Shown here piece after piece: positions 1 through 64,000 of a DNA stretch of 64,000 nucleotides (position 1 is its first letter; every line of letters begins with the position of its first letter). The translations under genes and the position numbers were made by a program. The notes below the pieces were generated by a model that saw nothing but the letters and a program-made list of their open reading frames with translations, was not told where the DNA came from and did not search any database. This DNA comes from Megascapheus bottae (taxonomy: Eukaryota; Chordata; Mammalia; Rodentia; Geomyidae), in assembly GCA_024803745.1 (NCBI GenBank), contig JANJXV010000040.1, positions 1,791,414-1,855,413 on the forward strand. The letters are read 5' to 3'.

Positions 1-1069
1 AAGCATTCACATCCGTGGAGCCAGGAAAACCGAGGGGCGACGTGTGGGGGGGGGATCGAAAGGCCACGTCCACGACTGTTTCGCGGAGTGGCATCTCCCC
101 TGCACAACTACTTAAAGATCATTAAAAAAAACCAAACAAACTTGGCATGCCGGGTCTGTTGTCGTCTCCTTCCTCCCCCACCCATGGTTCCTTGCAGTCC
201 TGACCCCCCGCCCGGCTGGACCCCCTCACTGCTGCGGAGGCACAGAGACAACTCTGACATCTGCATGGACACACAGCCCGGCCACAGGATCAGAGCCCCT
301 CCTCGTCCCGGGGAGATTCAGAGCAGTAGCCAAGGCCGCCGTGGCCCACGTGGCTTTTCTTTCCTCTGCAATCTCTGTTTTCCCATCTCACGAGCTGGAC
401 CCACTCGAGTGTCCATAATCAAAGGCGTGGAAGAGGGGGGGCATCTGGTTCTCTCTCCACCTTCTGGGGCTCCAGCGCCCCCCGCCCAGCTGCCCTGCCC
501 GGAGGCTGGCGAGGAGTGAGTTGAGGAAGGGGTGGGGGGGCCCCGGTTTCCCTGGCGCGTGTCTGGGAAGGGGCCAGCGTCCTGGCGGTGGCTCATTGGA
601 ATGCAGGAGGAGTGCGGGCCGCCGGGAGGCTAAAAATAGAATGTCACCCCGCTGCAGTGTCACCTCTAAACGCAGAGGAAGCAGCGGCAGGAAGAGCTCT
701 GTGCGGTGGCCAACGCAGATTCCAGAGGGGGGGAACCTCACCCAGCAGCGGGTGCCGGCGGGGTCACAGTCAAGGTGGAGGGGAGGGGGCATCCCCCGCC
801 CCCTCCACCAACTCTGAACCCAGGTCTGCCCCCAGGGCTCCCGTGGCCGGCCTTGGAAGTGAGTCCCGTGGGCCAGGGGTGGGGAGTCACAGAGGATGGG
901 TGTGGGGGGGGACTGGGGACTAGGCTGGCCGCCTCCCCAGTCCTGAAGACTGACCACTGGCCCAAGCGGGGAAAAAGGACCTCCCCCAGGCAGGGACAAT
1001 GGTGGTGGCCTTTGATCCCAGCTATGTGAGGGATATGGGTGCTTTAAATCCTCAGGGGTGTGTTTGGGG

Positions 1070-1280
1070 GATCCTGGGGCTTGAACTCAGGGCCTGGGCA
1101 CTGTCTCTGAGCTTCTTTTTAACTCAAGACTGGTGCTCTACCACTTGAACCACAGCCCCACTTCCGGCTTTCTGCTACGTCATTGGAGAGAAGCGAGTCT
1201 CACAGGCTTTCCTTCCCCAGGCCGGCTTTGAACCCTGATCCTGCGATCTCTCGGCCTCCCAAATAGCTGGGAAGGTGGAA
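1070..1280 (-). mobile_element. Composite SINE (7SL-like + tRNA-like)
   Basis: Read on the minus strand, it has the tRNA-like module ('ggcttgaactcagggcctgg' in plus orientation) and the left module with 'ggctttgaaccctgatcctg'. Both halves are present. Confidence 0.85.
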
Positions 1281-1429
1281 GGCAGGCTTGAACCACCCCC
1301 TGGGAAGGGTCCAGCTGGAGCAAGACCCCCCCCACAATAATGTCAAGCTGCCCGTTTTTCACAAAAGAGAGGGGATTTGGTTTAACCTGGAGACATGAGA
1401 TCGGGGGGTGGAGGGGAGAGGGCAGCTGG

Positions 1430-1605
1430 GGGGCTGTAACTGGTGGAGGTGGGAAGACACCAGTTCAAAGCCAGCCCAGGCAGGAAAGTTCAGAGGCTCT
1501 CATCTCCCGTGAACCACCAGAATGCCAGAAGCCTCGAGCTGAAGAGCTCAGGGACAGCGCCCAGGCCCCCAGTTCAAGTCCCGGGTCCTCCACGCACCAC
1601 GCAAA
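1430..1605 (+). mobile_element. Composite SINE
   Basis: Left-half 'cagttcaaagccagcccagg' and right-half 'gctgaagagctcagggacag' are present; the middle is shortened. Confidence 0.8.
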
Positions 1606-2544
1606 AGTCGAAAGGCAAATGACAAACGGAGGACAGCCTACCCCGCAACGGTGAGTGTGGATTAGTCATCGAAATAAGAGAAAAAACAAATAGCCCACCC
1701 TCCTGCCACCTTCATGTCCGCTCAGGCGAGAGAATCAAGAGGGAGAAATGCCAGACGGTACCCAAAACGTCTCCATCTCCCAAACTGGAAATGGCTAGGT
1801 TTGCAAGGTTCAGCCTTTTTTTTTTTTAATCTAGGGTGTACAGAAGTTGAGTCTTTTTTTTTTTTTAAAGCAGGTTGGCAAAAAAAAAAAATGCAATTCA
1901 AAGAAAAGAAGAAAATGTTTCTAAGCCGGGCAGCGTGGCTCCTGCCTGTAATCCCCGCCACGACGAAGAGGCTTGAGAATGGAGGAATCGGAGTTCAATT
2001 AAAAAATAACAATAATGAATTCACAAGGTCCCTTCTGGAGGGTCTGCCGTCCCGGGTCACCTGAGGAGTGCCAAGCTCGAGGTGGCTCTGGGAGAGGAGC
2101 CTGGGTCACTCGGGTCCCTGACCAGAGATGGATGCCCTGCCAGCGGCCTCACCCCCGAGGTGAGGGGCCAGGGGAGGGGTCGCCTGGCTGAGACGCTTCC
2201 CAGACCCCCCCCCAAGCCCAAGCCAGGGTGGAAATGAAAAAAACCAAAACCACCCATAATTCATGAGTAACCAAGAAGCCATGAGTCTCCGCTGGTTTAT
2301 AGTAGACCAAGATTGGAACAAAAAGCCCGAAAAAGCCAGACCTGAGAAATCAAATAATAAAACAGAGGCAACTGTCCAAATAATTTCACCACATCCTGAA
2401 CACATCTTAGACGCGCAAGAGATCTTAAAGTCAGCAGCTCTCCCCACTCTTCCCTCGCCCCCACCCCAAAACAGTCACCGTGTCTGGAACCCAGACAGAA
2501 ATCACCAGGCTTGACTGGAAGCAGAGAAAACGCTTCCACGCCCA

Positions 2545-2775
2545 GAGTCGGGCTCAGGCCTGGAATCCCAGCCACTCAGGAGGCTGAGACCTGAGGACCG
2601 CGGTTCAAAGCGCGGGCAGGAAAGTCCGTGAGACTCATCTCCGGAGAACCACCCGAAAAACCAGCCATGGAGCTGTGGCTCAAGGGGTAGAGCGCCAGGC
2701 TTGAGCTCAAGAGCTCAGGGACGGCGCCCATGAGTTCAAGCCCTAAGTCTGGCATAATAATAATAATGACAATCA
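2545..2775 (+). mobile_element. Composite SINE, near full length
   Basis: Begins 'cctggaatcccagccactca' and runs through 'gctgtggctcaaggggtaga' to an (ATA)n tail. It shows both halves clearly. Confidence 0.9.
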
Positions 2776-3252
2776 ATAGTTCTGGAAATGCCCAGACACC
2801 GAGATGAGGAGAGCCCCCAGTGGGGTGTACCACACACATCCACGGCCGGCCCTGGATCCTTTCCCACTCACTTGCTCACTGCTCAGTTCCTTCTAGAATC
2901 CAGAGGCGGGCAGAGGCCCTGAACTGCCTGATTCTGGGTGTCACTGCAGCCAGCCTGCTCCTTCCCCGCCCCACTGCCCGGGGAAAATCACCCACAGCAA
3001 GTGGCACAAGGCCGCTAATGGCTCTACACAGCGGTGCACAGGAGAAGCACTTGACACCGGGCACCGGGCTGGCGTGCCAGCAGGGCCTGTGCTAATTACT
3101 GCCACTGCTCAAGGAGAGAAGTCACCAGGAAGACTGAGGGGGGGAGGGGGAGACAGCCGAGAGCGCAGGGAGAGGAGACACCCAGGGAGAGACCGGGAGA
3201 GGAAGAGGAGAAACAGAGGCACACCTGTGCCCAGGTGAAATGAACCAGAACA

Positions 3253-3345
3253 TCAGAATTGGCGCTGTGGCTCAACGTGGTAGATTGCCAGCCTTGAGCA
3301 CGAAAGCTCGGGGACAGCGTCCAGGCCCTGAGCGTTCAAACCTCG
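3253..3345 (+). mobile_element. SINE, right (tRNA-like) half
   Basis: 'ggcgctgtggctcaacgtgg' to 'ccctgagcgttcaaacctcg'. Only the right monomer is present. Confidence 0.85.
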
Positions 3346-3995
3346 ACGTGGACGGCATTTTGTGCTCAGAAAACTTCTTGCTTCGCTGGTGTTCGGGGAG
3401 GGCTGGGGCCAGCCCGAGAGCACGACCCGAGCTAGCGGCTTCTCACCACGGGGCGTCCCCGGCATCATCGACCTTTAGCTCCCCAAGAGCCTGAAATCAG
3501 ACTCCAGGAAGAACTTCCCGACAGCGGAGAGGCCCGGGAGATTTCCTGGATCCTTCCTCTGAGCTTCCTCATGGAGTAGACAAGGGCAGGCTGGGGCTAA
3601 GGGCCATCAGGGCGGGAAGTGTGGCAGTCCCTCTGCTTGTCTGGCTTGCTTCCTCCCATCCTCTGACCCGGATCGGTGCGACTGGCTCACAGCCCGGCCA
3701 CCGCCGTCCTGAGACCCTTGGGCACACACAGGCGCCGTCTGCCGTTCCTTGGCCTGTCCGGCCCGCTGGGGTTCAAAGCCTGGCCCTGGACCTGTGGACA
3801 GGGACCCGGGCGCAGGGCGCCGTGAGGAGCGGTGGCTCTGCCTGTGGCCGGTTCTCGTCCCTCCTCTTCCTCGGTTTCCCGTCCCTGGATGGTCACCCCG
3901 CCGTGTCACTGCGGTCAGGCCACTGTCCGGGGGTGCAGGCCTCCTCCTCCAGCCAGCGGGGCGATGGGCGCTTCCGGAAACCATCTTCAGAACGA

Positions 3996-4370
3996 CTCTG
4001 TGTGTGTGTGTCCGTGTGGATGTACTGTCTATCTGTCAGACAGTGTACTATCTGTGTGTGTGTATTGTCTGTGTGTGTGTACTGTCTGTGTGTCTGTGTG
4101 TCTGTACTGTCTGTGTGTGTGTGTGCTGTCTGTATGTATGTACTGTCTGTTTGTGTACTGTCTGTGTGTGTGTATTGTCTGTCTGTGTGTATGTACTGTC
4201 TATCTGTCTGTCTGTGTACTGTCTGTGTGTGTGTATTGTCTGTGTGTGCTGTCTGTGTGTATGTACTGTCTGTCTGTCTGTGTACTGTCTGTGTGTGTGT
4301 ACTGTCTGCACACTGTCTGTGTGTCTGTCTGTACGTGTCTGTGTGTCTGTACGTGTGTCTGCGTGTGTCC
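3996..4370 (+). repeat. TG/CTGT compound microsatellite
   Basis: Tandem variants of TACTGTCTGTGTGTGTG fill this interval. Open frames of Cys/Val/Ser repeats on the plus strand and Thr/His/Gln on the minus strand arise from it and are not genes. Confidence 0.95.
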
Positions 4371-4565
4371 AGGCAGGTCACTGGGGCTGGCAGCATGACC
4401 GGGCCGGGTTGGGCGCTGTCCCCTTGGCTTTGCGCTGTCCCCCGGCTGGCTCTGTCCCTCTTGGGCCGCAGCCCTGGGCCTGGTTTTTCCCTTGGTTCAT
4501 GGAGGTCGGGGTCTTCCGCACGGAGGCCTCGGGAGCCGCTGGGGGGACGGGGGGGCCTCTTCTCC

Positions 4566-5170
4566 TCCAGACCCCCCCCAGGACCCGGCCACCCTCCCGT
4601 CACCCCGGACCCCACCCCCAGGATCCGGCCACCCTCCCGTCACCCCAGAGCCCCCACCCCAGGACCTGGCCACCCTCCTGTCACCCTGGACCCCACCCCC
4701 AGATTCCGGCCAGCCTCCTGTCACCCCAGACACCCCCAGGACCCAGCCACCCTCCTGTCACCCCAGATGCCCCCAGGACCCGGCCACCCTCCTGTCACCC
4801 CAGATGCCCCCAGGACCCCACCCCCAGGATCTGGCCACCCTTCCGTCACCCCAGAGCCCCGCAGGACACGGCCACCCTGCTGTCACCCCGGAGCCCCCCA
4901 GGACCTGGCCACCCTCCTGTCACCCTGGACCCCACCCCCAGGACCCGGCCACCCTCCTGTCACCCCAGAGCCCCCCAGGACCCGGCCACCCTCCTGTCAC
5001 CCCGGAGCCCCCAGGACCCGGCCACCCTCCCGTCACCCCGGAGCCCCCAGGACCCAGCCACCCTCCCGTCACCCCGGAGCCCCCCAGGACCCAGGAGCTC
5101 CCCAGGACCCGGCCACCCTCCTGTCACCCCAGAGCCCCCCAGGACCCGGCCACCCTCCCGTCACCCCGGA
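4566..5170 (+). repeat. 37-40-bp minisatellite near PRMT8 exon 1
   Basis: About 15 copies of a unit resembling CCCGGCCACCCTCCTGTCAC CCCAGAGCCCCCCAGGA, with variants carrying GACCCCACCCCCAGG. It lies in PRMT8 intron 1 about 670 bp from the exon 1 donor. Confidence 0.93.
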
Positions 5171-5324
5171 GGCCGCCCCTAGGCCGGGGTTGGGACTGGA
5201 CGGGATGCGCTTGGGTCTGGGGGGCCGGGCTCCCCACGCTCCTACCCAGGAGGCCGAGGGTTCGAGTCCCCGGGGTGCAGGGAGCCCGGGGCGAGCCCCC
5301 CACCCCCTGCCTGCCTCCCGGATG

Positions 5325-5660
5325 ACTTGGAGGAGGAGGGGGAGGGGGAGGAGGGGGAGGGGAGGATCACGACGGGATCGCCCTTCCCCCCGCGCGCTCC
5401 CGACACGCGCGTGCCCAGCGGTATTTTTAGAAACCTCTCCTGGGGGGGCGGAGGAGGGGGAGGGGGAGAAGGAGGACGGGGAGGAGGGGGAGGAGGAGGG
5501 GAGGGGGAGGAGGAGGAGGGGGAGCTGGAGGAGCAGTGGGTCTGAAATCCAGACCCCGGGCAGAATGGCCGGCAGCTCCGGGAGGGGGGGGGGAGGACAG
5601 GGGGGAGGACGGGGGGGAGGACAGGGGGGAGGACGGGGGTGAGGACGGGGGGGAGGACAG
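5325..5660 (+). repeat. GGA/GGGGA polypurine tract
   Basis: A polypurine strand of GGA and GGGGAGGA units (5325-5370, 5435-5540) followed by GGGGGGAGGACAG repeats (5580-5660). Long purine/pyrimidine asymmetry favours triplex or G-quadruplex formation. It sits just inside PRMT8 intron 1. Confidence 0.9.
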
Positions 5661-5840
5661 GGGGAGCCCGCCGCCCCCGCCGCCCCGCCGCCCCCTCCGT
5701 CCCCCGCCGCCCGTGGGAGCCGCCGGCGGAGACGCGGCCCCGGCCCGGCGGCGGAGTCGAGGGGGGGGAGGGGAGGATCCCGGATCGGGGGCTCCGGGGT
5801 GGAGGTCGGGGTGGAGGTCGGGCCCGGCTCCCCCGCTCAC

Positions 5841-5915
5841 CTCGGCGCCGTCGGCCGCGCTCTCCGCCATCTTCCTCCGCAGCAGCAGGCAGCGGGACGA
5901 GTGCCTCATGCCCAT
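5841..5915 (-). CDS. PRMT8: PRMT8 first coding exon (partial gene)
   Basis: This exon encodes the 25-residue N-terminus of PRMT8, the brain-enriched type I protein arginine methyltransferase that is tethered to the plasma membrane. The protein begins MGMRHSSRCLLLRRKMAE and differs from the human N-terminus as I know it by a few conservative changes. Gly2 with Ser6 fits an N-myristoylation signal, followed by a basic LLLRRK stretch that would help membrane binding. The exon ends GCC GAG before gtgagc (5840-5835), a good donor in phase 0. The catalytic domain (SAM-binding motifs and THW loop) lies in exons outside the window. The ATG at 5915 has a weak -3 base (C) but G at +4, and a second ATG follows at codon 3. 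The frame stays open upstream to about 6773, but in GC-rich UTR-like sequence; the start at 5915 is chosen because myristoylation needs MG at the N-terminus. Confidence 0.93.
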
Positions 5916-6139
5916 AAGACCGGCGGGACGGGGACGGGGATGGGGAGGAGGAGGGGAGGACCGGGGGAGGACGGGGATGGGGAGGACGAGGGGAGGACCG
6001 GGGAGGACGGGGACCCCGCGCTCGCCCCCTCGCTCCGGCCCGGCGCCCCCGCCCGCCCGCCCGACCCCGAGGGCGCCCGGACCCCGCGGCCGGCAGCAAC
6101 CCGCGGGCCGGGGCAGCGCGGGCGCCCGCTCGCCGCCGC

Positions 6140-6370
6140 CGCCGCCTCCCGGTCTTCCTCCTCCCCTCCTCCTCCTCCCTGTCTTCCTCCTCCTCCTCCT
6201 CCTCCTCCTCTCCGCTCCTCTCTCGCCTCCGTCTCGCTCTCTGTCAACTTCTGCGCTCGCCGGCTGCGCCTCCCTCCTCCCCTCCCTCCTCCCCTCCCTC
6301 CTCCCCTCCCTCCTCCCCTCCCTCCTCCCTCTCCCTCCTCCCCTCCCTCCTCCCTCTCCCTCTCCCTCGG
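6140..6370 (+). repeat. Polypyrimidine CCTCCCTCCTCCC array
   Basis: CTCCTCCTC runs are followed by about eight CCCTCCCTCCTC units, then a G-homopolymer near 6380. It is located in the probable PRMT8 5' UTR or proximal promoter. Confidence 0.9.
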
Positions 6371-6439
6371 TGGGATGGGACGGGGGGGGGGGGGGTGGAG
6401 GTTCGGGGAGCGGCGGGCGCGCGGCGGCGCGGGCCCGGG

Positions 6440-6590
6440 GCCGAGGTCGGGGGTCGGCGTGGGGTCGGGGGTCTTGGGGTCGGCGTGGGGTCGGGGGTCG
6501 TGAGGTGTTGGATCGTGGGGTCGTGGGGTCTTGGGGTCGGCGTGGGGTGTGGGGTCGGGGGGTCGTGGGGTCGGGGGCTCCCGCGGGGAT
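6440..6590 (+). repeat. GGGGTCG/GTGGGGTC array
   Basis: Degenerate repeats of GGGGTCGTGGGGTCTTGGGG within the PRMT8 promoter region. Frequent G-runs make the plus strand G-quadruplex prone. Confidence 0.85.
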
Positions 6591-6786
6591 GCGGAGGCCG
6601 GCGTCGTCGACGTGGACCGGGCCGGGGGCGCGGCGGGGGGGGGGTCGGAGGTCAGAGGTGATCCAGACGCCGCCCCGCGACCAGAGCCCGGCCGCCCCCC
6701 CTCCCCCCCGCCCCCTCCGGCCTCGTGGGCTCCGGCCTGGCGCTGCCCGCAGAGCACAGCTCGGCGCCCCCACCTCCTCAGTGGTT

Positions 6787-7212
6787 CATGTGTGCGCATG
6801 TGCGTGCGTGCGTGCGTGCGCACGTGTGTGCCTGTGTGCGCATGTGCGTGCCTGTGTGCGCATGTGCGTGCGCACGTGTGTGCCTGTGTGCGCATGTGCG
6901 TGCGTGCGCACGTGTGTGCCTGTGTGCGCATGTGCGTGCCTGTGTGCGCATGTGCGTGCGCACGTGTGTGCCTGTGTGCGCATGTGCGTGCCTGTGTGCG
7001 CATGTGCGTGCGCACGTGTGTGCCTGTGTGCGCATGTGCGTGCGTGCGCACGTGTGTGCCTGTGTGCGCATGTGCGTGCCTGTGTGCGCATGTGCGTGCC
7101 TGTGCACGTGTGTGCGCGTGCGTGTCTGTGTGCTCGTGTGCGCGCGTGTGCACGCGTGCGTGCTCGTGCCCGTGTGCTCGTGTGTGCACGCGTGCGTGTC
7201 GGCGTGCGCGCC
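6787..7212 (+). repeat. Alternating GCGTGTGC minisatellite
   Basis: A tandem array of units such as CCTGTGTGCGCATGTGCGTG with a frequent GCGCACGTGTGT insert. It is almost pure alternating purine-pyrimidine with many CpG, so strongly Z-DNA prone. Cys/Ala/Val and His/Thr frames across it are spurious. Confidence 0.95.
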
Positions 7213-7419
7213 CCGGCCCAGCTCTTGGGCTCTGCGGGGGCCCGCGGCGTCCAGGGCCCGCTGCACCGCCGGCCCGGCCGCCCACCCCGCGCCCCGGGCG
7301 CCCGGGGGAAGCAGCGCGAGGCCGAGACCCGGGGCGCAGGCGTTCGGCGGCGTGGAGGACCGGGGCCTCCGACGCCCTTCACCGCCGCGGCGGGAGCCTG
7401 GGGGGGACAGAGGGGCCCT

Positions 7420-9800
7420 GTGACTGCCCCTCTCAGGGCCTGCAAACCCGGCTCTCCCTCCTCACCTCTGTCCCCGGCCCCCCACCCTGGGCAGGCTGGG
7501 CGCTGGCCTTGCGTTCTGCATTTCACACCAGCTAACACCAGGTTGGCTCTGAACCCTTCCCACCCCCCCACACCCTGGGACCCTTTCCTTTTGTCTGTGA
7601 CTCAGGTAGGCACTGTTTGGCCACTTGTGTTGCACGTGCAGAGCCCCCCCCTCAGGAAGGCCCCAGGACCCTTGCACGTCCACTCACCGAGGGCTTCTCC
7701 GTCGAGAGCTCTCCCCGGTCAACGGCCGAAAGCCTAGAGCTCGTCCTGCTGACGCCACTGGAGTCCCGGGGGTGCAGGCGTGCGGGTGGGCCCCCTTGCC
7801 CCCCAAGAATCCCACGGGGCCTCCTCTTCTCTTCCCTCCTTGCCCAAACTCTTTCCTCTTCGGGATGGGGCAGCCACCTCTCTTCCCGAACCACGACGCC
7901 CATTTTGCACAGCACATGCTGACCTGGCGTCGCCAAAGACCCCTCGAGGCTGCCCCGGCCCCTGCCTGGGACTTGGTGAAGGTCACTTCTAGGTCATGGA
8001 CCCTCCAGGTGTCAAAAGAATGAATCTCTAATGGTGGAAGGCCAGGCGTCCGGGGGCCCCCCTGAGCTTCACCGTTTGAAATCCCATTCTACCAAGGTGC
8101 AATTCTAACCACACCACCCCGTCACCCCCAAATTTGCTCCCTTTGCGAACGAGAAGAAATGAAGAGCCCCGGGGCCCATGGGTCCACCTCGGAATTCCTC
8201 TGTCTGCGCACACCGCGTTGGGCCACGGCTTGCAGGCTTGTCTAGGAGGCGGCTCTCGAAACCCGCGCCCACGTGTGGCTGGGGAAGGCAGGGCCCGCAC
8301 CCGTGCGCGTGGAAGGGCGTGGTGGGGTGGCAGGGACAGATTCTCTGGGGTGTCTTGTTTTGCAGCAGAAGCCAGTTCCCCCTCCGGGCCTCCCCGTCCA
8401 CTGCCCTCAGCCATCAATTTCTTCTGGAAGCCCAGAGGCTTTTGTCTAAGGAGGCAGAGAGCCCTGGCAGGCCACGCACGCAGGCCACGCACGCAGGCCA
8501 CAGCAGGCCACGCACGCAGGCCACACACACAGGCCACAGCAGGCTCCTGAAGCAGAGAGGCCTCCTCTGCTCTGCGTAGAGGTGGAAGGAGGCCTTTCTT
8601 GGGGTTCCCCCCCACCCCAGATCTGCTGACACAGAACCTTTCATGGTCAAAACAAGAGATATGGCAAGGGCCCTCCATGACCTAACCTCGGGTCCCTTCC
8701 CCAGCCGCAGGCCGGCTTTCCTCCTAATGTCATCTCCTCCGCCCCCTCCCCTCCTCTCCCCCTTCCCTCCCTCCCGGTCTCCCTCAGCTCAGCAGAGCAC
8801 TGGACAACCTAAGCTTGGCCAGCCTTGTTCCCTTTGAGCAGATTTCCTCCATGGTGGCTTTCTCTGTGGCTTCTCAGCAGGCGACGCCGACAGGACCCTG
8901 GGGATTGTTTCATCTTGCTCAGGGGGGGCCCCTCATCTCCTCCCTGTAGGATCGGGGGTGTCTGCATGACCTGGGGGTGTCCGCATGACCTGGCCAGCGC
9001 CCGGGCTCACCCTCTGGCTTCGCCCCACGCCCCCTGTGACTCTGAGTTTTCTTGTGCATGTATTTAGTTCCGGCCCCTCTCTCTGCTCCCCCCTCCCCCT
9101 CCCCAGTTCCTTGCCCTGGGTTCTGTTTCCTGCACATTCCTGGGGAGTCCTCCGTGTCCCCCCCACACCATTGCCCCCCCCCCGTCGTTTCTACGTCAGG
9201 CCATCTCCGGGCACCCCAAGCCACAGGCGCTGTCTTGGGATGCTGCCGGCCGTAGCCTCCCGAGTTGGAGGGCCTGGCACGGGGGCCCCCGGGGTCTTCT
9301 GGGGGAGACCGTGGGTCACCGGCCAGGCCTCTCCAGGATCCACCTTGTCTGGACCCCTCCTGGCTCTCGTGTGCCAAGGCCACTCGGCCTGGGCCCTGGC
9401 AGCACCGCTTCCGGGAGGGGGCCCGGGCCATTGTCACTTAATTCTCAGAGGTCCTGTCCCCCACTCCAGGCATTCCTGCTGCAGGGAGGGCCTCCTCTGG
9501 TCACCCGCCGGGGGGCTTTCCATTTTAAATTCTTCTACACTTGCACAATGGCTGTCGCCTCATTCACTTAGCAGCCCTGGCTGGCCATTCGCCATTCGAG
9601 GGAATGCAGAACTTCGCAGGGTCTTAGGGACCCCCCCTCGCCCCCCTCCCTGGGCTGGCCGGGGAGAGCAGGCAGACCCGCCCGTGCCCGCCTTCGGGGA
9701 GACTCCGAGGTGTGGGTGAAGAGGCCATCTTGCTTTACCACCCCTGGAGGTGAAACAAGGTTTTCAGAGATTCTGCCACTCGGCTTCATCCAACAAATCA
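7420..9800. other. Intergenic, no gene seen
   Basis: GC-rich unique sequence upstream of the PRMT8 promoter. It includes a small local repeat of CCACGCACGCAGG at 8466-8545. No exon, recognisable protein or full repeat element is visible. Confidence 0.5.
8466..8545 (+). repeat. Short GGCCACGCACGCA tandem repeat
   Basis: About six units of the 12-13-bp CCACGCACGCAGG, two of them carrying 'acagcagg'. Confidence 0.8.
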
Positions 9801-10007
9801 AAATCAAAACAGAATTAAAAACCCACCCTGACTGGCTTTCTGCAGCCTAGGGGACCCTGAATGGCTCCTCAGGTGGGGCGGGCTGGCACCCAGGGAGGGA
9901 TGGAGACACGGACGGACCCACGGACACGAGGGGGCCAGGAACAGAGATCTCAGTGCAGCAACCACAAAGAATGGGATTCTACCAGCGGGTGCGAGTCAAA
10001 AAAGGAA

Positions 10008-10019
10008 TACACACACACA

Positions 10020-10054
<35 letters not shown>
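10008..10054 (+). repeat. (CA)n microsatellite
   Basis: About 23 CA units with one GA interruption. Confidence 0.97.
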
Positions 10055-10056
<2 letters not shown>

Positions 10057-10914
10057 CGCCCTTCCTGTCCACCCAGCCAGACCCAAATCCATCCTCCAGC
10101 CAACAAAATTAGAGGGACGAGCCGCCCCCCCAACGCACATGGAAACGTCGGGAGTGGGGGCACCCTTGGTGGGTAGCCCCAACATCCGCCAGAGACCACA
10201 GCAAAACCCAGAAGGGGCCACGCCGTGCCACCTGAGCAGCGTGGCCCCGTGGCCTGGCAAGCCCCGTCCCCTCCGCTGCCAGGAAAATTCAGGGGAGGAG
10301 AGGACAGTCTGTTCAACAAATGGCTGGGCTGCCGGATGCCCCTCTGCCAAGGGGTGGGTTTGATAACCTGGCCTCACCGCCATGCACCCCAAAATCAAAT
10401 CAGGCTGGGGAGCCAAGTGTGAACCCAGGAACTAAAAATGGCGATGCTGGCCACGAGGAGGCCTCCCGTCCCGAGTTCCCGAGCAGGAGTCTACAAGAAA
10501 GAAACTCGAGCTTCTCCCGCCGTCACAATCCATTCTCCGAGGGCACAACCAAAGAAAATGACCCAATAGACGGGAAGGAAAGGGCTGGAAGCCTTTGTTG
10601 TCTAGTCAGGGAATCATCCAAGAAAAACATCACTTTTAAAACGAGACTTGGGGCGGGGGGACCCCCCAATTCTCAGGAGGCATGTCTGTTAAGAAGAAAA
10701 AGCAGGCGTGCACGACCAAGAAAATACAGGTATTTCCGTCGTTCGGAGCATGGCTCTGTGATGGGTCCAGTCGCGTTTCAGACGACAGCCAGCGACAATG
10801 TGGGGGAGCTGCGAGGCTCTCTTATGAGTGCTGACAGGAGCGCAGAGGGCGAACCCCGCTTGGGGGAAGAGAGGTGGGGCAGGAGAAGTCAAAACGAGTT
10901 GGATAAGTTTCTCA

Positions 10915-11210
10915 AAATAAAGTTGCCTCCACTCAAGAGAAATGAAAATATGGGTTCTGCGTCCCATCTGCCATCTAATAGCAAAAGCAAATGGCAACGC
11001 CCCCTCCCCTCAAAAGTGCTGTTTAAAAAAAGAAAGGTGACAACGACGAGGAAGGACATTTAAAAAAGAATTAAAATAGCATCAAAAAGAATGATCAGTA
11101 TCCTGGCACAGATAAACCTTGAAAACATTACACTAAGTGAAAGAAACGTATCAGAGGGGACGCGCGACAGAACCTGCAGACACATAGGTCTATACGAATG
11201 TGTATGTATG
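10915..11210 (+). mobile_element. L1 3'-end fragment
   Basis: The sequence 'ataaaccttgaaaacattac' followed by 'actaagtgaaagaa' matches the well-known 3' region of mammalian L1 elements. A poly(TG) microsatellite follows from 11252. The element is heavily diverged and has no coding capacity. Confidence 0.6.
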
Positions 11211-11251
11211 CATGGAGAACCGACCTGGCACTCGCCAGGAAAACCACGATG

Positions 11252-11258
11252 CGCGCGT

Positions 11259-11300
<42 letters not shown>

Positions 11301-11332
11301 GCGTGTGCGTGTGTGTGAGTGTGTGTGTGCTT
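11252..11332 (+). repeat. (TG)n microsatellite
   Basis: TG repeats with scattered CG interruptions. Confidence 0.95.
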
Positions 11333-11423
11333 CTCAGCCATAGGAGTCTTCTAATGCTGCACCACTCTTTCCGTCACTCACCCCCCCTTCCTGGCCCCAG
11401 GTCCAATCACATTTCATTCTGTG

Positions 11424-11505
11424 GTTGGAGGCGTGGCTACGGTGGTATAGAATACCAGCCAATGAGCAGAAGCATCAGATACCAAGTTCGAGTCCCAGTG
11501 TCTTC
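11424..11505 (+). mobile_element. SINE, diverged right half
   Basis: 'gaggcgtggctacggtggta' and 'aagttcgagtcccagtg' keep the A-box and B-box spacing of the tRNA-like monomer. Confidence 0.55.
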
Positions 11506-12825
11506 CCTGTCAGATCTTGGATGGGGGGGGGCGTGGAGATGGGGGGGGACCCACGCCTGTCATTTATGTTGACATCTCCTATCGTCCCACCTTCCGCCTC
11601 AAGCCGGCTGGGTGCACAGAGCAAGGCACGGGGGCAGGCAGATGGGTCGCGGTTAGGAAGGGAGGGCAGTTGGGTTCTCCGTTCTTTGGCTCGGCTGCCC
11701 CGACTATTTCCCCGTCTGTGCAGGGCACGGGGGTCTCTCCGTGAGAAATAAACGCCCTGGCACCAGAAGAAAATGAACAAAACCCGAGTGGCACCGCAAA
11801 CAAACGAGGTGTGTCCCCCCCACACACACACACACAAAATTTCGGTTTTCTCACATACGAAGAGACTGGTTTCTTCTAAAGGTCTCCAAAAAGTCTTCTG
11901 TGGGGACTCAGGCCTGGCGTCTGAGTCAAGGTAAATGAAGCAAAATGAACCCCCCCATACCCCCCAATCCTGCACTCCCTGCCCTCTGCCTGGTCCCTTC
12001 CTGTCCCCTCGTGGGCAGCGCCATAGCTTTTATGTCATTTCTCTCTCAAGGCCCAGCCAGTGGTGTAGCTCCCAGGAGCTTCTTACACTGGTTAAATACA
12101 CGAATGAATGATTGGATGAATGAGGGAATGAATGAATGAGTGAGTGAGCAAAGGGACAGGTCCTTCTTCCCGTGCCTTTCTTTCACTGTTCCAGGCAGGT
12201 AAACGGGTCTGGATGGACAGCGGGGCTTTCTGGAAGGCCAGGGCTCGCACAGCGTCCCAGGGAGAGGCGTTCTCGCTTGCGAGAAGTGCCTGGCTGACTG
12301 GCAAGGCTGCGGGCGTCTGGGGCCCTGGTGGCGCAGCCTGAGGCCAGCGTCCCCTTCTGAGAGGGGTCGGGCGCCTCACTGACACCTCCCTAGTTCACTG
12401 TTTATGTTTAAGTCCCAGCTGGTCGCCAAGCTTCCTTCAAGTGCAGACTCAGACTCCTTGAGAGACCCAGGAGCTGCCATGGTTCAATGGAAGGCGGACG
12501 GGGGGCGGGCTGCAGGCTCAGCCCCCTTTCTTCAGGACACCCCAATAGGAATCGCCCCAGACAGGCACCTTAGGGCCTGAAGACACCCAAGCCAAATGTC
12601 AACCGCTCATCGGCCATCCGTGCCGGGCCCCCAAGCCTCTCACGATGTTTGAGTATCAAGTGGACCCCGGGGATGGGGGGGAACCCCATTTTAACCCCCC
12701 CCCAGCTTCTCACCCTCAACACCGGCAAATGCGTCTTCCCACCCCATTTCTTAGCAAAGTAGGAGATGACTTTAAATCTCTGGCCTAAAGAAACCAAATC
12801 CATCATGCCGGCACCCCCACCCCCC

Positions 12826-12912
<87 letters not shown>
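12826..12912 (+). repeat. (GACA)n(CA)n compound microsatellite
   Basis: About eight GACA units run directly into about 26 CA units, the usual compound form. Confidence 0.97.
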
Positions 12913-12913
<1 letters not shown>

Positions 12914-12919
12914 GGGAGC

Positions 12920-15900
12920 CCACAGGGCCCAGAACAGAGTGAGCATAACCAACAAGAGTGTTCTGGGGCACTGGGCCAGCGGCCTGCCCACCCCCTGCTC
13001 CCCAAGATTCAGCATTTTGCTCCGGCCGGGAGCAGAGCCCCCTTCCCAGGTCTCAGAGCCCACCCAGGGCCCTCCATGGGGGACCAAGACAAGATGAAGA
13101 CCCAAGGCCCCGCCAGTGACCCCCGAGGGACAGAGGTGCTGTCCTCTGTACGTATTGGGGTGCCCTGGCATTGGGGTGGGACTTTGAATCCCAGGGGAGG
13201 CCTGACACTCTGTGCTCCAAAGAGAAGCAGAAAAAAATACACAAGAGACGTGTCCCCCACGGCACCGGGCTCGGGGATACAAAGGTAAATAAGACATGAC
13301 CCTGGCTCTCGAGACAGCCCAGGCAGGGACGGGCACGGGAGATGCCCGTTGGGCGTGGGGGGGGGCCCGGGGTGGGCGGGCTTTGGGCAGCATGGAGTGG
13401 GGGTGGGGAGTGGCTGGGTGGTGACACTGGGGATGGGGGGAGCCCTGGAGAAGACAACGCCATCCATGTTTTCCAGAACCTTCTCTGGAGAGGCAGCTCG
13501 GGGCGGGGGGGGGGGTTCCCCCAGGCTGCAGAGTCTGGGGGTGGCCGAGGGTGGATGAAAGGGTCAGAGAGCCAGAAGTGTGTTTAGAGGCCTGTGAGGC
13601 AGGGGTGAGGAGGGGCAAGAGGAGGGGGCGCTGCCACGGGCCCCCCACACCCCATGGGAAGCTGCACCTGTGCAGCCCTCGGCCAGGGCCCCATCGGGAG
13701 CCAAGAAGGGGCCCTGAGTGGGGCCTGGGGGCAGTGGAGGAGCGGGAAGAGGGGGTGCTGTCAAGATTAACAGCACCCCAGCTGGGGGGGGAGGGCGGGC
13801 CTTGACACCCCCTTCTCCTGCCCAGCTCCCCCTGGCATCCAGCCCCACGCCGGCTCTTGGACCTCCCTGCCTCTTGGCTTTCTGACCCACACACTTGGAC
13901 TCTGACAGTGAGCCTTCGTGGACGGGGGGGGGGGGGGGTTCGGGGCGCCTCTCTCAGGACGGAGGCTTTGAATCCGCCTCCTCCCCCAAGGCCTCCTCCC
14001 ATCCCAGCTGTGGTCAGTGCAGCATTCCTACCTCCCCGTGTGGGGTCGTTGGGGGGGGCAGTCCCCCTCCCCCACAGCCACGGGGGTGGGGGGGTCCCCA
14101 CAGGACCCGGGCTCCCTCGATGGCCTGGACCCCCACCACCCTCCCCAAGAGGGCACTGCCCTGATTTTACAGCTGAGAAAAGGGAGGCCCCCCGGGGTCC
14201 ACTTCCAAGGTCCCCGAGGGACTGGGGCCGGGAGCTCGCGTTGTCATTCATTCATTCATTCATTCATTCGCTCATTCATTCCCGGGCCTCGGGGCGTGCG
14301 TGTGGAGAGGGTGGCGGGGAGGGGGGAGCAGGCTGCTTACAACCTCACTTGTGGAATTGTAACCTCCGTACAACCACCGGGCACCGAGAAGCAGCGCCTG
14401 GCATGGCGCGTCCTGCTTCTACGTGGGGAGGAGGATGGAGGGAAGGAACGCTCGCCTTCGTGCTCTCCAGTGCCAGCAAGGAGAAGAGGAAGAGCGAGCG
14501 GGGGGACCCCCCCCGGCAGGCCCTGTCCCACGAGCGTGTCCGTGGTTGCCAGCCCCGTGGAGGGAACCGTGTATCTGTGGACTCGGCTTGCTCATTTCCA
14601 GACCCATCCTTGCCCCCAAATAAACCCCCTTTCAACTAAGGCACCCCAACGAGGGCCTCTGCACCCCCAAGAAGAACATGACAATGTGGGGGGGCCGAGG
14701 GCAGGGGTGGTGGCCCCCCCCCCAGAGCTCTTCCCATTTCTGTTCTGCTCTACCCTGCTTCTCCCTGACAAGAGTTCAAAGCCAGCGTGGGCTGCAGGCC
14801 CAGGCCGGCCACGGCCCCCGCCAGGGCCCCATGGCGACCTCTTCCTTCTCTAGAAAGAAAGCGGCGTAGTTTTCCCCAGCCCAGGGCCCAGGAACCCGTC
14901 CCCCGTGGGGGCCCCGGCCGGCCCCGCATCCCATCGGGCAGCCCCGTCCACGTCCTAGCTCCAAAAATGGTGATTGAAAAAAAGTACACACAACCCCGAG
15001 CCCCCCCCACTTTCCTGTCCCAAAGCCTGCCTCCGGGGTCAGAGCTAGCCGCCCCCCCAAGTCTCCAGGGCCGCCCCCCCCACCCAGAGCCACCCTCTCA
15101 CCTGGAGGGGATACACCAGCACCCCCTGAGCCCCCCCTTTCCATAGGAGGCCTGTGGGGTCTCTTGGAGAAAGAAAGAAAGAAAAGAAGGTCGCAAGGCT
15201 GTCTGTGCAGCATCCTGGAGACGGGAGCCTTGAACACACAGCAGCTCGGCTAAGCTGGGGGCGTCTGGAGGGGGGCGCAGGAGAGGGGCTTTGTCGGTCT
15301 GCTCCCCCCCACCCGCACCCCATCATCCTGTTTCCAGCTGGCATCAGAGAGGGGTTCTATCTCCTTCAAATTCTCTTCTCCATTGCTTCCGCCTCCAGCC
15401 TGGCCAGGTCTGGTGGGTAGAGCCCGGGGTGGGGGGCTCACTGGTTGTTTGGGGGGGAAGGGAACCATGTCTTAATCCACTTTGCGTCCTTCTGAGCCCC
15501 CAGAAGGAGAAGCAGGGGTGCGGGACGGGGGGCTTTGCTTGTAGACAGAAGCCCCTCGTCCCGGGACTGGTTCCCCGCAAATAACATCAAATATCACTGA
15601 CACCCTGTTTACTCTTTGAAAAAAATATCCCACTCAGGAACCGTTTCTTCCCCTCTCCCTCCCACCCGGATGGAGGTGGGGGGTGTATAGATTTGGTTTT
15701 TTTTTTTTCCCAAATCTATTTTGTTTTTCCTCATCACCCTTCTTCCCTATTTCAAGGTCCCATCTGGACCCCAAAACGAACCGTATGATTCAGGAGCCAT
15801 GCTTCCCTGAGCGCCTGGGGTTCTGACGGGCGTAGACAATCTCACTGGGCCTCAGCATTGCACGTCTGTGCTTTTGGGCCCCGTGGAGGAAACGGAGGTC

Positions 15901-16050
15901 CCCCTGAGAGCTAGCTGGAACCCATCACGGTTTAAATTTTATTTGTACGTGGGGAGGAACTCATGGGAAGCCTGTGTCTACCCTTTCTGGGAGCCACGTT
16001 TGAAGTGAGCTGACTTTTCACCTGCCCACCCGCGTCTATTTTTCCTCATT
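12920..16050. other. Intergenic, no gene seen
   Basis: GC-rich sequence with many G or C homopolymers (for example 13924-13938). The long minus-strand open frame from 14251 to 12803 includes the microsatellite and lacks any recognisable domain, so it is not called. A short (ATTC)n lies at 14246-14281. Confidence 0.5.
14246..14281 (+). repeat. (ATTC)n microsatellite
   Basis: Nine ATTC units with one GCTC interruption. Confidence 0.92.
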
Positions 16051-16094
16051 TATTTTGGGGGGGGTAGCGGTGTTGAACTCGGGGCCCCAAGCCT

Positions 16095-16185
16095 GCTGGA
16101 GTGGTCGAGTTGCCAGCCTTGTGGGCAGAGGGTCCAGGGGAGAGTGGCCTGGCCCTGAGTTCAAGCTCTACCGCCAGCACACAAA
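16095..16185 (+). mobile_element. SINE, diverged right half
   Basis: 'gtggtcgagttgccagcctt' and 'cctggccctgagttcaagct'. Confidence 0.55.
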
Positions 16186-16339
16186 GGAGGAATTTCACGA
16201 CAACTTGGGTGGGTTTTGTGTTTCGTTTTGTGCACATTATACACAATCACTTTTCTTTTTTTTTTAATCCATTGAAAAAAGCAAACTCCGCTTGGGGGGG
16301 GGGGGCGGTAAAGGTCTTAGCGGATGACAAGACGGGTTA

Positions 16340-16760
16340 AAACTTGCCAGGTTGTACGGCTTTTTTCTTGTTTATGACTTGAAGTGGATACTGCTTCCAT
16401 GACTTATTTAAGGACCATGTAGAAATATAAAGCTATCTTGGGCTCGCGGGTGTGGGGGGGGCTACAGCTCTCCTCTCCCATTCTCTCCCCTCCCCACCCC
16501 GCCCTTTAGGTCCTTGAAGAAGAAGAAAAAAACTACTTCTTGCTGTTCCCATGGGGGGAACAGCCTCTGTGCCCGGAATAAAAGACACCAGCCCGCGATG
16601 CTTTCTTTCAAGCGCCTCAGTTTATCATCAAGGTCGTTTCCAGAGACTGATTATTAAAAAAAAAAATGCACACGGATCTATAAGTGTCATTGCTTGATAT
16701 GTTCTGTCCGGGTTTTTCAATGCCACTCTACAGATAGTGCCAAGACAGAGAAGTCAATCA
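16340..16760. other. A/T-rich unique sequence
   Basis: This interval, with 18700-19200, stands out as A/T-rich, low in repeats and without open frames. It could hold conserved noncoding sequence, but nothing specific is recognisable. Confidence 0.3.
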
Positions 16761-16914
16761 TTTGTCCTGCCATAAAAGAGCCACACAAGGTGGTAGCCCA
16801 CAAGAAGCCACGTGAAGATGAGCCCCCCCCCAAGAGGCCCGCCACGCTGTACAGGACACAAGAGACTGCGTAAGTTGAGGCCACGGCAGGAGGGTGGCTT
16901 CACATGAAGACGGG

Positions 16915-17012
16915 CCTTAAGAGGCCAGTCACGCAGGGCCAGCCACAAGAGGTCACGCAGGGCCAGCCACAAGAGGCCACGAAAGGCCGGCCACAAGAGA
17001 CCACGTTCCGTG
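16915..17012 (+). repeat. GGCCAGCCACAAGAGG minisatellite
   Basis: Four to five units of GTCACGCAGGGCCAGCCACA with AGAG, about 24 bp each. Confidence 0.8.
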
Positions 17013-17394
17013 GGAAATGCAGGAGGCCAGCCACAGGCTTTGGCCGAGCCTTCAACCGTCATCAAGAGCTAGATGGCCCGAGACTAACTGCGTCTCCCGC
17101 CCCCCCGCCCAGCACACACAGACACAGGTAGACTTTTTGTTTCACCTGGCCAGCAGGGAACATCTTTACCTGGAAAGCGTTTATGTATCTTTCGGAAGAG
17201 TAAAGAGCCGGTGAGAGGGTTCACCCACGGCCAGGCCTGGTGACTGATTCACGGGCTGGACTTCTGAGCCCATCAGGGACCTCACTCAGGCCCCCGACGG
17301 CCAGAGAGCCCCCACCCCTCACCCCGGGGGGGGGGACCACCTGAGAGTCAGCCTAGACTCTCAAGTTTTCAGGGAGGAGGAAGAAGGTCTAAAA

Positions 17395-17470
17395 AAGGGA
17401 AAGTGACTTGTTCAAGGTCACACAGCAAATTAGTGGCAATGTCCACGTCTGGGTCCCCTGCAGGAAGCCT
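17395..17470 (-). mobile_element. MIR fragment
   Basis: Contains 'gttcaaggtcacacagcaaa' and 'ttagtggca', the conserved MIR core read on the antisense strand. An ancient SINE relic. Confidence 0.75.
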
Positions 17471-20285
17471 GCCTGACCTCTCCGAGCACCCCTCTGTCCA
17501 CTGTCCCCTGCCCCTGGGGAGAGCCCCTTTCTGCATAGGCAGGGCCGGCCCCTTATGGGGAAGAAAATGTCTTCCCTGGGGCACTTGAATTAAATTGCCA
17601 GTGTCTCTTCTGGCCCAGAAAATGGATGGCGGACAACCTGAAGCATTTGCGTTTGGCCCCAGCCAAGAGACACAGGGTAGATGGAGGATTTGGGGGGGGG
17701 TGGGGGAGGGATGGGGGACCGTTAGCCTAAACACCCACAGCTGAGACGGGACATTCCTCTGCACGATCTTTCAGGAGCCACGGCCACCGGGCCCCTCTGC
17801 CACCCCGAAAGCCTTTTGGCCTTGAAAAATATCAATAGAAAAAAAGAGAATAACCAAGTAGCAAGATTCTCAGGTCAGTACTCAAGGCCGCCCTCTGGGA
17901 TCGGGGAGGGGGCTGCCCCAGCCTCAGGTGACCAATTTTGTAAGCCCATGTGGTCAGACTCTAGAAAGCACTGCTCCCCGTTTTCTGTCCCTCCTTAGCT
18001 CAAATCTGCTACTTTTCTCTCCACCCCGGCCCACGGCCCACTTGAAATCCACGGTGCAGACAGAAGGGTTGGTTTGTTCCTTTTTTAAAACTCCACGCAC
18101 GCACCCCAACACACACAAATGACGTCTACCCTCCGCTGCGGGGTGTCTGGAAAGAATCAAGTACTACGGAAGAGAAAATAGCTGATGTTTGGGGGGGGGT
18201 CAGCCTGGGAAGTGGGGGGAGCAGGGGGGGTGATGGATGGATGGAAAGATGGCCTCAAGTGAACCCAAGCTGGAAAACTCAAATGGCAGACGAGGACAAA
18301 CCCGAAGCCACCTCTTCTGCTTGGGGGGTTGGGGAATGGGGAGCCCCTCAAGTACCCACTCGTGTGCCTGGCTCCCTCCCACGGTGCCTCAGGTAGAAAA
18401 AGTGGTGGCCCCCCCTCATCTTTCTCCTACCACGAAGGCTCTATGACGGCTGAGGGGACGGGGTCAACTGTACTTCTCCTGGGAGGGTTGGGGAGGGGGG
18501 GTCCCCAGGATCCCCCCCACTCAGGGCGGGGGTTGCAGGCAGGACTCGTGTGTCAGTGACACAGACAATCCCGGAGACAGGAGCTAACTCTAGACAGGAT
18601 CAAAGGACCCGGAAAATAAAGCTTCCACCCAAGCAGAGTTTTGTCCCCCCCTTCTTCCTTCTCCCTCTCTCAGCCACCAAAAGAGTCCAGAGTAAAAGAA
18701 ACATAAAGCTTTCCAAGGGACCAGCTTTCCAAACAAAAGAAAGTAAAATAAAAAAATATATATATTTGTCAGGGGACGAAAAGAGAATTTTTTTTTTATC
18801 CAAGCCCAAGTGCTCAACTCAAAGCAACTATAACCTTCCTTGATATTTTCCTCTACTAACAACCTCCATTCAGCCCAGACCCACAGCCAGACGGAGCCTG
18901 CCTGCCACGAGAGACCAAGCTTCATCTTCTTCCAGGCTGTCACCATCTGGAAAAAACTCTCACGGCGGCTTCATCACCAGCACCATCACAAAGCCACCAG
19001 GGTGTGACCAATCTGTCACCATAACCCTAAAAGCTGGTCTTCACCGCCTTTGTTTTTAAACCCCTTTCCCTGGACTTGTACCCCCAGAAGGAACAAACGG
19101 TTTCCTGCAGTTGTGCCATTCTTTCTCATCTTCTCCCACCTCACCTGCAGCTACAACTGGAGGAATCCGGGAGAAAGGCCGGACCAGGTCTGTCTAATAT
19201 AGGGATGTGTTTGACTGAAAAATAGCGATGACCATGCTCCCCCCAGAGTCCCAGCTCCCCCCTGTCTGCTCCCCTCTCCCTCTCTTGCTCGCTGTCTTTA
19301 TTCCTCACCATACTAGTCAATCTGCAGACTCAGCCCCAGAGAAAGTCAATGGCTCCAAAGAGGGGAATAATCGGGTCGTTTGGGCTTTGCACGTCCACGC
19401 CAAGCGCCCCGGGCTGTGGCCACAGAGAACCCGGGACCCCCATCCGTGACCTCAGCCCCGGGAGGGGGGCCGTTAATTCCGTTGGGAGGGACAGTTGATG
19501 GGAGGTGCAGCAGAGGACGCTGGGAGGGTTTTTCAGGCCAGCAAACTGTCCCTTCGGGACCCTGGCCCTGACTTGAGGGGCTCCGAGGATGGGGAGACCC
19601 AGGGGCGTTGGCCAAGAACGCCAAAACTTCTTGTTAGTCTTTGGTTTCCACATCCTTCTCCCCCCCTCACCCCCAAAATCACTCTTTAATAGTAGAGCAA
19701 TCTAACTTTTCTTCAGTTTGTGTCCCCCCCCCCGCCACTCCCATTTCCTTCCTGGGGGGGGGTAGAGAAGGATTCACGGAGAAGAAGTGGCGTAGAGAAA
19801 CTTCAGGGGTGACTTTGTGGGGTTTGGGGGGGGTCCTCACATTTCTCGGCGGGAAGTCTCGGGCAGGCGCATTCTCCATCCAGACGGGGCAAGGCAATAT
19901 TCGTGAGCCAATCTCAATAGCTGAATGCTTTCCTTTAAAACCCCAAAACCATATGTACACATATCGTTCTGGAAGATTCCTTCCCCGGCGGCCAGCTTCA
20001 GAGGCCCTGAAACTCAGCATTTTAGGGGACGATTTCAATCTCCGCCTAGTAAAAAGGAGGTGAGATAAAACCAGCCCTGCCTGGGGATCCCCCTCCCTCC
20101 CCGACAGCCTCCTCACCTTCCTTCTTGTTTCTCTTCCACTTGGGGATGAAAATGCCCATCCTCGTGGCAGGAAAAGAGGGGGTGTCACTGCTGTGACTCT
20201 TGAGATGCTTTCTGGGGTGCCTTGGCTTTTTCCGCTGAGAGCGGGGTGGGTGTTTGACTCTCCGGGTTCCCCCCATTTCTTCCTA

Positions 20286-20365
20286 GACGTGAGACTTTGG
20301 ACAAATTACTTAACCTCTCTAAACCTCAATTTCCTTGGTCTGTAAAATGTGGGTCTTGTCGGATC
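20286..20365 (+). mobile_element. MIR fragment
   Basis: Contains 'acttaacctctctaaacctc' and 'ggtctgtaaaatg', the sense MIR core. Confidence 0.8.
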
Positions 20366-21060
20366 CAAGCACTAAAATGCAGTGTCCGGAATGGACTGGA
20401 GGCTCAGTGAAATGGGTTGAATGGCGTCCTCCCGGCTCACCGTGCTCCCCCCCGCTCCTCCCCGCCAACCCTGTGTCCCTACAACCCCAAACTTTCAGAG
20501 CATTGTCAGGAACGACTAGGGAGCAGAAAGACACCCCCCCAAAAAATAAATCTGTACCATAGTGGACAGATCTCTTAAGAGCAGGCCCTACGGCTCGACC
20601 TGCTGCCTGGCCTTTTGAGAAGCAAACAAGGAAAAATGGCAGTGTGGGGTGGACCCGGCAGCGCGTGCGATTTCCTGGAGAAGGGCAGGGGTGGGGACTC
20701 AACTGGGGACCCTCTAAAAGACAAGGATTTTCAGCCGGCCAGTGTGTGGGCCGTCCACAGTGGTCTCCCGTTGAGTGGGGGGGTCTCCCAGAGCGGGGGC
20801 TGTGACCCCCCCCCAGCACAGGCAGGGAGACCACGAGGCCACCAAAGGCGACTGTGATTGTCTGACTTGGGGTTGGAAGGATCCTAAGGGAAAAAAAAAT
20901 TAAAAGACACACACACACTCAGACAAGTAATGTAAAATGTCATGGCTTGGCCTGGGGGGGAGGGGTCAGAGGACTTGGGGAGAGGGCGGGGCCCCCCTCT
21001 CAAACTCATCATTAGCACCCTCTGCAATGTCCTGTGTGCCTCACCCCAGCTCCCACCATG

Positions 21061-21114
<54 letters not shown>
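21061..21114 (+). repeat. (CT)n microsatellite
   Basis: About 26 CT units. Confidence 0.97.
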
Positions 21115-21117
<3 letters not shown>

Positions 21118-22675
21118 ATGGGGGAAGGTCGACAGTGGGCTTTGCTCCCCCCCTCCCCCCACCCTCCTTCTCTATTTAAACCTAAAGCTCATGTCATAAT
21201 CTGGAGGGGGGCTGAGTGTCTCCCCTCCTTCCGCTGGCATCAGGGGGCTCCATAAATCGCTTTTCTCTACCCTTCTACCACTGAAACCTCTTCAAGTGGG
21301 CGTTCGGGGGGTGCAGGGGGCCAGGGGTGGCAGGTTGGCTCTCCCTACCAGGCAGACCAGCAGCCAGTGGACTCACGACATTTTCTCGACATTTTATTTT
21401 TTGCATCAGGCTGTAGCGGCCGGGGTGGACGGGGGTGATTACCATTCTGTAAGGAGACCCCCCGACCCCAGGCCAAGGCGGAGGGGGGCGGTGTGTGGTC
21501 AGGGCCCTTCACCAGCCTGGGCAAAAAGTTAGTGAGAGTCTCCCCTCAACCACTGGGGGGGGGCACCCGAAGCCCAGAGAGGAGGAGAATTGGGGTCCAG
21601 GCCAGGGAGGGAAATGTAAAAAATTTAAATAAAAAGCAAGCAAGACCCTGTCCCAAAAATAACTAAAGGAGAAAAGGGCTAAAGGCGGTGCGGGGCCTCC
21701 CTGCCAGCGCCAGGCCCAGCAAGGTGCCCACCGCCCCTGCACAGGGCCCCGGGGTTTGACTTGCCTGGCCAAGCTGGGCCCGGGGCCCGGGGTCGGGGGT
21801 CAGGGGATGGTGGGGGGCTGCCCTATTTTATCCAGGAAGGCCAAGGCTGCCTCTGACCCCAAAGGTCAATGTCAAACAGGTGTCTAAGGGAGACTGGAAA
21901 AGGGTTGGCACCGAGGCCCCTGCTGGGTCCCCAAGCCCTCCCGGGCCCTAATTCTCAGGGTGCATCAGGGCCACAGTCCCGGGGGGGGGGGTCATGTAAG
22001 GATCCTCACCACCGAGGTAGTTTTCTCAACAGAAGATGGAGAGACATCTCCAGGTTGGAAGAGTTTTTCTCCTGTCTAAGCTCGGGCCTCCCTCCCTGCT
22101 CCCCTCCAGTGTGGGCCGGAGGTGTGGGGAGGGCCAGCGATGGCCAGCCAGGGGCTGCCAGGACCCCCCAAGACGGCTCTGTTATAAGTGGATCAAAGCC
22201 CAAAGCAGTGGCGTTTCTCATCATTAGGAGATACCCTCCCCCCCAGACAAGTGGGGGACGGGGAGGGGCTGCGGGGTTCACCCACCCCCATTGCTGATTC
22301 AGCTCCCTCTCCTCCCCCCCCCGCTGGGGTCCCTGGGGGGGGGGAGGTTCGATCCCTTCTCAGCTGAACCTTACTGTTCTTTAGTCTGCCCCCCTCCCTC
22401 ATCCACCCCTGGGGTACCCCACGAAGGCCTGGGACTCCCCCTCCACCCCTCTCCCCTTTCTGGAACATTCTGAAGAGGCATGAATGGGGGGGATCCCGTC
22501 CTTTGCTTTATTATGTCTTTTCACGTCGAAAATGGGTGTGTGATCTACCAAGAGATTCAATACATTTTTATCAGAGGGCTCTGCCCCCTGTATCGTCACC
22601 CCAGCAGGCACGGTGGTGGGGAGGGAGGGGGAGGGGAGGGGGAGGGCAGCAGAGGGGGGGCTGGGATTGGGCAGT

Positions 22676-22735
22676 AGTGTTTATTACACTCATTTTACAG
22701 ATGAGAAAGTAGGTTCAGAGAAGTTAAGAATTCCC
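22676..22735 (-). mobile_element. MIR fragment
   Basis: 'cattttacagatgagaaagt' followed by 'gttcagagaagttaagaa' is the antisense MIR core. Confidence 0.75.
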
Positions 22736-23939
22736 GGGGGGGGCAGCCCCCCCATCCTGTCCCAGCCCCCCCCGCAACCCCTCCATCTCCTGTGTCACTG
22801 ATTGGAGGAGGAGGGGGGACCCCCAGGGTCTCCTATCTTCAAAGTGGAAATGCTGTCCTCCCCTCCCGCCCTGCCTGGCGGCCCTGTCGAGCCAGTGTGA
22901 GGGGCTGGGGGGGGTCGGGGTCACCGTCACACCCAGCAGAGGCCCTGTCCCTCCCCCTGAGCCCCCGCCCCCCACCTCTGTGGCCAGCGCTGGAGGCCAA
23001 CAGGCAGATGCAGGGAGAAGGGGACGGAGGCGGAAATGAGGGCTGCCGGGACCAGCACCCCCTTATCCAAGGCTTCTATGGGAACCAGAGGACCCCGACA
23101 GCTCCCGGGGTGGGGGGCAGATGAGGAATCTCCGTGCTGCTCTGTGGAAAGCTGAGCACAGTCCCCCCACCCCCCCATGAGACGTGGATAAATGCTGTTA
23201 GCCTGGCTGCCTCTGCACCCCCCCACCAGGCTTGGTGTGTATCTCCCCCCACCCCGCCCTAGCCCCCAGACCCAGGTTGCCATGCTCTGTACCCTGTGGC
23301 ACCATCAGGCTGGTACCCAGGCCCACAGCAGCCACTGTGAGGCCTGACAGCAGAGCCGGGCCACGACCCACACCCAGGGCCCCAGACACAGCCGAGCCGC
23401 AAAGAGAAGCTCGCCAGCGAAAGAAAACCCCCCAAAACCCCACTGCGGAGCCAGGCGTGGGCTGGCTGGCAGGAGCCGGCCACCAGAGGGGCGGGGGGGG
23501 GGCCCTGGACCCCCCCAGTCTCTTCACAAGTCCTGACAATAAGCCCCCTGTGACCCACACACCCTAATTTTTCTTCGCCCTCTGTTACTACCCATAAAGG
23601 GCACACACCGGGTGGCCAGGAGGGAGCTAGAGGCCCAAACTGCATTCTGCCACAGACTAGAGGCCACGGGCCACGCCGAGCAAGGCATGGCGTCTGTCCA
23701 GGCCCCGAGGGGGCCCACGCCCAACACCTGGGCGGCCTCCCTGCCACCACCACCCTCCCCTTCTAGGCTCAAAGATATTCCCCCCCCCCCCGAGGCCCCA
23801 GCAAAGCCACCTGGGCTTGCATGTCGTGTCAGGACACCCCCTGTGGAAAGCAAGACCTCGGAGATCAGAAAACACGTCCCCCGCCTCCTCAGAGCCCCAG
23901 AGCGGAGACTCCAAATGACCTTTGAGGTCCCTTACTCTG

Positions 23940-24215
23940 TGGCCTGTCTGGTGTCTCCATCCATGACCTACCCAGTACCTGTCTGGTGGCCTGTCCAGTG
24001 GGCCAGCCAGTGGCCTGTTCGGTAGCCTATTCTGTAGCCTGTCCGTGGCCTGGCGGGTGGCTCTACCCAGTACCTGTCTGGTGGCCTGTCTCTAGTGGCC
24101 TGTCCAGTGGCCTGTCGGTGGCCTGTAGGGTGGCTCTACCCAGTGGCCTGTCTGGTGAGCCATCCCGTTGCCTGTCTGGTGGCCTGTCCATGGCCTGTCT
24201 ACATGCCCAGCTGGC
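23940..24215 (+). repeat. GGCCTGTC minisatellite
   Basis: A degenerate array built on GTGGCCTGTCTGGTGGCC, with two longer repeats of 'gtggctctacccagt'. No coding sense. Confidence 0.85.
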
Positions 24216-25615
24216 CCTTGCAAAATGCTGCTCTTCAGGTTCTGCCAGCGAATTAATTAGTGGCCACTGAGGCTGGAGGGCTGGGGAGGGGGGCCTGGAG
24301 CTTTTGAAGGGAGTGAGGCCCGTGGAACAGAGCTAGAGGAGGCAACGTGAGAGCCAGGCCAAGGGGCAGGCTGTGGACCCCTGCCCCGGCTCAGTTTACC
24401 TCCCTCGGCGTCCACCCTCCTCCCACCGGGCCACTTGAGGCAAACACCCCAGAGTGGCCGTCCACGCCAGCCGGGCCAAGGTTCTCCTGTTTCTCTCCAA
24501 CGGGACTGGAAGCCAGGGCCGGCCCGTGGGAGCGTTCCTCTCCTCCAGCCCCACCCGCTCCGTCCCAGCAGGCCCCAGTCCTTCCAGGACGCGTCTCCCA
24601 TGATGACCCTGGAGAAACCACAGGGGAAGGCGGGACACGCCCGATGGATTCCCAAGCCGTTTAATCTCAGGAGCACGGGGGCCCCGTGCGTGGTGTGACG
24701 TCCACGCCCTCTTCAGCCCTCTCCATCCTGGGTGGAAACAACCCCGCGGCAACTCCCAGTGGGGTTCTGAGCCACCTTGCAGACCCCAAAGTCCTCTTGT
24801 GGGGGTCAGCACGGCCAAAACTATTTTCATAATAAAGCGATCTCCCAGCCTGGGCCACCAAGCTGACACGGCAGTGTGGGGCAGGAAATGTGGCTGAGTG
24901 GCACTTAAGGTGGCCCGGCACTCGCAGGGAGCCGCTGAGCTCCCAGGGCCCTGGCCACGGAATACCCAGCCTTGTCCTTGAACAATGTCTAGTCTCTGAT
25001 TCTGCAGACTTTGGTATTTGGTAGTCATTTTCTCAAAAGCGAGTGAGCGAGCAGCGACGGGGTGGTGGGGGGCCTCGTTCAAGCGTTGCTGTTTGACTCT
25101 TTTTGTTGTTGTTGTTTTTGCCCTTGATAAAAACCCAAGCTTGCAAACACAAATTCAAATTTGGAAAAGTGGGCCTGGCCCCCCCCCCCCGACCCACCCC
25201 CGGCGGCCGCCAAAGGTCGGAGAAGCGAGACGGGACCAGTGCATGAGGTCGACAAACGTCCACAAAAAGAGGCGGGGGTGGGGGTGAGAGATCCAGCTCC
25301 AGTCCAAGAGCCCCTGCCCGGCGTGCCACGGACGGGCGGGGGGAAGAAGCCACAGCCTGCACGTGGCCGCCATCACTCGCCACGGGCCACTGCGTGGCCA
25401 CTGGAGCAGGGCTGAAATGTCACCCTGAGCGGCAGGCCCCACGCACACCACAGGCGGGAGCCCCCCTTCTCCCTCCACCCCCCTACCCCACTTTGTCCAC
25501 TCACAACCAGGGAAAAAGCGGGGGGGAGAGAGGAAAGGGGGTGCCACAGGCGGCGGGCGCAGGAAAGCCAGCTGCGGAAGAGAGACCGCTCTCCTCACTT
25601 TAATTCTTGTTTCAA

Positions 25616-25672
25616 GGAAGAAGAAGACGAAGGAGGAGGAGGAGGAGGAGGAGGAGGAGGAGGAGGGGGAGC
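25616..25672 (+). repeat. (GGA)n microsatellite
   Basis: About 14 GAG/GGA units after a GAAGAAGAAGA leader. Confidence 0.95.
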
Positions 25673-27533
25673 AAAAGGGCCCTTGAGTGCCTGCAGGCCT
25701 GCCAGGGAGACTAACACTACCCTCAAATCAAGGAATCGTTGCTTCATGTTGACATGAAAGACACTCACAGAAGGCCTTGCTGGGTACGACGGCAGCCATG
25801 AATGGGTACAATCCATCCAAACAAAAGCTTCCTGACGTCCTCCGGGGCCGCCTGCCTCTGTAAAGGGTTCCAAGACCAACGGGCTCAGCGAGACCCCACA
25901 GGGCGTGGACCAGGCCTGTCTGCACACACACACAGCGCTGGGAGACGGGGTGTGGGGGGGGCTGGGTGCCAGAGGTGCCAACCCCGCCATGGCTAAAAAC
26001 AACAACAAAAAGATCAGGTGTCCTTTCCAAACAGCTTACTGTCTAGAAGGGAAGAGAGACATGGTCGGAGCTGCCGTTCAAACATGAGTACAAAGGATGG
26101 GTCCAGGCAGAGGGGGCTCTGAGCTGGGGGAGGGGGTGCAGGAGGGATTTGGGGGGCTCATGGGACAGAGCAAGCCACCCCTGAGCTGAGTCTTGAAGGA
26201 TGAGTAGGGATTTTGTCACCCAGCACAAGGGACACGGACAGGGCAGCCGTGGCCACCATGTGGCCTAATTTGGAGGTGGAGCCACGGGGACACTGTGGGG
26301 GGGGCGTGTGGGTCTGTTCACGCCTGCACCAAAGCTGTCTGCCGTCTCTAGGAACAAGGGAAGAAACACAGGAGGGAGGGCCTGGCCTTGAAGCAGAGTC
26401 GAGCGAGTTCAGAACCCCGGGCCTCTCCTGGCCTGCTCTTTCTCTGATTCCCAGGCATATTGGTGGTTGTGTGGCTGCTGGATCTTCCGGGTCCTTCCTT
26501 TCTGGGGGGGGTAGATTTTCCCCCCCTCCATGCCTTGCAGCCCCCCCCTCCCCCGGGCTCACAGGCCCTGCCCGCTGTGAGGGCGCTGGCAGGGCGGAAG
26601 GCTCTTTCTGTGGCACGAAAGCGGAAAGGGGGCAGAGAAAAAGCCATTCTCCTAACCTGACAGACAGCCTGGTGGCAGAGACTGCCCGTCTGTCTGTCTG
26701 TCTGACCCACAGCTGGGGCCTCTCATTCCAGGGGAAGGGGGACGATTACAAGTGGGTGATTTCACGGACAGGAGAGGATGATGGGGGAGGGGGGCCAAGC
26801 ATGCAGGGCCAGGTGGCCTGTCCCAGCCTGTCCTCCGGGTCCCTGGGCAGGCAGGCAGAGCCCAGAGGCCGGCCATATGTCCCCTCGAGGGCTGGGGCCA
26901 GCAGCGAGCACACGCGGGGGGGGGGTCTCCTTGGCCTCGCAGCCCGAACCCACAAATCACCACCGATGGTGTAACAGATGGACCTTGCACTCCCCCCCCC
27001 CGGGACCAAAGGCCATACGTGGGTGCCATGGTTGCCCATGGTGTCTGAGCCCTAGACACGGGGGGCGCCCACCGGCAGCGCCTCCCAACCCTCCCAACCC
27101 CTCCTGGCACCCCCAGGAGCTGGCCAGAGAACAGCACCCAGAGGGCTGGCCTGGTCAGCAGCGGCTGAGCCCGTCCGGGATAAATACCCAGGGATTGGGG
27201 TTCTTCCCACGCCAGACCCACGCCGTGGGCGCGGGCTGAGTCAGGAGCTGTTTGATGGGGAGAGGCCGGGCCCAGGGGCTCCCTCAGGCCCCCTCGCCCC
27301 AAGAGAAGCCCCTTGTGCTTAGCTGGGGGTCCCACGCCGACACCCCCACCGCAGCGTCCACTGCACCCCCAGGTCGTGTGGTGGCCCGGGGGTGCCAGCT
27401 CCACTCCTGGCATCAGACAGAGGCTCCCTTCCTGGCACTCACCCTCTACAATCTCTCTTCCACCAAGACGCCTGCACTGCGCACAATAAAAATAAATCCT
27501 GAAAAGCCCCGGCTGGGAAGCCCGGCTCCGTCC

Positions 27534-27938
27534 TGTCAGAGACCAAGGAGTTAAACGGAACAAAGCAAAGACCCTCTAGCCTTGGGCAAACCGCACCTGG
27601 TTGAGTCATTTGCACAAAAAACTTCTCGGAATAACCGCAGGTTGTGTCGCTTGGGTTAGCACAATGGCCAAAAGAATAACCTGACCCACCCCTAGCCTTG
27701 AGATTTCCCGTTCTTGTTATCACAAAAACTCTCCATCCCCCCCTCTATACTCCCTTCCTTACACTCAGGGTATATAAACCCTGCTTTACTTTTAATAAAT
27801 GAGACCTTGACGCGACTCAGATTGTCTCTGTCTTTCTTTATGCGCCTGGTCTCCTTCCTCTCTTTCCCCCATTGGTTTTCTTCTTTTAGGAGGAGCCTCC
27901 TCGAGCCTCATGAATGACTGAACCCGCGGGTCGGGAGA
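27534..27938 (+). mobile_element. Solo LTR, ERVK-like
   Basis: A 405-bp element starts TGTCAGAGACC and ends GGGTCGGGAGA, flanked on both sides by the 6-bp direct repeat ccgtcc (27528-27533 and 27939-27944). It has a TATA box (tatataaa at about 27770) and AATAAA at 27794-27799, about 25 bases downstream, followed by a CT/TCTTT-rich stretch and a pyrimidine-rich 3' part, the expected U3-R-U5 order. A 6-bp duplication and the GGGTCGGGA ending point to a betaretrovirus-like (ERVK/IAP-type) family. No internal retroviral sequence is present, so it is a solo LTR. The terminal CA is changed to GA. Confidence 0.85.
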
Positions 27939-28989
27939 CCGTCCAAACACTCAGAGGACGCCTGGGCCTCCTTTACCCAGGGCCAAGCACGGGTTCTTTC
28001 CGGGCCATCCAGCCCCCTGATGGGGGGCGGCAGGGCTTTGCAGCTAGGACAGGAGTGTTCCCTGGAGTAAGACGGGAAGCCCTCTGATAAGAAAGGAAAT
28101 GGATCTGAGTGTGTGATCACGCCCCCTGAGGGGAGCAGCGTGAAAACCCACAGGCCTCTCTGAAGGCTGAAGCAGTGCCTGGCATGGTACAGCGCGGGGC
28201 GGGGGGGGGGGTTCCCCGCGTGGACGGGACCAGGAGGGACCGTGGGGGCCCAGGGGCCGCCGAGGCCGGGCCTCCCTCCCCCGAGGGCAGGTGGGGAATG
28301 AAGAGCAGAAATGTAAAGAAGCCCCTGAAGAGGAGTGGGGGTGAGGGGCAGGACAAGGGGGGGCTTATTTAGAGGTGATCTCGACCGGGTGGGAGTGGCT
28401 CTACAGGGAAAGGAAGTGGAGGATTCAGGGAGCTGGGGGGGGAAGGGGGAGTCTTGAAGTGGAGAAGAGAAGCAAGGCAAATGTGGGGGTCAGGACAACG
28501 AAGCCCACTGAGGATCGTGGCGGGCTGGGGATCCAGGGACAGTGGCTTGGCCTTTGGCGTAGTTTGTTTTTTTTTTAAGCTCTCCTCCCTGGGGAGCCTC
28601 TGCCCCCAGCACGGGGGCCGCAGGCTCTAGGTCACCTGGGATGAGGGGTGACCAATGGGTGGCCTCACGTGACGCCTGTGAGGGACTCGCAGACGAGTCT
28701 GTCCAGCTCGAATCTGTCCTTTTGCCTCTCAGAAAGAAACAAAAGGAAAGAAAAAGTAAAAAAAAAAGCATTGTATTTCTCGGTAGCTATGGGCAGAGCA
28801 GAGTGAAAACACGACCTCCAGGCCCGGCACTCTCAGCACAGGAACCCCAGCCCCCCCTTTCCCCATCCCACCCTCTGTGGAAGGAGGGCGAGGGAGAGGA
28901 CGGAGGGGGTGGTGGAGGGAGGACCACGGGGCAATCAGCCCCCCCCCCCATCCGACTGGATTTTTAGATCCTGGCTCCAGGTGCAGGGT

Positions 28990-29085
28990 CCAGGGCAGAC
29001 GGGATGGATGGAGGGACAGATGGACAGAGGGACGGATGGATGGATGGAGGGACGGATGGATGGAGGGACGGAGGGAGGCAGGGAC
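28990..29085 (+). repeat. (GGATGGA)n microsatellite
   Basis: GGATGGAGGGAC repeats. Confidence 0.92.
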
Positions 29086-29429
29086 GGGTGCTGCCCCTGC
29101 CCTGCTGTTTTCTTGTCATTTCACAGTTGTAACTATCTCGACCGGCCTGTTTGGGGACAGGTTGAAGTCCCAGGCCTGGGCCTTGTGGAGGAGACAGGCA
29201 GGGCATTGCCCCGGGCCGGTCAGCTGGGGGCCAGGAAGGCCCGAGGGGGGGCAACTCCAGGAGGGGAGGGGGGAGGCAGGAAAGGGGTGGCCCAGAGGGG
29301 CTCCCCGGGGGGGAGGAGTGGCATTACAGAAGAGTGACCGCCCTGGGCACCCCGACACTGCCCCAGGCCGCCTGGCCACGCGAGGGCAGGAAACCCAAAG
29401 GAGGAGAAGCAGGTAATGGAAGACTCAGG

Positions 29430-30600
29430 GAAGGCCAGGCCGGGGGCGGGGCCAGGCCGCGGCGGGGCGGGGCCAGGCCGCGGCGGGGCGGGGCCAGGCG
29501 GGGGCGGGGCTCTGGCCCGTGGGGCGTGGCTCCGGTATAGGAGCATGCTCTTGGAGGTGGGCGTGGCTTGAGCGCCAGGGCGTGGCTGTGGCCCGTGGGG
29601 CGTGGCTTAAGCACCGGGGCGTGGCTCTGGCCCGTGGGGCGTGGCTCCAGTATAGGAGCATGCTCTTGGAGGTGGGCGTGGCTTGAGCGCTGGGGGCGTG
29701 GCTGTGGCCCGTGGCTTCGGCGAAGGAGCATGTTATTGGGGGTGGGCGTGGCTTGAGCGCTGGGGGCGTGGCTCTGACGCGGACGTGTCCGCCTTGTGGG
29801 CGTGGCCTGCCCTCTGGGGCGTGGTTTTAGGGGTAAGGGGCGTGCCTCGAGTGACGGGGCCCCGAGCTCAAGCCCCAGGGCCGCCCCCCACCCACGCGAC
29901 CGGCGCTGAAATGTAGAATGGAGGTGGATGCGGAGGGCAGCGCCCGGGGCCTGAGCGCTGGTGGGAATGGACCTGCGAAGGAAGAAAACCAGCGTTCTCT
30001 TGCTCTTCTTCCACGACGGCGGCCCTGGCTCGGCGACCCTCGTCGGGTCCCTTGCCAGCCTCAGGGTACGGCGGGATCCCGGTGCCCGGGACACAGCCCA
30101 CAGGGCCGGGCTGGAGCGGGGCCGGAGCCGGGCTCTGCGGAGGTGCCGGCCCGTCAGCCCTCCGCCCACCCGGGTGAGCGAGCGCCCTCGAAGGGGCTCA
30201 CCGCGCACGCGCACGCAGCATGGAGGGGGGGTGGCTGAGAGGCGGGCGGGGCTCTCGGGGAGCCGGTGTGGGCGTGGCTAAGGGTGGGGCGTGGCTAAGG
30301 AAGGGGTGTGGATCGCCGGGTGGGCGTGGCTCGGGAGGCGGTCTGGCTAAAGGGGTGGGGCGTGGCTTGGCGTGGGTGTCGGGCGTGGCTCGGTGGGCGT
30401 GGCTACGGCAGGGGTGTCGGGTCGGCGGGCGGGGCGGGGCTTTGCTGGGTGGGCGTGGCCTGCGGGGCTGACCTCGGCACCGGGCGGGCGGGCGGTCCCG
30501 GGCGGCCCCGGCTCTCCCCTCCCCTACAAAGGCTCGTCCTCACCCCAGGACCGTCCCTGCACCGCCCGGGCCGGGGGCAACCGGTGTAAAGCGGCCGGTG
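29430..30600 (+). promoter_or_regulatory. CpG-rich GGGCGTGGC repeat block, candidate distal promoter
   Basis: GGGCGTGGC and GGGGCGGGGC occur dozens of times between 29430 and 30470, mostly in one orientation. A higher-order unit of about 117 bp containing 'ataggagcatgctcttgga' occurs at about 29515 and 29632, with a diverged third copy near 29707. The repeats surround a non-repetitive CpG-rich stretch (29900-30210) containing CCCGGGTGAGCG, a possible first-exon donor near 30171. As TSPAN11 needs an upstream noncoding exon, this is a candidate for its promoter; no direct evidence ties them together. Confidence 0.35.
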
Positions 30601-31149
30601 AGGCGGCCGGGGGCCCAGGTCGGGCCCCCCTCCCAGCCCAGCGGCCCCCCAAACCCGGGCCGCCCGCCCCACGCCAGGAGGGGCAGCGGGGGCCGTGGGA
30701 AGCTGAGCCGCCCGTCCGTCTCAGAGGCGGCCCACACCCCGAGTCCATCCAGGAAGCAAGAGGGACGACGAGGCCAGAGAGGAGATGGCGAGGGTGGGGT
30801 GCACAGTGGGGACTGCAAGGCCCCCCACCGGGAGGCTGAGACCTGAGGATGTCAGTTCACAGCCAGCCTGGCAGGAAGAGCCGGGAGTGGACGGCGCCCG
30901 GCCGGTGCGGGCCCAGGTCAGGACTGCACCAGAGAACTCGATAGAGCCCAGGCGGCAGAACAGGCTGGAGGAGGCTGGCAGGCCTGCGACAGAGGCAGGC
31001 GGGCTGGGAACTACAGCGGCCTGCTGAGACCCTGCTGGACCACCGGCTGGCATGGCCTCCCCTTGGGGTCTCCACCCCACTGCGGGGGCCGCACATTGCA
31101 CAAGTGCGGTGAACCACAGGAGGAAGACAATCATTAACTCACTTCTGAA

Positions 31150-31665
31150 TGGAGAGGAGTTGTGGGAATGGATGGAGGATGGATGGGTGGATGGGTGAGT
31201 GAATGGGTGGGTGGGTGGATGGATGGGTGGGTGGGTGGATGGATGGGTGGGTGGGTGGATGGATGGATGGACAAGTGGATAGATGGGTGGATGAATGGAC
31301 GGATGGACAAGTGGATAGATGGGTGGATGAATGGATGGACGGACGGAGAGACGGATGGATGGATGGATGGGTGGGTGGGATAAATGGATGGATGGACAAG
31401 TGGATAGATGGGTGGATGGATGGATGGATGGATGGATACATGGATGGATGGATGGACGGACAGACGGATGGATGGATGGATGGATGGATGGATGGATGGA
31501 TATATGGATGGTTGGATGGATAGATACATGGATAGATACATGGTGGATGGCTAGATGGCTGGCTGGCTGGCTGGATGGATGGATGGATGGTTGGATACAT
31601 GGATGGATGCATGGATGAATGGATGAATGGATGGATGAATGGATGGATGGATAGATCGATTGGCT
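31150..31665 (+). repeat. (GGAT)n array
   Basis: About 500 bp of GGAT with GGGT, GAAT and GATA variants. Trp/Met/Asp/Gly frames on the plus strand and His/Pro/Ser/Ile frames on the minus strand are by-products. Confidence 0.96.
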
Positions 31666-31669
31666 GACT

Positions 31670-32225
31670 GATTGTTGATAGATGAGCAAACAAAAGAATG
31701 GAGGTCAGTTCTGTTATAAATAATTTAAGAAGCAAAATAAAAAGCTCCCTATAATTCCTCTACACTGGCAGTTTTGGTTCCTGGGAGAGTTACACAGACA
31801 AAAAGAGCTTTAAATGCCTGGAATGACTAAAAAATATATAAAAGAATATTAAAAAAAGACAAAGCCAAGCTTAGTTATGGGATAACTGAAAACAGTATTT
31901 GAGTGAGGCAACTTACATTCATTGCCCAATATTTTAATTTTTCTCTAATATCTTTTCCTCGATACTATATAGCCTAGGTTATAATTAAGACATAGCCCAG
32001 TACTTAAAGTGTTGATCTAATAAAGAGTTTTCTCCTCAGGAGAAGGGAAACACCGAGGCTGAATCACGCCTCTGGCTTCTCACCATCCCCATGTACACTC
32101 ATCTCCGCTGAAATTGAGTTCCCTCTGAGGGGGGCCACCCTGGCCCTGAACCCCGCTTCTGTGATCTCCCAGAACAGGACACAGTGCTGTCCTGTTGTCT
32201 CTTTAAAAGATAAACAACTCTAACT
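31670..32225. other. A/T-rich stretch, nothing identified
   Basis: Unusually A/T-rich for this window, without open frames or a recognisable element. It may be an old L1 or unique sequence. Confidence 0.35.
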
Positions 32226-32230
32226 AAATC

Positions 32231-32432
32231 CAGTGCTGGGAGCGTGGCCCAGTGGTAGAGTTGCTGGCCTAGCATGCAGGAAGCCCTGGGCTCAAGTCCT
32301 CGGTGCCACAGACACGGAAAAAGTGAGAAGTGGCACAGTGGCTCAGGTGGTAGAGTGCTAGCCTTGAGAAAGCTCAAGGGCAGTGCTCAGGCCCTGAGTT
32401 CAAGTGCCAGGACTGGGAAAAAAAAAAAAACC
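32231..32432 (+). mobile_element. Dimeric SINE, ID-like + tRNA-like (IDL-Geo type)
   Basis: Left monomer 'ggcccagtggtagagttgct' with 'catgcaggaagccctgg' is ID-like (tRNA-Ala derived). Right monomer is 'gtggctcaggtggtagagtg' to 'ccctgagttcaagtgccagg', ending in poly(A). This dimer is the form described for geomyoid rodents. Confidence 0.9.
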
Positions 32433-33179
32433 AACTAAATACAGATGAAAGGTCTGGGGACATGGTCCAGCACCCCATCTGCCTAAGGCCTCGAACCCTG
32501 GGAAAGTAGAGATCACATGAGCTGCGTTGCAAAGAACCCTCTTCCAGCCTGAATGCGTCCAGACTGACATTTCCACTCTACCCTCCATCCCTGCAGGCCT
32601 GGCCTCCCCCCCCGCCCGCTCCCTCCCCCTCCCTCCGCAGGCCTGGCCTCCCCCCCTCTTCCTCCCCCTCCCTCCGCAGGCCTGGGGGATCCACGTGAGT
32701 CCCTGGATGGCTTGCTGGAGCGGAGCTGTGGACATGTGTTTGCAATTGGAGAGCCTTAATGACCTGGGTTTCGGGAAATGTGGGGTTGGGGAGCCAGCCA
32801 GGTCCCCTGGCAGCCCGGCTGGGCTGGGGGGAGCGGGGAGGGGGCTCCCCTCAGGAGAAGGTTCTAGGCTGGGGCTTCACCACATCAGAAGGCCAGGCAT
32901 GACTTCTCTGTTTCTGCTTCTCTTATGTGGGCGAGAGACAGACAACGCCCCAAGTGCCCTGGTCCTGGTCCCCTCAGGTCCCCCCACATCCTCCTTCCTC
33001 CTCCTCCTCCTCTTCCTCCCCTCCCTACTCCCTCCTGCACTGAGGTTTGAACTCAGGGCTGGCACTTGCTAGCCAGGTGATCTGAGCCAGGCCTCCAGCC
33101 TGTCTTATTGCTCATTATTTTTCAGCTAGAGTGTTTGGTTGTTGTTGTTGTTGTTTGTGGTTCTTTATGGTCAGGGGCT

Positions 33180-33330
33180 GGCTTTAACAGCTGGCCTCCC
33201 CCCTCCCTCCTCCCCTCCCCCTCCCCCTCCTTCCCTTCCCCTGCCCTCTCCTCTCCTCTCTCCCCTCCTCTCTCCTTCCTCCCTTCCCAAACCTCCTTCC
33301 CCTCCTCTGCCCTCCCCTCCCCAAAGCTCC
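33180..33330 (+). repeat. Polypyrimidine CCTCCCC tract
   Basis: C/T-only runs (CCCCTCCCCCTCC, CTCTCCCCTCC) spanning about 150 bp. Confidence 0.85.
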
Positions 33331-33829
33331 CCCACCCTCAGCATTTCTCCAGCACCAGGGAGGAGCTGAGGGCAGGGCTGAGGGGGGCAGGGCTGGCCCC
33401 CCTCCTGTCCCACGCCCCCTCCAGCCCCACCAGGCTCACAGGTCCCAGCCAGCCGGCAGGCTCGGGGCTGTGCTGGGCTCCACCTCCCAGAAACTCCAGA
33501 CAAAGAGCAGCCAGCGGAAAGTGGGGCGCCCACGGGAAAGTGGGGCTCGGAGGCCGCCTCCCCACCTGGGCTCCCCCACACCCCACGTCCTCCCCTTCCA
33601 CCCTGGTGAGTGCTCCGGGCCGGGTCCTCTGCTGTGGCCTTGGGGACAGACCCCCCCCATGCCCCAGCTGCTGTGGTCAGCCTTGGCCTGGGGTGCAGGG
33701 CTGCACCCCTCCCCCCAAATCCGCCCTCTGTGCGGCTGGGGGGGCGGCGGGGGAGCGTGGGGTGTGCAGCCCGGAGAAGCCGCTGGCCAGGTTCCCTGGG
33801 GTTCAGGGTGCAGGGATGGAGGCAGCGGG

Positions 33830-34055
33830 CCTGCCTGCCTGTCTGTCTGTCCAGGCTGACTGTCCCTCTGTCCCTGAGCCCCTGACGTTCTGGGGTGCAG
33901 AATTAGAGGCCCAGGTTGGCCTGCCTGTCCATCTGTCTGCCTGTTTGCCTGCTGTCTGTCTGTCTGGGCTGGCTGTCCCTCTGTCCCTGAGGTTCTGGGG
34001 TACAGGATTGAGGTAGTGGGTCTTTCTGTCTTTCTGTCCGTCCATCCCATGTCCT
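33830..34055 (+). repeat. CTGTCTGTC repeats in duplicated modules
   Basis: Two modules combining CTGTCTGTC with 'ggctgtccctctgtccctga' occur near 33830-33900 and 33940-34000. A related CTGTCCATC tract lies at 34440-34530. Confidence 0.75.
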
Positions 34056-35282
34056 GAGCCCCTGTGTTTTTGGGGTACGTGCTGGACAGCCCTGGCACCC
34101 CTCGTGCAGTGTGGAAGGTTCATGGACGGGGGCTCCCGTGTGGCCTGGTCCGGGGAGGGGCAGGGGGTTCCCGGGGGGGCAGCGAGCTGGGAGGGGTTGT
34201 GGGAAGACGGGGAAGTTTCTGGAAAGCCAAGTGTGGAGGCGGAGGGGCGGCCATGCGGGTCTGCGTCCAGTCGTGGGTGGCCCGGGCGGCTCCTGCTGGT
34301 CTCCTGGGCTCAGGGGCTCTGCGTGCCGGCTGGGCACTGCTCTGCCCGGGGGTGGGGGCTGTGCTGATTTGGGGGGCGGGGGGCAGGCGGTGGTTTGGTC
34401 CGTCTGTGTTTGAGGAGGAGACTCAGCTGCTCCTCCTTCCTGGGATACAGCTGTCTGTCCGTCCATCTCCCTGGTCTGTCCATCTGTCTCTCTGTCCATC
34501 CGTCTGTCCGTCTGTCTGTGGCAGGTCTGTGGGTGTGGAATCCACGCCCAAGCCTGTGTGTCTTCGGGGTGTCTGTGTGGAGGGCCCTGGCCACCCCGGC
34601 TTTGCGGGGACCCCGCTGGGCCCCACAGGTTTGGGGGGGTCCAGCCGCCCTCCCGCCCTCAGGGACAGGAGGGATTGGCTCTGAAGGAGCCGGGCCAGGC
34701 ACTGGGGTCCCAGGCTGAAAGTCGGGGTGCTTGGGGTTCTGAAGTCTGGGGGCCTCAGGCCTTGGTCGGGGCCAGGAGGCCACAAGGCGATGGGCAGCCA
34801 GGCGGGGGGACCATGCGTGCCTGACAGTGACCCCGGGGACCGTGCGTGACTCCTGCTAGGGAGGGTCTCTGGCCAGCTGGGAACCCCTGGGGCGCCTGCC
34901 CTCCTCGTTTCCCGCCTCCACCCAAGAACAACTCCCCCCCCCACTCCCCCCCCCCCCCGTCCCCGCCATCCTGGGCCAAGGGAGCTCTGGGCCCCCGCCG
35001 GAGGGAATCTCCATCCTGTCACCCGTGTGGCTGGCTGTCTGGGGGGTTTGTTCTTCGGGGCTTTCCCGTGCGTGTGTGGCGCTGGCCTTTCCTGGCCTCC
35101 CGCCCTGCTCTCGCTGCAGGCAGGAGGGCTCCTCGGCCTGGGCCGGCCTCCAGCCCAGATCCTCCCTTCTCAGCCTCCCTCGGAGTGGGCGGCAGCATCC
35201 CTGGCTCCCCGAGAGTTCTCCAGAACGCCCGCTGGTGAGCTTGATCTTTGAGAAAAGGCAGAATTCAGCGTTGATGACCATG

Positions 35283-35364
35283 TATGCATTAAGTGGAGTC
35301 AGGTGGCCGGGCGCCTCCATTTGCATACATGCATATGCATGAGGTGCTCCTTGAATATGCTAAT
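35283..35364 (+). promoter_or_regulatory. Octamer/POU-like site cluster upstream of TSPAN11
   Basis: Within 82 bp there is ATGCATTA (35284-35291), ATTTGCAT (35319-35326), the palindrome ATGCATATGCAT (35329-35340) and ATGCTAAT (35357-35364, octamer-like on the minus strand). ATTTGCAT is the core octamer, and ATGCATATGCAT fits the palindromic element bound by POU dimers. The cluster is about 200 bp upstream of the first coding exon, in otherwise GC-rich sequence. Function is inferred from motifs only. Confidence 0.45.
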
Positions 35365-35412
35365 GAGGGGCCCGGGAGCAGGAATCAGGGACCCGGCTCT
35401 GTGCTCCTGTCT

Positions 35413-35485
35413 ACCAGTCCCGGGGCTTGAACTCAGGGCCTGGCCCTGTCCCGGAGCTTCTTCCTCTCCACCATAGGGCCCCGTG
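35413..35485 (-). mobile_element. SINE fragment upstream of TSPAN11 exon 1
   Basis: 'cggggcttgaactcagggcc' identifies an antisense right half, truncated, about 80 bp before the acceptor of coding exon 1. Confidence 0.75.
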
Positions 35486-35554
35486 GGTGAGGCCCTGGGT
35501 CCCCGAATCCCCCGCCCGGCAGCGGGACTGCACTGAGTGGCCTGTCCTCCGCAG

Positions 35555-35649
35555 GCCCTGCCGCCATGGTGCCCTCCAAGGCCCCTCAGGACGACTGGCC
35601 CAGAGTCTACCTGAAGTCCCTGCTCTTCCTCTTCAACTTCTTCTTCTGG
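35555..35649 (+). CDS. TSPAN11: TSPAN11 coding exon 1
   Basis: The exon follows an acceptor (gcag at 35551-35554), so the 11 bases before the ATG are spliced 5' UTR. The ATG at 35566 has a strong context (GCCATGG). It encodes 28 residues: a short cytoplasmic N-terminus with the QDDW motif, then the start of TM1 ([10 protein letters not shown]). The donor gtaggt follows at 35650. Coding part is 35566-35649. Confidence 0.94.
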
Positions 35650-38600
35650 GTAGGTGGCTGCTGGAAACCCGGCCAGTCGGGAGCACTGGGCCCGGAGTCC
35701 AGGCCGGTCCTGGACACGGCCCGAGGGCCAGGACAGAGAGGGGCGGGAGCCGAGGTGCTGCACACCAACGCTCTCCCATGATCCTTTAGAAGTTCCTTGC
35801 CCAACTTTGGCTGTGCCCCCTACCCCGCCCTAACCCCCTGGGGCTGCACTTGAAGACTGAGCCCCCAGGCCATAAGGAGGTTAGCTGAGATCTAAGAGTG
35901 GGGCCTAACCCTGAGCTGGGGGCGGGGGAGGGACAGGGAAGGGGAGGGAGAAGAGCGAGATGGAGACACTCAGCCGGGCTCTGCAGCTCACGAGCCTGAG
36001 GTCTGAGGATCAAGGTTTGGAGGCCTTGCCCTGGCTTCCTGGAAAGCAGGCCCTCCACGCCTTTGAGCAGTGCCTCCAGCCCCTCGCCTGGGGCCCAGAC
36101 CTGTGGGGCTTTGCTTTATGTTTATTAACCTAGTGCGCGTGGCAGGCGCTCTGCCACCTGAGCCACAGCGCCTCTTCCGGTTTTCTGGGGGTTCATGGGA
36201 GATCAGAGTCTCCTGGACTTTCCTGCCCAGGCTGGCTTTGAACCTCGATCCTCAGATCTCAGCCTTCTGAGGGGCTGGTGTGACAGGCGGGAGGCACCGT
36301 CGCTGTCTGCCTGGGCTTAATGAAAGAGGAGCGGTTAATTCTTCCTTCTCCCTGGGCACAGGCCAGGCCAGACCCTCCTGGAAGGTGCTCTGGAGGCCAG
36401 GCACGCACGTGGCAGGCAGCTGCGGACTGTCCCCGTGTCCCCGTGTCCCTGCAGGTGGCAGGGGCCGTGGTCCTGGCGGTGGGCGTGTGGACGCTGCTGG
36501 AGAGAAGCAGCTACCTCGGGGCCCTGGCTTCTGGCACTTTCTCCGCCTCGGCCTACGTCCTCATCCTGGCGGGCTCCCTGGTGCTGGCGGCCGGCTTCCT
36601 GGGTTTCGGGGCGATCACCCGGGAGCAGAGGAGCTGCCTGTCCACCGTGAGTCACCCCCAGGCCCCAGACGGGCTCCCCAGAAATGAGACGGGCATCAAG
36701 GCCAGGGAGGAAGGCTTAGGATCCCAGCGCCCCGGCTCCCCAAAGGGCCAGGGTGGAGAGGAAGGGGAGGCGGGGAGAACCTTGCTGGGCTTAGCAAGGA
36801 GGCTACAGCACCCCAAGTCTCCAGGAAAAGTCGAGCTGAGCCGGGGGACACCCCACTTCACCCCCACTCTCCAGCACACACCGCCCATTCACAGCAGGGC
36901 CTTGCACCCGTCTGGGGGGTTGGGGGGGCCTGGGGGGGGGAAACAGGGGACCTAGGCTTGGCCCAGCCCGGCACCCTCTCCCCAGCGCGACCCAGTTTTC
37001 TGCCCTGGATAGAAGAGCTGCGCACGCACATGCAGGGCTGTAATTATGTCCGGAGGGAGCTGGGGGGACGGGACAGCGGGAAGCTGGGTCCTGGGGGCCG
37101 CCAGGCACAGAGATGGGCTCAGGGGCCTCGCAGGGGCTCTGGATCTTCACATGAGAAGGCAGCGTAGTTTCCACAGACGTCATCCATTTCCAGGGCTCTC
37201 CAGTGTTTATTTACCCAGTCCCGGGACTTGAACTCAGGGCCTGGACGCTGTCCCTGGGCCTCCTTTTGCTCCAGTCTAGTGCTCTACCTCCTGAGCCACA
37301 GCGCCACTTTGGCTTTTTGGTGGTTCACTGGAGATCAGAGTCGCATGCGCTTTCCCGCCCCGGGCTGACTTTGAACCCCGATCCTTAGATCTCAGCCTCC
37401 TGAGCAGTTGGGGTGACAGGCGGGGGCGTCCGTGGCCCCCTGATGGGCTATTTTTTTGGAGCGTGGAATTCAGGCTGGACAGAGATGGAGATGGAGGCTC
37501 CGCACAAAAGTGGGTCTGCGGGGAGCCGCTCTCTTTCTTTTTATATAAACCATGTATTTTTAGGGGACCGGTACCCTAGAAACCTGCTTTCTGCTGGGGA
37601 GGAAGAGGCCGTTCACCCTGGCGCTTGTGTCGGAGGACACTGCAGGCGGGGAGCCGTCGGGGCGGCCCTGTCCCTGTCCCCGGGGCCCTGTCCCCCGGGC
37701 CCTGTCCCTGTCATGGCCAGCTGGGTGCGGGTTGGGGTTGCGGTGTCCCTCGCAGGGCTGGCCGTGAGCCGCGGTGGCCCTGGGCTCTGCGTCCCGGGGA
37801 GGAGCTGGGGTGACGGCGAGGCCTGGCTGGGCTCCGGCGCTGACCGCCAGCCCCGTCCCGCCTCCCCAGTACCTGTGCCTGCTTCTGGTGGTCTTCCTGG
37901 TGGAGCTGGTGGCCGGGGTCCTGGCCCACGTGTACTACCAGAGGGTGAGTGGACGGTGGGAGAGCGCGGCCCTGGAAATCCCCACGCCCTGGACCCCCTC
38001 CTCCCGGAACCCCTGAACCCCCGCACCCCTGACCCCCCAACCCCCTGACCCCTGACCCCCCCCTGAACCCCCGCATCCTTGACCCCCCAACCCCCCGAGC
38101 CCCTGACCCCCCTGAACCCCCGCACCCCTGACCCCCCAACCCCCTGACCCCTGACCCCCCCTGAACCCCCGCATCCCTGACCCCCCACCCCCCGACCCCC
38201 CTGAACCCCCGCACCCCTGACACCCCGGCCCCCTGACCCTCTGACCCCCCTGATCCCCGACCCCCCACCCCCCACCCCCCAACCCCTTGACCCCCTGAAC
38301 CCCCGCACCCCTGACACCCCGGCCCCCTGACCCCCTGACCCCCCTGATCCCCGACCCCCCACCCCCCGAACCCCTGACCCCCTGAACCCCACACCCCTGA
38401 CCCCCCGGCCCCCTGACCCCCTGAACCCCCCACCCCCCGACCCCCTGACCCCCCTGAACCCCCGCACCCCTGACCCCCCTGCCCCGTGACCCCCTGATCC
38501 TCGACTCCCCACCCCCCTGACCCCCCGCGCCCCTGATCCCTGACCCCCCGACCCCTTGACCCCCCGACCCCCGACCCCCTGACCCCCGACCCTGATCCCC

Positions 38601-40912
38601 AACCCCCCTGACCCCCCTGACCCCCGATCCCCCTGACCCTCCTGACCCTCGACCTCTGACCCCCTGACCCCCGATGTCCCCGATCCACTTGACCCCCTGA
38701 CCCCCTGACCCCCCGACCCCCGACGCCCTCGACCCACCTGACCTCCCGCGTCCCCCACAGCTGAGTGAGGAGCTGAAGCAGCGCCTGAGCCTCGCCCTGG
38801 CCCAGGACTACGGGCAACCGCGGGCCTCGGCCCTGACGGCCTCCGTGGACCGCCTGCAGCAGGACGTGAGCCCCGCGGGCCTCCCGGCCACGCCCCTCCC
38901 GACCACGCCCCTCCCACCACCGGACACGCCCCTCCCCGGCCACGCCCAGGCCCTACACACCCTTCCCCGACCACGCCCACAAACGGCCACGCCCCTCAGC
39001 ACCGCTGGCCACGCCCAGGCCCTACACACCCTCCCCGGCCACGCCCACAAACGGCCACGCCCCTCAGCACCGCTGGCCACGCCCGCCCAGGCCCCACACA
39101 CCCTCCCCGGCCACGCCCACAGCCGGCCACGCCCCCTCCCGGCCACGCCCACAGTAGGCCACGCCCATAGCGCATTTACGCCCAGGCCCCACCCCTTCCC
39201 CTGGACCGCTCCTTCCATGGCTCTGCCCCCACCAGGCCACGCCCCTCCCAGGCCCCGCCCCGGCCCCGCCCCCGCCCGAGCCTCCTCCCCTCAGTCTCCA
39301 TCACCCCAGCCCCTTCCTCTCCCTCCAGTTCAAGTGCTGCGGGAGTGACAGCTGGGTGGACTGGCAGCACAGCGCCTACATCCTGTCAGCAGAGGCTGAG
39401 GGCCGCGGGGTGCCTGACAGCTGCTGCAAGACGGTGGTGGGGGGCTGCGGCCGGCGCCTGCACCCCTCCAACATCTACAGCGTGGAGGTGAGGGTCCGTG
39501 GGGGGGGCAAGGCAGAGCCCAGGCCCCGGAGGCCGCGTGCCCTCGGCCCAGGGGCAGCTGGGGTGTCTGGGGACCCCCTCCCCGGGGACCCCCCTCCCCG
39601 GGCACCCCAGACCCCCGCCCCGGTGCAGGCCCACCACGTAGCCCCGGCCTCTCTCTGCAGGGAGGCTGCAAGGCCAAACTGGAGCAGTTCCTGGCCGACC
39701 ACCTGCTGCTCGTGGGGGCCGTGGGCATCGGGGTGGCCTGTCTGCAGGTGAGCGGGGTTCGGGGTGCCTCCCCTGAGCTGACGCCCCCGTCCCGGGCCGC
39801 ACTGACTTGACCCAGCAGGAGAAGCCCCGCCAGTGCTCACCGGCTCTGCCCACCACCCCTCAGACTCAAATCCCCGGGGCTGAGAGCTGAGGGTGGCGGT
39901 TGGAGGCCAGCCTGGGCGGGAAGGCCCATGAGACTGTGATGGCCAGTCAACCACCAGAAAATGGGAAGCGGGGCTGTGGCTCGAGTGGTAGAGCGCCAGC
40001 CCCGAGCGAAAGAGCTCAGGGATGGCGAGCGCCCAGGCCATGAGTTCAAGACCCAACGACATCAGCAGCGACAAATCCCCAGGGCGCTGTGGCCTGTGCC
40101 GCCTGCCCAGGCGGGCTCTGAACCTCGGCCTCCTCAGAGTGAGCCAAGCACTGTTTTCTTGTTTCCGCCCCTGTGGCCATGCCTGGGGCGGGAGCGCCCT
40201 CTGCCGGCCAGCGCTGGGCACGGGCGGCCAGGCCCAGGCCCTGCAGGGATCCTGCCTGAGCTTTCTCTTCCTCTTCCTGGTTTTTTTTCGGGGCATGCAG
40301 CAGGGCTGGGGCTGGAACTCAGGGCTTTGCCTTCTGGCTTGCCCAGGGCTGGCGCTCTGCCATTCCAGTTGCGTCTCCACCTCTGGCTTTCTGCTGGCTG
40401 AGTGACTTGGTGTCAGCCCCTGGGGCTGGTTTTGAACCGAGGTCCTCAGATCTCAGCCTCCTGAGCAGGCGTGAGCTGCCAGCTGTTCCCAGCTTCACTT
40501 ACGGTTTAGTTAGTATATTCTTCTTTCTGCCCATCATGGGTCTTGAACTCGGGGCCGAGGTGCTGTCCCTGAGCTCTTTCACTCAGGGCTGGCGCTCTAG
40601 CAGGCTGAGCCGCAGCCCCACTTCCCATTTTCTGGAGGTTGACTGGCCATCGGAGCCTCACGGACTTTCCCGCCCAGGCTGGCTTTGAACCGCGATCCTG
40701 GGCTCTCATGGCTGGGAGGAGAGGCGAGAGACCCTGGGCCAGGAGGAGGGGTCTCTGTCGATGCAGAGAGTGACCCCCGGGCCACACAGCCACGGCGCCC
40801 GGCTGGGGTCCCCCGTGGACTCGGTGGCCGCGCTGACCCGCTGTCCCCGCAGGTGTGCGGGATGATCCTCGCATGCTGCCTGCACCGCCAGCTGCAGCCG
40901 CCCTCCTGCTGA
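35566..40912 (+). CDS. TSPAN11: TSPAN11 complete coding region (seven exons)
   Basis: Join of 35566-35649, 36455-36646, 37870-37944, 38761-38865, 39329-39487, 39661-39747 and 40853-40912 gives 253 residues, the length I remember for human TSPAN11. It is a four-pass tetraspanin of the CD151-like group, which organises membrane microdomains with integrins and other partners. TM1 spans roughly residues 18-38, TM2 57-78 and TM3 93-115. The large extracellular loop then carries CCG, PDSCC and two further cysteines (six in all), and TM4 precedes a short tail ending in QPPSC. All exons are multiples of three with phase-0 junctions and GT/AG sites. CD151 is excluded by close match to the TSPAN11 patterns [16 protein letters not shown] and [18 protein letters not shown]. 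The loop lacks an N-x-S/T sequon after CCG. The 5' UTR is spliced from an upstream exon not firmly identified. The gene runs convergently with TSPAN9. Confidence 0.95.
36125..36300 (-). mobile_element. Composite SINE in TSPAN11 intron 1
   Basis: 'ctctgccacctgagccacag' and 'ggctttgaacctcgatcctc' mark an antisense element lacking part of its right end. Confidence 0.85.
36455..36646 (+). CDS. TSPAN11: TSPAN11 coding exon 2
   Basis: Acceptor gcag at 36451-36454 and donor gtgagt at 36647 bound 64 codons. They encode the rest of TM1 ([12 protein letters not shown]), the small extracellular loop, TM2 ([20 protein letters not shown]) and the start of the intracellular loop ending CLST. The exon has the same 192-bp length as the corresponding TSPAN9 exon (46786-46977), showing the shared gene structure. 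Confidence 0.94.
37216..37428 (-). mobile_element. Composite SINE in TSPAN11 intron 2
   Basis: Nearly full length in antisense: 'gacttgaactcagggcctgg', 'ctacctcctgagccacagcg', 'gactttgaaccccgatcctt', 'cagcctcctgagcagt'. Confidence 0.9.
37870..37944 (+). CDS. TSPAN11: TSPAN11 coding exon 3
   Basis: Acceptor ccccag ends at 37869 and donor gtgagt starts at 37945. The 25 codons encode TM3 ([19 protein letters not shown]) and the first residues of the large loop (HVYYQR). The same 75-bp exon size is found in TSPAN9. Confidence 0.94.
37945..38760 (+). repeat. TSPAN11 intron 3 C-rich minisatellite (CTGAC array)
   Basis: Nearly the whole 816-bp intron from about 37995 is a degenerate tandem array of units such as CCCCCTGACCCCC and CTGAACCCCCGCACC. 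The plus (sense) strand is almost purely pyrimidine broken by GA. CTGAC matches the mammalian branch-site consensus and the flanking C-runs act like polypyrimidine tract. From 38100 to 38758 I find no AG dinucleotide before the acceptor cacag at 38756-38760. The minus strand carries runs of GGGGG suited to G-quadruplexes. Confidence 0.9.
38761..38865 (+). CDS. TSPAN11: TSPAN11 coding exon 4
   Basis: Starts directly after cccccacag and ends before gtgagc at 38866. The 35 codons encode the first helix of the large extracellular loop ([20 protein letters not shown] ... SVDRLQQD). The LQQD ending just before the CCG exon is the normal layout of this tetraspanin group. Confidence 0.94.
38880..39290 (+). 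repeat. TSPAN11 intron 4 minisatellite (CCACGCCC)
   Basis: Intron 4 (38866-39328) is filled with repeats built around CCACGCCC(CT), with a longer unit containing 'aggccctacacacc' repeated three times near 38945-39110. The core is the reverse complement of the GGGCGTGG core that dominates 29430-30470. It resembles a KLF/SP-type site in many copies. Confidence 0.85.
39329..39487 (+). CDS. TSPAN11: TSPAN11 coding exon 5 (large-loop cysteines)
   Basis: Acceptor ctccag ends at 39328, donor gtgagg starts at 39488. The 53 codons carry [25 protein letters not shown] and HPSNIYSVE, holding five of the six loop cysteines that make the disulphide core. No N-x-S/T sequon is present; the CCG motif is followed by SDSW. 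Confidence 0.94.
39661..39747 (+). CDS. TSPAN11: TSPAN11 coding exon 6
   Basis: Begins after ctgcag at 39655-39660 and ends with CTG CAG before gtgagc at 39748. The 29 codons hold the last loop cysteine ([10 protein letters not shown]) and the first part of TM4 ([15 protein letters not shown]). Confidence 0.94.
39865..40062 (+). mobile_element. Composite SINE in TSPAN11 intron 6
   Basis: 'gaggccagcctgggcgggaa' then 'gctgtggctcgagtggtaga' and 'ccatgagttcaagaccc'. Confidence 0.88.
40290..40490 (-). mobile_element. Composite SINE in TSPAN11 intron 6
   Basis: 'gctggaactcagggctttgc' and 'ggttttgaaccgaggtcctc' in antisense, diverged. Confidence 0.8.
40537..40715 (-). mobile_element. Composite SINE in TSPAN11 intron 6
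   Basis: 'gtcttgaactcggggccgag', 'gctgagccgcagccccactt', 'ggctttgaaccgcgatcctg' in antisense. Confidence 0.88.
40853..40912 (+). CDS. TSPAN11: TSPAN11 coding exon 7, stop
   Basis: Acceptor cgcag ends at 40852. Nineteen codons give the end of TM4 and the cytoplasmic tail ([19 protein letters not shown]), then TGA at 40910-40912. Two juxtamembrane cysteines (ACC) are likely palmitoylation sites by family analogy. The tail's last residues look less conserved than the rest of the protein. Confidence 0.92.
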   Translation: MCGMILACCLHRQLQPPSC

Positions 40913-41020
40913 CCCGGCCACACCCCGCGTCCCTGCACCCCAACTCCACCATCCTGAGATCTCAGGACCCCAAATCCAGCTCCCAGCCCCCCTGGGTCCC
41001 CTCGGCAGGGCACGAAGGTC

Positions 41021-41143
41021 AGGGTGCTCAAGGCTGGCGCTCTACCACTTGAGCCACAGCCCCCGCTCCTGGCTTTGTGCCGGTTTCTTGGAGACAGGCG
41101 CCTCGCAGACCTATCTGGCTGGGCTGGCTTCGAACTGTCACCC
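41021..41143 (-). mobile_element. SINE in TSPAN11 3' UTR, antisense copy
   Basis: 'ctaccacttgagccacagcc' and 'tggcttcgaactgtcacccc' mark the antisense arm of an inverted pair. Confidence 0.85.
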
Positions 41144-41345
41144 CAGTGACTTGAGAGGCTGAGATGTGAGGATCGCAGTTCCCAGCCAGCCCGGGCAGGA
41201 AAGTCCAGGAGACTCTGATCTCCAGTTATCCACCAGAAAACCAGACACGGCGCCGTGGCTCAAGTGGTAGAGCGCCAGCCCGGAGTTGAAGAGCTCAGGG
41301 ACCGCGCCCGGGCCCCCAGTTCAAGCCCCACAACTGACAAAAGGA
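41140..41345 (+). mobile_element. SINE in TSPAN11 3' UTR, sense copy
   Basis: 'cttgagaggctgagatgtga' through 'ccgtggctcaagtggtagag' to 'ccccagttcaagccccac'. It directly abuts the antisense copy. Confidence 0.88.
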
Positions 41346-41573
41346 AGACGAAGGGCTTTTTTTCCCCCCCGTGTTTTTATTCCTGCTTGTCAGTGTTATT
41401 CAGGGTCCAATGAGGAATTGAACGTTAAATTGTCCTAGAAGCTAGAAAAAAGTTTTTTTTCAAGATTTGGACTGAGAGAATGAGGGGTGAGATTATCTAA
41501 AAAGAAATGTTATGTAACTGTAACCCTCTGTACATATGCTTTATAATAATAAAACCATATATATACATATATT

Positions 41574-41934
41574 ACTTTGAGGACGGTAAGAAAATTAGAC
41601 TAAGGAACCCTTTTGGGGAAATTGAACTATTTGTGAATGTATGGATGGGAATCTGACTGCTTTATCTTCGTTTCAGAGCTGCGATCAGGAAGTTTCTATC
41701 TTAGTATCATCCATGGCACTGTCTCTGCCTCTGTCTCTTGTCTCTGTCTCTGACAAGGGGCTCCTCGGGTGTCTCAGTAATTTACCTCAGTCGTCTGTGG
41801 GGGACAGGGTGGGGACCCCCACACTGGACATTGAGTCCACGAATTCCCAGAATCCTGGAATCCCCCCCCAAAAAAACTGGGTCCCAAGTATTCACCCCAG
41901 GACCCAAACACCATGTCAGCATGGGTCTGAAGAA

Positions 41935-41981
<47 letters not shown>

Positions 41982-42154
41982 GGGGGGAGAGGGAGAGATC
42001 TTAGAGCTCTAGACAATCTCAAGCTGTGATTAAACTCAGCCAGATCTGATGGCTCAATCAAGCTCAGAGTGGCTCAGACCTCCCTCCCCACCCTACCCCC
42101 AGCCCCTCCCCACTGAGCCATGGACGAAACACCACCAGGAGACACTGGCTTTGT
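41574..42154. other. Convergent gap between TSPAN11 and TSPAN9
   Basis: Roughly 0.6 kb separates the inferred poly(A) sites of the two convergent genes. It holds a TG microsatellite (41936-41976) and unique sequence rich in 'tctctgtctctg'. No gene is seen. Confidence 0.6.
41936..41976 (+). repeat. (TG)n microsatellite
   Basis: About 20 TG units between the convergent 3' ends of TSPAN11 and TSPAN9. Confidence 0.97.
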
Positions 42155-43710
42155 GCTCTGAACACGTTATCCGTTTTTATTGAAAAACATGCTAAAAACA
42201 GAGTATTGGATAAAGCCAGGGTTGGGTTGGGGAGTGGTGGGCCGGGCGTGGCAAGCAGAAAGTGCATCGGAAACCAACAGGGAGAGGGGGCAATGGGGGG
42301 GGAGAGGAGGGTGGGCGGCCCCCCTCCTGACTGTTAGCACCTCCACCAGTAGGTGGGCAGGGCGGGAGGGGGCCTCAGTTTCCCCAAGGCCAAGATGCAG
42401 ACCCAGCCTGGTGGGGAGAAGCCTGTGATGCTCTGGGTCACAGGGGTGGGGTGGGGAGGCTCGGGAGAGCCTGGCACCCCCAATTCCTGCTGCTGTCACC
42501 CAGGGGCAGTGCTCAGGCCAACGGCTGTGGGAAATGCCCACCCGGAAGTCAGCAGTGGGCCCTGCTTCTCGGGTCACACATCAGCATGCAGCCTCACCTG
42601 GTGGGATTCGAACCCGGGGAGGTGGGGCGGGGCCTGAGCCACCCTCCTGGTGAGGCAAGATGGGGTGGGTGCCTTCTTGGACACCCCAGAAACTCAGGAC
42701 TGGCAGGGAGGGAGGCCGGGGCGCCCTGCCCCACCCCACACCCTGAGCTTTTGCTGTTGACATTTGTAAGCATTTAACAACTGCAGCACAACTCTGCACA
42801 CCCCAGCTGCGCCCTGCACCCCACCCAGGCCTGCGCCCCGAGTGTGACCCATCCTTCTCGCCCCTGATGGCCTCCGCCCCCAATCCAAGCCAGAGAGCAC
42901 TCCTGGCTGGACTTAGGGCAGATGGCAGAGGGACCGGCGGAAGGGCTGTCTGGGAAGATGGAGGCCCAGGAGCCCCTGGGCAACTGGGCTTTCCCTTCCC
43001 TCCTCCACGCCAATCCCTGCCTCTCCCCTGCCCAGGACCTGGGCCCACGGAGACACCAGAGGCCCCGAACGTGCAGCCCCTTCCGGAACCTGGGGTCCCG
43101 GGGAGGGAGAAGCCCGGGAGTACCAGAGCCCAGGAATGTGTGAGGAGCCCGGCCGACGCCTGCACAGGGGTTGGGGGGGTGGGGGGGGTGTCTGGAAGTC
43201 ACTGGACGGCGGGGGGCGGGGGGCAGAGGGCAGCGCCACAGCAGCTCAGGCCGTGCTCCTGGAAGGCATTTCGTCGGCCCCCCTATCCCCAAGGACCCCC
43301 CCCCACTGGGCCTGGCTGCGCCCCTTCCCTGCGTCTCCCCCCTGGGAGCCCCGCATGGGCTCAGGGGACCCCGCTCTCCCCCACAGGGGAAGGAACCAGC
43401 GACAGATGAGAAAGTCACCTACGTGTCAGAACATTCCTGAAGCCCCGAGTCAGGGGAAGTTTAGAAAACACAAACGCAGCCGAGTCCTGGTGAGGCGGGA
43501 GAGGCCCCGGCGGGTCGGTGTCTCCAGCACGGGTGGAGGACGGCCGCGGGCAGGGGCAGGGCTGGCCCGAGCCGCGCTCACCCGGCGTCTTTGGCAAGTG
43601 TGCAGATGCGAGAGCCGGGAAGCCCCGATGCCCGGCCTCCTCCCGAGCCTCCAGCCTCCGAGGCCCGGGCCGGGCAGGCGTCTCCCAGGCGCCGCGGGCA
43701 GGGCCGGCGC
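42155..43710 (-). other. TSPAN9: TSPAN9 3' UTR with poly(A) signal
   Basis: Downstream of the stop the minus strand has about 1.5 kb of GC-rich sequence without a recognisable repeat. It ends with AATAAA at 42181-42176, so cleavage near 42155-42165 is likely. Open frames here on either strand are compositional. The 3' end is inferred from the hexamer. Confidence 0.6.
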
Positions 43711-43782
43711 TCAGGCGTCGTACTTCTTCCCGGTGCGGCGGGTGTGCTGGAACAGCGTCATGGAGAAGGCCATGCCGAGGAC
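43711..43782 (-). CDS. TSPAN9: TSPAN9 coding exon 7, stop
   Basis: Acceptor ctccag before 43782; 23 codons (VLGMAFSMTLFQ then HTRRTGKKYDA) finish TM4 and give the basic cytoplasmic tail, ending with TGA at 43713-43711. Confidence 0.94.
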   Translation of the reverse strand, partial: VLGMAFSMTLFQHTRRTGKKYDA

Positions 43783-46700
43783 CTGGAGGGCCAGGGGCGG
43801 CTCAGGGAGGAGGGACCCGGGCCCCGAATCCGAGTCCTGCCAGCCCTGGGGACCCCGGTGAGTCCTGAAGTCCCTCCAGCCCTGGGGACCCCGGTGAGTC
43901 CTGAAGTCCCTCCAGCCCTGAGGACCCCAGAGAGTCCTGAAGTCCCTCCAGCCCTGGGGACCCCGGTGAGTCCTGAAGTCCCCTCAGCCCCGGGGACCCC
44001 GGTGAGTCCTGAAGTCCCCCCAGCCCCGGGGACCCCGGTGAGTCCTGAAGTCCCCCCAGCCCCGGGGACCCCGGTGAGTCCTGAAGTCCCCCCAGCCCCG
44101 GGGACCCCGGTGAGTCCTGAAGTCCCCCCAGCCCCGGGGACCCCGGTGAGTCCTGAAGTCCCCCCAGCCCCGGGGACCCCGGTGAGTCCTGAAGTCCCCC
44201 CAACCCCGGGGACCCCGGTGAGTCCTGAAGTCCCTCCAGCCCCGGGGACCCCGGTGAGTCCTGAAGTCCCTCCAGCCTGAGGACCACAGTGAGTCCTGAA
44301 GTCCCCCCAGCCCCGAGGACCCCGGTGAGTCCTGAAGTCCCCCCAGCCCCGGGGACCCCGGTGAGTCCTGAAGTCCCTCCAGCCTGAGGACCACAGTGAG
44401 TCCTGAAGTCCCTCCAGCCCCGGGGACCCCGGTGAGTCCTGAAGTCCCTCCAGCCCCGGGGACCCCGGTGAGTCCTGAAGTCCCTCCAGCCCCGGGGACC
44501 CCGGTGAGTCCTGAAGTCCCTCCAGCCCCGGGGACCCCGGTGAGTCCTGAAGTCCCTCCAGCCTGAGGACCACAGTGAGTCCTGAAGTCCCTCCAGCCCC
44601 GGGGACCACGGTGAGTCCTGAAGTCCCTCCAGCCCTGAGGACCCCGGTGAGTCCTGAAGTCCCTCCAGCCCCGGGGACCCCGGTGAGTCCTGAAGTCCCT
44701 CCAGCCCCAGGGACCCCGGTGAGTCCTGAAGTCCCTCCAGCCTGAGGACCACAGTGAGTCCTGAAGTCCCTCCAGCCCCGGGGACCCCGGTGAGTCCTGA
44801 AGTTCCTCCAGCCCCGAGGACCCTGGTGAGTCCTGAAGTCCCCCCAGCCTGAGGACCACAGTGAGTCCTGAAGTCCCCCCAGCCCCGGGGACCCCGGTGA
44901 GTCCTGAAGTCCCTCCAGCCTGAGGACCACAGTGAGTCCTGAAGTCCCTCCAGCCCCGGGGACCCCGGTGAGTCCTGAAGTCCCTCCAGCCCCGGGGACC
45001 CCGGTGAGTCCTGAAGTCCCTCCAGCCCCGGGGACCCCGGTGAGTCCTGAAGTCCCTCCAGCCCCGGGGACCCCGGTGAGTCCTCCCTGCGGCCTGGGTC
45101 AGAGCGCAGGGCCGGCGGGGCCTCACCTGCAGGATGAGCACGCACATGCCCACGGCCCCCAGCGCGTGCCGGTTGTCCTCAAACCACAGCTTCATCTTCT
45201 CGTAGCAGCCCTGGGAGGAAGCGCAGGCCGAGGTCCTGGGTGAGGGCGGGCTCCCCGCAAGCGGGCCGGTGTGCGGAGGGGGCGGGGGGGGGGCGGAGGA
45301 GGGGCGGAGGAGGGGCGGAGGGCGGAGGGGGAGGGGGGCGGGGAGGGGCGGAGGGGAGCGGGGGGGGGGGGGCGTAGGGGGGCGGGGAGGGGGCGGGGAG
45401 GGGGGCGGGGAGGGCCCTCACCGTCCTCCACAGCGGCGTGGTGGCGTTGCGCCCGCAGCCCTGGGCGTTCTCCACGCAGCAGCGGTCGGGGACCGTGTTC
45501 TCCCCGAGCACCGGGAACCAGTCCGTGTGGTCCGAGACGCCGCAGCAGCGCATCTGCGGGACAGGGACGGGGACAGCGGGCGGTGAGGCGGGGCGGGCTG
45601 GGGACCAGCGCGGGGGACCAGGCCCGCAGCCCTGCCGGGCCCCGCCCCTCCCGCGGAGCCCCGCCCCTCCCCTCCCGGCCCCGCCCCGACCTCGGCCTGG
45701 ATGATGTTCCAGGCGTTCCGGAGCCCCTCCCTTTCCCTCAAGGCCCCGCCCCTCCCCTCCAGGCCCCGCCCCTCCCCTCCAGGCCCCGCCCCACCTCGGC
45801 CTGGACGATGTTCCAGGCGTTCCGGAGCCCCTCCCCTCCCCTCCAGGCCCCGCCCCTCCCCTCCAGGCCCCGCCCCCACCTCGGCCTGGATGCTGTTCCA
45901 GGCGTTCCGGAGCCCCGCCCCTCCCCTCAAGGCCCCGCCCCCACCTCGGCCTGCATGCTGTTCCAGGCGTTCCGGAGCCCCGCCCTTCCCCTCCAGGCCC
46001 CGCCCCTCCCTCCAGGCCCCGCCCCACCTCGGCCTGGACGATGTTCCAGGAGTTCCGGAGCCCCTCCCCTCCCCTCCAGGCCCCGCCCCTCCCCTCCAGG
46101 CCCCGCCCCTCCAGGCCCCGCCCCACTTCGGCCTGGACGATGTTCCAGGCGTTCCGGAGCCCCGCCCCTCCCCTCCAGGCCCCGCCCCTCCCTCCAGGCC
46201 CCGCCCCCACCTCGGCCTGGATGATGTTCCAGGCGTTCCGGAGCCCCACGTTGTTGTCCGTGTTGTAGAGCATCAGCCCTTCCTTCAGGTCCTGCTTGGC
46301 GTTCTCGCTCACCTGGCGGGCAGGTCCAGCGTGAGCCGGGGAGGCCTCTGGGGTGTGTGTGTGGGGGTCGCCCCCCGCCTCGGGATCCTCCCCCCCGCCC
46401 TGGATCCCCCTCCACCCCGGATCCCCCTCCCCCACAGGGATTCCCCCCTGCTTGGGGATCCCCCCTCCCCCCGGATTCCCCTCCCCCCCACGGCCCCCCC
46501 CCCCGCCCTGGCCGCCCTCCCCGCCTCACCTTGTCCATGTAGACGAAGAAGAGGATGAGCAGGATGAGCTCCGCCAGGAGGACCACCAACAGAACGATGA
46601 AGAACTGTCGAGAACACGTCCCGTGTGGGCCGGGATGACCGGACCCGGGACCCCCCCCTCCCCACCGGGCACCAGAGACCCCTCACTAGCCGAGGCCTGA

Positions 46701-46977
46701 GGAGGACCAGCTCGGGGCAGGTGCTGGCCGGGCCTGGCCGGCCGGGGGGCAGTGAGGGACGGGGTCCCGCATGGGGTCCACTCACGCTGAGCAGCAGGCA
46801 CTTGTTCTCCTTGATGGCCCCCAGGCAGCCCAGGAAGCCGGTCACCATGACGACGGTGCCCAGGAGGATGACCAGGTTGGCCGCCGAGAGCGAGGGGAAG
46901 CTGGGCGAGAAGGTGGCGAAGTTGCCCTGGGACACCGAGAGCCAGATGCCAACTCCCAGCAGCCCGCAGCCGCAGAG
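43711..46977 (-). CDS. TSPAN9: TSPAN9 coding region, six of seven exons
   Basis: Minus-strand join of 46977-46786, 46604-46530, 46312-46211, 45553-45422, 45210-45127 and 43782-43711 encodes 218 residues. This equals human TSPAN9 (239) minus the 21 residues of the first coding exon, which is absent here. TSPAN9 is a four-pass tetraspanin of platelets and many tissues. The order seen is the rest of TM1 (LCGCGLLGVGIW), small loop, TM2 (LVILLGTVVMVTGFLG), the KENKCLLLS turn, TM3 (FFIVLLVVLLAELILLILFF), a large loop with MRCCG, PDRCC, GCGRNATT and GCYEK, TM4, and a tail ending RRTGKKYDA. NAT is a likely N-glycosylation site. Every junction is phase 0 with GT/AG sites. The intron at 46210-45554 contains tandem copies of the preceding exon's end. 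The gene converges on TSPAN11. Confidence 0.95.
43858..45080 (-). repeat. TSPAN9 last-intron VNTR, 36/35-bp unit
   Basis: About 34 copies of a unit reading on the plus strand GTGAGTCCTGAAGTCCC TCCAGCCCCGGGGACCCCG (36 bp). Six copies are a 35-bp variant with CCTGAGGACCACA in place of CCCCGGGGACCCCG (near 44272, 44390, 44561, 44741, 44849 and 44918). Because 36 is divisible by three, all frames stay open and give long spurious peptides; the 35-bp units switch frame. The plus strand has a perfect GTGAGT in almost every unit, antisense to TSPAN9. Confidence 0.95.
45127..45210 (-). CDS. TSPAN9: TSPAN9 coding exon 6 (TM4)
   Basis: Acceptor cccag before 45210; donor gtgagg at 45126-45121. The 28 codons (GCYEKMKLWFEDNRHALG then AVGMCVLILQ) hold the last loop cysteine and the start of TM4. 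Confidence 0.94.
45211..45421 (-). repeat. TSPAN9 intron 5, G-rich tract
   Basis: About 150 bp of this 211-bp intron (45265-45415) is GGGGCGGAGGAGGGGCGG-type sequence on the plus strand, so the transcript is C-rich with GCC breaks. It contains no sense AG between about 45252 and 45415. No coding content is seen. Confidence 0.8.
45422..45553 (-). CDS. TSPAN9: TSPAN9 coding exon 5 (large-loop cysteines)
   Basis: Acceptor cgcag before 45553; donor gtgagg at 45421-45416. The 44 codons start MRCCGVSDHTDW and include ENTVPDRCC and GCGRNATTPLWRT. They carry the CCG motif, the PxxCC motif and an N-A-T sequon. Confidence 0.94.
45554..46210 (-). repeat. TSPAN9: TSPAN9 intron with tandem exon-end/donor copies
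   Basis: This 657-nt intron is a minisatellite. Six copies of the 37-bp 3' end of exon 4 occur, with exon-like last bases at 46127, 46028, 45945, 45880, 45795 and 45691; spacing is 84, 99, 83, 65, 85 and 104 bp. Copies are separated by GC-rich spacers (sense GGCCTGGAGGGGAGGGGCGGGG). Five copies are followed by GTGGGG and the last by GTCGGG. The coding sense of the copies varies (NIV, NSW, NSM, NSI); the most distal copy matches the real exon in amino acids. The intron is stop-free in the exon frame and 219 codons long. Confidence 0.93.
46211..46312 (-). CDS. TSPAN9: TSPAN9 coding exon 4 (source of tandem copies)
   Basis: Acceptor gccag before 46312; donor gtgggg at 46210-46205. The 34 codons are VSENAKQDLKEGLMLYNTDN then NVGLRNAWNIIQAE, the first helix of the large loop. 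The last 37 bp of this exon (46247-46211, encoding the GLRNAWNIIQAE part) recurs six more times inside the following intron, each time followed by a GT. The natural donor is already weak (gtgggg). Confidence 0.94.
46530..46604 (-). CDS. TSPAN9: TSPAN9 coding exon 3 (TM3)
   Basis: Acceptor gacag before 46604; donor gtgagg at 46529-46524. The 25 codons are TM3 (FFIVLLVVLLAELILLILFF) and VYMDK, the entry to the large loop. Confidence 0.94.
46786..46977 (-). CDS. TSPAN9: TSPAN9 coding exon 2 (first in window)
   Basis: Acceptor ccccag precedes 46977 on the minus strand and donor gtgagt follows at 46785-46780. The 64 codons start LCGCGLLGVG and end KENKCLLLS, covering most of TM1, the small extracellular loop and TM2. 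It begins in phase 0 straight after where the family's first exon ends (FNLIFW), so one exon with the initiator is missing upstream. Confidence 0.94.
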
Positions 46978-47114
46978 CTGGGGGAGGAGAGAGGAGGGGG
47001 AGAGGAGGGGGGGTCAGGTCACCACCAGGCCAGCACAGCCCCCACCCCAGCCTGAGGCGCAGAAGAGGGGGGGACCTCGCTCTGCAAGATCAGAGCGAGA
47101 ACCACGCGACCATC

Positions 47115-47279
47115 CCTGCACCACAGCGGAGCCGAGGATCCAGGTTCAAAGCCAGCCCCGGGGCCTGCGAGAAAGCCCATCACAGCCTCAGCTCCAACGA
47201 ACCAACCCAGACAGACAAGTGGGGCTGTGGCTCAAGGGGTCCAGCCTGGAGTCCTGAGTTCAAGCCCCAGGACCAGCGC
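47115..47279 (+). mobile_element. Composite SINE
   Basis: 'aggttcaaagccagccccgg' and 'gggctgtggctcaaggggtc' to 'gagttcaagccccaggacc'. Confidence 0.8.
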
Positions 47280-48364
47280 CCCCCCCCCGGACTCGCCTGC
47301 CCTTCCCGGGCCATGCCCTGGCTGCGACAGTCCACACGCAGGATCTCACACGCACACACACACGCCCGCCGCCCCGGTCTGGGCATCTGCAGGCTCTGTG
47401 CCCATTCCCAGCCCTGGCCCTGTCCAGCTCCTGGGGGCCCGGGTGTCACCCCGGAGGGAGCCGCTAGATGGCACTCTGGCCGCACGTTCTCCATGCACGA
47501 ACTCCCAGCCCGGCTGACCACGGGACTTTCTCCACCCGGCCAGTCCCGGGCTGCTGCCGAGTCAATTTCCCTTTCATTAATCACGCCGGGAAGTCCACTG
47601 AAGGTTGATTGCTCTAAAAAGCCAGACCCTGGAGTGAGGACCTGGAAAAGGCGCTGGCAGTCTCTGGAGTGGGCACTGTGGGGGGGTGGAGAGGAGTTGT
47701 GAGTCCCCCCTCCACCTCCCTCCATCACCCTCCCAGGAAGGCCAGGGGCGCCTCTGAGGGTGGCAGGGCTAGCCGCTTCTCCCACCTGGCACTCCAGGCC
47801 CTACGCCACCCAGATGTCAGCCAGTGCCCTGCCCCAATCCTGTATCCACCTGGGCATCCTGATTCCCCAGGGGGGGCCACACCTCCTCTCCACGCTGCAG
47901 GGCACAGTGGGGGACCCTGGGACCCCCCCTCCCCCGCTGTCTCTAAAGCTATGGAAGCTGGTGGGGTGGCCCTGCTCCCAGCCCTCTGCCCATAGCACTC
48001 CCTGCCGTCTAGGCCTGTGGCTCAGTGGCATTTCATGAAGTAGTGGATATGGGAGATAAAAGAGCAAAATCCAAACATCCCAGCCTGACACACCGGCTGT
48101 GAGCTCGCCTGGCCCCGGGAGACTGAGGACAGCGCAGGACACTGGGGCGGCCACCCTGCCCCAAGGGTCCCCCCGACCCTCGGGGAGGGACGGCTGGAGG
48201 CGTCTCCTAATCTAGCCTAGACCCCAGCGATGTTCTCAGTCAGTTTGTGCAGGATTTAAAGCTGAATGCCATGAGTCCTTGTGGTCATTTTGGGGGGTTC
48301 CTGTGTCTATTGGGTGATTGCTGTACTACTGGGGGGGGGTGCCCCCAGCCCTGTTGCTTTCACT

Positions 48365-48480
48365 TGTTTCTCAGTGAGGGTCTTGTGTTTCTCCAAAGCT
48401 GGCCTGGGAAGCAGATCCTTCCGTCTCAGCCTCCGGAGCCTGGATTACAGGCGTGTATCACCACACCCCTGGCCCTTCTT
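48365..48480 (-). mobile_element. B1/7SL-like SINE monomer
   Basis: 'tccgtctcagcctccggagc' and 'ggattacaggcgtgtatcac' are the antisense B1/Alu-like sequence. Confidence 0.8.
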
Positions 48481-48802
48481 TACTGGAATCTTTCCTTTTT
48501 TTCCCCTCAAGTTTCTTCACAACTCCACTTGGCAGTCTCAACACCCTGACTTTATAGGTGACAGGAATATCACACCCCCATTTCAGGGGCCCCGTTTGCC
48601 TCCAAATAAACATTACATAACGCAATCTGCATATCAACAACCTAGTTACATTTTGATGATGATTCGGGAAGGGGGAGGTGGTTCTAAGACAATCCTTACA
48701 CTCTGCCACACACAACACAGGAGATCCGTCTGGAGGCTGCACTTAACACACACGCTTACCTCACCCCTTTGCACATTGCCTTTATAATATTTTTTTTTAA
48801 TT

Positions 48803-48925
48803 ACAGCTCACGCCTGTCATCCCAGCTACTCAGGAGGCTGAGATCTGGGGATCAAGGTTCAAAGCCAGCCTGGGCACAAAAGGACCTGAGACTCTTCTCT
48901 CCAATTAACCTCTAGAAAACGGGAA
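48803..48925 (+). mobile_element. SINE, left (7SL-like) half
   Basis: 'cagctactcaggaggctgag', 'gttcaaagccagcctgggca'; the right half is missing. Confidence 0.85.
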
Positions 48926-49845
48926 CAAAATGTAAAATAAAAGCACTGGATTTAGGAGATCCCTCTGGCCACTGCCCAGGCCAGCAGGGAGGACTGAGCT
49001 GGCGTGGGTCTGGAGGAAGGACCTCTGGCCGGCGGAATCCTTTGCCTCTGGGTACCTGTGTCATTGTGCACCTGCATCTTTTCTGGGTATGTGGTACTTC
49101 ATATGCCCGCTAGGCAAGGAAGGGCTCCACCGTGGAGCCTCCTTCCCCGCCCCTGGTGTTTGCATTTCCGCGGTGGATTTAATGGTACCCACCCCCTATG
49201 GCTCTCATCAGAATTAAATGAGATTTGGGAAAATAAAACTACCCAGCAGTGTGCCTTGTGTAAAGCTGCGTGCAAGAATGGATTTTGGCGTCGGCCCCCC
49301 AGCCATCTCTCAGGAGGTGGTAGAGTGGGGGGGGGGTGAGGCAGAGCCAGGAGTGGCAGCAGGGGCACAGGGGTCCCATGCTAGGCCACCCACCACGCCC
49401 CGTGGCCGCCCTGCCCCTTTTCTCCCCCCCCCCCACGTGAGTCCTCACAGCCCGCCGTGGTCCCCAGCAGCCCATCTCCGGGAGATGGCTCTGCTTTCCC
49501 GACTTGTAACGAGCTTTCTTTTGGCAGGGAGCCGCCGCTGTCTGCGCTCTGGACTGTAAAACAAGTTTTCATCAATAAATTAAGATAAGCGGAAAGCCGG
49601 CTCCGGAGGAGGCGGGCCGGGGCGGGCCAGGCCCATCGGTGACCCAGGACCCTGGCCGAGTCCAAAGTTAGGTCGGCCCTCCAGGGGCTGGAAAGCATCC
49701 TGACTGCTCCAGTCCCCCCCGTGGCGGGGTAGTAGGCCCCCGGGCCCCCCATAACCATCGCTCTGCAGCGGATGAGCCAAATTCACCCAGCCACTTGTCT
49801 AGCCAATTCCTGGATCTACAAAACCTCCTCCAAAAATAAAAACAG

Positions 49846-50067
49846 AGAGCCGGCCATTCACGCCTGTCTTCTCAGCTACCCAGGAGACTGAAATCTGAGG
49901 CTCCAGGTTCAAAACCAGCCCAGATAAGAAAAGTCCGTGAGACTCCCCAACAAACTACTAAAAAAAAGGCAGACGTGGAGCTGTGACTCAAGTGGCCCAG
50001 CCTTGAGTGAAAAAGCTCAGGGCCAGCAGCCAGGCCCCAAGTTCAAGTCCCAGGACCCCCCCCCATT
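49846..50067 (+). mobile_element. Composite SINE, near full length
   Basis: 'tctcagctacccaggagact' through 'ggagctgtgactcaagtggc' to 'ccccaagttcaagtcccagg'. Confidence 0.88.
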
Positions 50068-50131
50068 AAAGAATAACCCCACAGAGAGCCTGCTCTTCAG
50101 CCTGAACCCCAAACACATCTTCCTACCATGC

Positions 50132-50166
50132 TCACACACACACACACACACGCACACACACACACA
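50132..50166 (+). repeat. (CA)n microsatellite
   Basis: About 17 CA units with one CG interruption. Confidence 0.95.
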
Positions 50167-50569
50167 GATCAGAAGACCGAGGAGGTTCAGGGCCCGGTGA
50201 CATAAAATCAAGATTACTAATTATCCTCCAACCTGGCTGTGAGTGGGATTGATTTTGTGCTGGGGCGGGTGGAGGCCTCTGGGCTCAGTCCGAAGGAAGC
50301 TGAGTGGGGTTCAGAAACACTGATAAGAGCAAAAACCAAAAATAAAATAAAATAAAAAACAATGGCTACACGTTTTCATATGAGAACCAGGAATACATTT
50401 GCACTTGTTTTGCTTATTCCACAGAAACCAGGGGAAAGAGAGGGAGAGAGGAGTGCAGGGGGAGAGGTGGGGGGGCAGTGCAGAGCAGAATGCAGACACT
50501 AGCATTTTGTGGCTAGTCTGTCAGAAGCACTTCTTGTTTTCTTTTGAGTGTGTGTGTGTGTGTGTGCAC

Positions 50570-50775
50570 TGGAGATCTGGGCACTGTCCTTGAGCTTTTT
50601 TACTCAGGGCTGGTACTCAACCACTTGAGTCACAGCTTCACTTTGGGCTTTTTGCTGGCTGGTTGGAGATAAAGGTCTCATGGACGTTTGTGCCCAAGCT
50701 GGCTTTGAACCGTGATCCTTAGATCTCAGCCTCCCGAGCAACTGATAGCACAGGTGTGAACATATGTGCCCGGCT
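50570..50775 (-). mobile_element. Composite SINE
   Basis: 'ctcaaccacttgagtcacag', 'ggctttgaaccgtgatcctt', 'cagcctcccgagcaactgat' in antisense. Confidence 0.88.
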
Positions 50776-51014
50776 CAAAACAACATTTGTAAGCAGAGAA
50801 ATGGGGTACGGACTCCAGGACACCCAGAAAAGAGGCATGTGGCCCATCCAGGGGCAGCGTGGCGTCTACAGAACCGATGTGATCCTGCAGGTGCCCAGAG
50901 AGCCACCAGGGTGGGCCTTGTGTGTGGTGGACGCCAGGACCCCCTGGAACTGGCCTAGTCTCTGACTCCCTCCTGGATTCCCTTCTCCAGAAAAAGAGAA
51001 TGGGAGTGGCCTGT

Positions 51015-51197
51015 CATGATCCGAGGACCGAGGTTCAAAGCCAGCCCTGGCAGGGAAGTCCGTGAGACTCTGATCTCCAGAAAACCACACGTGGCGCTGT
51101 GGCTCGAAGTGACAGAGAGCCAGCCTTGAGCTGAAGAGCTCAGGGACGGCGGTGCACACGCCCCGAGTTCAAGCCCCACCGACGACAAAAAAGAAAG
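51015..51197 (+). mobile_element. Composite SINE
   Basis: 'gaggttcaaagccagccctg', 'ggcgctgtggctcgaagtga', 'ccccgagttcaagccccacc', with an A-rich tail. Confidence 0.88.
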
Positions 51198-51651
51198 AAG
51201 TTGGATATGGGGTACAACCTCCCTGCGGCCTTGGGAGGGGTTCAGAGGAAAAAGCCAGGACAGGTCCCAGGGCCTGGGAGAATGGATGAGCCAAGGCCCA
51301 GCCAGGCCAGCTTGCAGGGGGCCAGGGAAGGCACGGAGGACCTCTGGGGCCTCTGTGGCCTTAGGTGACACAGAGGAGTCTGCAGAGCGCAGAGTGGGGG
51401 CGCTGTGGGCGTGCCAACCAGGCCGGGCCTGGCCCTGGCCAGGGCACTCTCGAAACGGCCGGCTCCCGGAGGCCGCCCTCCTGCCCTGTCATCCGCTATT
51501 TATACACACCACCAGGGCTCCCTGTGGCCTCGCGGGCTCGGCCCCACCACTGCGCCTGCGCCAGGTGCCAGGTGCCATCCCGGGCCCGGGTAAGCCACAG
51601 CATGGCTGTGCCGAGCTGTCCTGGGCGGGCAGCGCCCTCAGAACACCTGGG

Positions 51652-51852
51652 CTCCATCCCAGCTACTCAGGAGGCTGAGATGTCAGGATTGCAGGTTCCA
51701 AGGCAGCCTGGGAATTTGTAAGACTCATCTCCAATGAAGCAGCAAAAGAAAAAGGCAGAAGTGGGGGCTATGTTCAAGTGGTAGAGCGCCAGCCGTGAGC
51801 AAGAAAGTTCAGGGACAGAGCCCAGGCGGAATTCCAGCCTCGGTACCAGGGA
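51652..51852 (+). mobile_element. Composite SINE
   Basis: 'cccagctactcaggaggctg' and 'tgttcaagtggtagagcgcc'. Confidence 0.85.
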
Positions 51853-51892
51853 GGGAGAGACGGAGACGGAGAGAGAACGATTCTTCCATGCG

Positions 51893-52062
51893 GCCTGAAC
51901 CCAGGGCCTGGGCGCTGTCCCCGAGCTTCTCTCTGCTCAAGGCTAGCTCCACTTCCGGCCTTTTCTGAGGCCCTCACTGGAGACAGGAATCTCACCGACC
52001 TTCCTGTCCAGGCTGGCTTTGAACTGTGATCCTCAGCTCTCAGCCTCCCGCAGTGAGTTTGT
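51893..52062 (-). mobile_element. Composite SINE
   Basis: 'cctgaacccagggcctgggc' and 'ggctttgaactgtgatcctc' in antisense; opposite orientation to the copy ending at 51852. Confidence 0.85.
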
Positions 52063-52394
52063 TCCGAGCACTGGTCAGACGCCACCAAGGAGTCCTACCC
52101 TCCTCGTCACATTTCTTTTGGGGTAGCCAGAGAGGTGACGTCACAAAAATGGTGATTAGGAGAAGGAGCGAGTGGCTGAGAAGAGTTTAATAATAGAGCT
52201 GGGCGGGGCACAGCTCCGTTTCTTTTGCAGTTGCCTGCTGCCAGTCAGCTGCTGGTTCAAATCCAGATCGGCCCCGGGCGGCGTCTCCTCAGGTCAGCTC
52301 CTGCGTGGCCACCACTACCGTGGGGAGAGGCCCCCACCCCCATGGCCTCTATGAAAAGCCCAGCGCGTGCCCCATTCCTGGCTGTTCTGCTGAC

Positions 52395-52790
52395 TGCAGG
52401 CTCAGAGCCTGGGCGCTGTCCTTGAGCTCCTTTTGCTCAAGGCTGGCACTCTACCATTTTTTTTTTCTTTGCCAGTCCTGGGACTTGAACTCAGGGCCTG
52501 AGCGCTGTCCTTGGACTTTTCTCAAGGCTAGAGCTCTACCACTTGAGCCGCAGCACCACTTCTGGCTTTTGTTTTTTAATGTATGTGGTCCTGAGGAATC
52601 GAACCCAGGTCTTTGTGCATGCTAGGCCAGCACTCTACCACTAGGCCACGCTCCCGGCCTCTCTACCATTTTTTGAGCCACAGCTCCACTTCTAGTTTTC
52701 TGGGGGTTCACTGGAGGTCAGAGTCTCACAGGCTTTCCTGCTGGGCTGGCTTTGAACCCCGATCCTCAGTAGCTGGGGTGACAGGCCAGA
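52395..52790 (-). mobile_element. Older composite SINE interrupted by an insertion
   Basis: The right part (52395-52448, 'gcgctgtccttgagctcctt') and left part (52675-52790, 'ggctttgaaccccgatcctc') of one antisense element are split by another SINE at 52463-52660. Confidence 0.85.
52463..52660 (-). mobile_element. Nested ID-like + tRNA-like dimeric SINE
   Basis: An antisense dimer starts with poly(T) and ends with 'ctaggccacgctcccggcct', which is ID-like. It is flanked by the direct repeat ctctaccatttttt at 52449-52462 and 52661-52674, the target-site duplication inside the older SINE. Confidence 0.9.
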
Positions 52791-52799
52791 GCTTCTTTT

Positions 52800-52915
52800 C
52801 CTTTTTCTTGGCTAGCACTGAGGCTTGAACTCGGGGTCTCGCTGGCCCTTCTCCCTCACAGCTGGGTACTTTACCACTTGAGCCATGCCTCTTGTTCTAG
52901 CTTTTTGCTCGTTCA
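52800..52915 (-). mobile_element. SINE-like fragment
   Basis: 'actgaggcttgaactcgggg' and 'ctttaccacttgagccatgc' in antisense; a diverged copy or related family. Confidence 0.6.
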
Positions 52916-53780
52916 CTCGTTTTCCTTTCTATGGGGCCAGGTGTCCCTCAGGGGCCAGCTCAGTGTGGACCCACTTTTCGGATGGCAGGAACCCACAGGG
53001 CGGTGGGGGAAGGGCTCTCAGTGGGTCTGAGTCCCAGGACAGCCCCTGGCCCACCCGAGACGGGCCTCCGTGAGCCCCCTGCTCTGCCTGCTCTGCTCCA
53101 GGAGGGCGTGTTAAGTAGGCCACAGGAAGCCTGCCAAGCCCTAACACCCTGGGCTTACATTTCTGGCTGCGTACCATAGAGCCCTGGCTCGGGGAAGGAT
53201 TCCCAACCGACAGCTGACTCCAGCTGTGGTGGGGACAGGGCCAGCCCTGGGTGCACAGGAGGCTATAAAAGGGCATGGGCGGGGGGAGGGGGGGGAGGAG
53301 ATCGGGGGAGGGGGAGCCCGGGTGGGGGGGCCCTGTGGAGGGGCGGGGCTTCGCTGGCTCCGTGGGAACCCTTACACCACAGCATGCCAGCACCTGCCGG
53401 GATGAACATTCCTGCGGGCCGATCCCAGGTCCAGGTCCCAGGCCTGGACCTCGCCAGCCACACTTCCCCAGCTGACCCGAGGGGCCGCCCGGAGGCAGAG
53501 GCAGGTACTAAGGGCGGCTCTGCAGGGCGGATGTGAGGATGGACCGGAGGACACAGAGCCACCCCTCGATGCCGGTCCCCCCGCCCTGCGCCAGGCCCTC
53601 GGCCGGCCGTGGTCCCCACCACGTCCCGCTCCCCCCGCCCCCCCATCCACGGCAAGTGAGCACGGAGGGGCCGCCCTGGACTCTCCTCAACCTGCACCGC
53701 GCGCCCGGCCCTGCGAGGCCACGGGGACTGCGGACACTGCCCTGGGTCCCTCTGTCCTCAAAGCCAAAGGTGACCTTGGC

Positions 53781-56700
53781 CACACCACAACCACCCCCAC
53801 CACCACAACCACCACCACCAATACCACCAATATCATACCACCACCACCAATACCAACAATATCACCACCAACAATAATACTACCAACAACACCAATACCA
53901 CCACCAACACCTATACCAACAATATCACCACCAACACCAATACCACCAACACCACCAACACCACCAATACCAACAATATCACACTACCACCAATACCACC
54001 ACCACCACCACCACCAATACCAACACCACCAATACCAACAATATCACACTACCACCAATACCACCCCCACCACCAATACCAACACCAACACCACCAATAC
54101 CAACAATATCACACTACCACCAATACCAACACCACCAATACCAACAACAACAACACGAATACCAACAATATCACACTACCACCAATACCAACAATATCAC
54201 ACTACCACCAATACCACCCCCACCACCCCCACCAATACCAACACCAACACCACCAATACCAACAATATCACACTACCACCAATACCAACACCACCAATAC
54301 CAACACCACCACCACCAATACCAACAATATCACACTACCACCAATACCAACACCACCAATACCAACACCACCACCACCAATACCAACAATATCACACTAC
54401 CACCAATACCAACACCACCAATACCAACACCACCACCACCAATACCAACAATATCACACTACCACCAATACCAACAATATCACACTACCACCAATACCAC
54501 CCCCACCACCCCCACCAATACCAACACCACCACCACCAATACCAACAATATCACACTACCACCAATACCACCCCCACCAATACCAACACCCACCACCACC
54601 AATACCAACAATATCACACTACCACCAATACCAACAATATCACACTACCACCAATACCACCCCCACCACCCCCACCAATACCAACACCACCACCACCAAT
54701 ACCAACAATATCACACTACCACCAATACCAACACCACCAATACCAACAACACCACCACCAATACCAACAATATCACACTACCACCAATACCACCCCCACC
54801 AATACCACCACCACCACCACCAATACCAACAATATCACACTACCACCAATACCACCCCCACCAATACCAACACCACCACCACCAATACCAACAATATCAC
54901 ACTACCACCAATACCAACAATATCACACTACCACCAATACCACCCCCACCACCCCCACCAATACCAACACCACCACCACCAATACCAACAATATCACACC
55001 ACCACCAATACCAACACCACCACCACCAATACCAACAATATCACACTACCACCAATACCACCCCCACCACCCCCACCAATACCAACACCACCACCACCAA
55101 TACCAACAATATCACACTACCACCAATACCACCCCCACCACCAATACCACCACCACCACCACCAATACCAACAATATCACACTACCACCAATACCAACAC
55201 CACCAATACCAACAACAACACCACCAATACCAACAATATCACACTACCACCAATACCACCCCCACCACCCCCACCAATACCAACACCACCACCACCAATA
55301 CCAACAATATCACACTACCAGCAATACCAACAATATCACACTACCACCAATACCACCCCCACCAATACCACCACCACCACCACCAATACCAACAATATCA
55401 CACTACCACCAATACCAACACCACCAATACCAACAACAACACCACCAATACCAACAATATCACACTACCACCAATACCACCCCCACCAATACCAACACCA
55501 CCACCACCAATACCAACAATATCACACTACCACCAATACCAACAATATCACACTACCACCAATACCACCCCCACCACCAATACCACCACCACCACCACCA
55601 ATACCAACAATATCACACTACCACCAATACCACCCCCACCACCCCCACCAATACCAACACCACCACCACCAATATCAACAATATCACACCACCACCAATA
55701 CCAACAATATCACACTACCACCAATACCACCCCCACCACCCCCACCAATACCAACACCACCACCACCAATACCAACAATATCACACTACCACCAATACCA
55801 ACACCACCAATACCAACACCACCACCACCAATACCAACAATATCACACCACCACCAATACCAACAATATCACACTACCACCAATACCACCCCCACCAATA
55901 CCAACACCACCACCACCAATATCAACAATATCACACTACCACCAATACCAACAATATCACACTACCACCAATACCACCCCCACCACCCCCACCAATACCA
56001 ACACCACCACCACCAATACCAACAATATCACACTACCACCAATACCAACACCACCAATACCAACAACACCACCACCAATACCAACAATATCACACTACCA
56101 CCAATACCAACAATATCACACTACCACCAATACCACCCCCACCACCCCCACCAATACCAACACCAACACCACCAATACCAACAATATCACACTACCACCA
56201 ATACCAACAATATCACACCACCACCAATACCAACAATATCACACTACCACCAATACCAACACCACCAACACCACCAATACCAACACCACCAATACCAACA
56301 ATATCACACTACCACCAATACCACCCCCACCACCCCCACCAATACCAACACCACCACCACCAATACCAACAATATCACACCACCACCAATACCAACAATA
56401 TCACACTACCACCAATACCACCCCCACCACCCCCACCAATACCAACACCACCACCACCAATACCAACAATATCACACTACCACCAATACCAACACCACCA
56501 ATACCAACACCACCACCACCAATACCAACAATATCACACCACCACCAATACCAACAATATCACACTACCACCAATACCACCCCCACCAATACCAACACCA
56601 CCACCACCAATATCAACAATATCACACTACCACCAATACCAACAATATCACACTACCACCAATACCACCCCCACCACCCCCACCAATACCAACACCACCA

Positions 56701-57747
56701 CCACCAATACCAACAATATCACACTACCACCAATACCAACACCACCAATACCAACAACACCACCACCAATACCAACAATATCACACTACCACCAATACCA
56801 ACAATATCACACTACCACCAATACCACCCCCACCACCCCCACCAATACCAACACCAACACCACCAATACCAACAATATCACACTACCACCAATACCAACA
56901 ATATCACACCACCACCAATACCAACAATATCACACTACCACCAATACCAACACCACCAACACCACCAATACCAACACCACCAATACCAACAATATCACAC
57001 TACCACCAATACCACCCCCACCACCCCCACCAATACCAACACCAACACCACCAATACCAACAATATCACACCACCACCAATACCAACACCACCACCCCCA
57101 CCAATACCAACACCACCACCACCAATACCAACAATATCACACTACCACCAATACCAACAATATCACACTACCACCAATACCACCCCCACCACCCCCACCA
57201 ATACCAACACCACCACCACCAATACCAACAATATCACACTACCACCAATACCAACACCACCAACACCACCAATACCAACAATATCACACTACCACCAATA
57301 CCAACACCACCAATACCAACACCACCACCACCAATACCAACAATATCACACTACCACCAATACCAACAATATCACACTACCACCAATACCACCCCCACCA
57401 CCCCCACCAATACCAACACCAACACCACCAATACCAACAATATCACACTACCACCAATACCAACACCACCAATACCAACACCACCACCACCAATACCAAC
57501 AATATCACACCACCACCAATACCAACACCACCAATACCAACACCACCACCACCAATACCAACAATATCACACTACCACCAATACCAACACCACCACCAAT
57601 ACCAACACCACCACCATCAATACCAACAATATCACACTACCACCAATACCAACACCAACAATACCAACAACAACACCACCAATACCAACACCACCACCGC
57701 CACCATCACCACCACCACCATCACCACCACCACCATCAACAACAACC
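53781..57747 (+). repeat. 4-kb ACC/AAT-rich satellite array
   Basis: Nearly 4 kb of G-free plus-strand sequence built from ACC, AAT and AAC triplets. The commonest monomer is the 26-mer ACCACCAATACCAACAATAT CACACT, mixed with longer units containing CCACCCCCACCACCCCCACC. These combine into higher-order units of about 70 bp. A stretch of about 690 bp is duplicated in tandem: 55681 onward repeats at 56372 onward with a constant 691-bp offset until about 57047. The edges fade into CAC-only trinucleotides. No coding capacity. Confidence 0.97.
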
Positions 57748-58487
57748 CTGCCCCAGGAGGGGTGCGTGGGCCCCTTGGGAGGAGCGGGGGGGCGCTGGGT
57801 TTCAGTTCCACTGTCTCTGCACCCCTCTGCTCGTCCCGTGGCCGCCGCTGATGACCTGCTAGCTCCATAGCCACAAACACACTGGTCTTTAGAAGAACCA
57901 GCTTCCTGCCCGGAATTCCAGCTGCTCACAAGGTGGTGCCAGAGCCCTGCCTGCCTCCAGCACACATCCCTGCAGGGAGAAAGCCCGTGCCCGTGGCCTG
58001 CCCGTGGCCTGCTGCGGCTGGCACTGCTGGCTTCTGAGACCGGCCGGAACGTGGGAGCAGGGTGGCTTCCTGTGTGCCCATTGCCCATCCATCAGGAGGG
58101 GTCAGGGTCCCATCCTCGGGGCACCCCACACAATCCCAAGGGCAGGTGGAAAGGTGAGGGGTCACGCAGCGCTCCTCACCACACGCAGCGCTCGTGGCCG
58201 CGATAGGGAGGGGTGGGGAGTGAGCACCACAGAACCAGTGGGGGGCCCCGGGGGCCCGGGGGTGGAGGGGTGCGCAAGCCTCCGCGGCCCCAGCTCCCAC
58301 AGAGGGGATCCTGACCCACCGACTTTGCGGGGCTGGGGCTGCGGGAGGCCCGTGAAGCCACGCCGCCCAGCCCGGCCCGGGCCACCGCGTGGAATTCAGC
58401 CCATAACGGCCTACACGCGGGCGCCTGCCAACATTCCAGGTGGAGCAGGGCTCCCCACGCCCGCGGGTTCAAATGAAGACGTCCATC

Positions 58488-58685
58488 CTGGCACCCGCCT
58501 GGCACCCCAGCTACTCAGGAGGCTGGGATCCGAGGATCAAGGTTCAAAGCCAGCCCGGGGCAGGACGGTCCCTGAGCCACTCTGATCTCCAATCATCACC
58601 AGCCAGGAGTGGAGCCGGGGCTCAAAGCCGCACAGCGCCACGCTTGAGCACAGGAGCTTGGGGGACAGCCACCAAGTCCAGGACC
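58488..58685 (+). mobile_element. Composite SINE
   Basis: 'cccagctactcaggaggctg', 'aaggttcaaagccagcccgg', then a diverged right half. Confidence 0.85.
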
Positions 58686-60169
58686 GGCCACGCAGACTCA
58701 CACGACGAGAAATGTCAGCTACAGGGACCCAGCAAGCTGAGGACCCGGGCGAGGCAGACACAGAGGCCCAACACGGCATGGCAGAGGCCAAAGAGCAGAG
58801 CCCCGGGGCTCCCGTCAGCCTGCCAGTGTCCACCCAGGAGGAGGGGCTCCTGCAGGTCAGGACGCCGTGGGTCCCTGCCCCGACTCCCTCCACACGCACA
58901 TACCTTGGGCCCGTCTCTGCCTGGCAGGGCCAGGGAAGGGTGCCAAAGGGATTTTCTCAGTGGCCCAGGGATTTCCTCCCTCTGACCCTGCCTTGCCCAG
59001 CAGAGTGGGGTTCAGCCTCAGCTCAGGGCCTGTCCCCAGCTGGCTTCCACAAACCAGTGGCCTGCAATGGAAGCCAATCATTGCCTCTGCTCCTGGGCAG
59101 GCCAGAACCTCCCTTCCAGGTCCTTGTGGGTTGACAGCAGCTGCCAGTCCAGGCCCCGGTGCCCAGGAGTGGAGCAGGGCAGGACAGATGCGTGGACAGA
59201 GTCCCGAGCCCCACCAACACTACTTCCTCTGCAGGCGTGGGCTGCAGAGCTGTGACCCCTGGCACTGATAAGACAGCTGGACTTCTTGGAGTCCCATTCC
59301 TGGGAAGTCCTGCCAGATGTCTGCCCACCTGCTTCCTCCCAAGGTAAACGAAGCTCCGGCCCCGTCCTGCTGCAGGTGACCGTGGCAGCTCACGGCAGCC
59401 AGGCCACGGAGGGAACAAGGTCACCTCAAGGACAAAGCCTCACCAAGCCTCACTCAGCCACCCAGGACAGCAAACCCAGAAAGCAGTCCCAGATATCCTT
59501 CCTGCCCCCCCCACACCGCACCTCCAAACATCCTTCCTGCCCCCCCTCCCCACACACACTGGGCACCTCCCTCTGGCAGAGCACGGAGAGCGGAAACCGG
59601 GCTGGCACCTCCCCGGGCCTCTCGTAGTGCAGGAAACGTGCGCTGGTCCAGGCACCTGCTCGGCTGCTTGGCTGCCCGGGCGCTCGGGTCGGAGGGCTGA
59701 GCGCGGTCCAGAACCAAGTTCTGCCAGCGGGAACCCGGACGGGTCAGCGCAGCCAGGGGGGGACTGTCGGCCTCTGGGGACTCTCTGCTTCCCAGAAGGC
59801 CTTCTCACTGCCTCCCCCCGCACCCCCGCCTGGCAGCCTCGGGATCTGGCTCCCCCACCCCCTCTCCCACCATGATGAAGGGGGCCCTCTGGCCCCCTTC
59901 GCTAGGTCGCTAGGTCGGGTCGCCATCTGGCCAGGCCATCCCCACATCCCTCCCCGCCTCAGGGCAGGGACCCAGCAGGGCAGGGGTGGGGCCGGCTCAG
60001 GAGCAAGCAGCAAGGCCCAGCCTCCAGCCCCTCACCTTCTGCCATAGTGTAGAGAAATAACAGGATGGATTATCTCCAGGCCTTGGTGGGGGGGTAAGAG
60101 GGGGTCCAGTTCGCTTCTCCAGGGGGTACCTGCATGAATGACAACCCCCCACGAAAAGATGGGAGTCTT

Positions 60170-60380
60170 GCCCGGCGCCTGAAATCCCAGCCACTCAGGA
60201 GGCTGAGATCTGAGGGTTGTAGTTCGAGGCCAGGCTGGACAGGAGAGTCCGAGAGTCTCCGATCTCCAATGAACCACCAGAAATCTGGAAGTGGAGCTGT
60301 GGCTCACGTGGTGGAGCGCCGGCCTTGGGTGAAAGGACAGCGCCCGGACCCTGAGTTCGATCCCCGCAGCCGACAACCAC
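60170..60380 (+). mobile_element. Composite SINE, near full length
   Basis: 'cccagccactcaggaggctg', 'ggagctgtggctcacgtggt', 'ccctgagttcgatccccgca'. Confidence 0.9.
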
Positions 60381-61279
60381 AGCCTAGGCTTCCAGAGGGC
60401 AGGGCTAGCGGGCACAGGGGACAGGGGTGGCCAGGCAGAGATGGCACCAGCCCCAAATGGCCCCGAGCCCTGTCACCTGTGCCCTGGCTGCTGGCCGGAC
60501 TGGACGGCCCGCCTCTGAGATCACAGGAAATCAATGGGTCTTCGGCGGCTCCCCCCCCTCCCCCCGTCAGCACGGGCCAGGCCCGCTCGTGCAGGGGCCC
60601 GGGAGGACGGCAGAGGCAGGCCTGGCCCCACTCCCCGAGCGGTGCCAGGCAGGCCAGGGGTTCGATGGCAAAGGAGAAAACACCCTGTCCACCGCGGAGT
60701 CTGGCCTCCCCTAAGCTTTGTCCAGGACTCCCGAGGGCACCAGGGAAGCTTCCAGATGCAACTTGGCCTTTGGGGGACAATCACTGATCCCCAGGGGCTG
60801 AGGGAGTCCTGAGGGGGGGGGCAAGCCTGGGACCCCAGAGGTGGTGGGGAGGAGGAAGAAGAGGGCAGAGTCTCCTTTCCCTGGGTAGCTGCCGGCTCCA
60901 CCCAGGAGAGGAGGAAGGAATGGTCAGATATTCAGAGAAACTTCCAGGGCTCACCTGCTTGACCCCCCCCACACACAAGGGACAGTGGGGAGGGGGTGGG
61001 GAGGGGGAGCTCTACCCTCCACAGACTTCAGCTTGCCAGCCAGGCCTTGGCACGGCCAGAAACATTCCATTCTATACTAAGCCAATGACTTATGCCACGC
61101 TGCCATGCCAGAGTGCCAGGCTGGCAGAACCCTGCCACCTCCCCCGGGGCCCCTGGGCACAAGGTCCAGGGCCTGTGGCGTACCCACCAGTGACCCCAGC
61201 TGGAGCCTGGACTCAGAATGTCAGCAACCTCACCCGCAGACAGGGCCGGAGCCGGAGGCTGGCCAGCCCGACCATCTTT

Positions 61280-61390
61280 TAGCCAGGCACATTTAGGGCT
61301 CACAGCCTCAAATCTTGCCTGCTCAGGGGGCGGAGATCTGGAAAACCTCACAGTCTGAAAAGCCAGGGCAGGCAGAAAAGCCCGGTAAAA
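61280..61390 (+). mobile_element. SINE, diverged left half
   Basis: Weak match: 'ctgctcagggggcggagatc' and 'gggcaggcagaaaagcccgg'. Confidence 0.45.
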
Positions 61391-61400
61391 AGCAACAATG

Positions 61401-61620
61401 AGTTGGGCCTAGTGGTAGAGTGCTTGCTTGTCTAGCATGCAAGAAGACCCAGGTTCCATTCCTCAGTGCCACAGACACAGAAAAAGCCAGAAATGGTGCT
61501 GTGGCTCAAGTGGTAGAACACCAGCTAAGCAAATAAGCAACTTGAGCAAAAAGCACAAGGCCCCGAGTTCCAATCCCAGAACAAGCCAAAACATAAGAGA
61601 TGTTTTTTTTTTTTTTTAAA
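61401..61620 (+). mobile_element. Dimeric SINE, ID-like + tRNA-like (IDL-Geo type)
   Basis: Left monomer 'gggcctagtggtagagtgct' with 'tctagcatgcaagaag'; right monomer 'gctgtggctcaagtggtaga'; T/A tail at 61602-61620. Confidence 0.9.
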
Positions 61621-61675
61621 TCAGGAACACGAATAAAACCCCAACGCTCTGCACAAGTAACAAACGCTTTTATCG

Positions 61676-61840
61676 TTCGAAGCCAGCCGAGGCAGACAGA
61701 TCCGTGACTCATCTCCAATGAACTAGCAAAAAGCCAAAAGCAGAGGTGTGGCTCACATGGTAGAAAACCAGCTGAGCAAGCACGAGGCCTCGCGTCTACA
61801 CAGCACAGCAGCGCTGCCAAAACATAAAAATAAAAATGAC
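61676..61840 (+). mobile_element. Composite SINE, 5' truncated
   Basis: 'gttcgaagccagccgaggca', 'aggtgtggctcacatggtag', A-rich tail. Confidence 0.8.
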
Positions 61841-62259
61841 AGAGAAAGTAATGAGTACACTGTGACTGGGAAGCAAGGGCATGCCAAGAATGTCACGCTT
61901 GGTGACGGAAGGCACAGGGCGAGACTCACACACCCTGCCTCGGACAGATACCAGCCCGCCTGCCTGCTGCCCCTCTCAGCCCCGTGGTGACCACATCCCC
62001 CCACCCTTCTCTCTGCTCATTCTCTTTTCTGGTGCCGATCCCAGGACTTGGATCGGGCCCTGGGCTCTGTCCCCGAGCTTCTAGAGTCTCCAGAACTCTC
62101 GACACGCACCTGCCCCCGCTCTCTGCTCCCGTGCCCGAGTGAACGGTGCCAGCCGTCGGCCTTCAGACCCTCGCCGTGCCACGCAGCCAAAGCTGTTTAG
62201 ATACCTGAGCTTCCCAGAGACACAGCTTCCAGCCTATTCCTCTATTTACTTGTATTTAA

Positions 62260-62625
62260 TTTTATTTCTTGTACCAGTCCTGTGGCTTGAACTCAAGGCC
62301 TGCGTGCTCTCCCTGCGTTTTGTCACTCAAGGCTGGCACTCTACTGGATGAGCCACCGCTTGAACTCAGGGCCTGGGCACTGTCCCTGGACTTTCTCAAG
62401 GCTTGTGCTCTAACACGGCACCACTTCTGACTTTTTCTGTGTGTGTGGTACCAAGGAATCAAACCCACTGGGCCACGCTCCTGGCCCCCTGCTTTTCTTT
62501 TCCCTGCTTTGGTACTTCACTGGAGGTGAGTCTCCTGGACTTTCCTGCCTCAGCCGGCTTTGAACCCCGATCCTCGGATCTGAGCTCCTGAGTAGCAGAG
62601 ACGGCAGGCCGAGCCCCAGCTCAGT
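62260..62625 (-). mobile_element. Nested or tandem antisense SINEs
   Basis: Two right-half starts ('ggcttgaactcaaggcctgc' at about 62283 and 'gcttgaactcagggcctggg' at about 62358) and one left half ('ggctttgaaccccgatcctc' near 62556), with an ID-like piece ('gggccacgctcctggcc') between them. This suggests insertion of a dimer into an older copy. Confidence 0.75.
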
Positions 62626-63096
62626 TTAACCCGGCACAGGACTTCAGCCCGTTCCCTCAGCGCGGGGTGAACTGTAGTGGCCAGGTACATGTTGTGAATT
62701 AAGGCTGGCGTGGGTGGGATCGCCGCTACAGAGCCCCCAAATCACACAAGAGTGGGAGCCAAAGCCCTGCCCTGGAGGGGTGTGGGAGTGAGGATAGAGC
62801 AGCCAGAATCGGGGGACCAGTGACCCCCCCTGCTCCGTCACCCACCACACTCCGGACCCAAGTGCACTGGCCAGATCAGAGGGCAGGCCGGGGGCCCGCA
62901 GGTGGGGGGGGGCACAAGGCACCCCTCAGACCCTCGACACCCCAGGATGGGATCTAAATGTCAACTTCCCAGCTCCGGCAGGGCCTCCCTTCCCCTCCTC
63001 CCCCATCTTGGCTAAACAGTTCATCTTTTTTTATAGGCCCTTGGCAGAGGCTTGGGGATGAGACGGTAGCTGGGTAGGTTGGGTTTGTGAGGACAA

Positions 63097-63097
<1 letters not shown>

Positions 63098-63150
<53 letters not shown>
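63098..63150 (+). repeat. (CA)n microsatellite
   Basis: About 26 CA units. Confidence 0.97.
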
Positions 63151-63152
<2 letters not shown>

Positions 63153-63284
63153 CAGCCAGCCCCTGCTGCTTCCTGAGCTGCAGCTCCAGGCCTCCAGGCT
63201 GGGGACAGGGGCCTCACGGACTCGAGGGAATGAAGCAAAGACTGCATCCTGCACCATCATGAAGATTTTCACCCGAGCCCAGCC

Positions 63285-63485
63285 TGTTGCTCAACGCCTG
63301 GAACCCCTAGTTAGTCCGGAGGCTGAGATCTGTGGATCGCAGGTCAAAGCTAGCCCGGGCAGAAAGATCTTCAAGGCTCTCATCTCCAGTGGACTAACGA
63401 AAAGCCAGAGGCAGGGCGCCAGCCTTGAGCAAAAGGGCCTCGTGAGAGCACGAGTTCCTGAGTTCAAGATCCCACAGCACACAAA
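63285..63485 (+). mobile_element. Composite SINE
   Basis: 'gtccggaggctgagatctgt', 'caaagctagcccgggcagaa', 'ttcctgagttcaagatccca'; the tRNA-like A-box region is partly deleted. Confidence 0.8.
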
Positions 63486-63600
63486 CACCAAAGAAAATAG
63501 ATGCTAATACAGCTCAAAAGCAAGTCAATGTGTAGAAAGAGCCATTATACAAGGAAATATAGGAGTGCTAACATTACCAAAAAAGGCCAAAGACTGGTAG

Positions 63601-63603
<3 letters not shown>

Positions 63604-63673
<70 letters not shown>
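63604..63673 (+). repeat. (GA)n microsatellite
   Basis: About 35 GA units. Confidence 0.97.
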
Positions 63674-63676
<3 letters not shown>

Positions 63677-64000
63677 CAAGCGCCCACCCCAGCCCTGCAG
63701 TGACAATCCCTTGCTGGGGGGGGGCTGGGATCTGGTCTCCTGTCTTTCTCCTAACCCACTGGCACCCTTGTCTTTATCAGATGCCACCTGAGTAATCAAT
63801 CACTTGCCATGCTTGCTAATTTACCAAATGAGTAATCGAAGCTGACTGAGGAGGCCCGGAACTCGGGGAGGGAGCCCGTGGTCGGCTGCCAGGAGGAACG
63901 GATGCAGGATGGTGGAGGGGGGGAGCGGACACAGCTCTGGGCCACCACGACGTGGACTCCCAGGGGCCTGGTGGATGTGGAAAGCATGCACAGGGTGGAG

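Follow-up and report, generated by a model that had tools for sequence, protein, structure and literature searches.

Minisatellite-like tandem duplications that span an exon-intron boundary have been described in amphioxus under the name 'mirages', and their copy number varies (PMC3087553, PMC3902484). The genes concerned are Adh3, the globins BflGb6 and BflGb9, and TnC, with PGBD5 likened to them; many of the repeats keep the AG/GT signal, and RT-PCR suggests that regular splicing is undisturbed (PMC3087553, PMC3902484). In humans, internal tandem repeats at the exon-intron boundaries of segmental duplications can change splicing, and 27 intron modifications have been reported (PMC2812944). 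According to the title of Turri et al. 1995, a minisatellite in human IFI6 (G1P3, 6-16) provides multiple splice donor sites, and this work has been cited for 'interfering with gene splicing' (PMC3618361). Herein, we describe a mammalian boundary-spanning minisatellite in TSPAN9, with a readable putative founding breakpoint, in a region whose GC content is extreme. Coordinates refer to the window, i.e. the whole 64-kb stretch of DNA that was analysed. Six TSPAN9 coding exons were placed on the minus strand between 46977 and 43711, from LCGCGLLGVG... to ...GKKYDA and with normal acceptors and donors, by tblastn with a human TSPAN9 protein; residues 1-21 of this query had no tblastn match in the window. 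The best-scoring named homologues of these exons were mammalian. The features of the array and its surroundings are the following:

46211..46312, minus strand: TSPAN9 coding exon 4 (numbering of the sequence-only reading that preceded this analysis), 102 nt, VSENAKQ...NAWNIIQAE, found by tblastn, with AG acceptor and GT donor
46211..46247, minus strand: 37-nt exon tail, unit 0 of the array
46239..46247, minus strand: exonic member of the 9-bp direct repeat GGGGCTCCG, putative left founding breakpoint
46209..46210, minus strand: authentic GT donor, 9-mer GAGgtgggg
45554..46210, minus strand: array-bearing intron of TSPAN9, 657 nt, 78.5% GC, 61 runs of at least three G, open in the exon frame
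46127..46163, minus strand: copy 1, 2/37 mismatches, weakened donor GAAgtgggg, +84 nt, in frame, type V
46028..46064, minus strand: copy 2, 2/37 mismatches, equal donor GAGgtgggg, +183 nt, in frame, type V
45945..45981, minus strand: copy 3, 2/37 mismatches, donor GAGgtgggg, +266 nt, frameshift, type S
45880..45916, minus strand: copy 4, 1/37 mismatch, donor GAGgtgggg, +331 nt, frameshift, type S
45795..45831, minus strand: copy 5, 1/37 mismatch, donor GAGgtgggg, +416 nt, frameshift, type V
45691..45727, minus strand: copy 6, 0/37 mismatches, weakened donor GAGgtcggg, +520 nt, frameshift; last unit, 65 bp
45654..45662, minus strand: intronic member of the repeat GGGGCTCCG, past the last unit, putative right founding breakpoint
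45422..45553, minus strand: next coding exon (MRCCG...PLWRT), acceptor CCGCAG|ATG

Several features of this array have been revealed in the present analysis. First, mismatch counting found the last 37 nt of the exon at 46312-46211 six more times in the next intron of 657 nt, with 2, 2, 2, 1, 1 and 0 mismatches from copy 1 to copy 6, and the coordinates that the sequence-only reading had given for six downstream recurrences of this tail are exact. Chance similarity was ruled out, since the best match to the exon tail in 300 order-1 simulated introns carried at least 12 mismatches (range, 12 to 19), compared with 0 to 2 in the real copies. At up to nine mismatches, further copies of the exon tail were found on neither strand of the window. 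Second, the exon end and its donor lie inside a regular unit. The 3' end of the exon reads ATCCAGGCCGAG followed by the donor gtgggg, and each unit is built from the 37-nt exon tail, a donor flank of 11-12 nt and blocks of 15-20 nt, of which there are one to three, giving unit lengths of 84, 99, 83, 65, 85, 104 and 65 along the array. The flanks read GTGGGGGCGGGG or GTGGGGCGGGG, with GTCGGGGCGGGG in copy 6; they measure 11 nt in the type V copies 1, 2 and 5, and 12 nt in the type S copies 3 and 4, after the exon and in copy 6. The internal G-rich blocks are CCTGGAGGGGAGGGGCGGGG and its variants, the last block being cut at 16. The copy positions, the identities and this unit grammar support the earlier claim that the unit of a minisatellite has come to include an exon end and its splice donor. 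Third, no other duplicated exon end was observed at up to nine mismatches on either strand: this was the case for 0/11 of the remaining TSPAN9 ends (one of which is the stop codon) in the window and for 0/14 of the ends of tblastn-defined blocks of TSPAN11, which lies on the plus strand at 35566-40897, convergent to TSPAN9.

The TSPAN9 array is built like a mirage. It is a tandem duplication spanning an exon-intron boundary, and the splice signals are kept, with GT in 6/6 copies and AG|GT in 5/6 (AA|GT in copy 1). We do not claim the name, since mirages were named in cephalochordates, a difference of origin and not of mechanism; moreover, the reported mirages lie on both the donor and the acceptor side, whereas the present array is mammalian and confined to the donor side, and its units each hold a nested G-rich block. 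The units contain the donor end of the exon and no acceptor end, and nothing points to a new intron formed by tandem duplication of a proto-splice site, the comparison with homologues being made at the protein level. As for IFI6, its unit is reportedly a short one of 12 bp and RNA evidence is said to accompany it, whereas the TSPAN9 unit is longer and includes 37 nt of coding exon; the likeness lies in the repeat-borne candidate donors, and the authentic 9-mer is carried by 4/6 TSPAN9 copies. The human boundary repeats are likewise of the minisatellite class and located at exon-intron boundaries, but they belong to recent primate paralogues and many lie within exons, whereas the present copies are intronic and in a conserved gene (PMC2812944). 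Among the matches listed from the open-access literature, no mammalian unit combining a coding-exon tail with its donor was found, and absence from print is not claimed. Among mammals, such arrays may indeed be rarely described, but amphioxus mirages, human IFI6 and the human boundary repeats precede the present case.

The sequence suggests how the array might have been founded. The GGGGCTCCG pair is the only exact match of at least 8 between 46330-46211 and the post-array intron at 45690-45554, and the right edge of the last unit reads GGGGCTCCGCGGG at 45662, its first nine bases being the start of the exon tail. A duplication between the two repeats yields a unit of exactly 65 bp, and 65 bp is the shortest period of the array, also seen between copies 3 and 4. 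We infer that the array was founded when about 65 bp, delimited by the exonic and the intronic 9-bp GGGGCTCCG repeat, were duplicated in tandem, which would have placed a second exon tail and donor inside the intron. Later growth might have occurred through whole-unit duplications and the gain or loss of the internal G-rich block of 15-20 nt, resulting in the exon plus six copies. The linkage between exon-part and flank variants fits whole-unit duplication, and a 19-nt block common to the exon-starting unit and the copy 2 unit suggests that the intron beside the true donor joined the exchange. Over its 37 nt, copy 6 does not differ from the exon, yet it is expected to be the oldest edge copy; simple ageing does not explain this identity, which needs chance, recent exchange or constraint. 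The persistence of the array might be explained by its unit, because every unit holds a near-intact exon tail and GT, so that slippage gaining or losing units would re-create the boundary and the array would be tolerated. The copy number, or even the whole array, might instead have arisen from misassembled GC-rich reads, as the intron has about 79% GC and 61 G runs and one amphioxus draft array of like type was apparently misassembled (PMC3087553). However, the units vary in length and carry linked private variants, unlike stuttered identical repeats, and the flanking exons are intact, and we regard such an artefact as very unlikely.

A second minisatellite was observed at 43833-45084, where some 35 copies of a 36-bp unit, arranged in a 107-bp higher order, fill most of the 1344-nt last TSPAN9 intron. 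Its consensus unit on the plus strand contains CCGGTGAGTCC, a donor-like word opposite to the gene strand. An origin common to this array and the exon-tail array was not supported, as by eye the 36-bp unit did not resemble an exon edge.

The setting of the array is one of extreme base composition. The TSPAN9 exons have a GC3 of 97.7% over 218 codons, and GC3 ranges from 0.87 to 0.95 in seven TSPAN11 blocks. The TSPAN9 protein shares 83.0-88.5% identity with nine vertebrate TSPAN9s, hand-picked from 120 listed, compared with 90.4-97.7% among those nine, frog included, and it differs at 16 sites at which seven other placental mammals agree. These results suggest that the locus is under extreme GC-raising evolution, probably driven by recombination, as in a hotspot of GC-biased conversion. 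A similar combination has been reported for runaway GC in gerbils, where extreme GC goes along with numerous amino-acid changes in proteins that are normally conserved and was studied as GC-biased gene conversion; the main text of that report names neither TSPAN9 nor TSPAN11 (PMC7403616). Other arrays abound in the window, so that a minisatellite as such is unremarkable here; what stands out is that this one overlaps an exon edge.

The candidate donors of the array are not of equal strength. GT directly follows all six copies, and the authentic 9-mer GAGgtgggg is present in four of them (copies 2-5); copy 1 deviates by A at -1 and copy 6 by C at +3. With a donor scoring matrix, the authentic donor and copies 2-5 scored 3.84, copy 1 scored 0.50 and copy 6 scored -0.07, and the corresponding U1 duplex energies, calculated in ViennaRNA with the U1 5' end, were -9.4, -4.3 and -6.0 kcal/mol. 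Equal strength of all decoys was thus rejected for copies 1 and 6 on the 9-mer, the score and the U1 energy. The sequence-only reading had stated that each copy ends in GAG or GAA followed by GT, which holds throughout, and that the flanks are as good as those of the real donor, which holds for copies 2-5 but not for the weaker copies 1 and 6. The authentic donor and four copies are thus equal, the other two copies are weaker, and copy 2 (+183 nt) is the one in-frame decoy that matches the authentic site. The other four TSPAN9 donors in the window scored 7.28, 5.07, 7.44 and, lower, 1.71 for exon 2 with this matrix, and their U1 energies were -11.6, -10.1, -8.8 and -7.6 kcal/mol, so that the authentic donor beats two of the four by energy. 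The eight remaining GTs of the intron scored -6.3 or lower with the same matrix; the array is thus the source of all serious rivals among GT donors. A special RNA fold at the array was not supported (z -1.04; 3/20 shuffles equally stable), and a predicted stem pairing exonic GCUCC with the G-run of the donor is present in 7/7 units and therefore does not discriminate the true donor from the decoys.

Published work on competing donors bears on which of these sites would be used. According to Carranza et al. 2022, a long downstream intron favours the upstream of two near-equal donors, and a short upstream intron strengthens this preference; minigenes that carried 365-nt introns and two identical strong donors used the upstream donor alone. 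The exon of the array has an upstream intron of 217 nt and a downstream intron of 657 nt, and with these lengths the near-equal donor rule predicts main use of the donor at 46210. The equal competition of seven donors implied earlier is therefore not upheld, as two of the six decoys are weakened and the published near-equal data predict upstream use. We consider it probable that the array is a neutral minisatellite in a GC-rich hotspot, with a unit that includes the exon 3' end and its donor, and that the authentic upstream donor is mainly used. Decoy use would then be minor at most, resulting in extracellular loops enlarged by 28 or 61 residues or in frameshifts that stop in exon 6. Several caveats apply to the upstream prediction. 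First, the exon has 59.8% GC, below the 78% of both flanking introns, and an exon poorer in GC than both of its introns is not the typical exon-definition layout. GC contrast is also reported to influence donor choice (Carranza et al. 2022). Second, three of the four remaining TSPAN9 donors have higher scores than the authentic one. Third, splicing from the decoys of copies 5 and 6 would shorten the intron to 241 and 137 nt, in the short class of Carranza et al. 2022. Fourth, downstream donors won about 60% of events and the majority in every class in that study when strength was unmatched, and its larger-exon minigenes in which both donors were weakened mainly skipped the exon.

The offsets of the six copies from the true donor, given earlier as 84, 183, 266, 331, 416 and 520 nt, are correct together with their frames. 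Copies 1 and 2 add 28 and 61 residues in frame, and both extensions are open, each ending in GLRNAWNIVQAE or GLRNSWNIVQAE right before MRCCG. Copies 3-6 shift the frame, read through exon 5 and stop in exon 6, at 65 nt (copies 3 and 5) or 52 nt (copies 4 and 6) upstream of the last junction. The whole 657-nt intron is also 3 x 219 nt and open in the exon frame, so that intron retention would be coding as well, a point absent from the sequence-only reading. This open frame is weak evidence, because at 78.5% GC the order-1 simulations left the same frame open in 23% of cases, compared with 4.7% for plain base shuffling, and any frame is open in 0.56 of the order-1 simulations. Thus, the open intron frame as a sign of coding constraint was not supported by the order-1 simulation (0.23), compared with 0.047 in the plain shuffle.

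The frameshifting copies might nevertheless be harmful: equal downstream donors could divert splicing into frameshifted and degraded transcripts and lower the TSPAN9 output. Copies 3, 4 and 5 combine the authentic 9-mer with a frameshift, and TSPAN9 is unusually divergent, as it would be under relaxed constraint. However, the six exons have normal splice edges, the frame is complete and the C-terminus is normal, and stops at 65 or 52 nt before the last junction lie near the limit of 50-55 nt in the usual rule for nonsense-mediated decay, which makes decay uncertain. The downstream preference of strength-unmatched donors (Carranza et al. 2022) would favour such diversion. On balance, we hold damage by the decoys to be unlikely.

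Conversely, the decoys, chiefly copy 2, might be functional and used at real frequency, so that some TSPAN9 isoforms would carry a longer large extracellular loop that repeats the segment preceding the CCG motif. The donor of copy 2 shows the authentic 9-mer and keeps the frame, both extensions (+28 and +61) lack stop codons, the authentic donor is of only moderate strength, and the IFI6 minisatellite is titled as supplying multiple splice donor sites (Turri et al. 1995). Extensions at this junction have also been annotated in TSPAN9 of other species. QAE continues into xxCCG without an insert in 117/120 listed TSPAN9 homologues by pattern, and in one more by eye, and in 2/120 records an insert starting with VR is found, of 53 residues in the bank vole and 8 in the water buffalo. 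These inserts may be products of gene models or real alternative ends. However, upstream donors of equal strength are favoured in such an intron layout (Carranza et al. 2022), the frame is lost with 4/6 decoys, whose stops fall in exon 6 at 65 or 52 nt upstream of the last junction, and an open frame is cheap at such GC. In addition, the extension region had no match at E<=1 among 1463 candidate proteins, a set from which the protein of the species itself is apparently absent, as the best listed identity to the present TSPAN9 is 89%, which makes this negative a weak one. Functional isoforms of this kind are thus rather improbable. There is a slim chance that the array acts as a working multi-donor switch, in which a share of TSPAN9 transcripts uses the donor of copy 2 (less often that of copy 1), the number of units in a non-coding minisatellite sets a ladder of loop lengths and unequal exchange between the exon and the copies re-creates the boundary; if so, protein length polymorphism would arise from donor choice and not from a coding repeat.

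Under the neutral reading that we prefer, the array is still a natural duplicated-donor experiment, with five donors of the same 9-mer in near-identical exon context over 416 nt of an otherwise conserved gene. Junction counts in this one intron would bear on whether donor preference follows the nearest site across the exon or across the intron.

Other features of the window were also recorded. An Rfam scan and a tRNA scan with a bacterial-code tool gave no matches in the 64-kb window. The TSPAN11 blocks on the plus strand are separated by long arrays, e.g. at 38010-38748, just before the block at 38758. At 53783-57735, nearly 4 kb of a CAC-type repeat is almost free of G on the plus strand, with a GC skew of -0.996 in 54001-56000.
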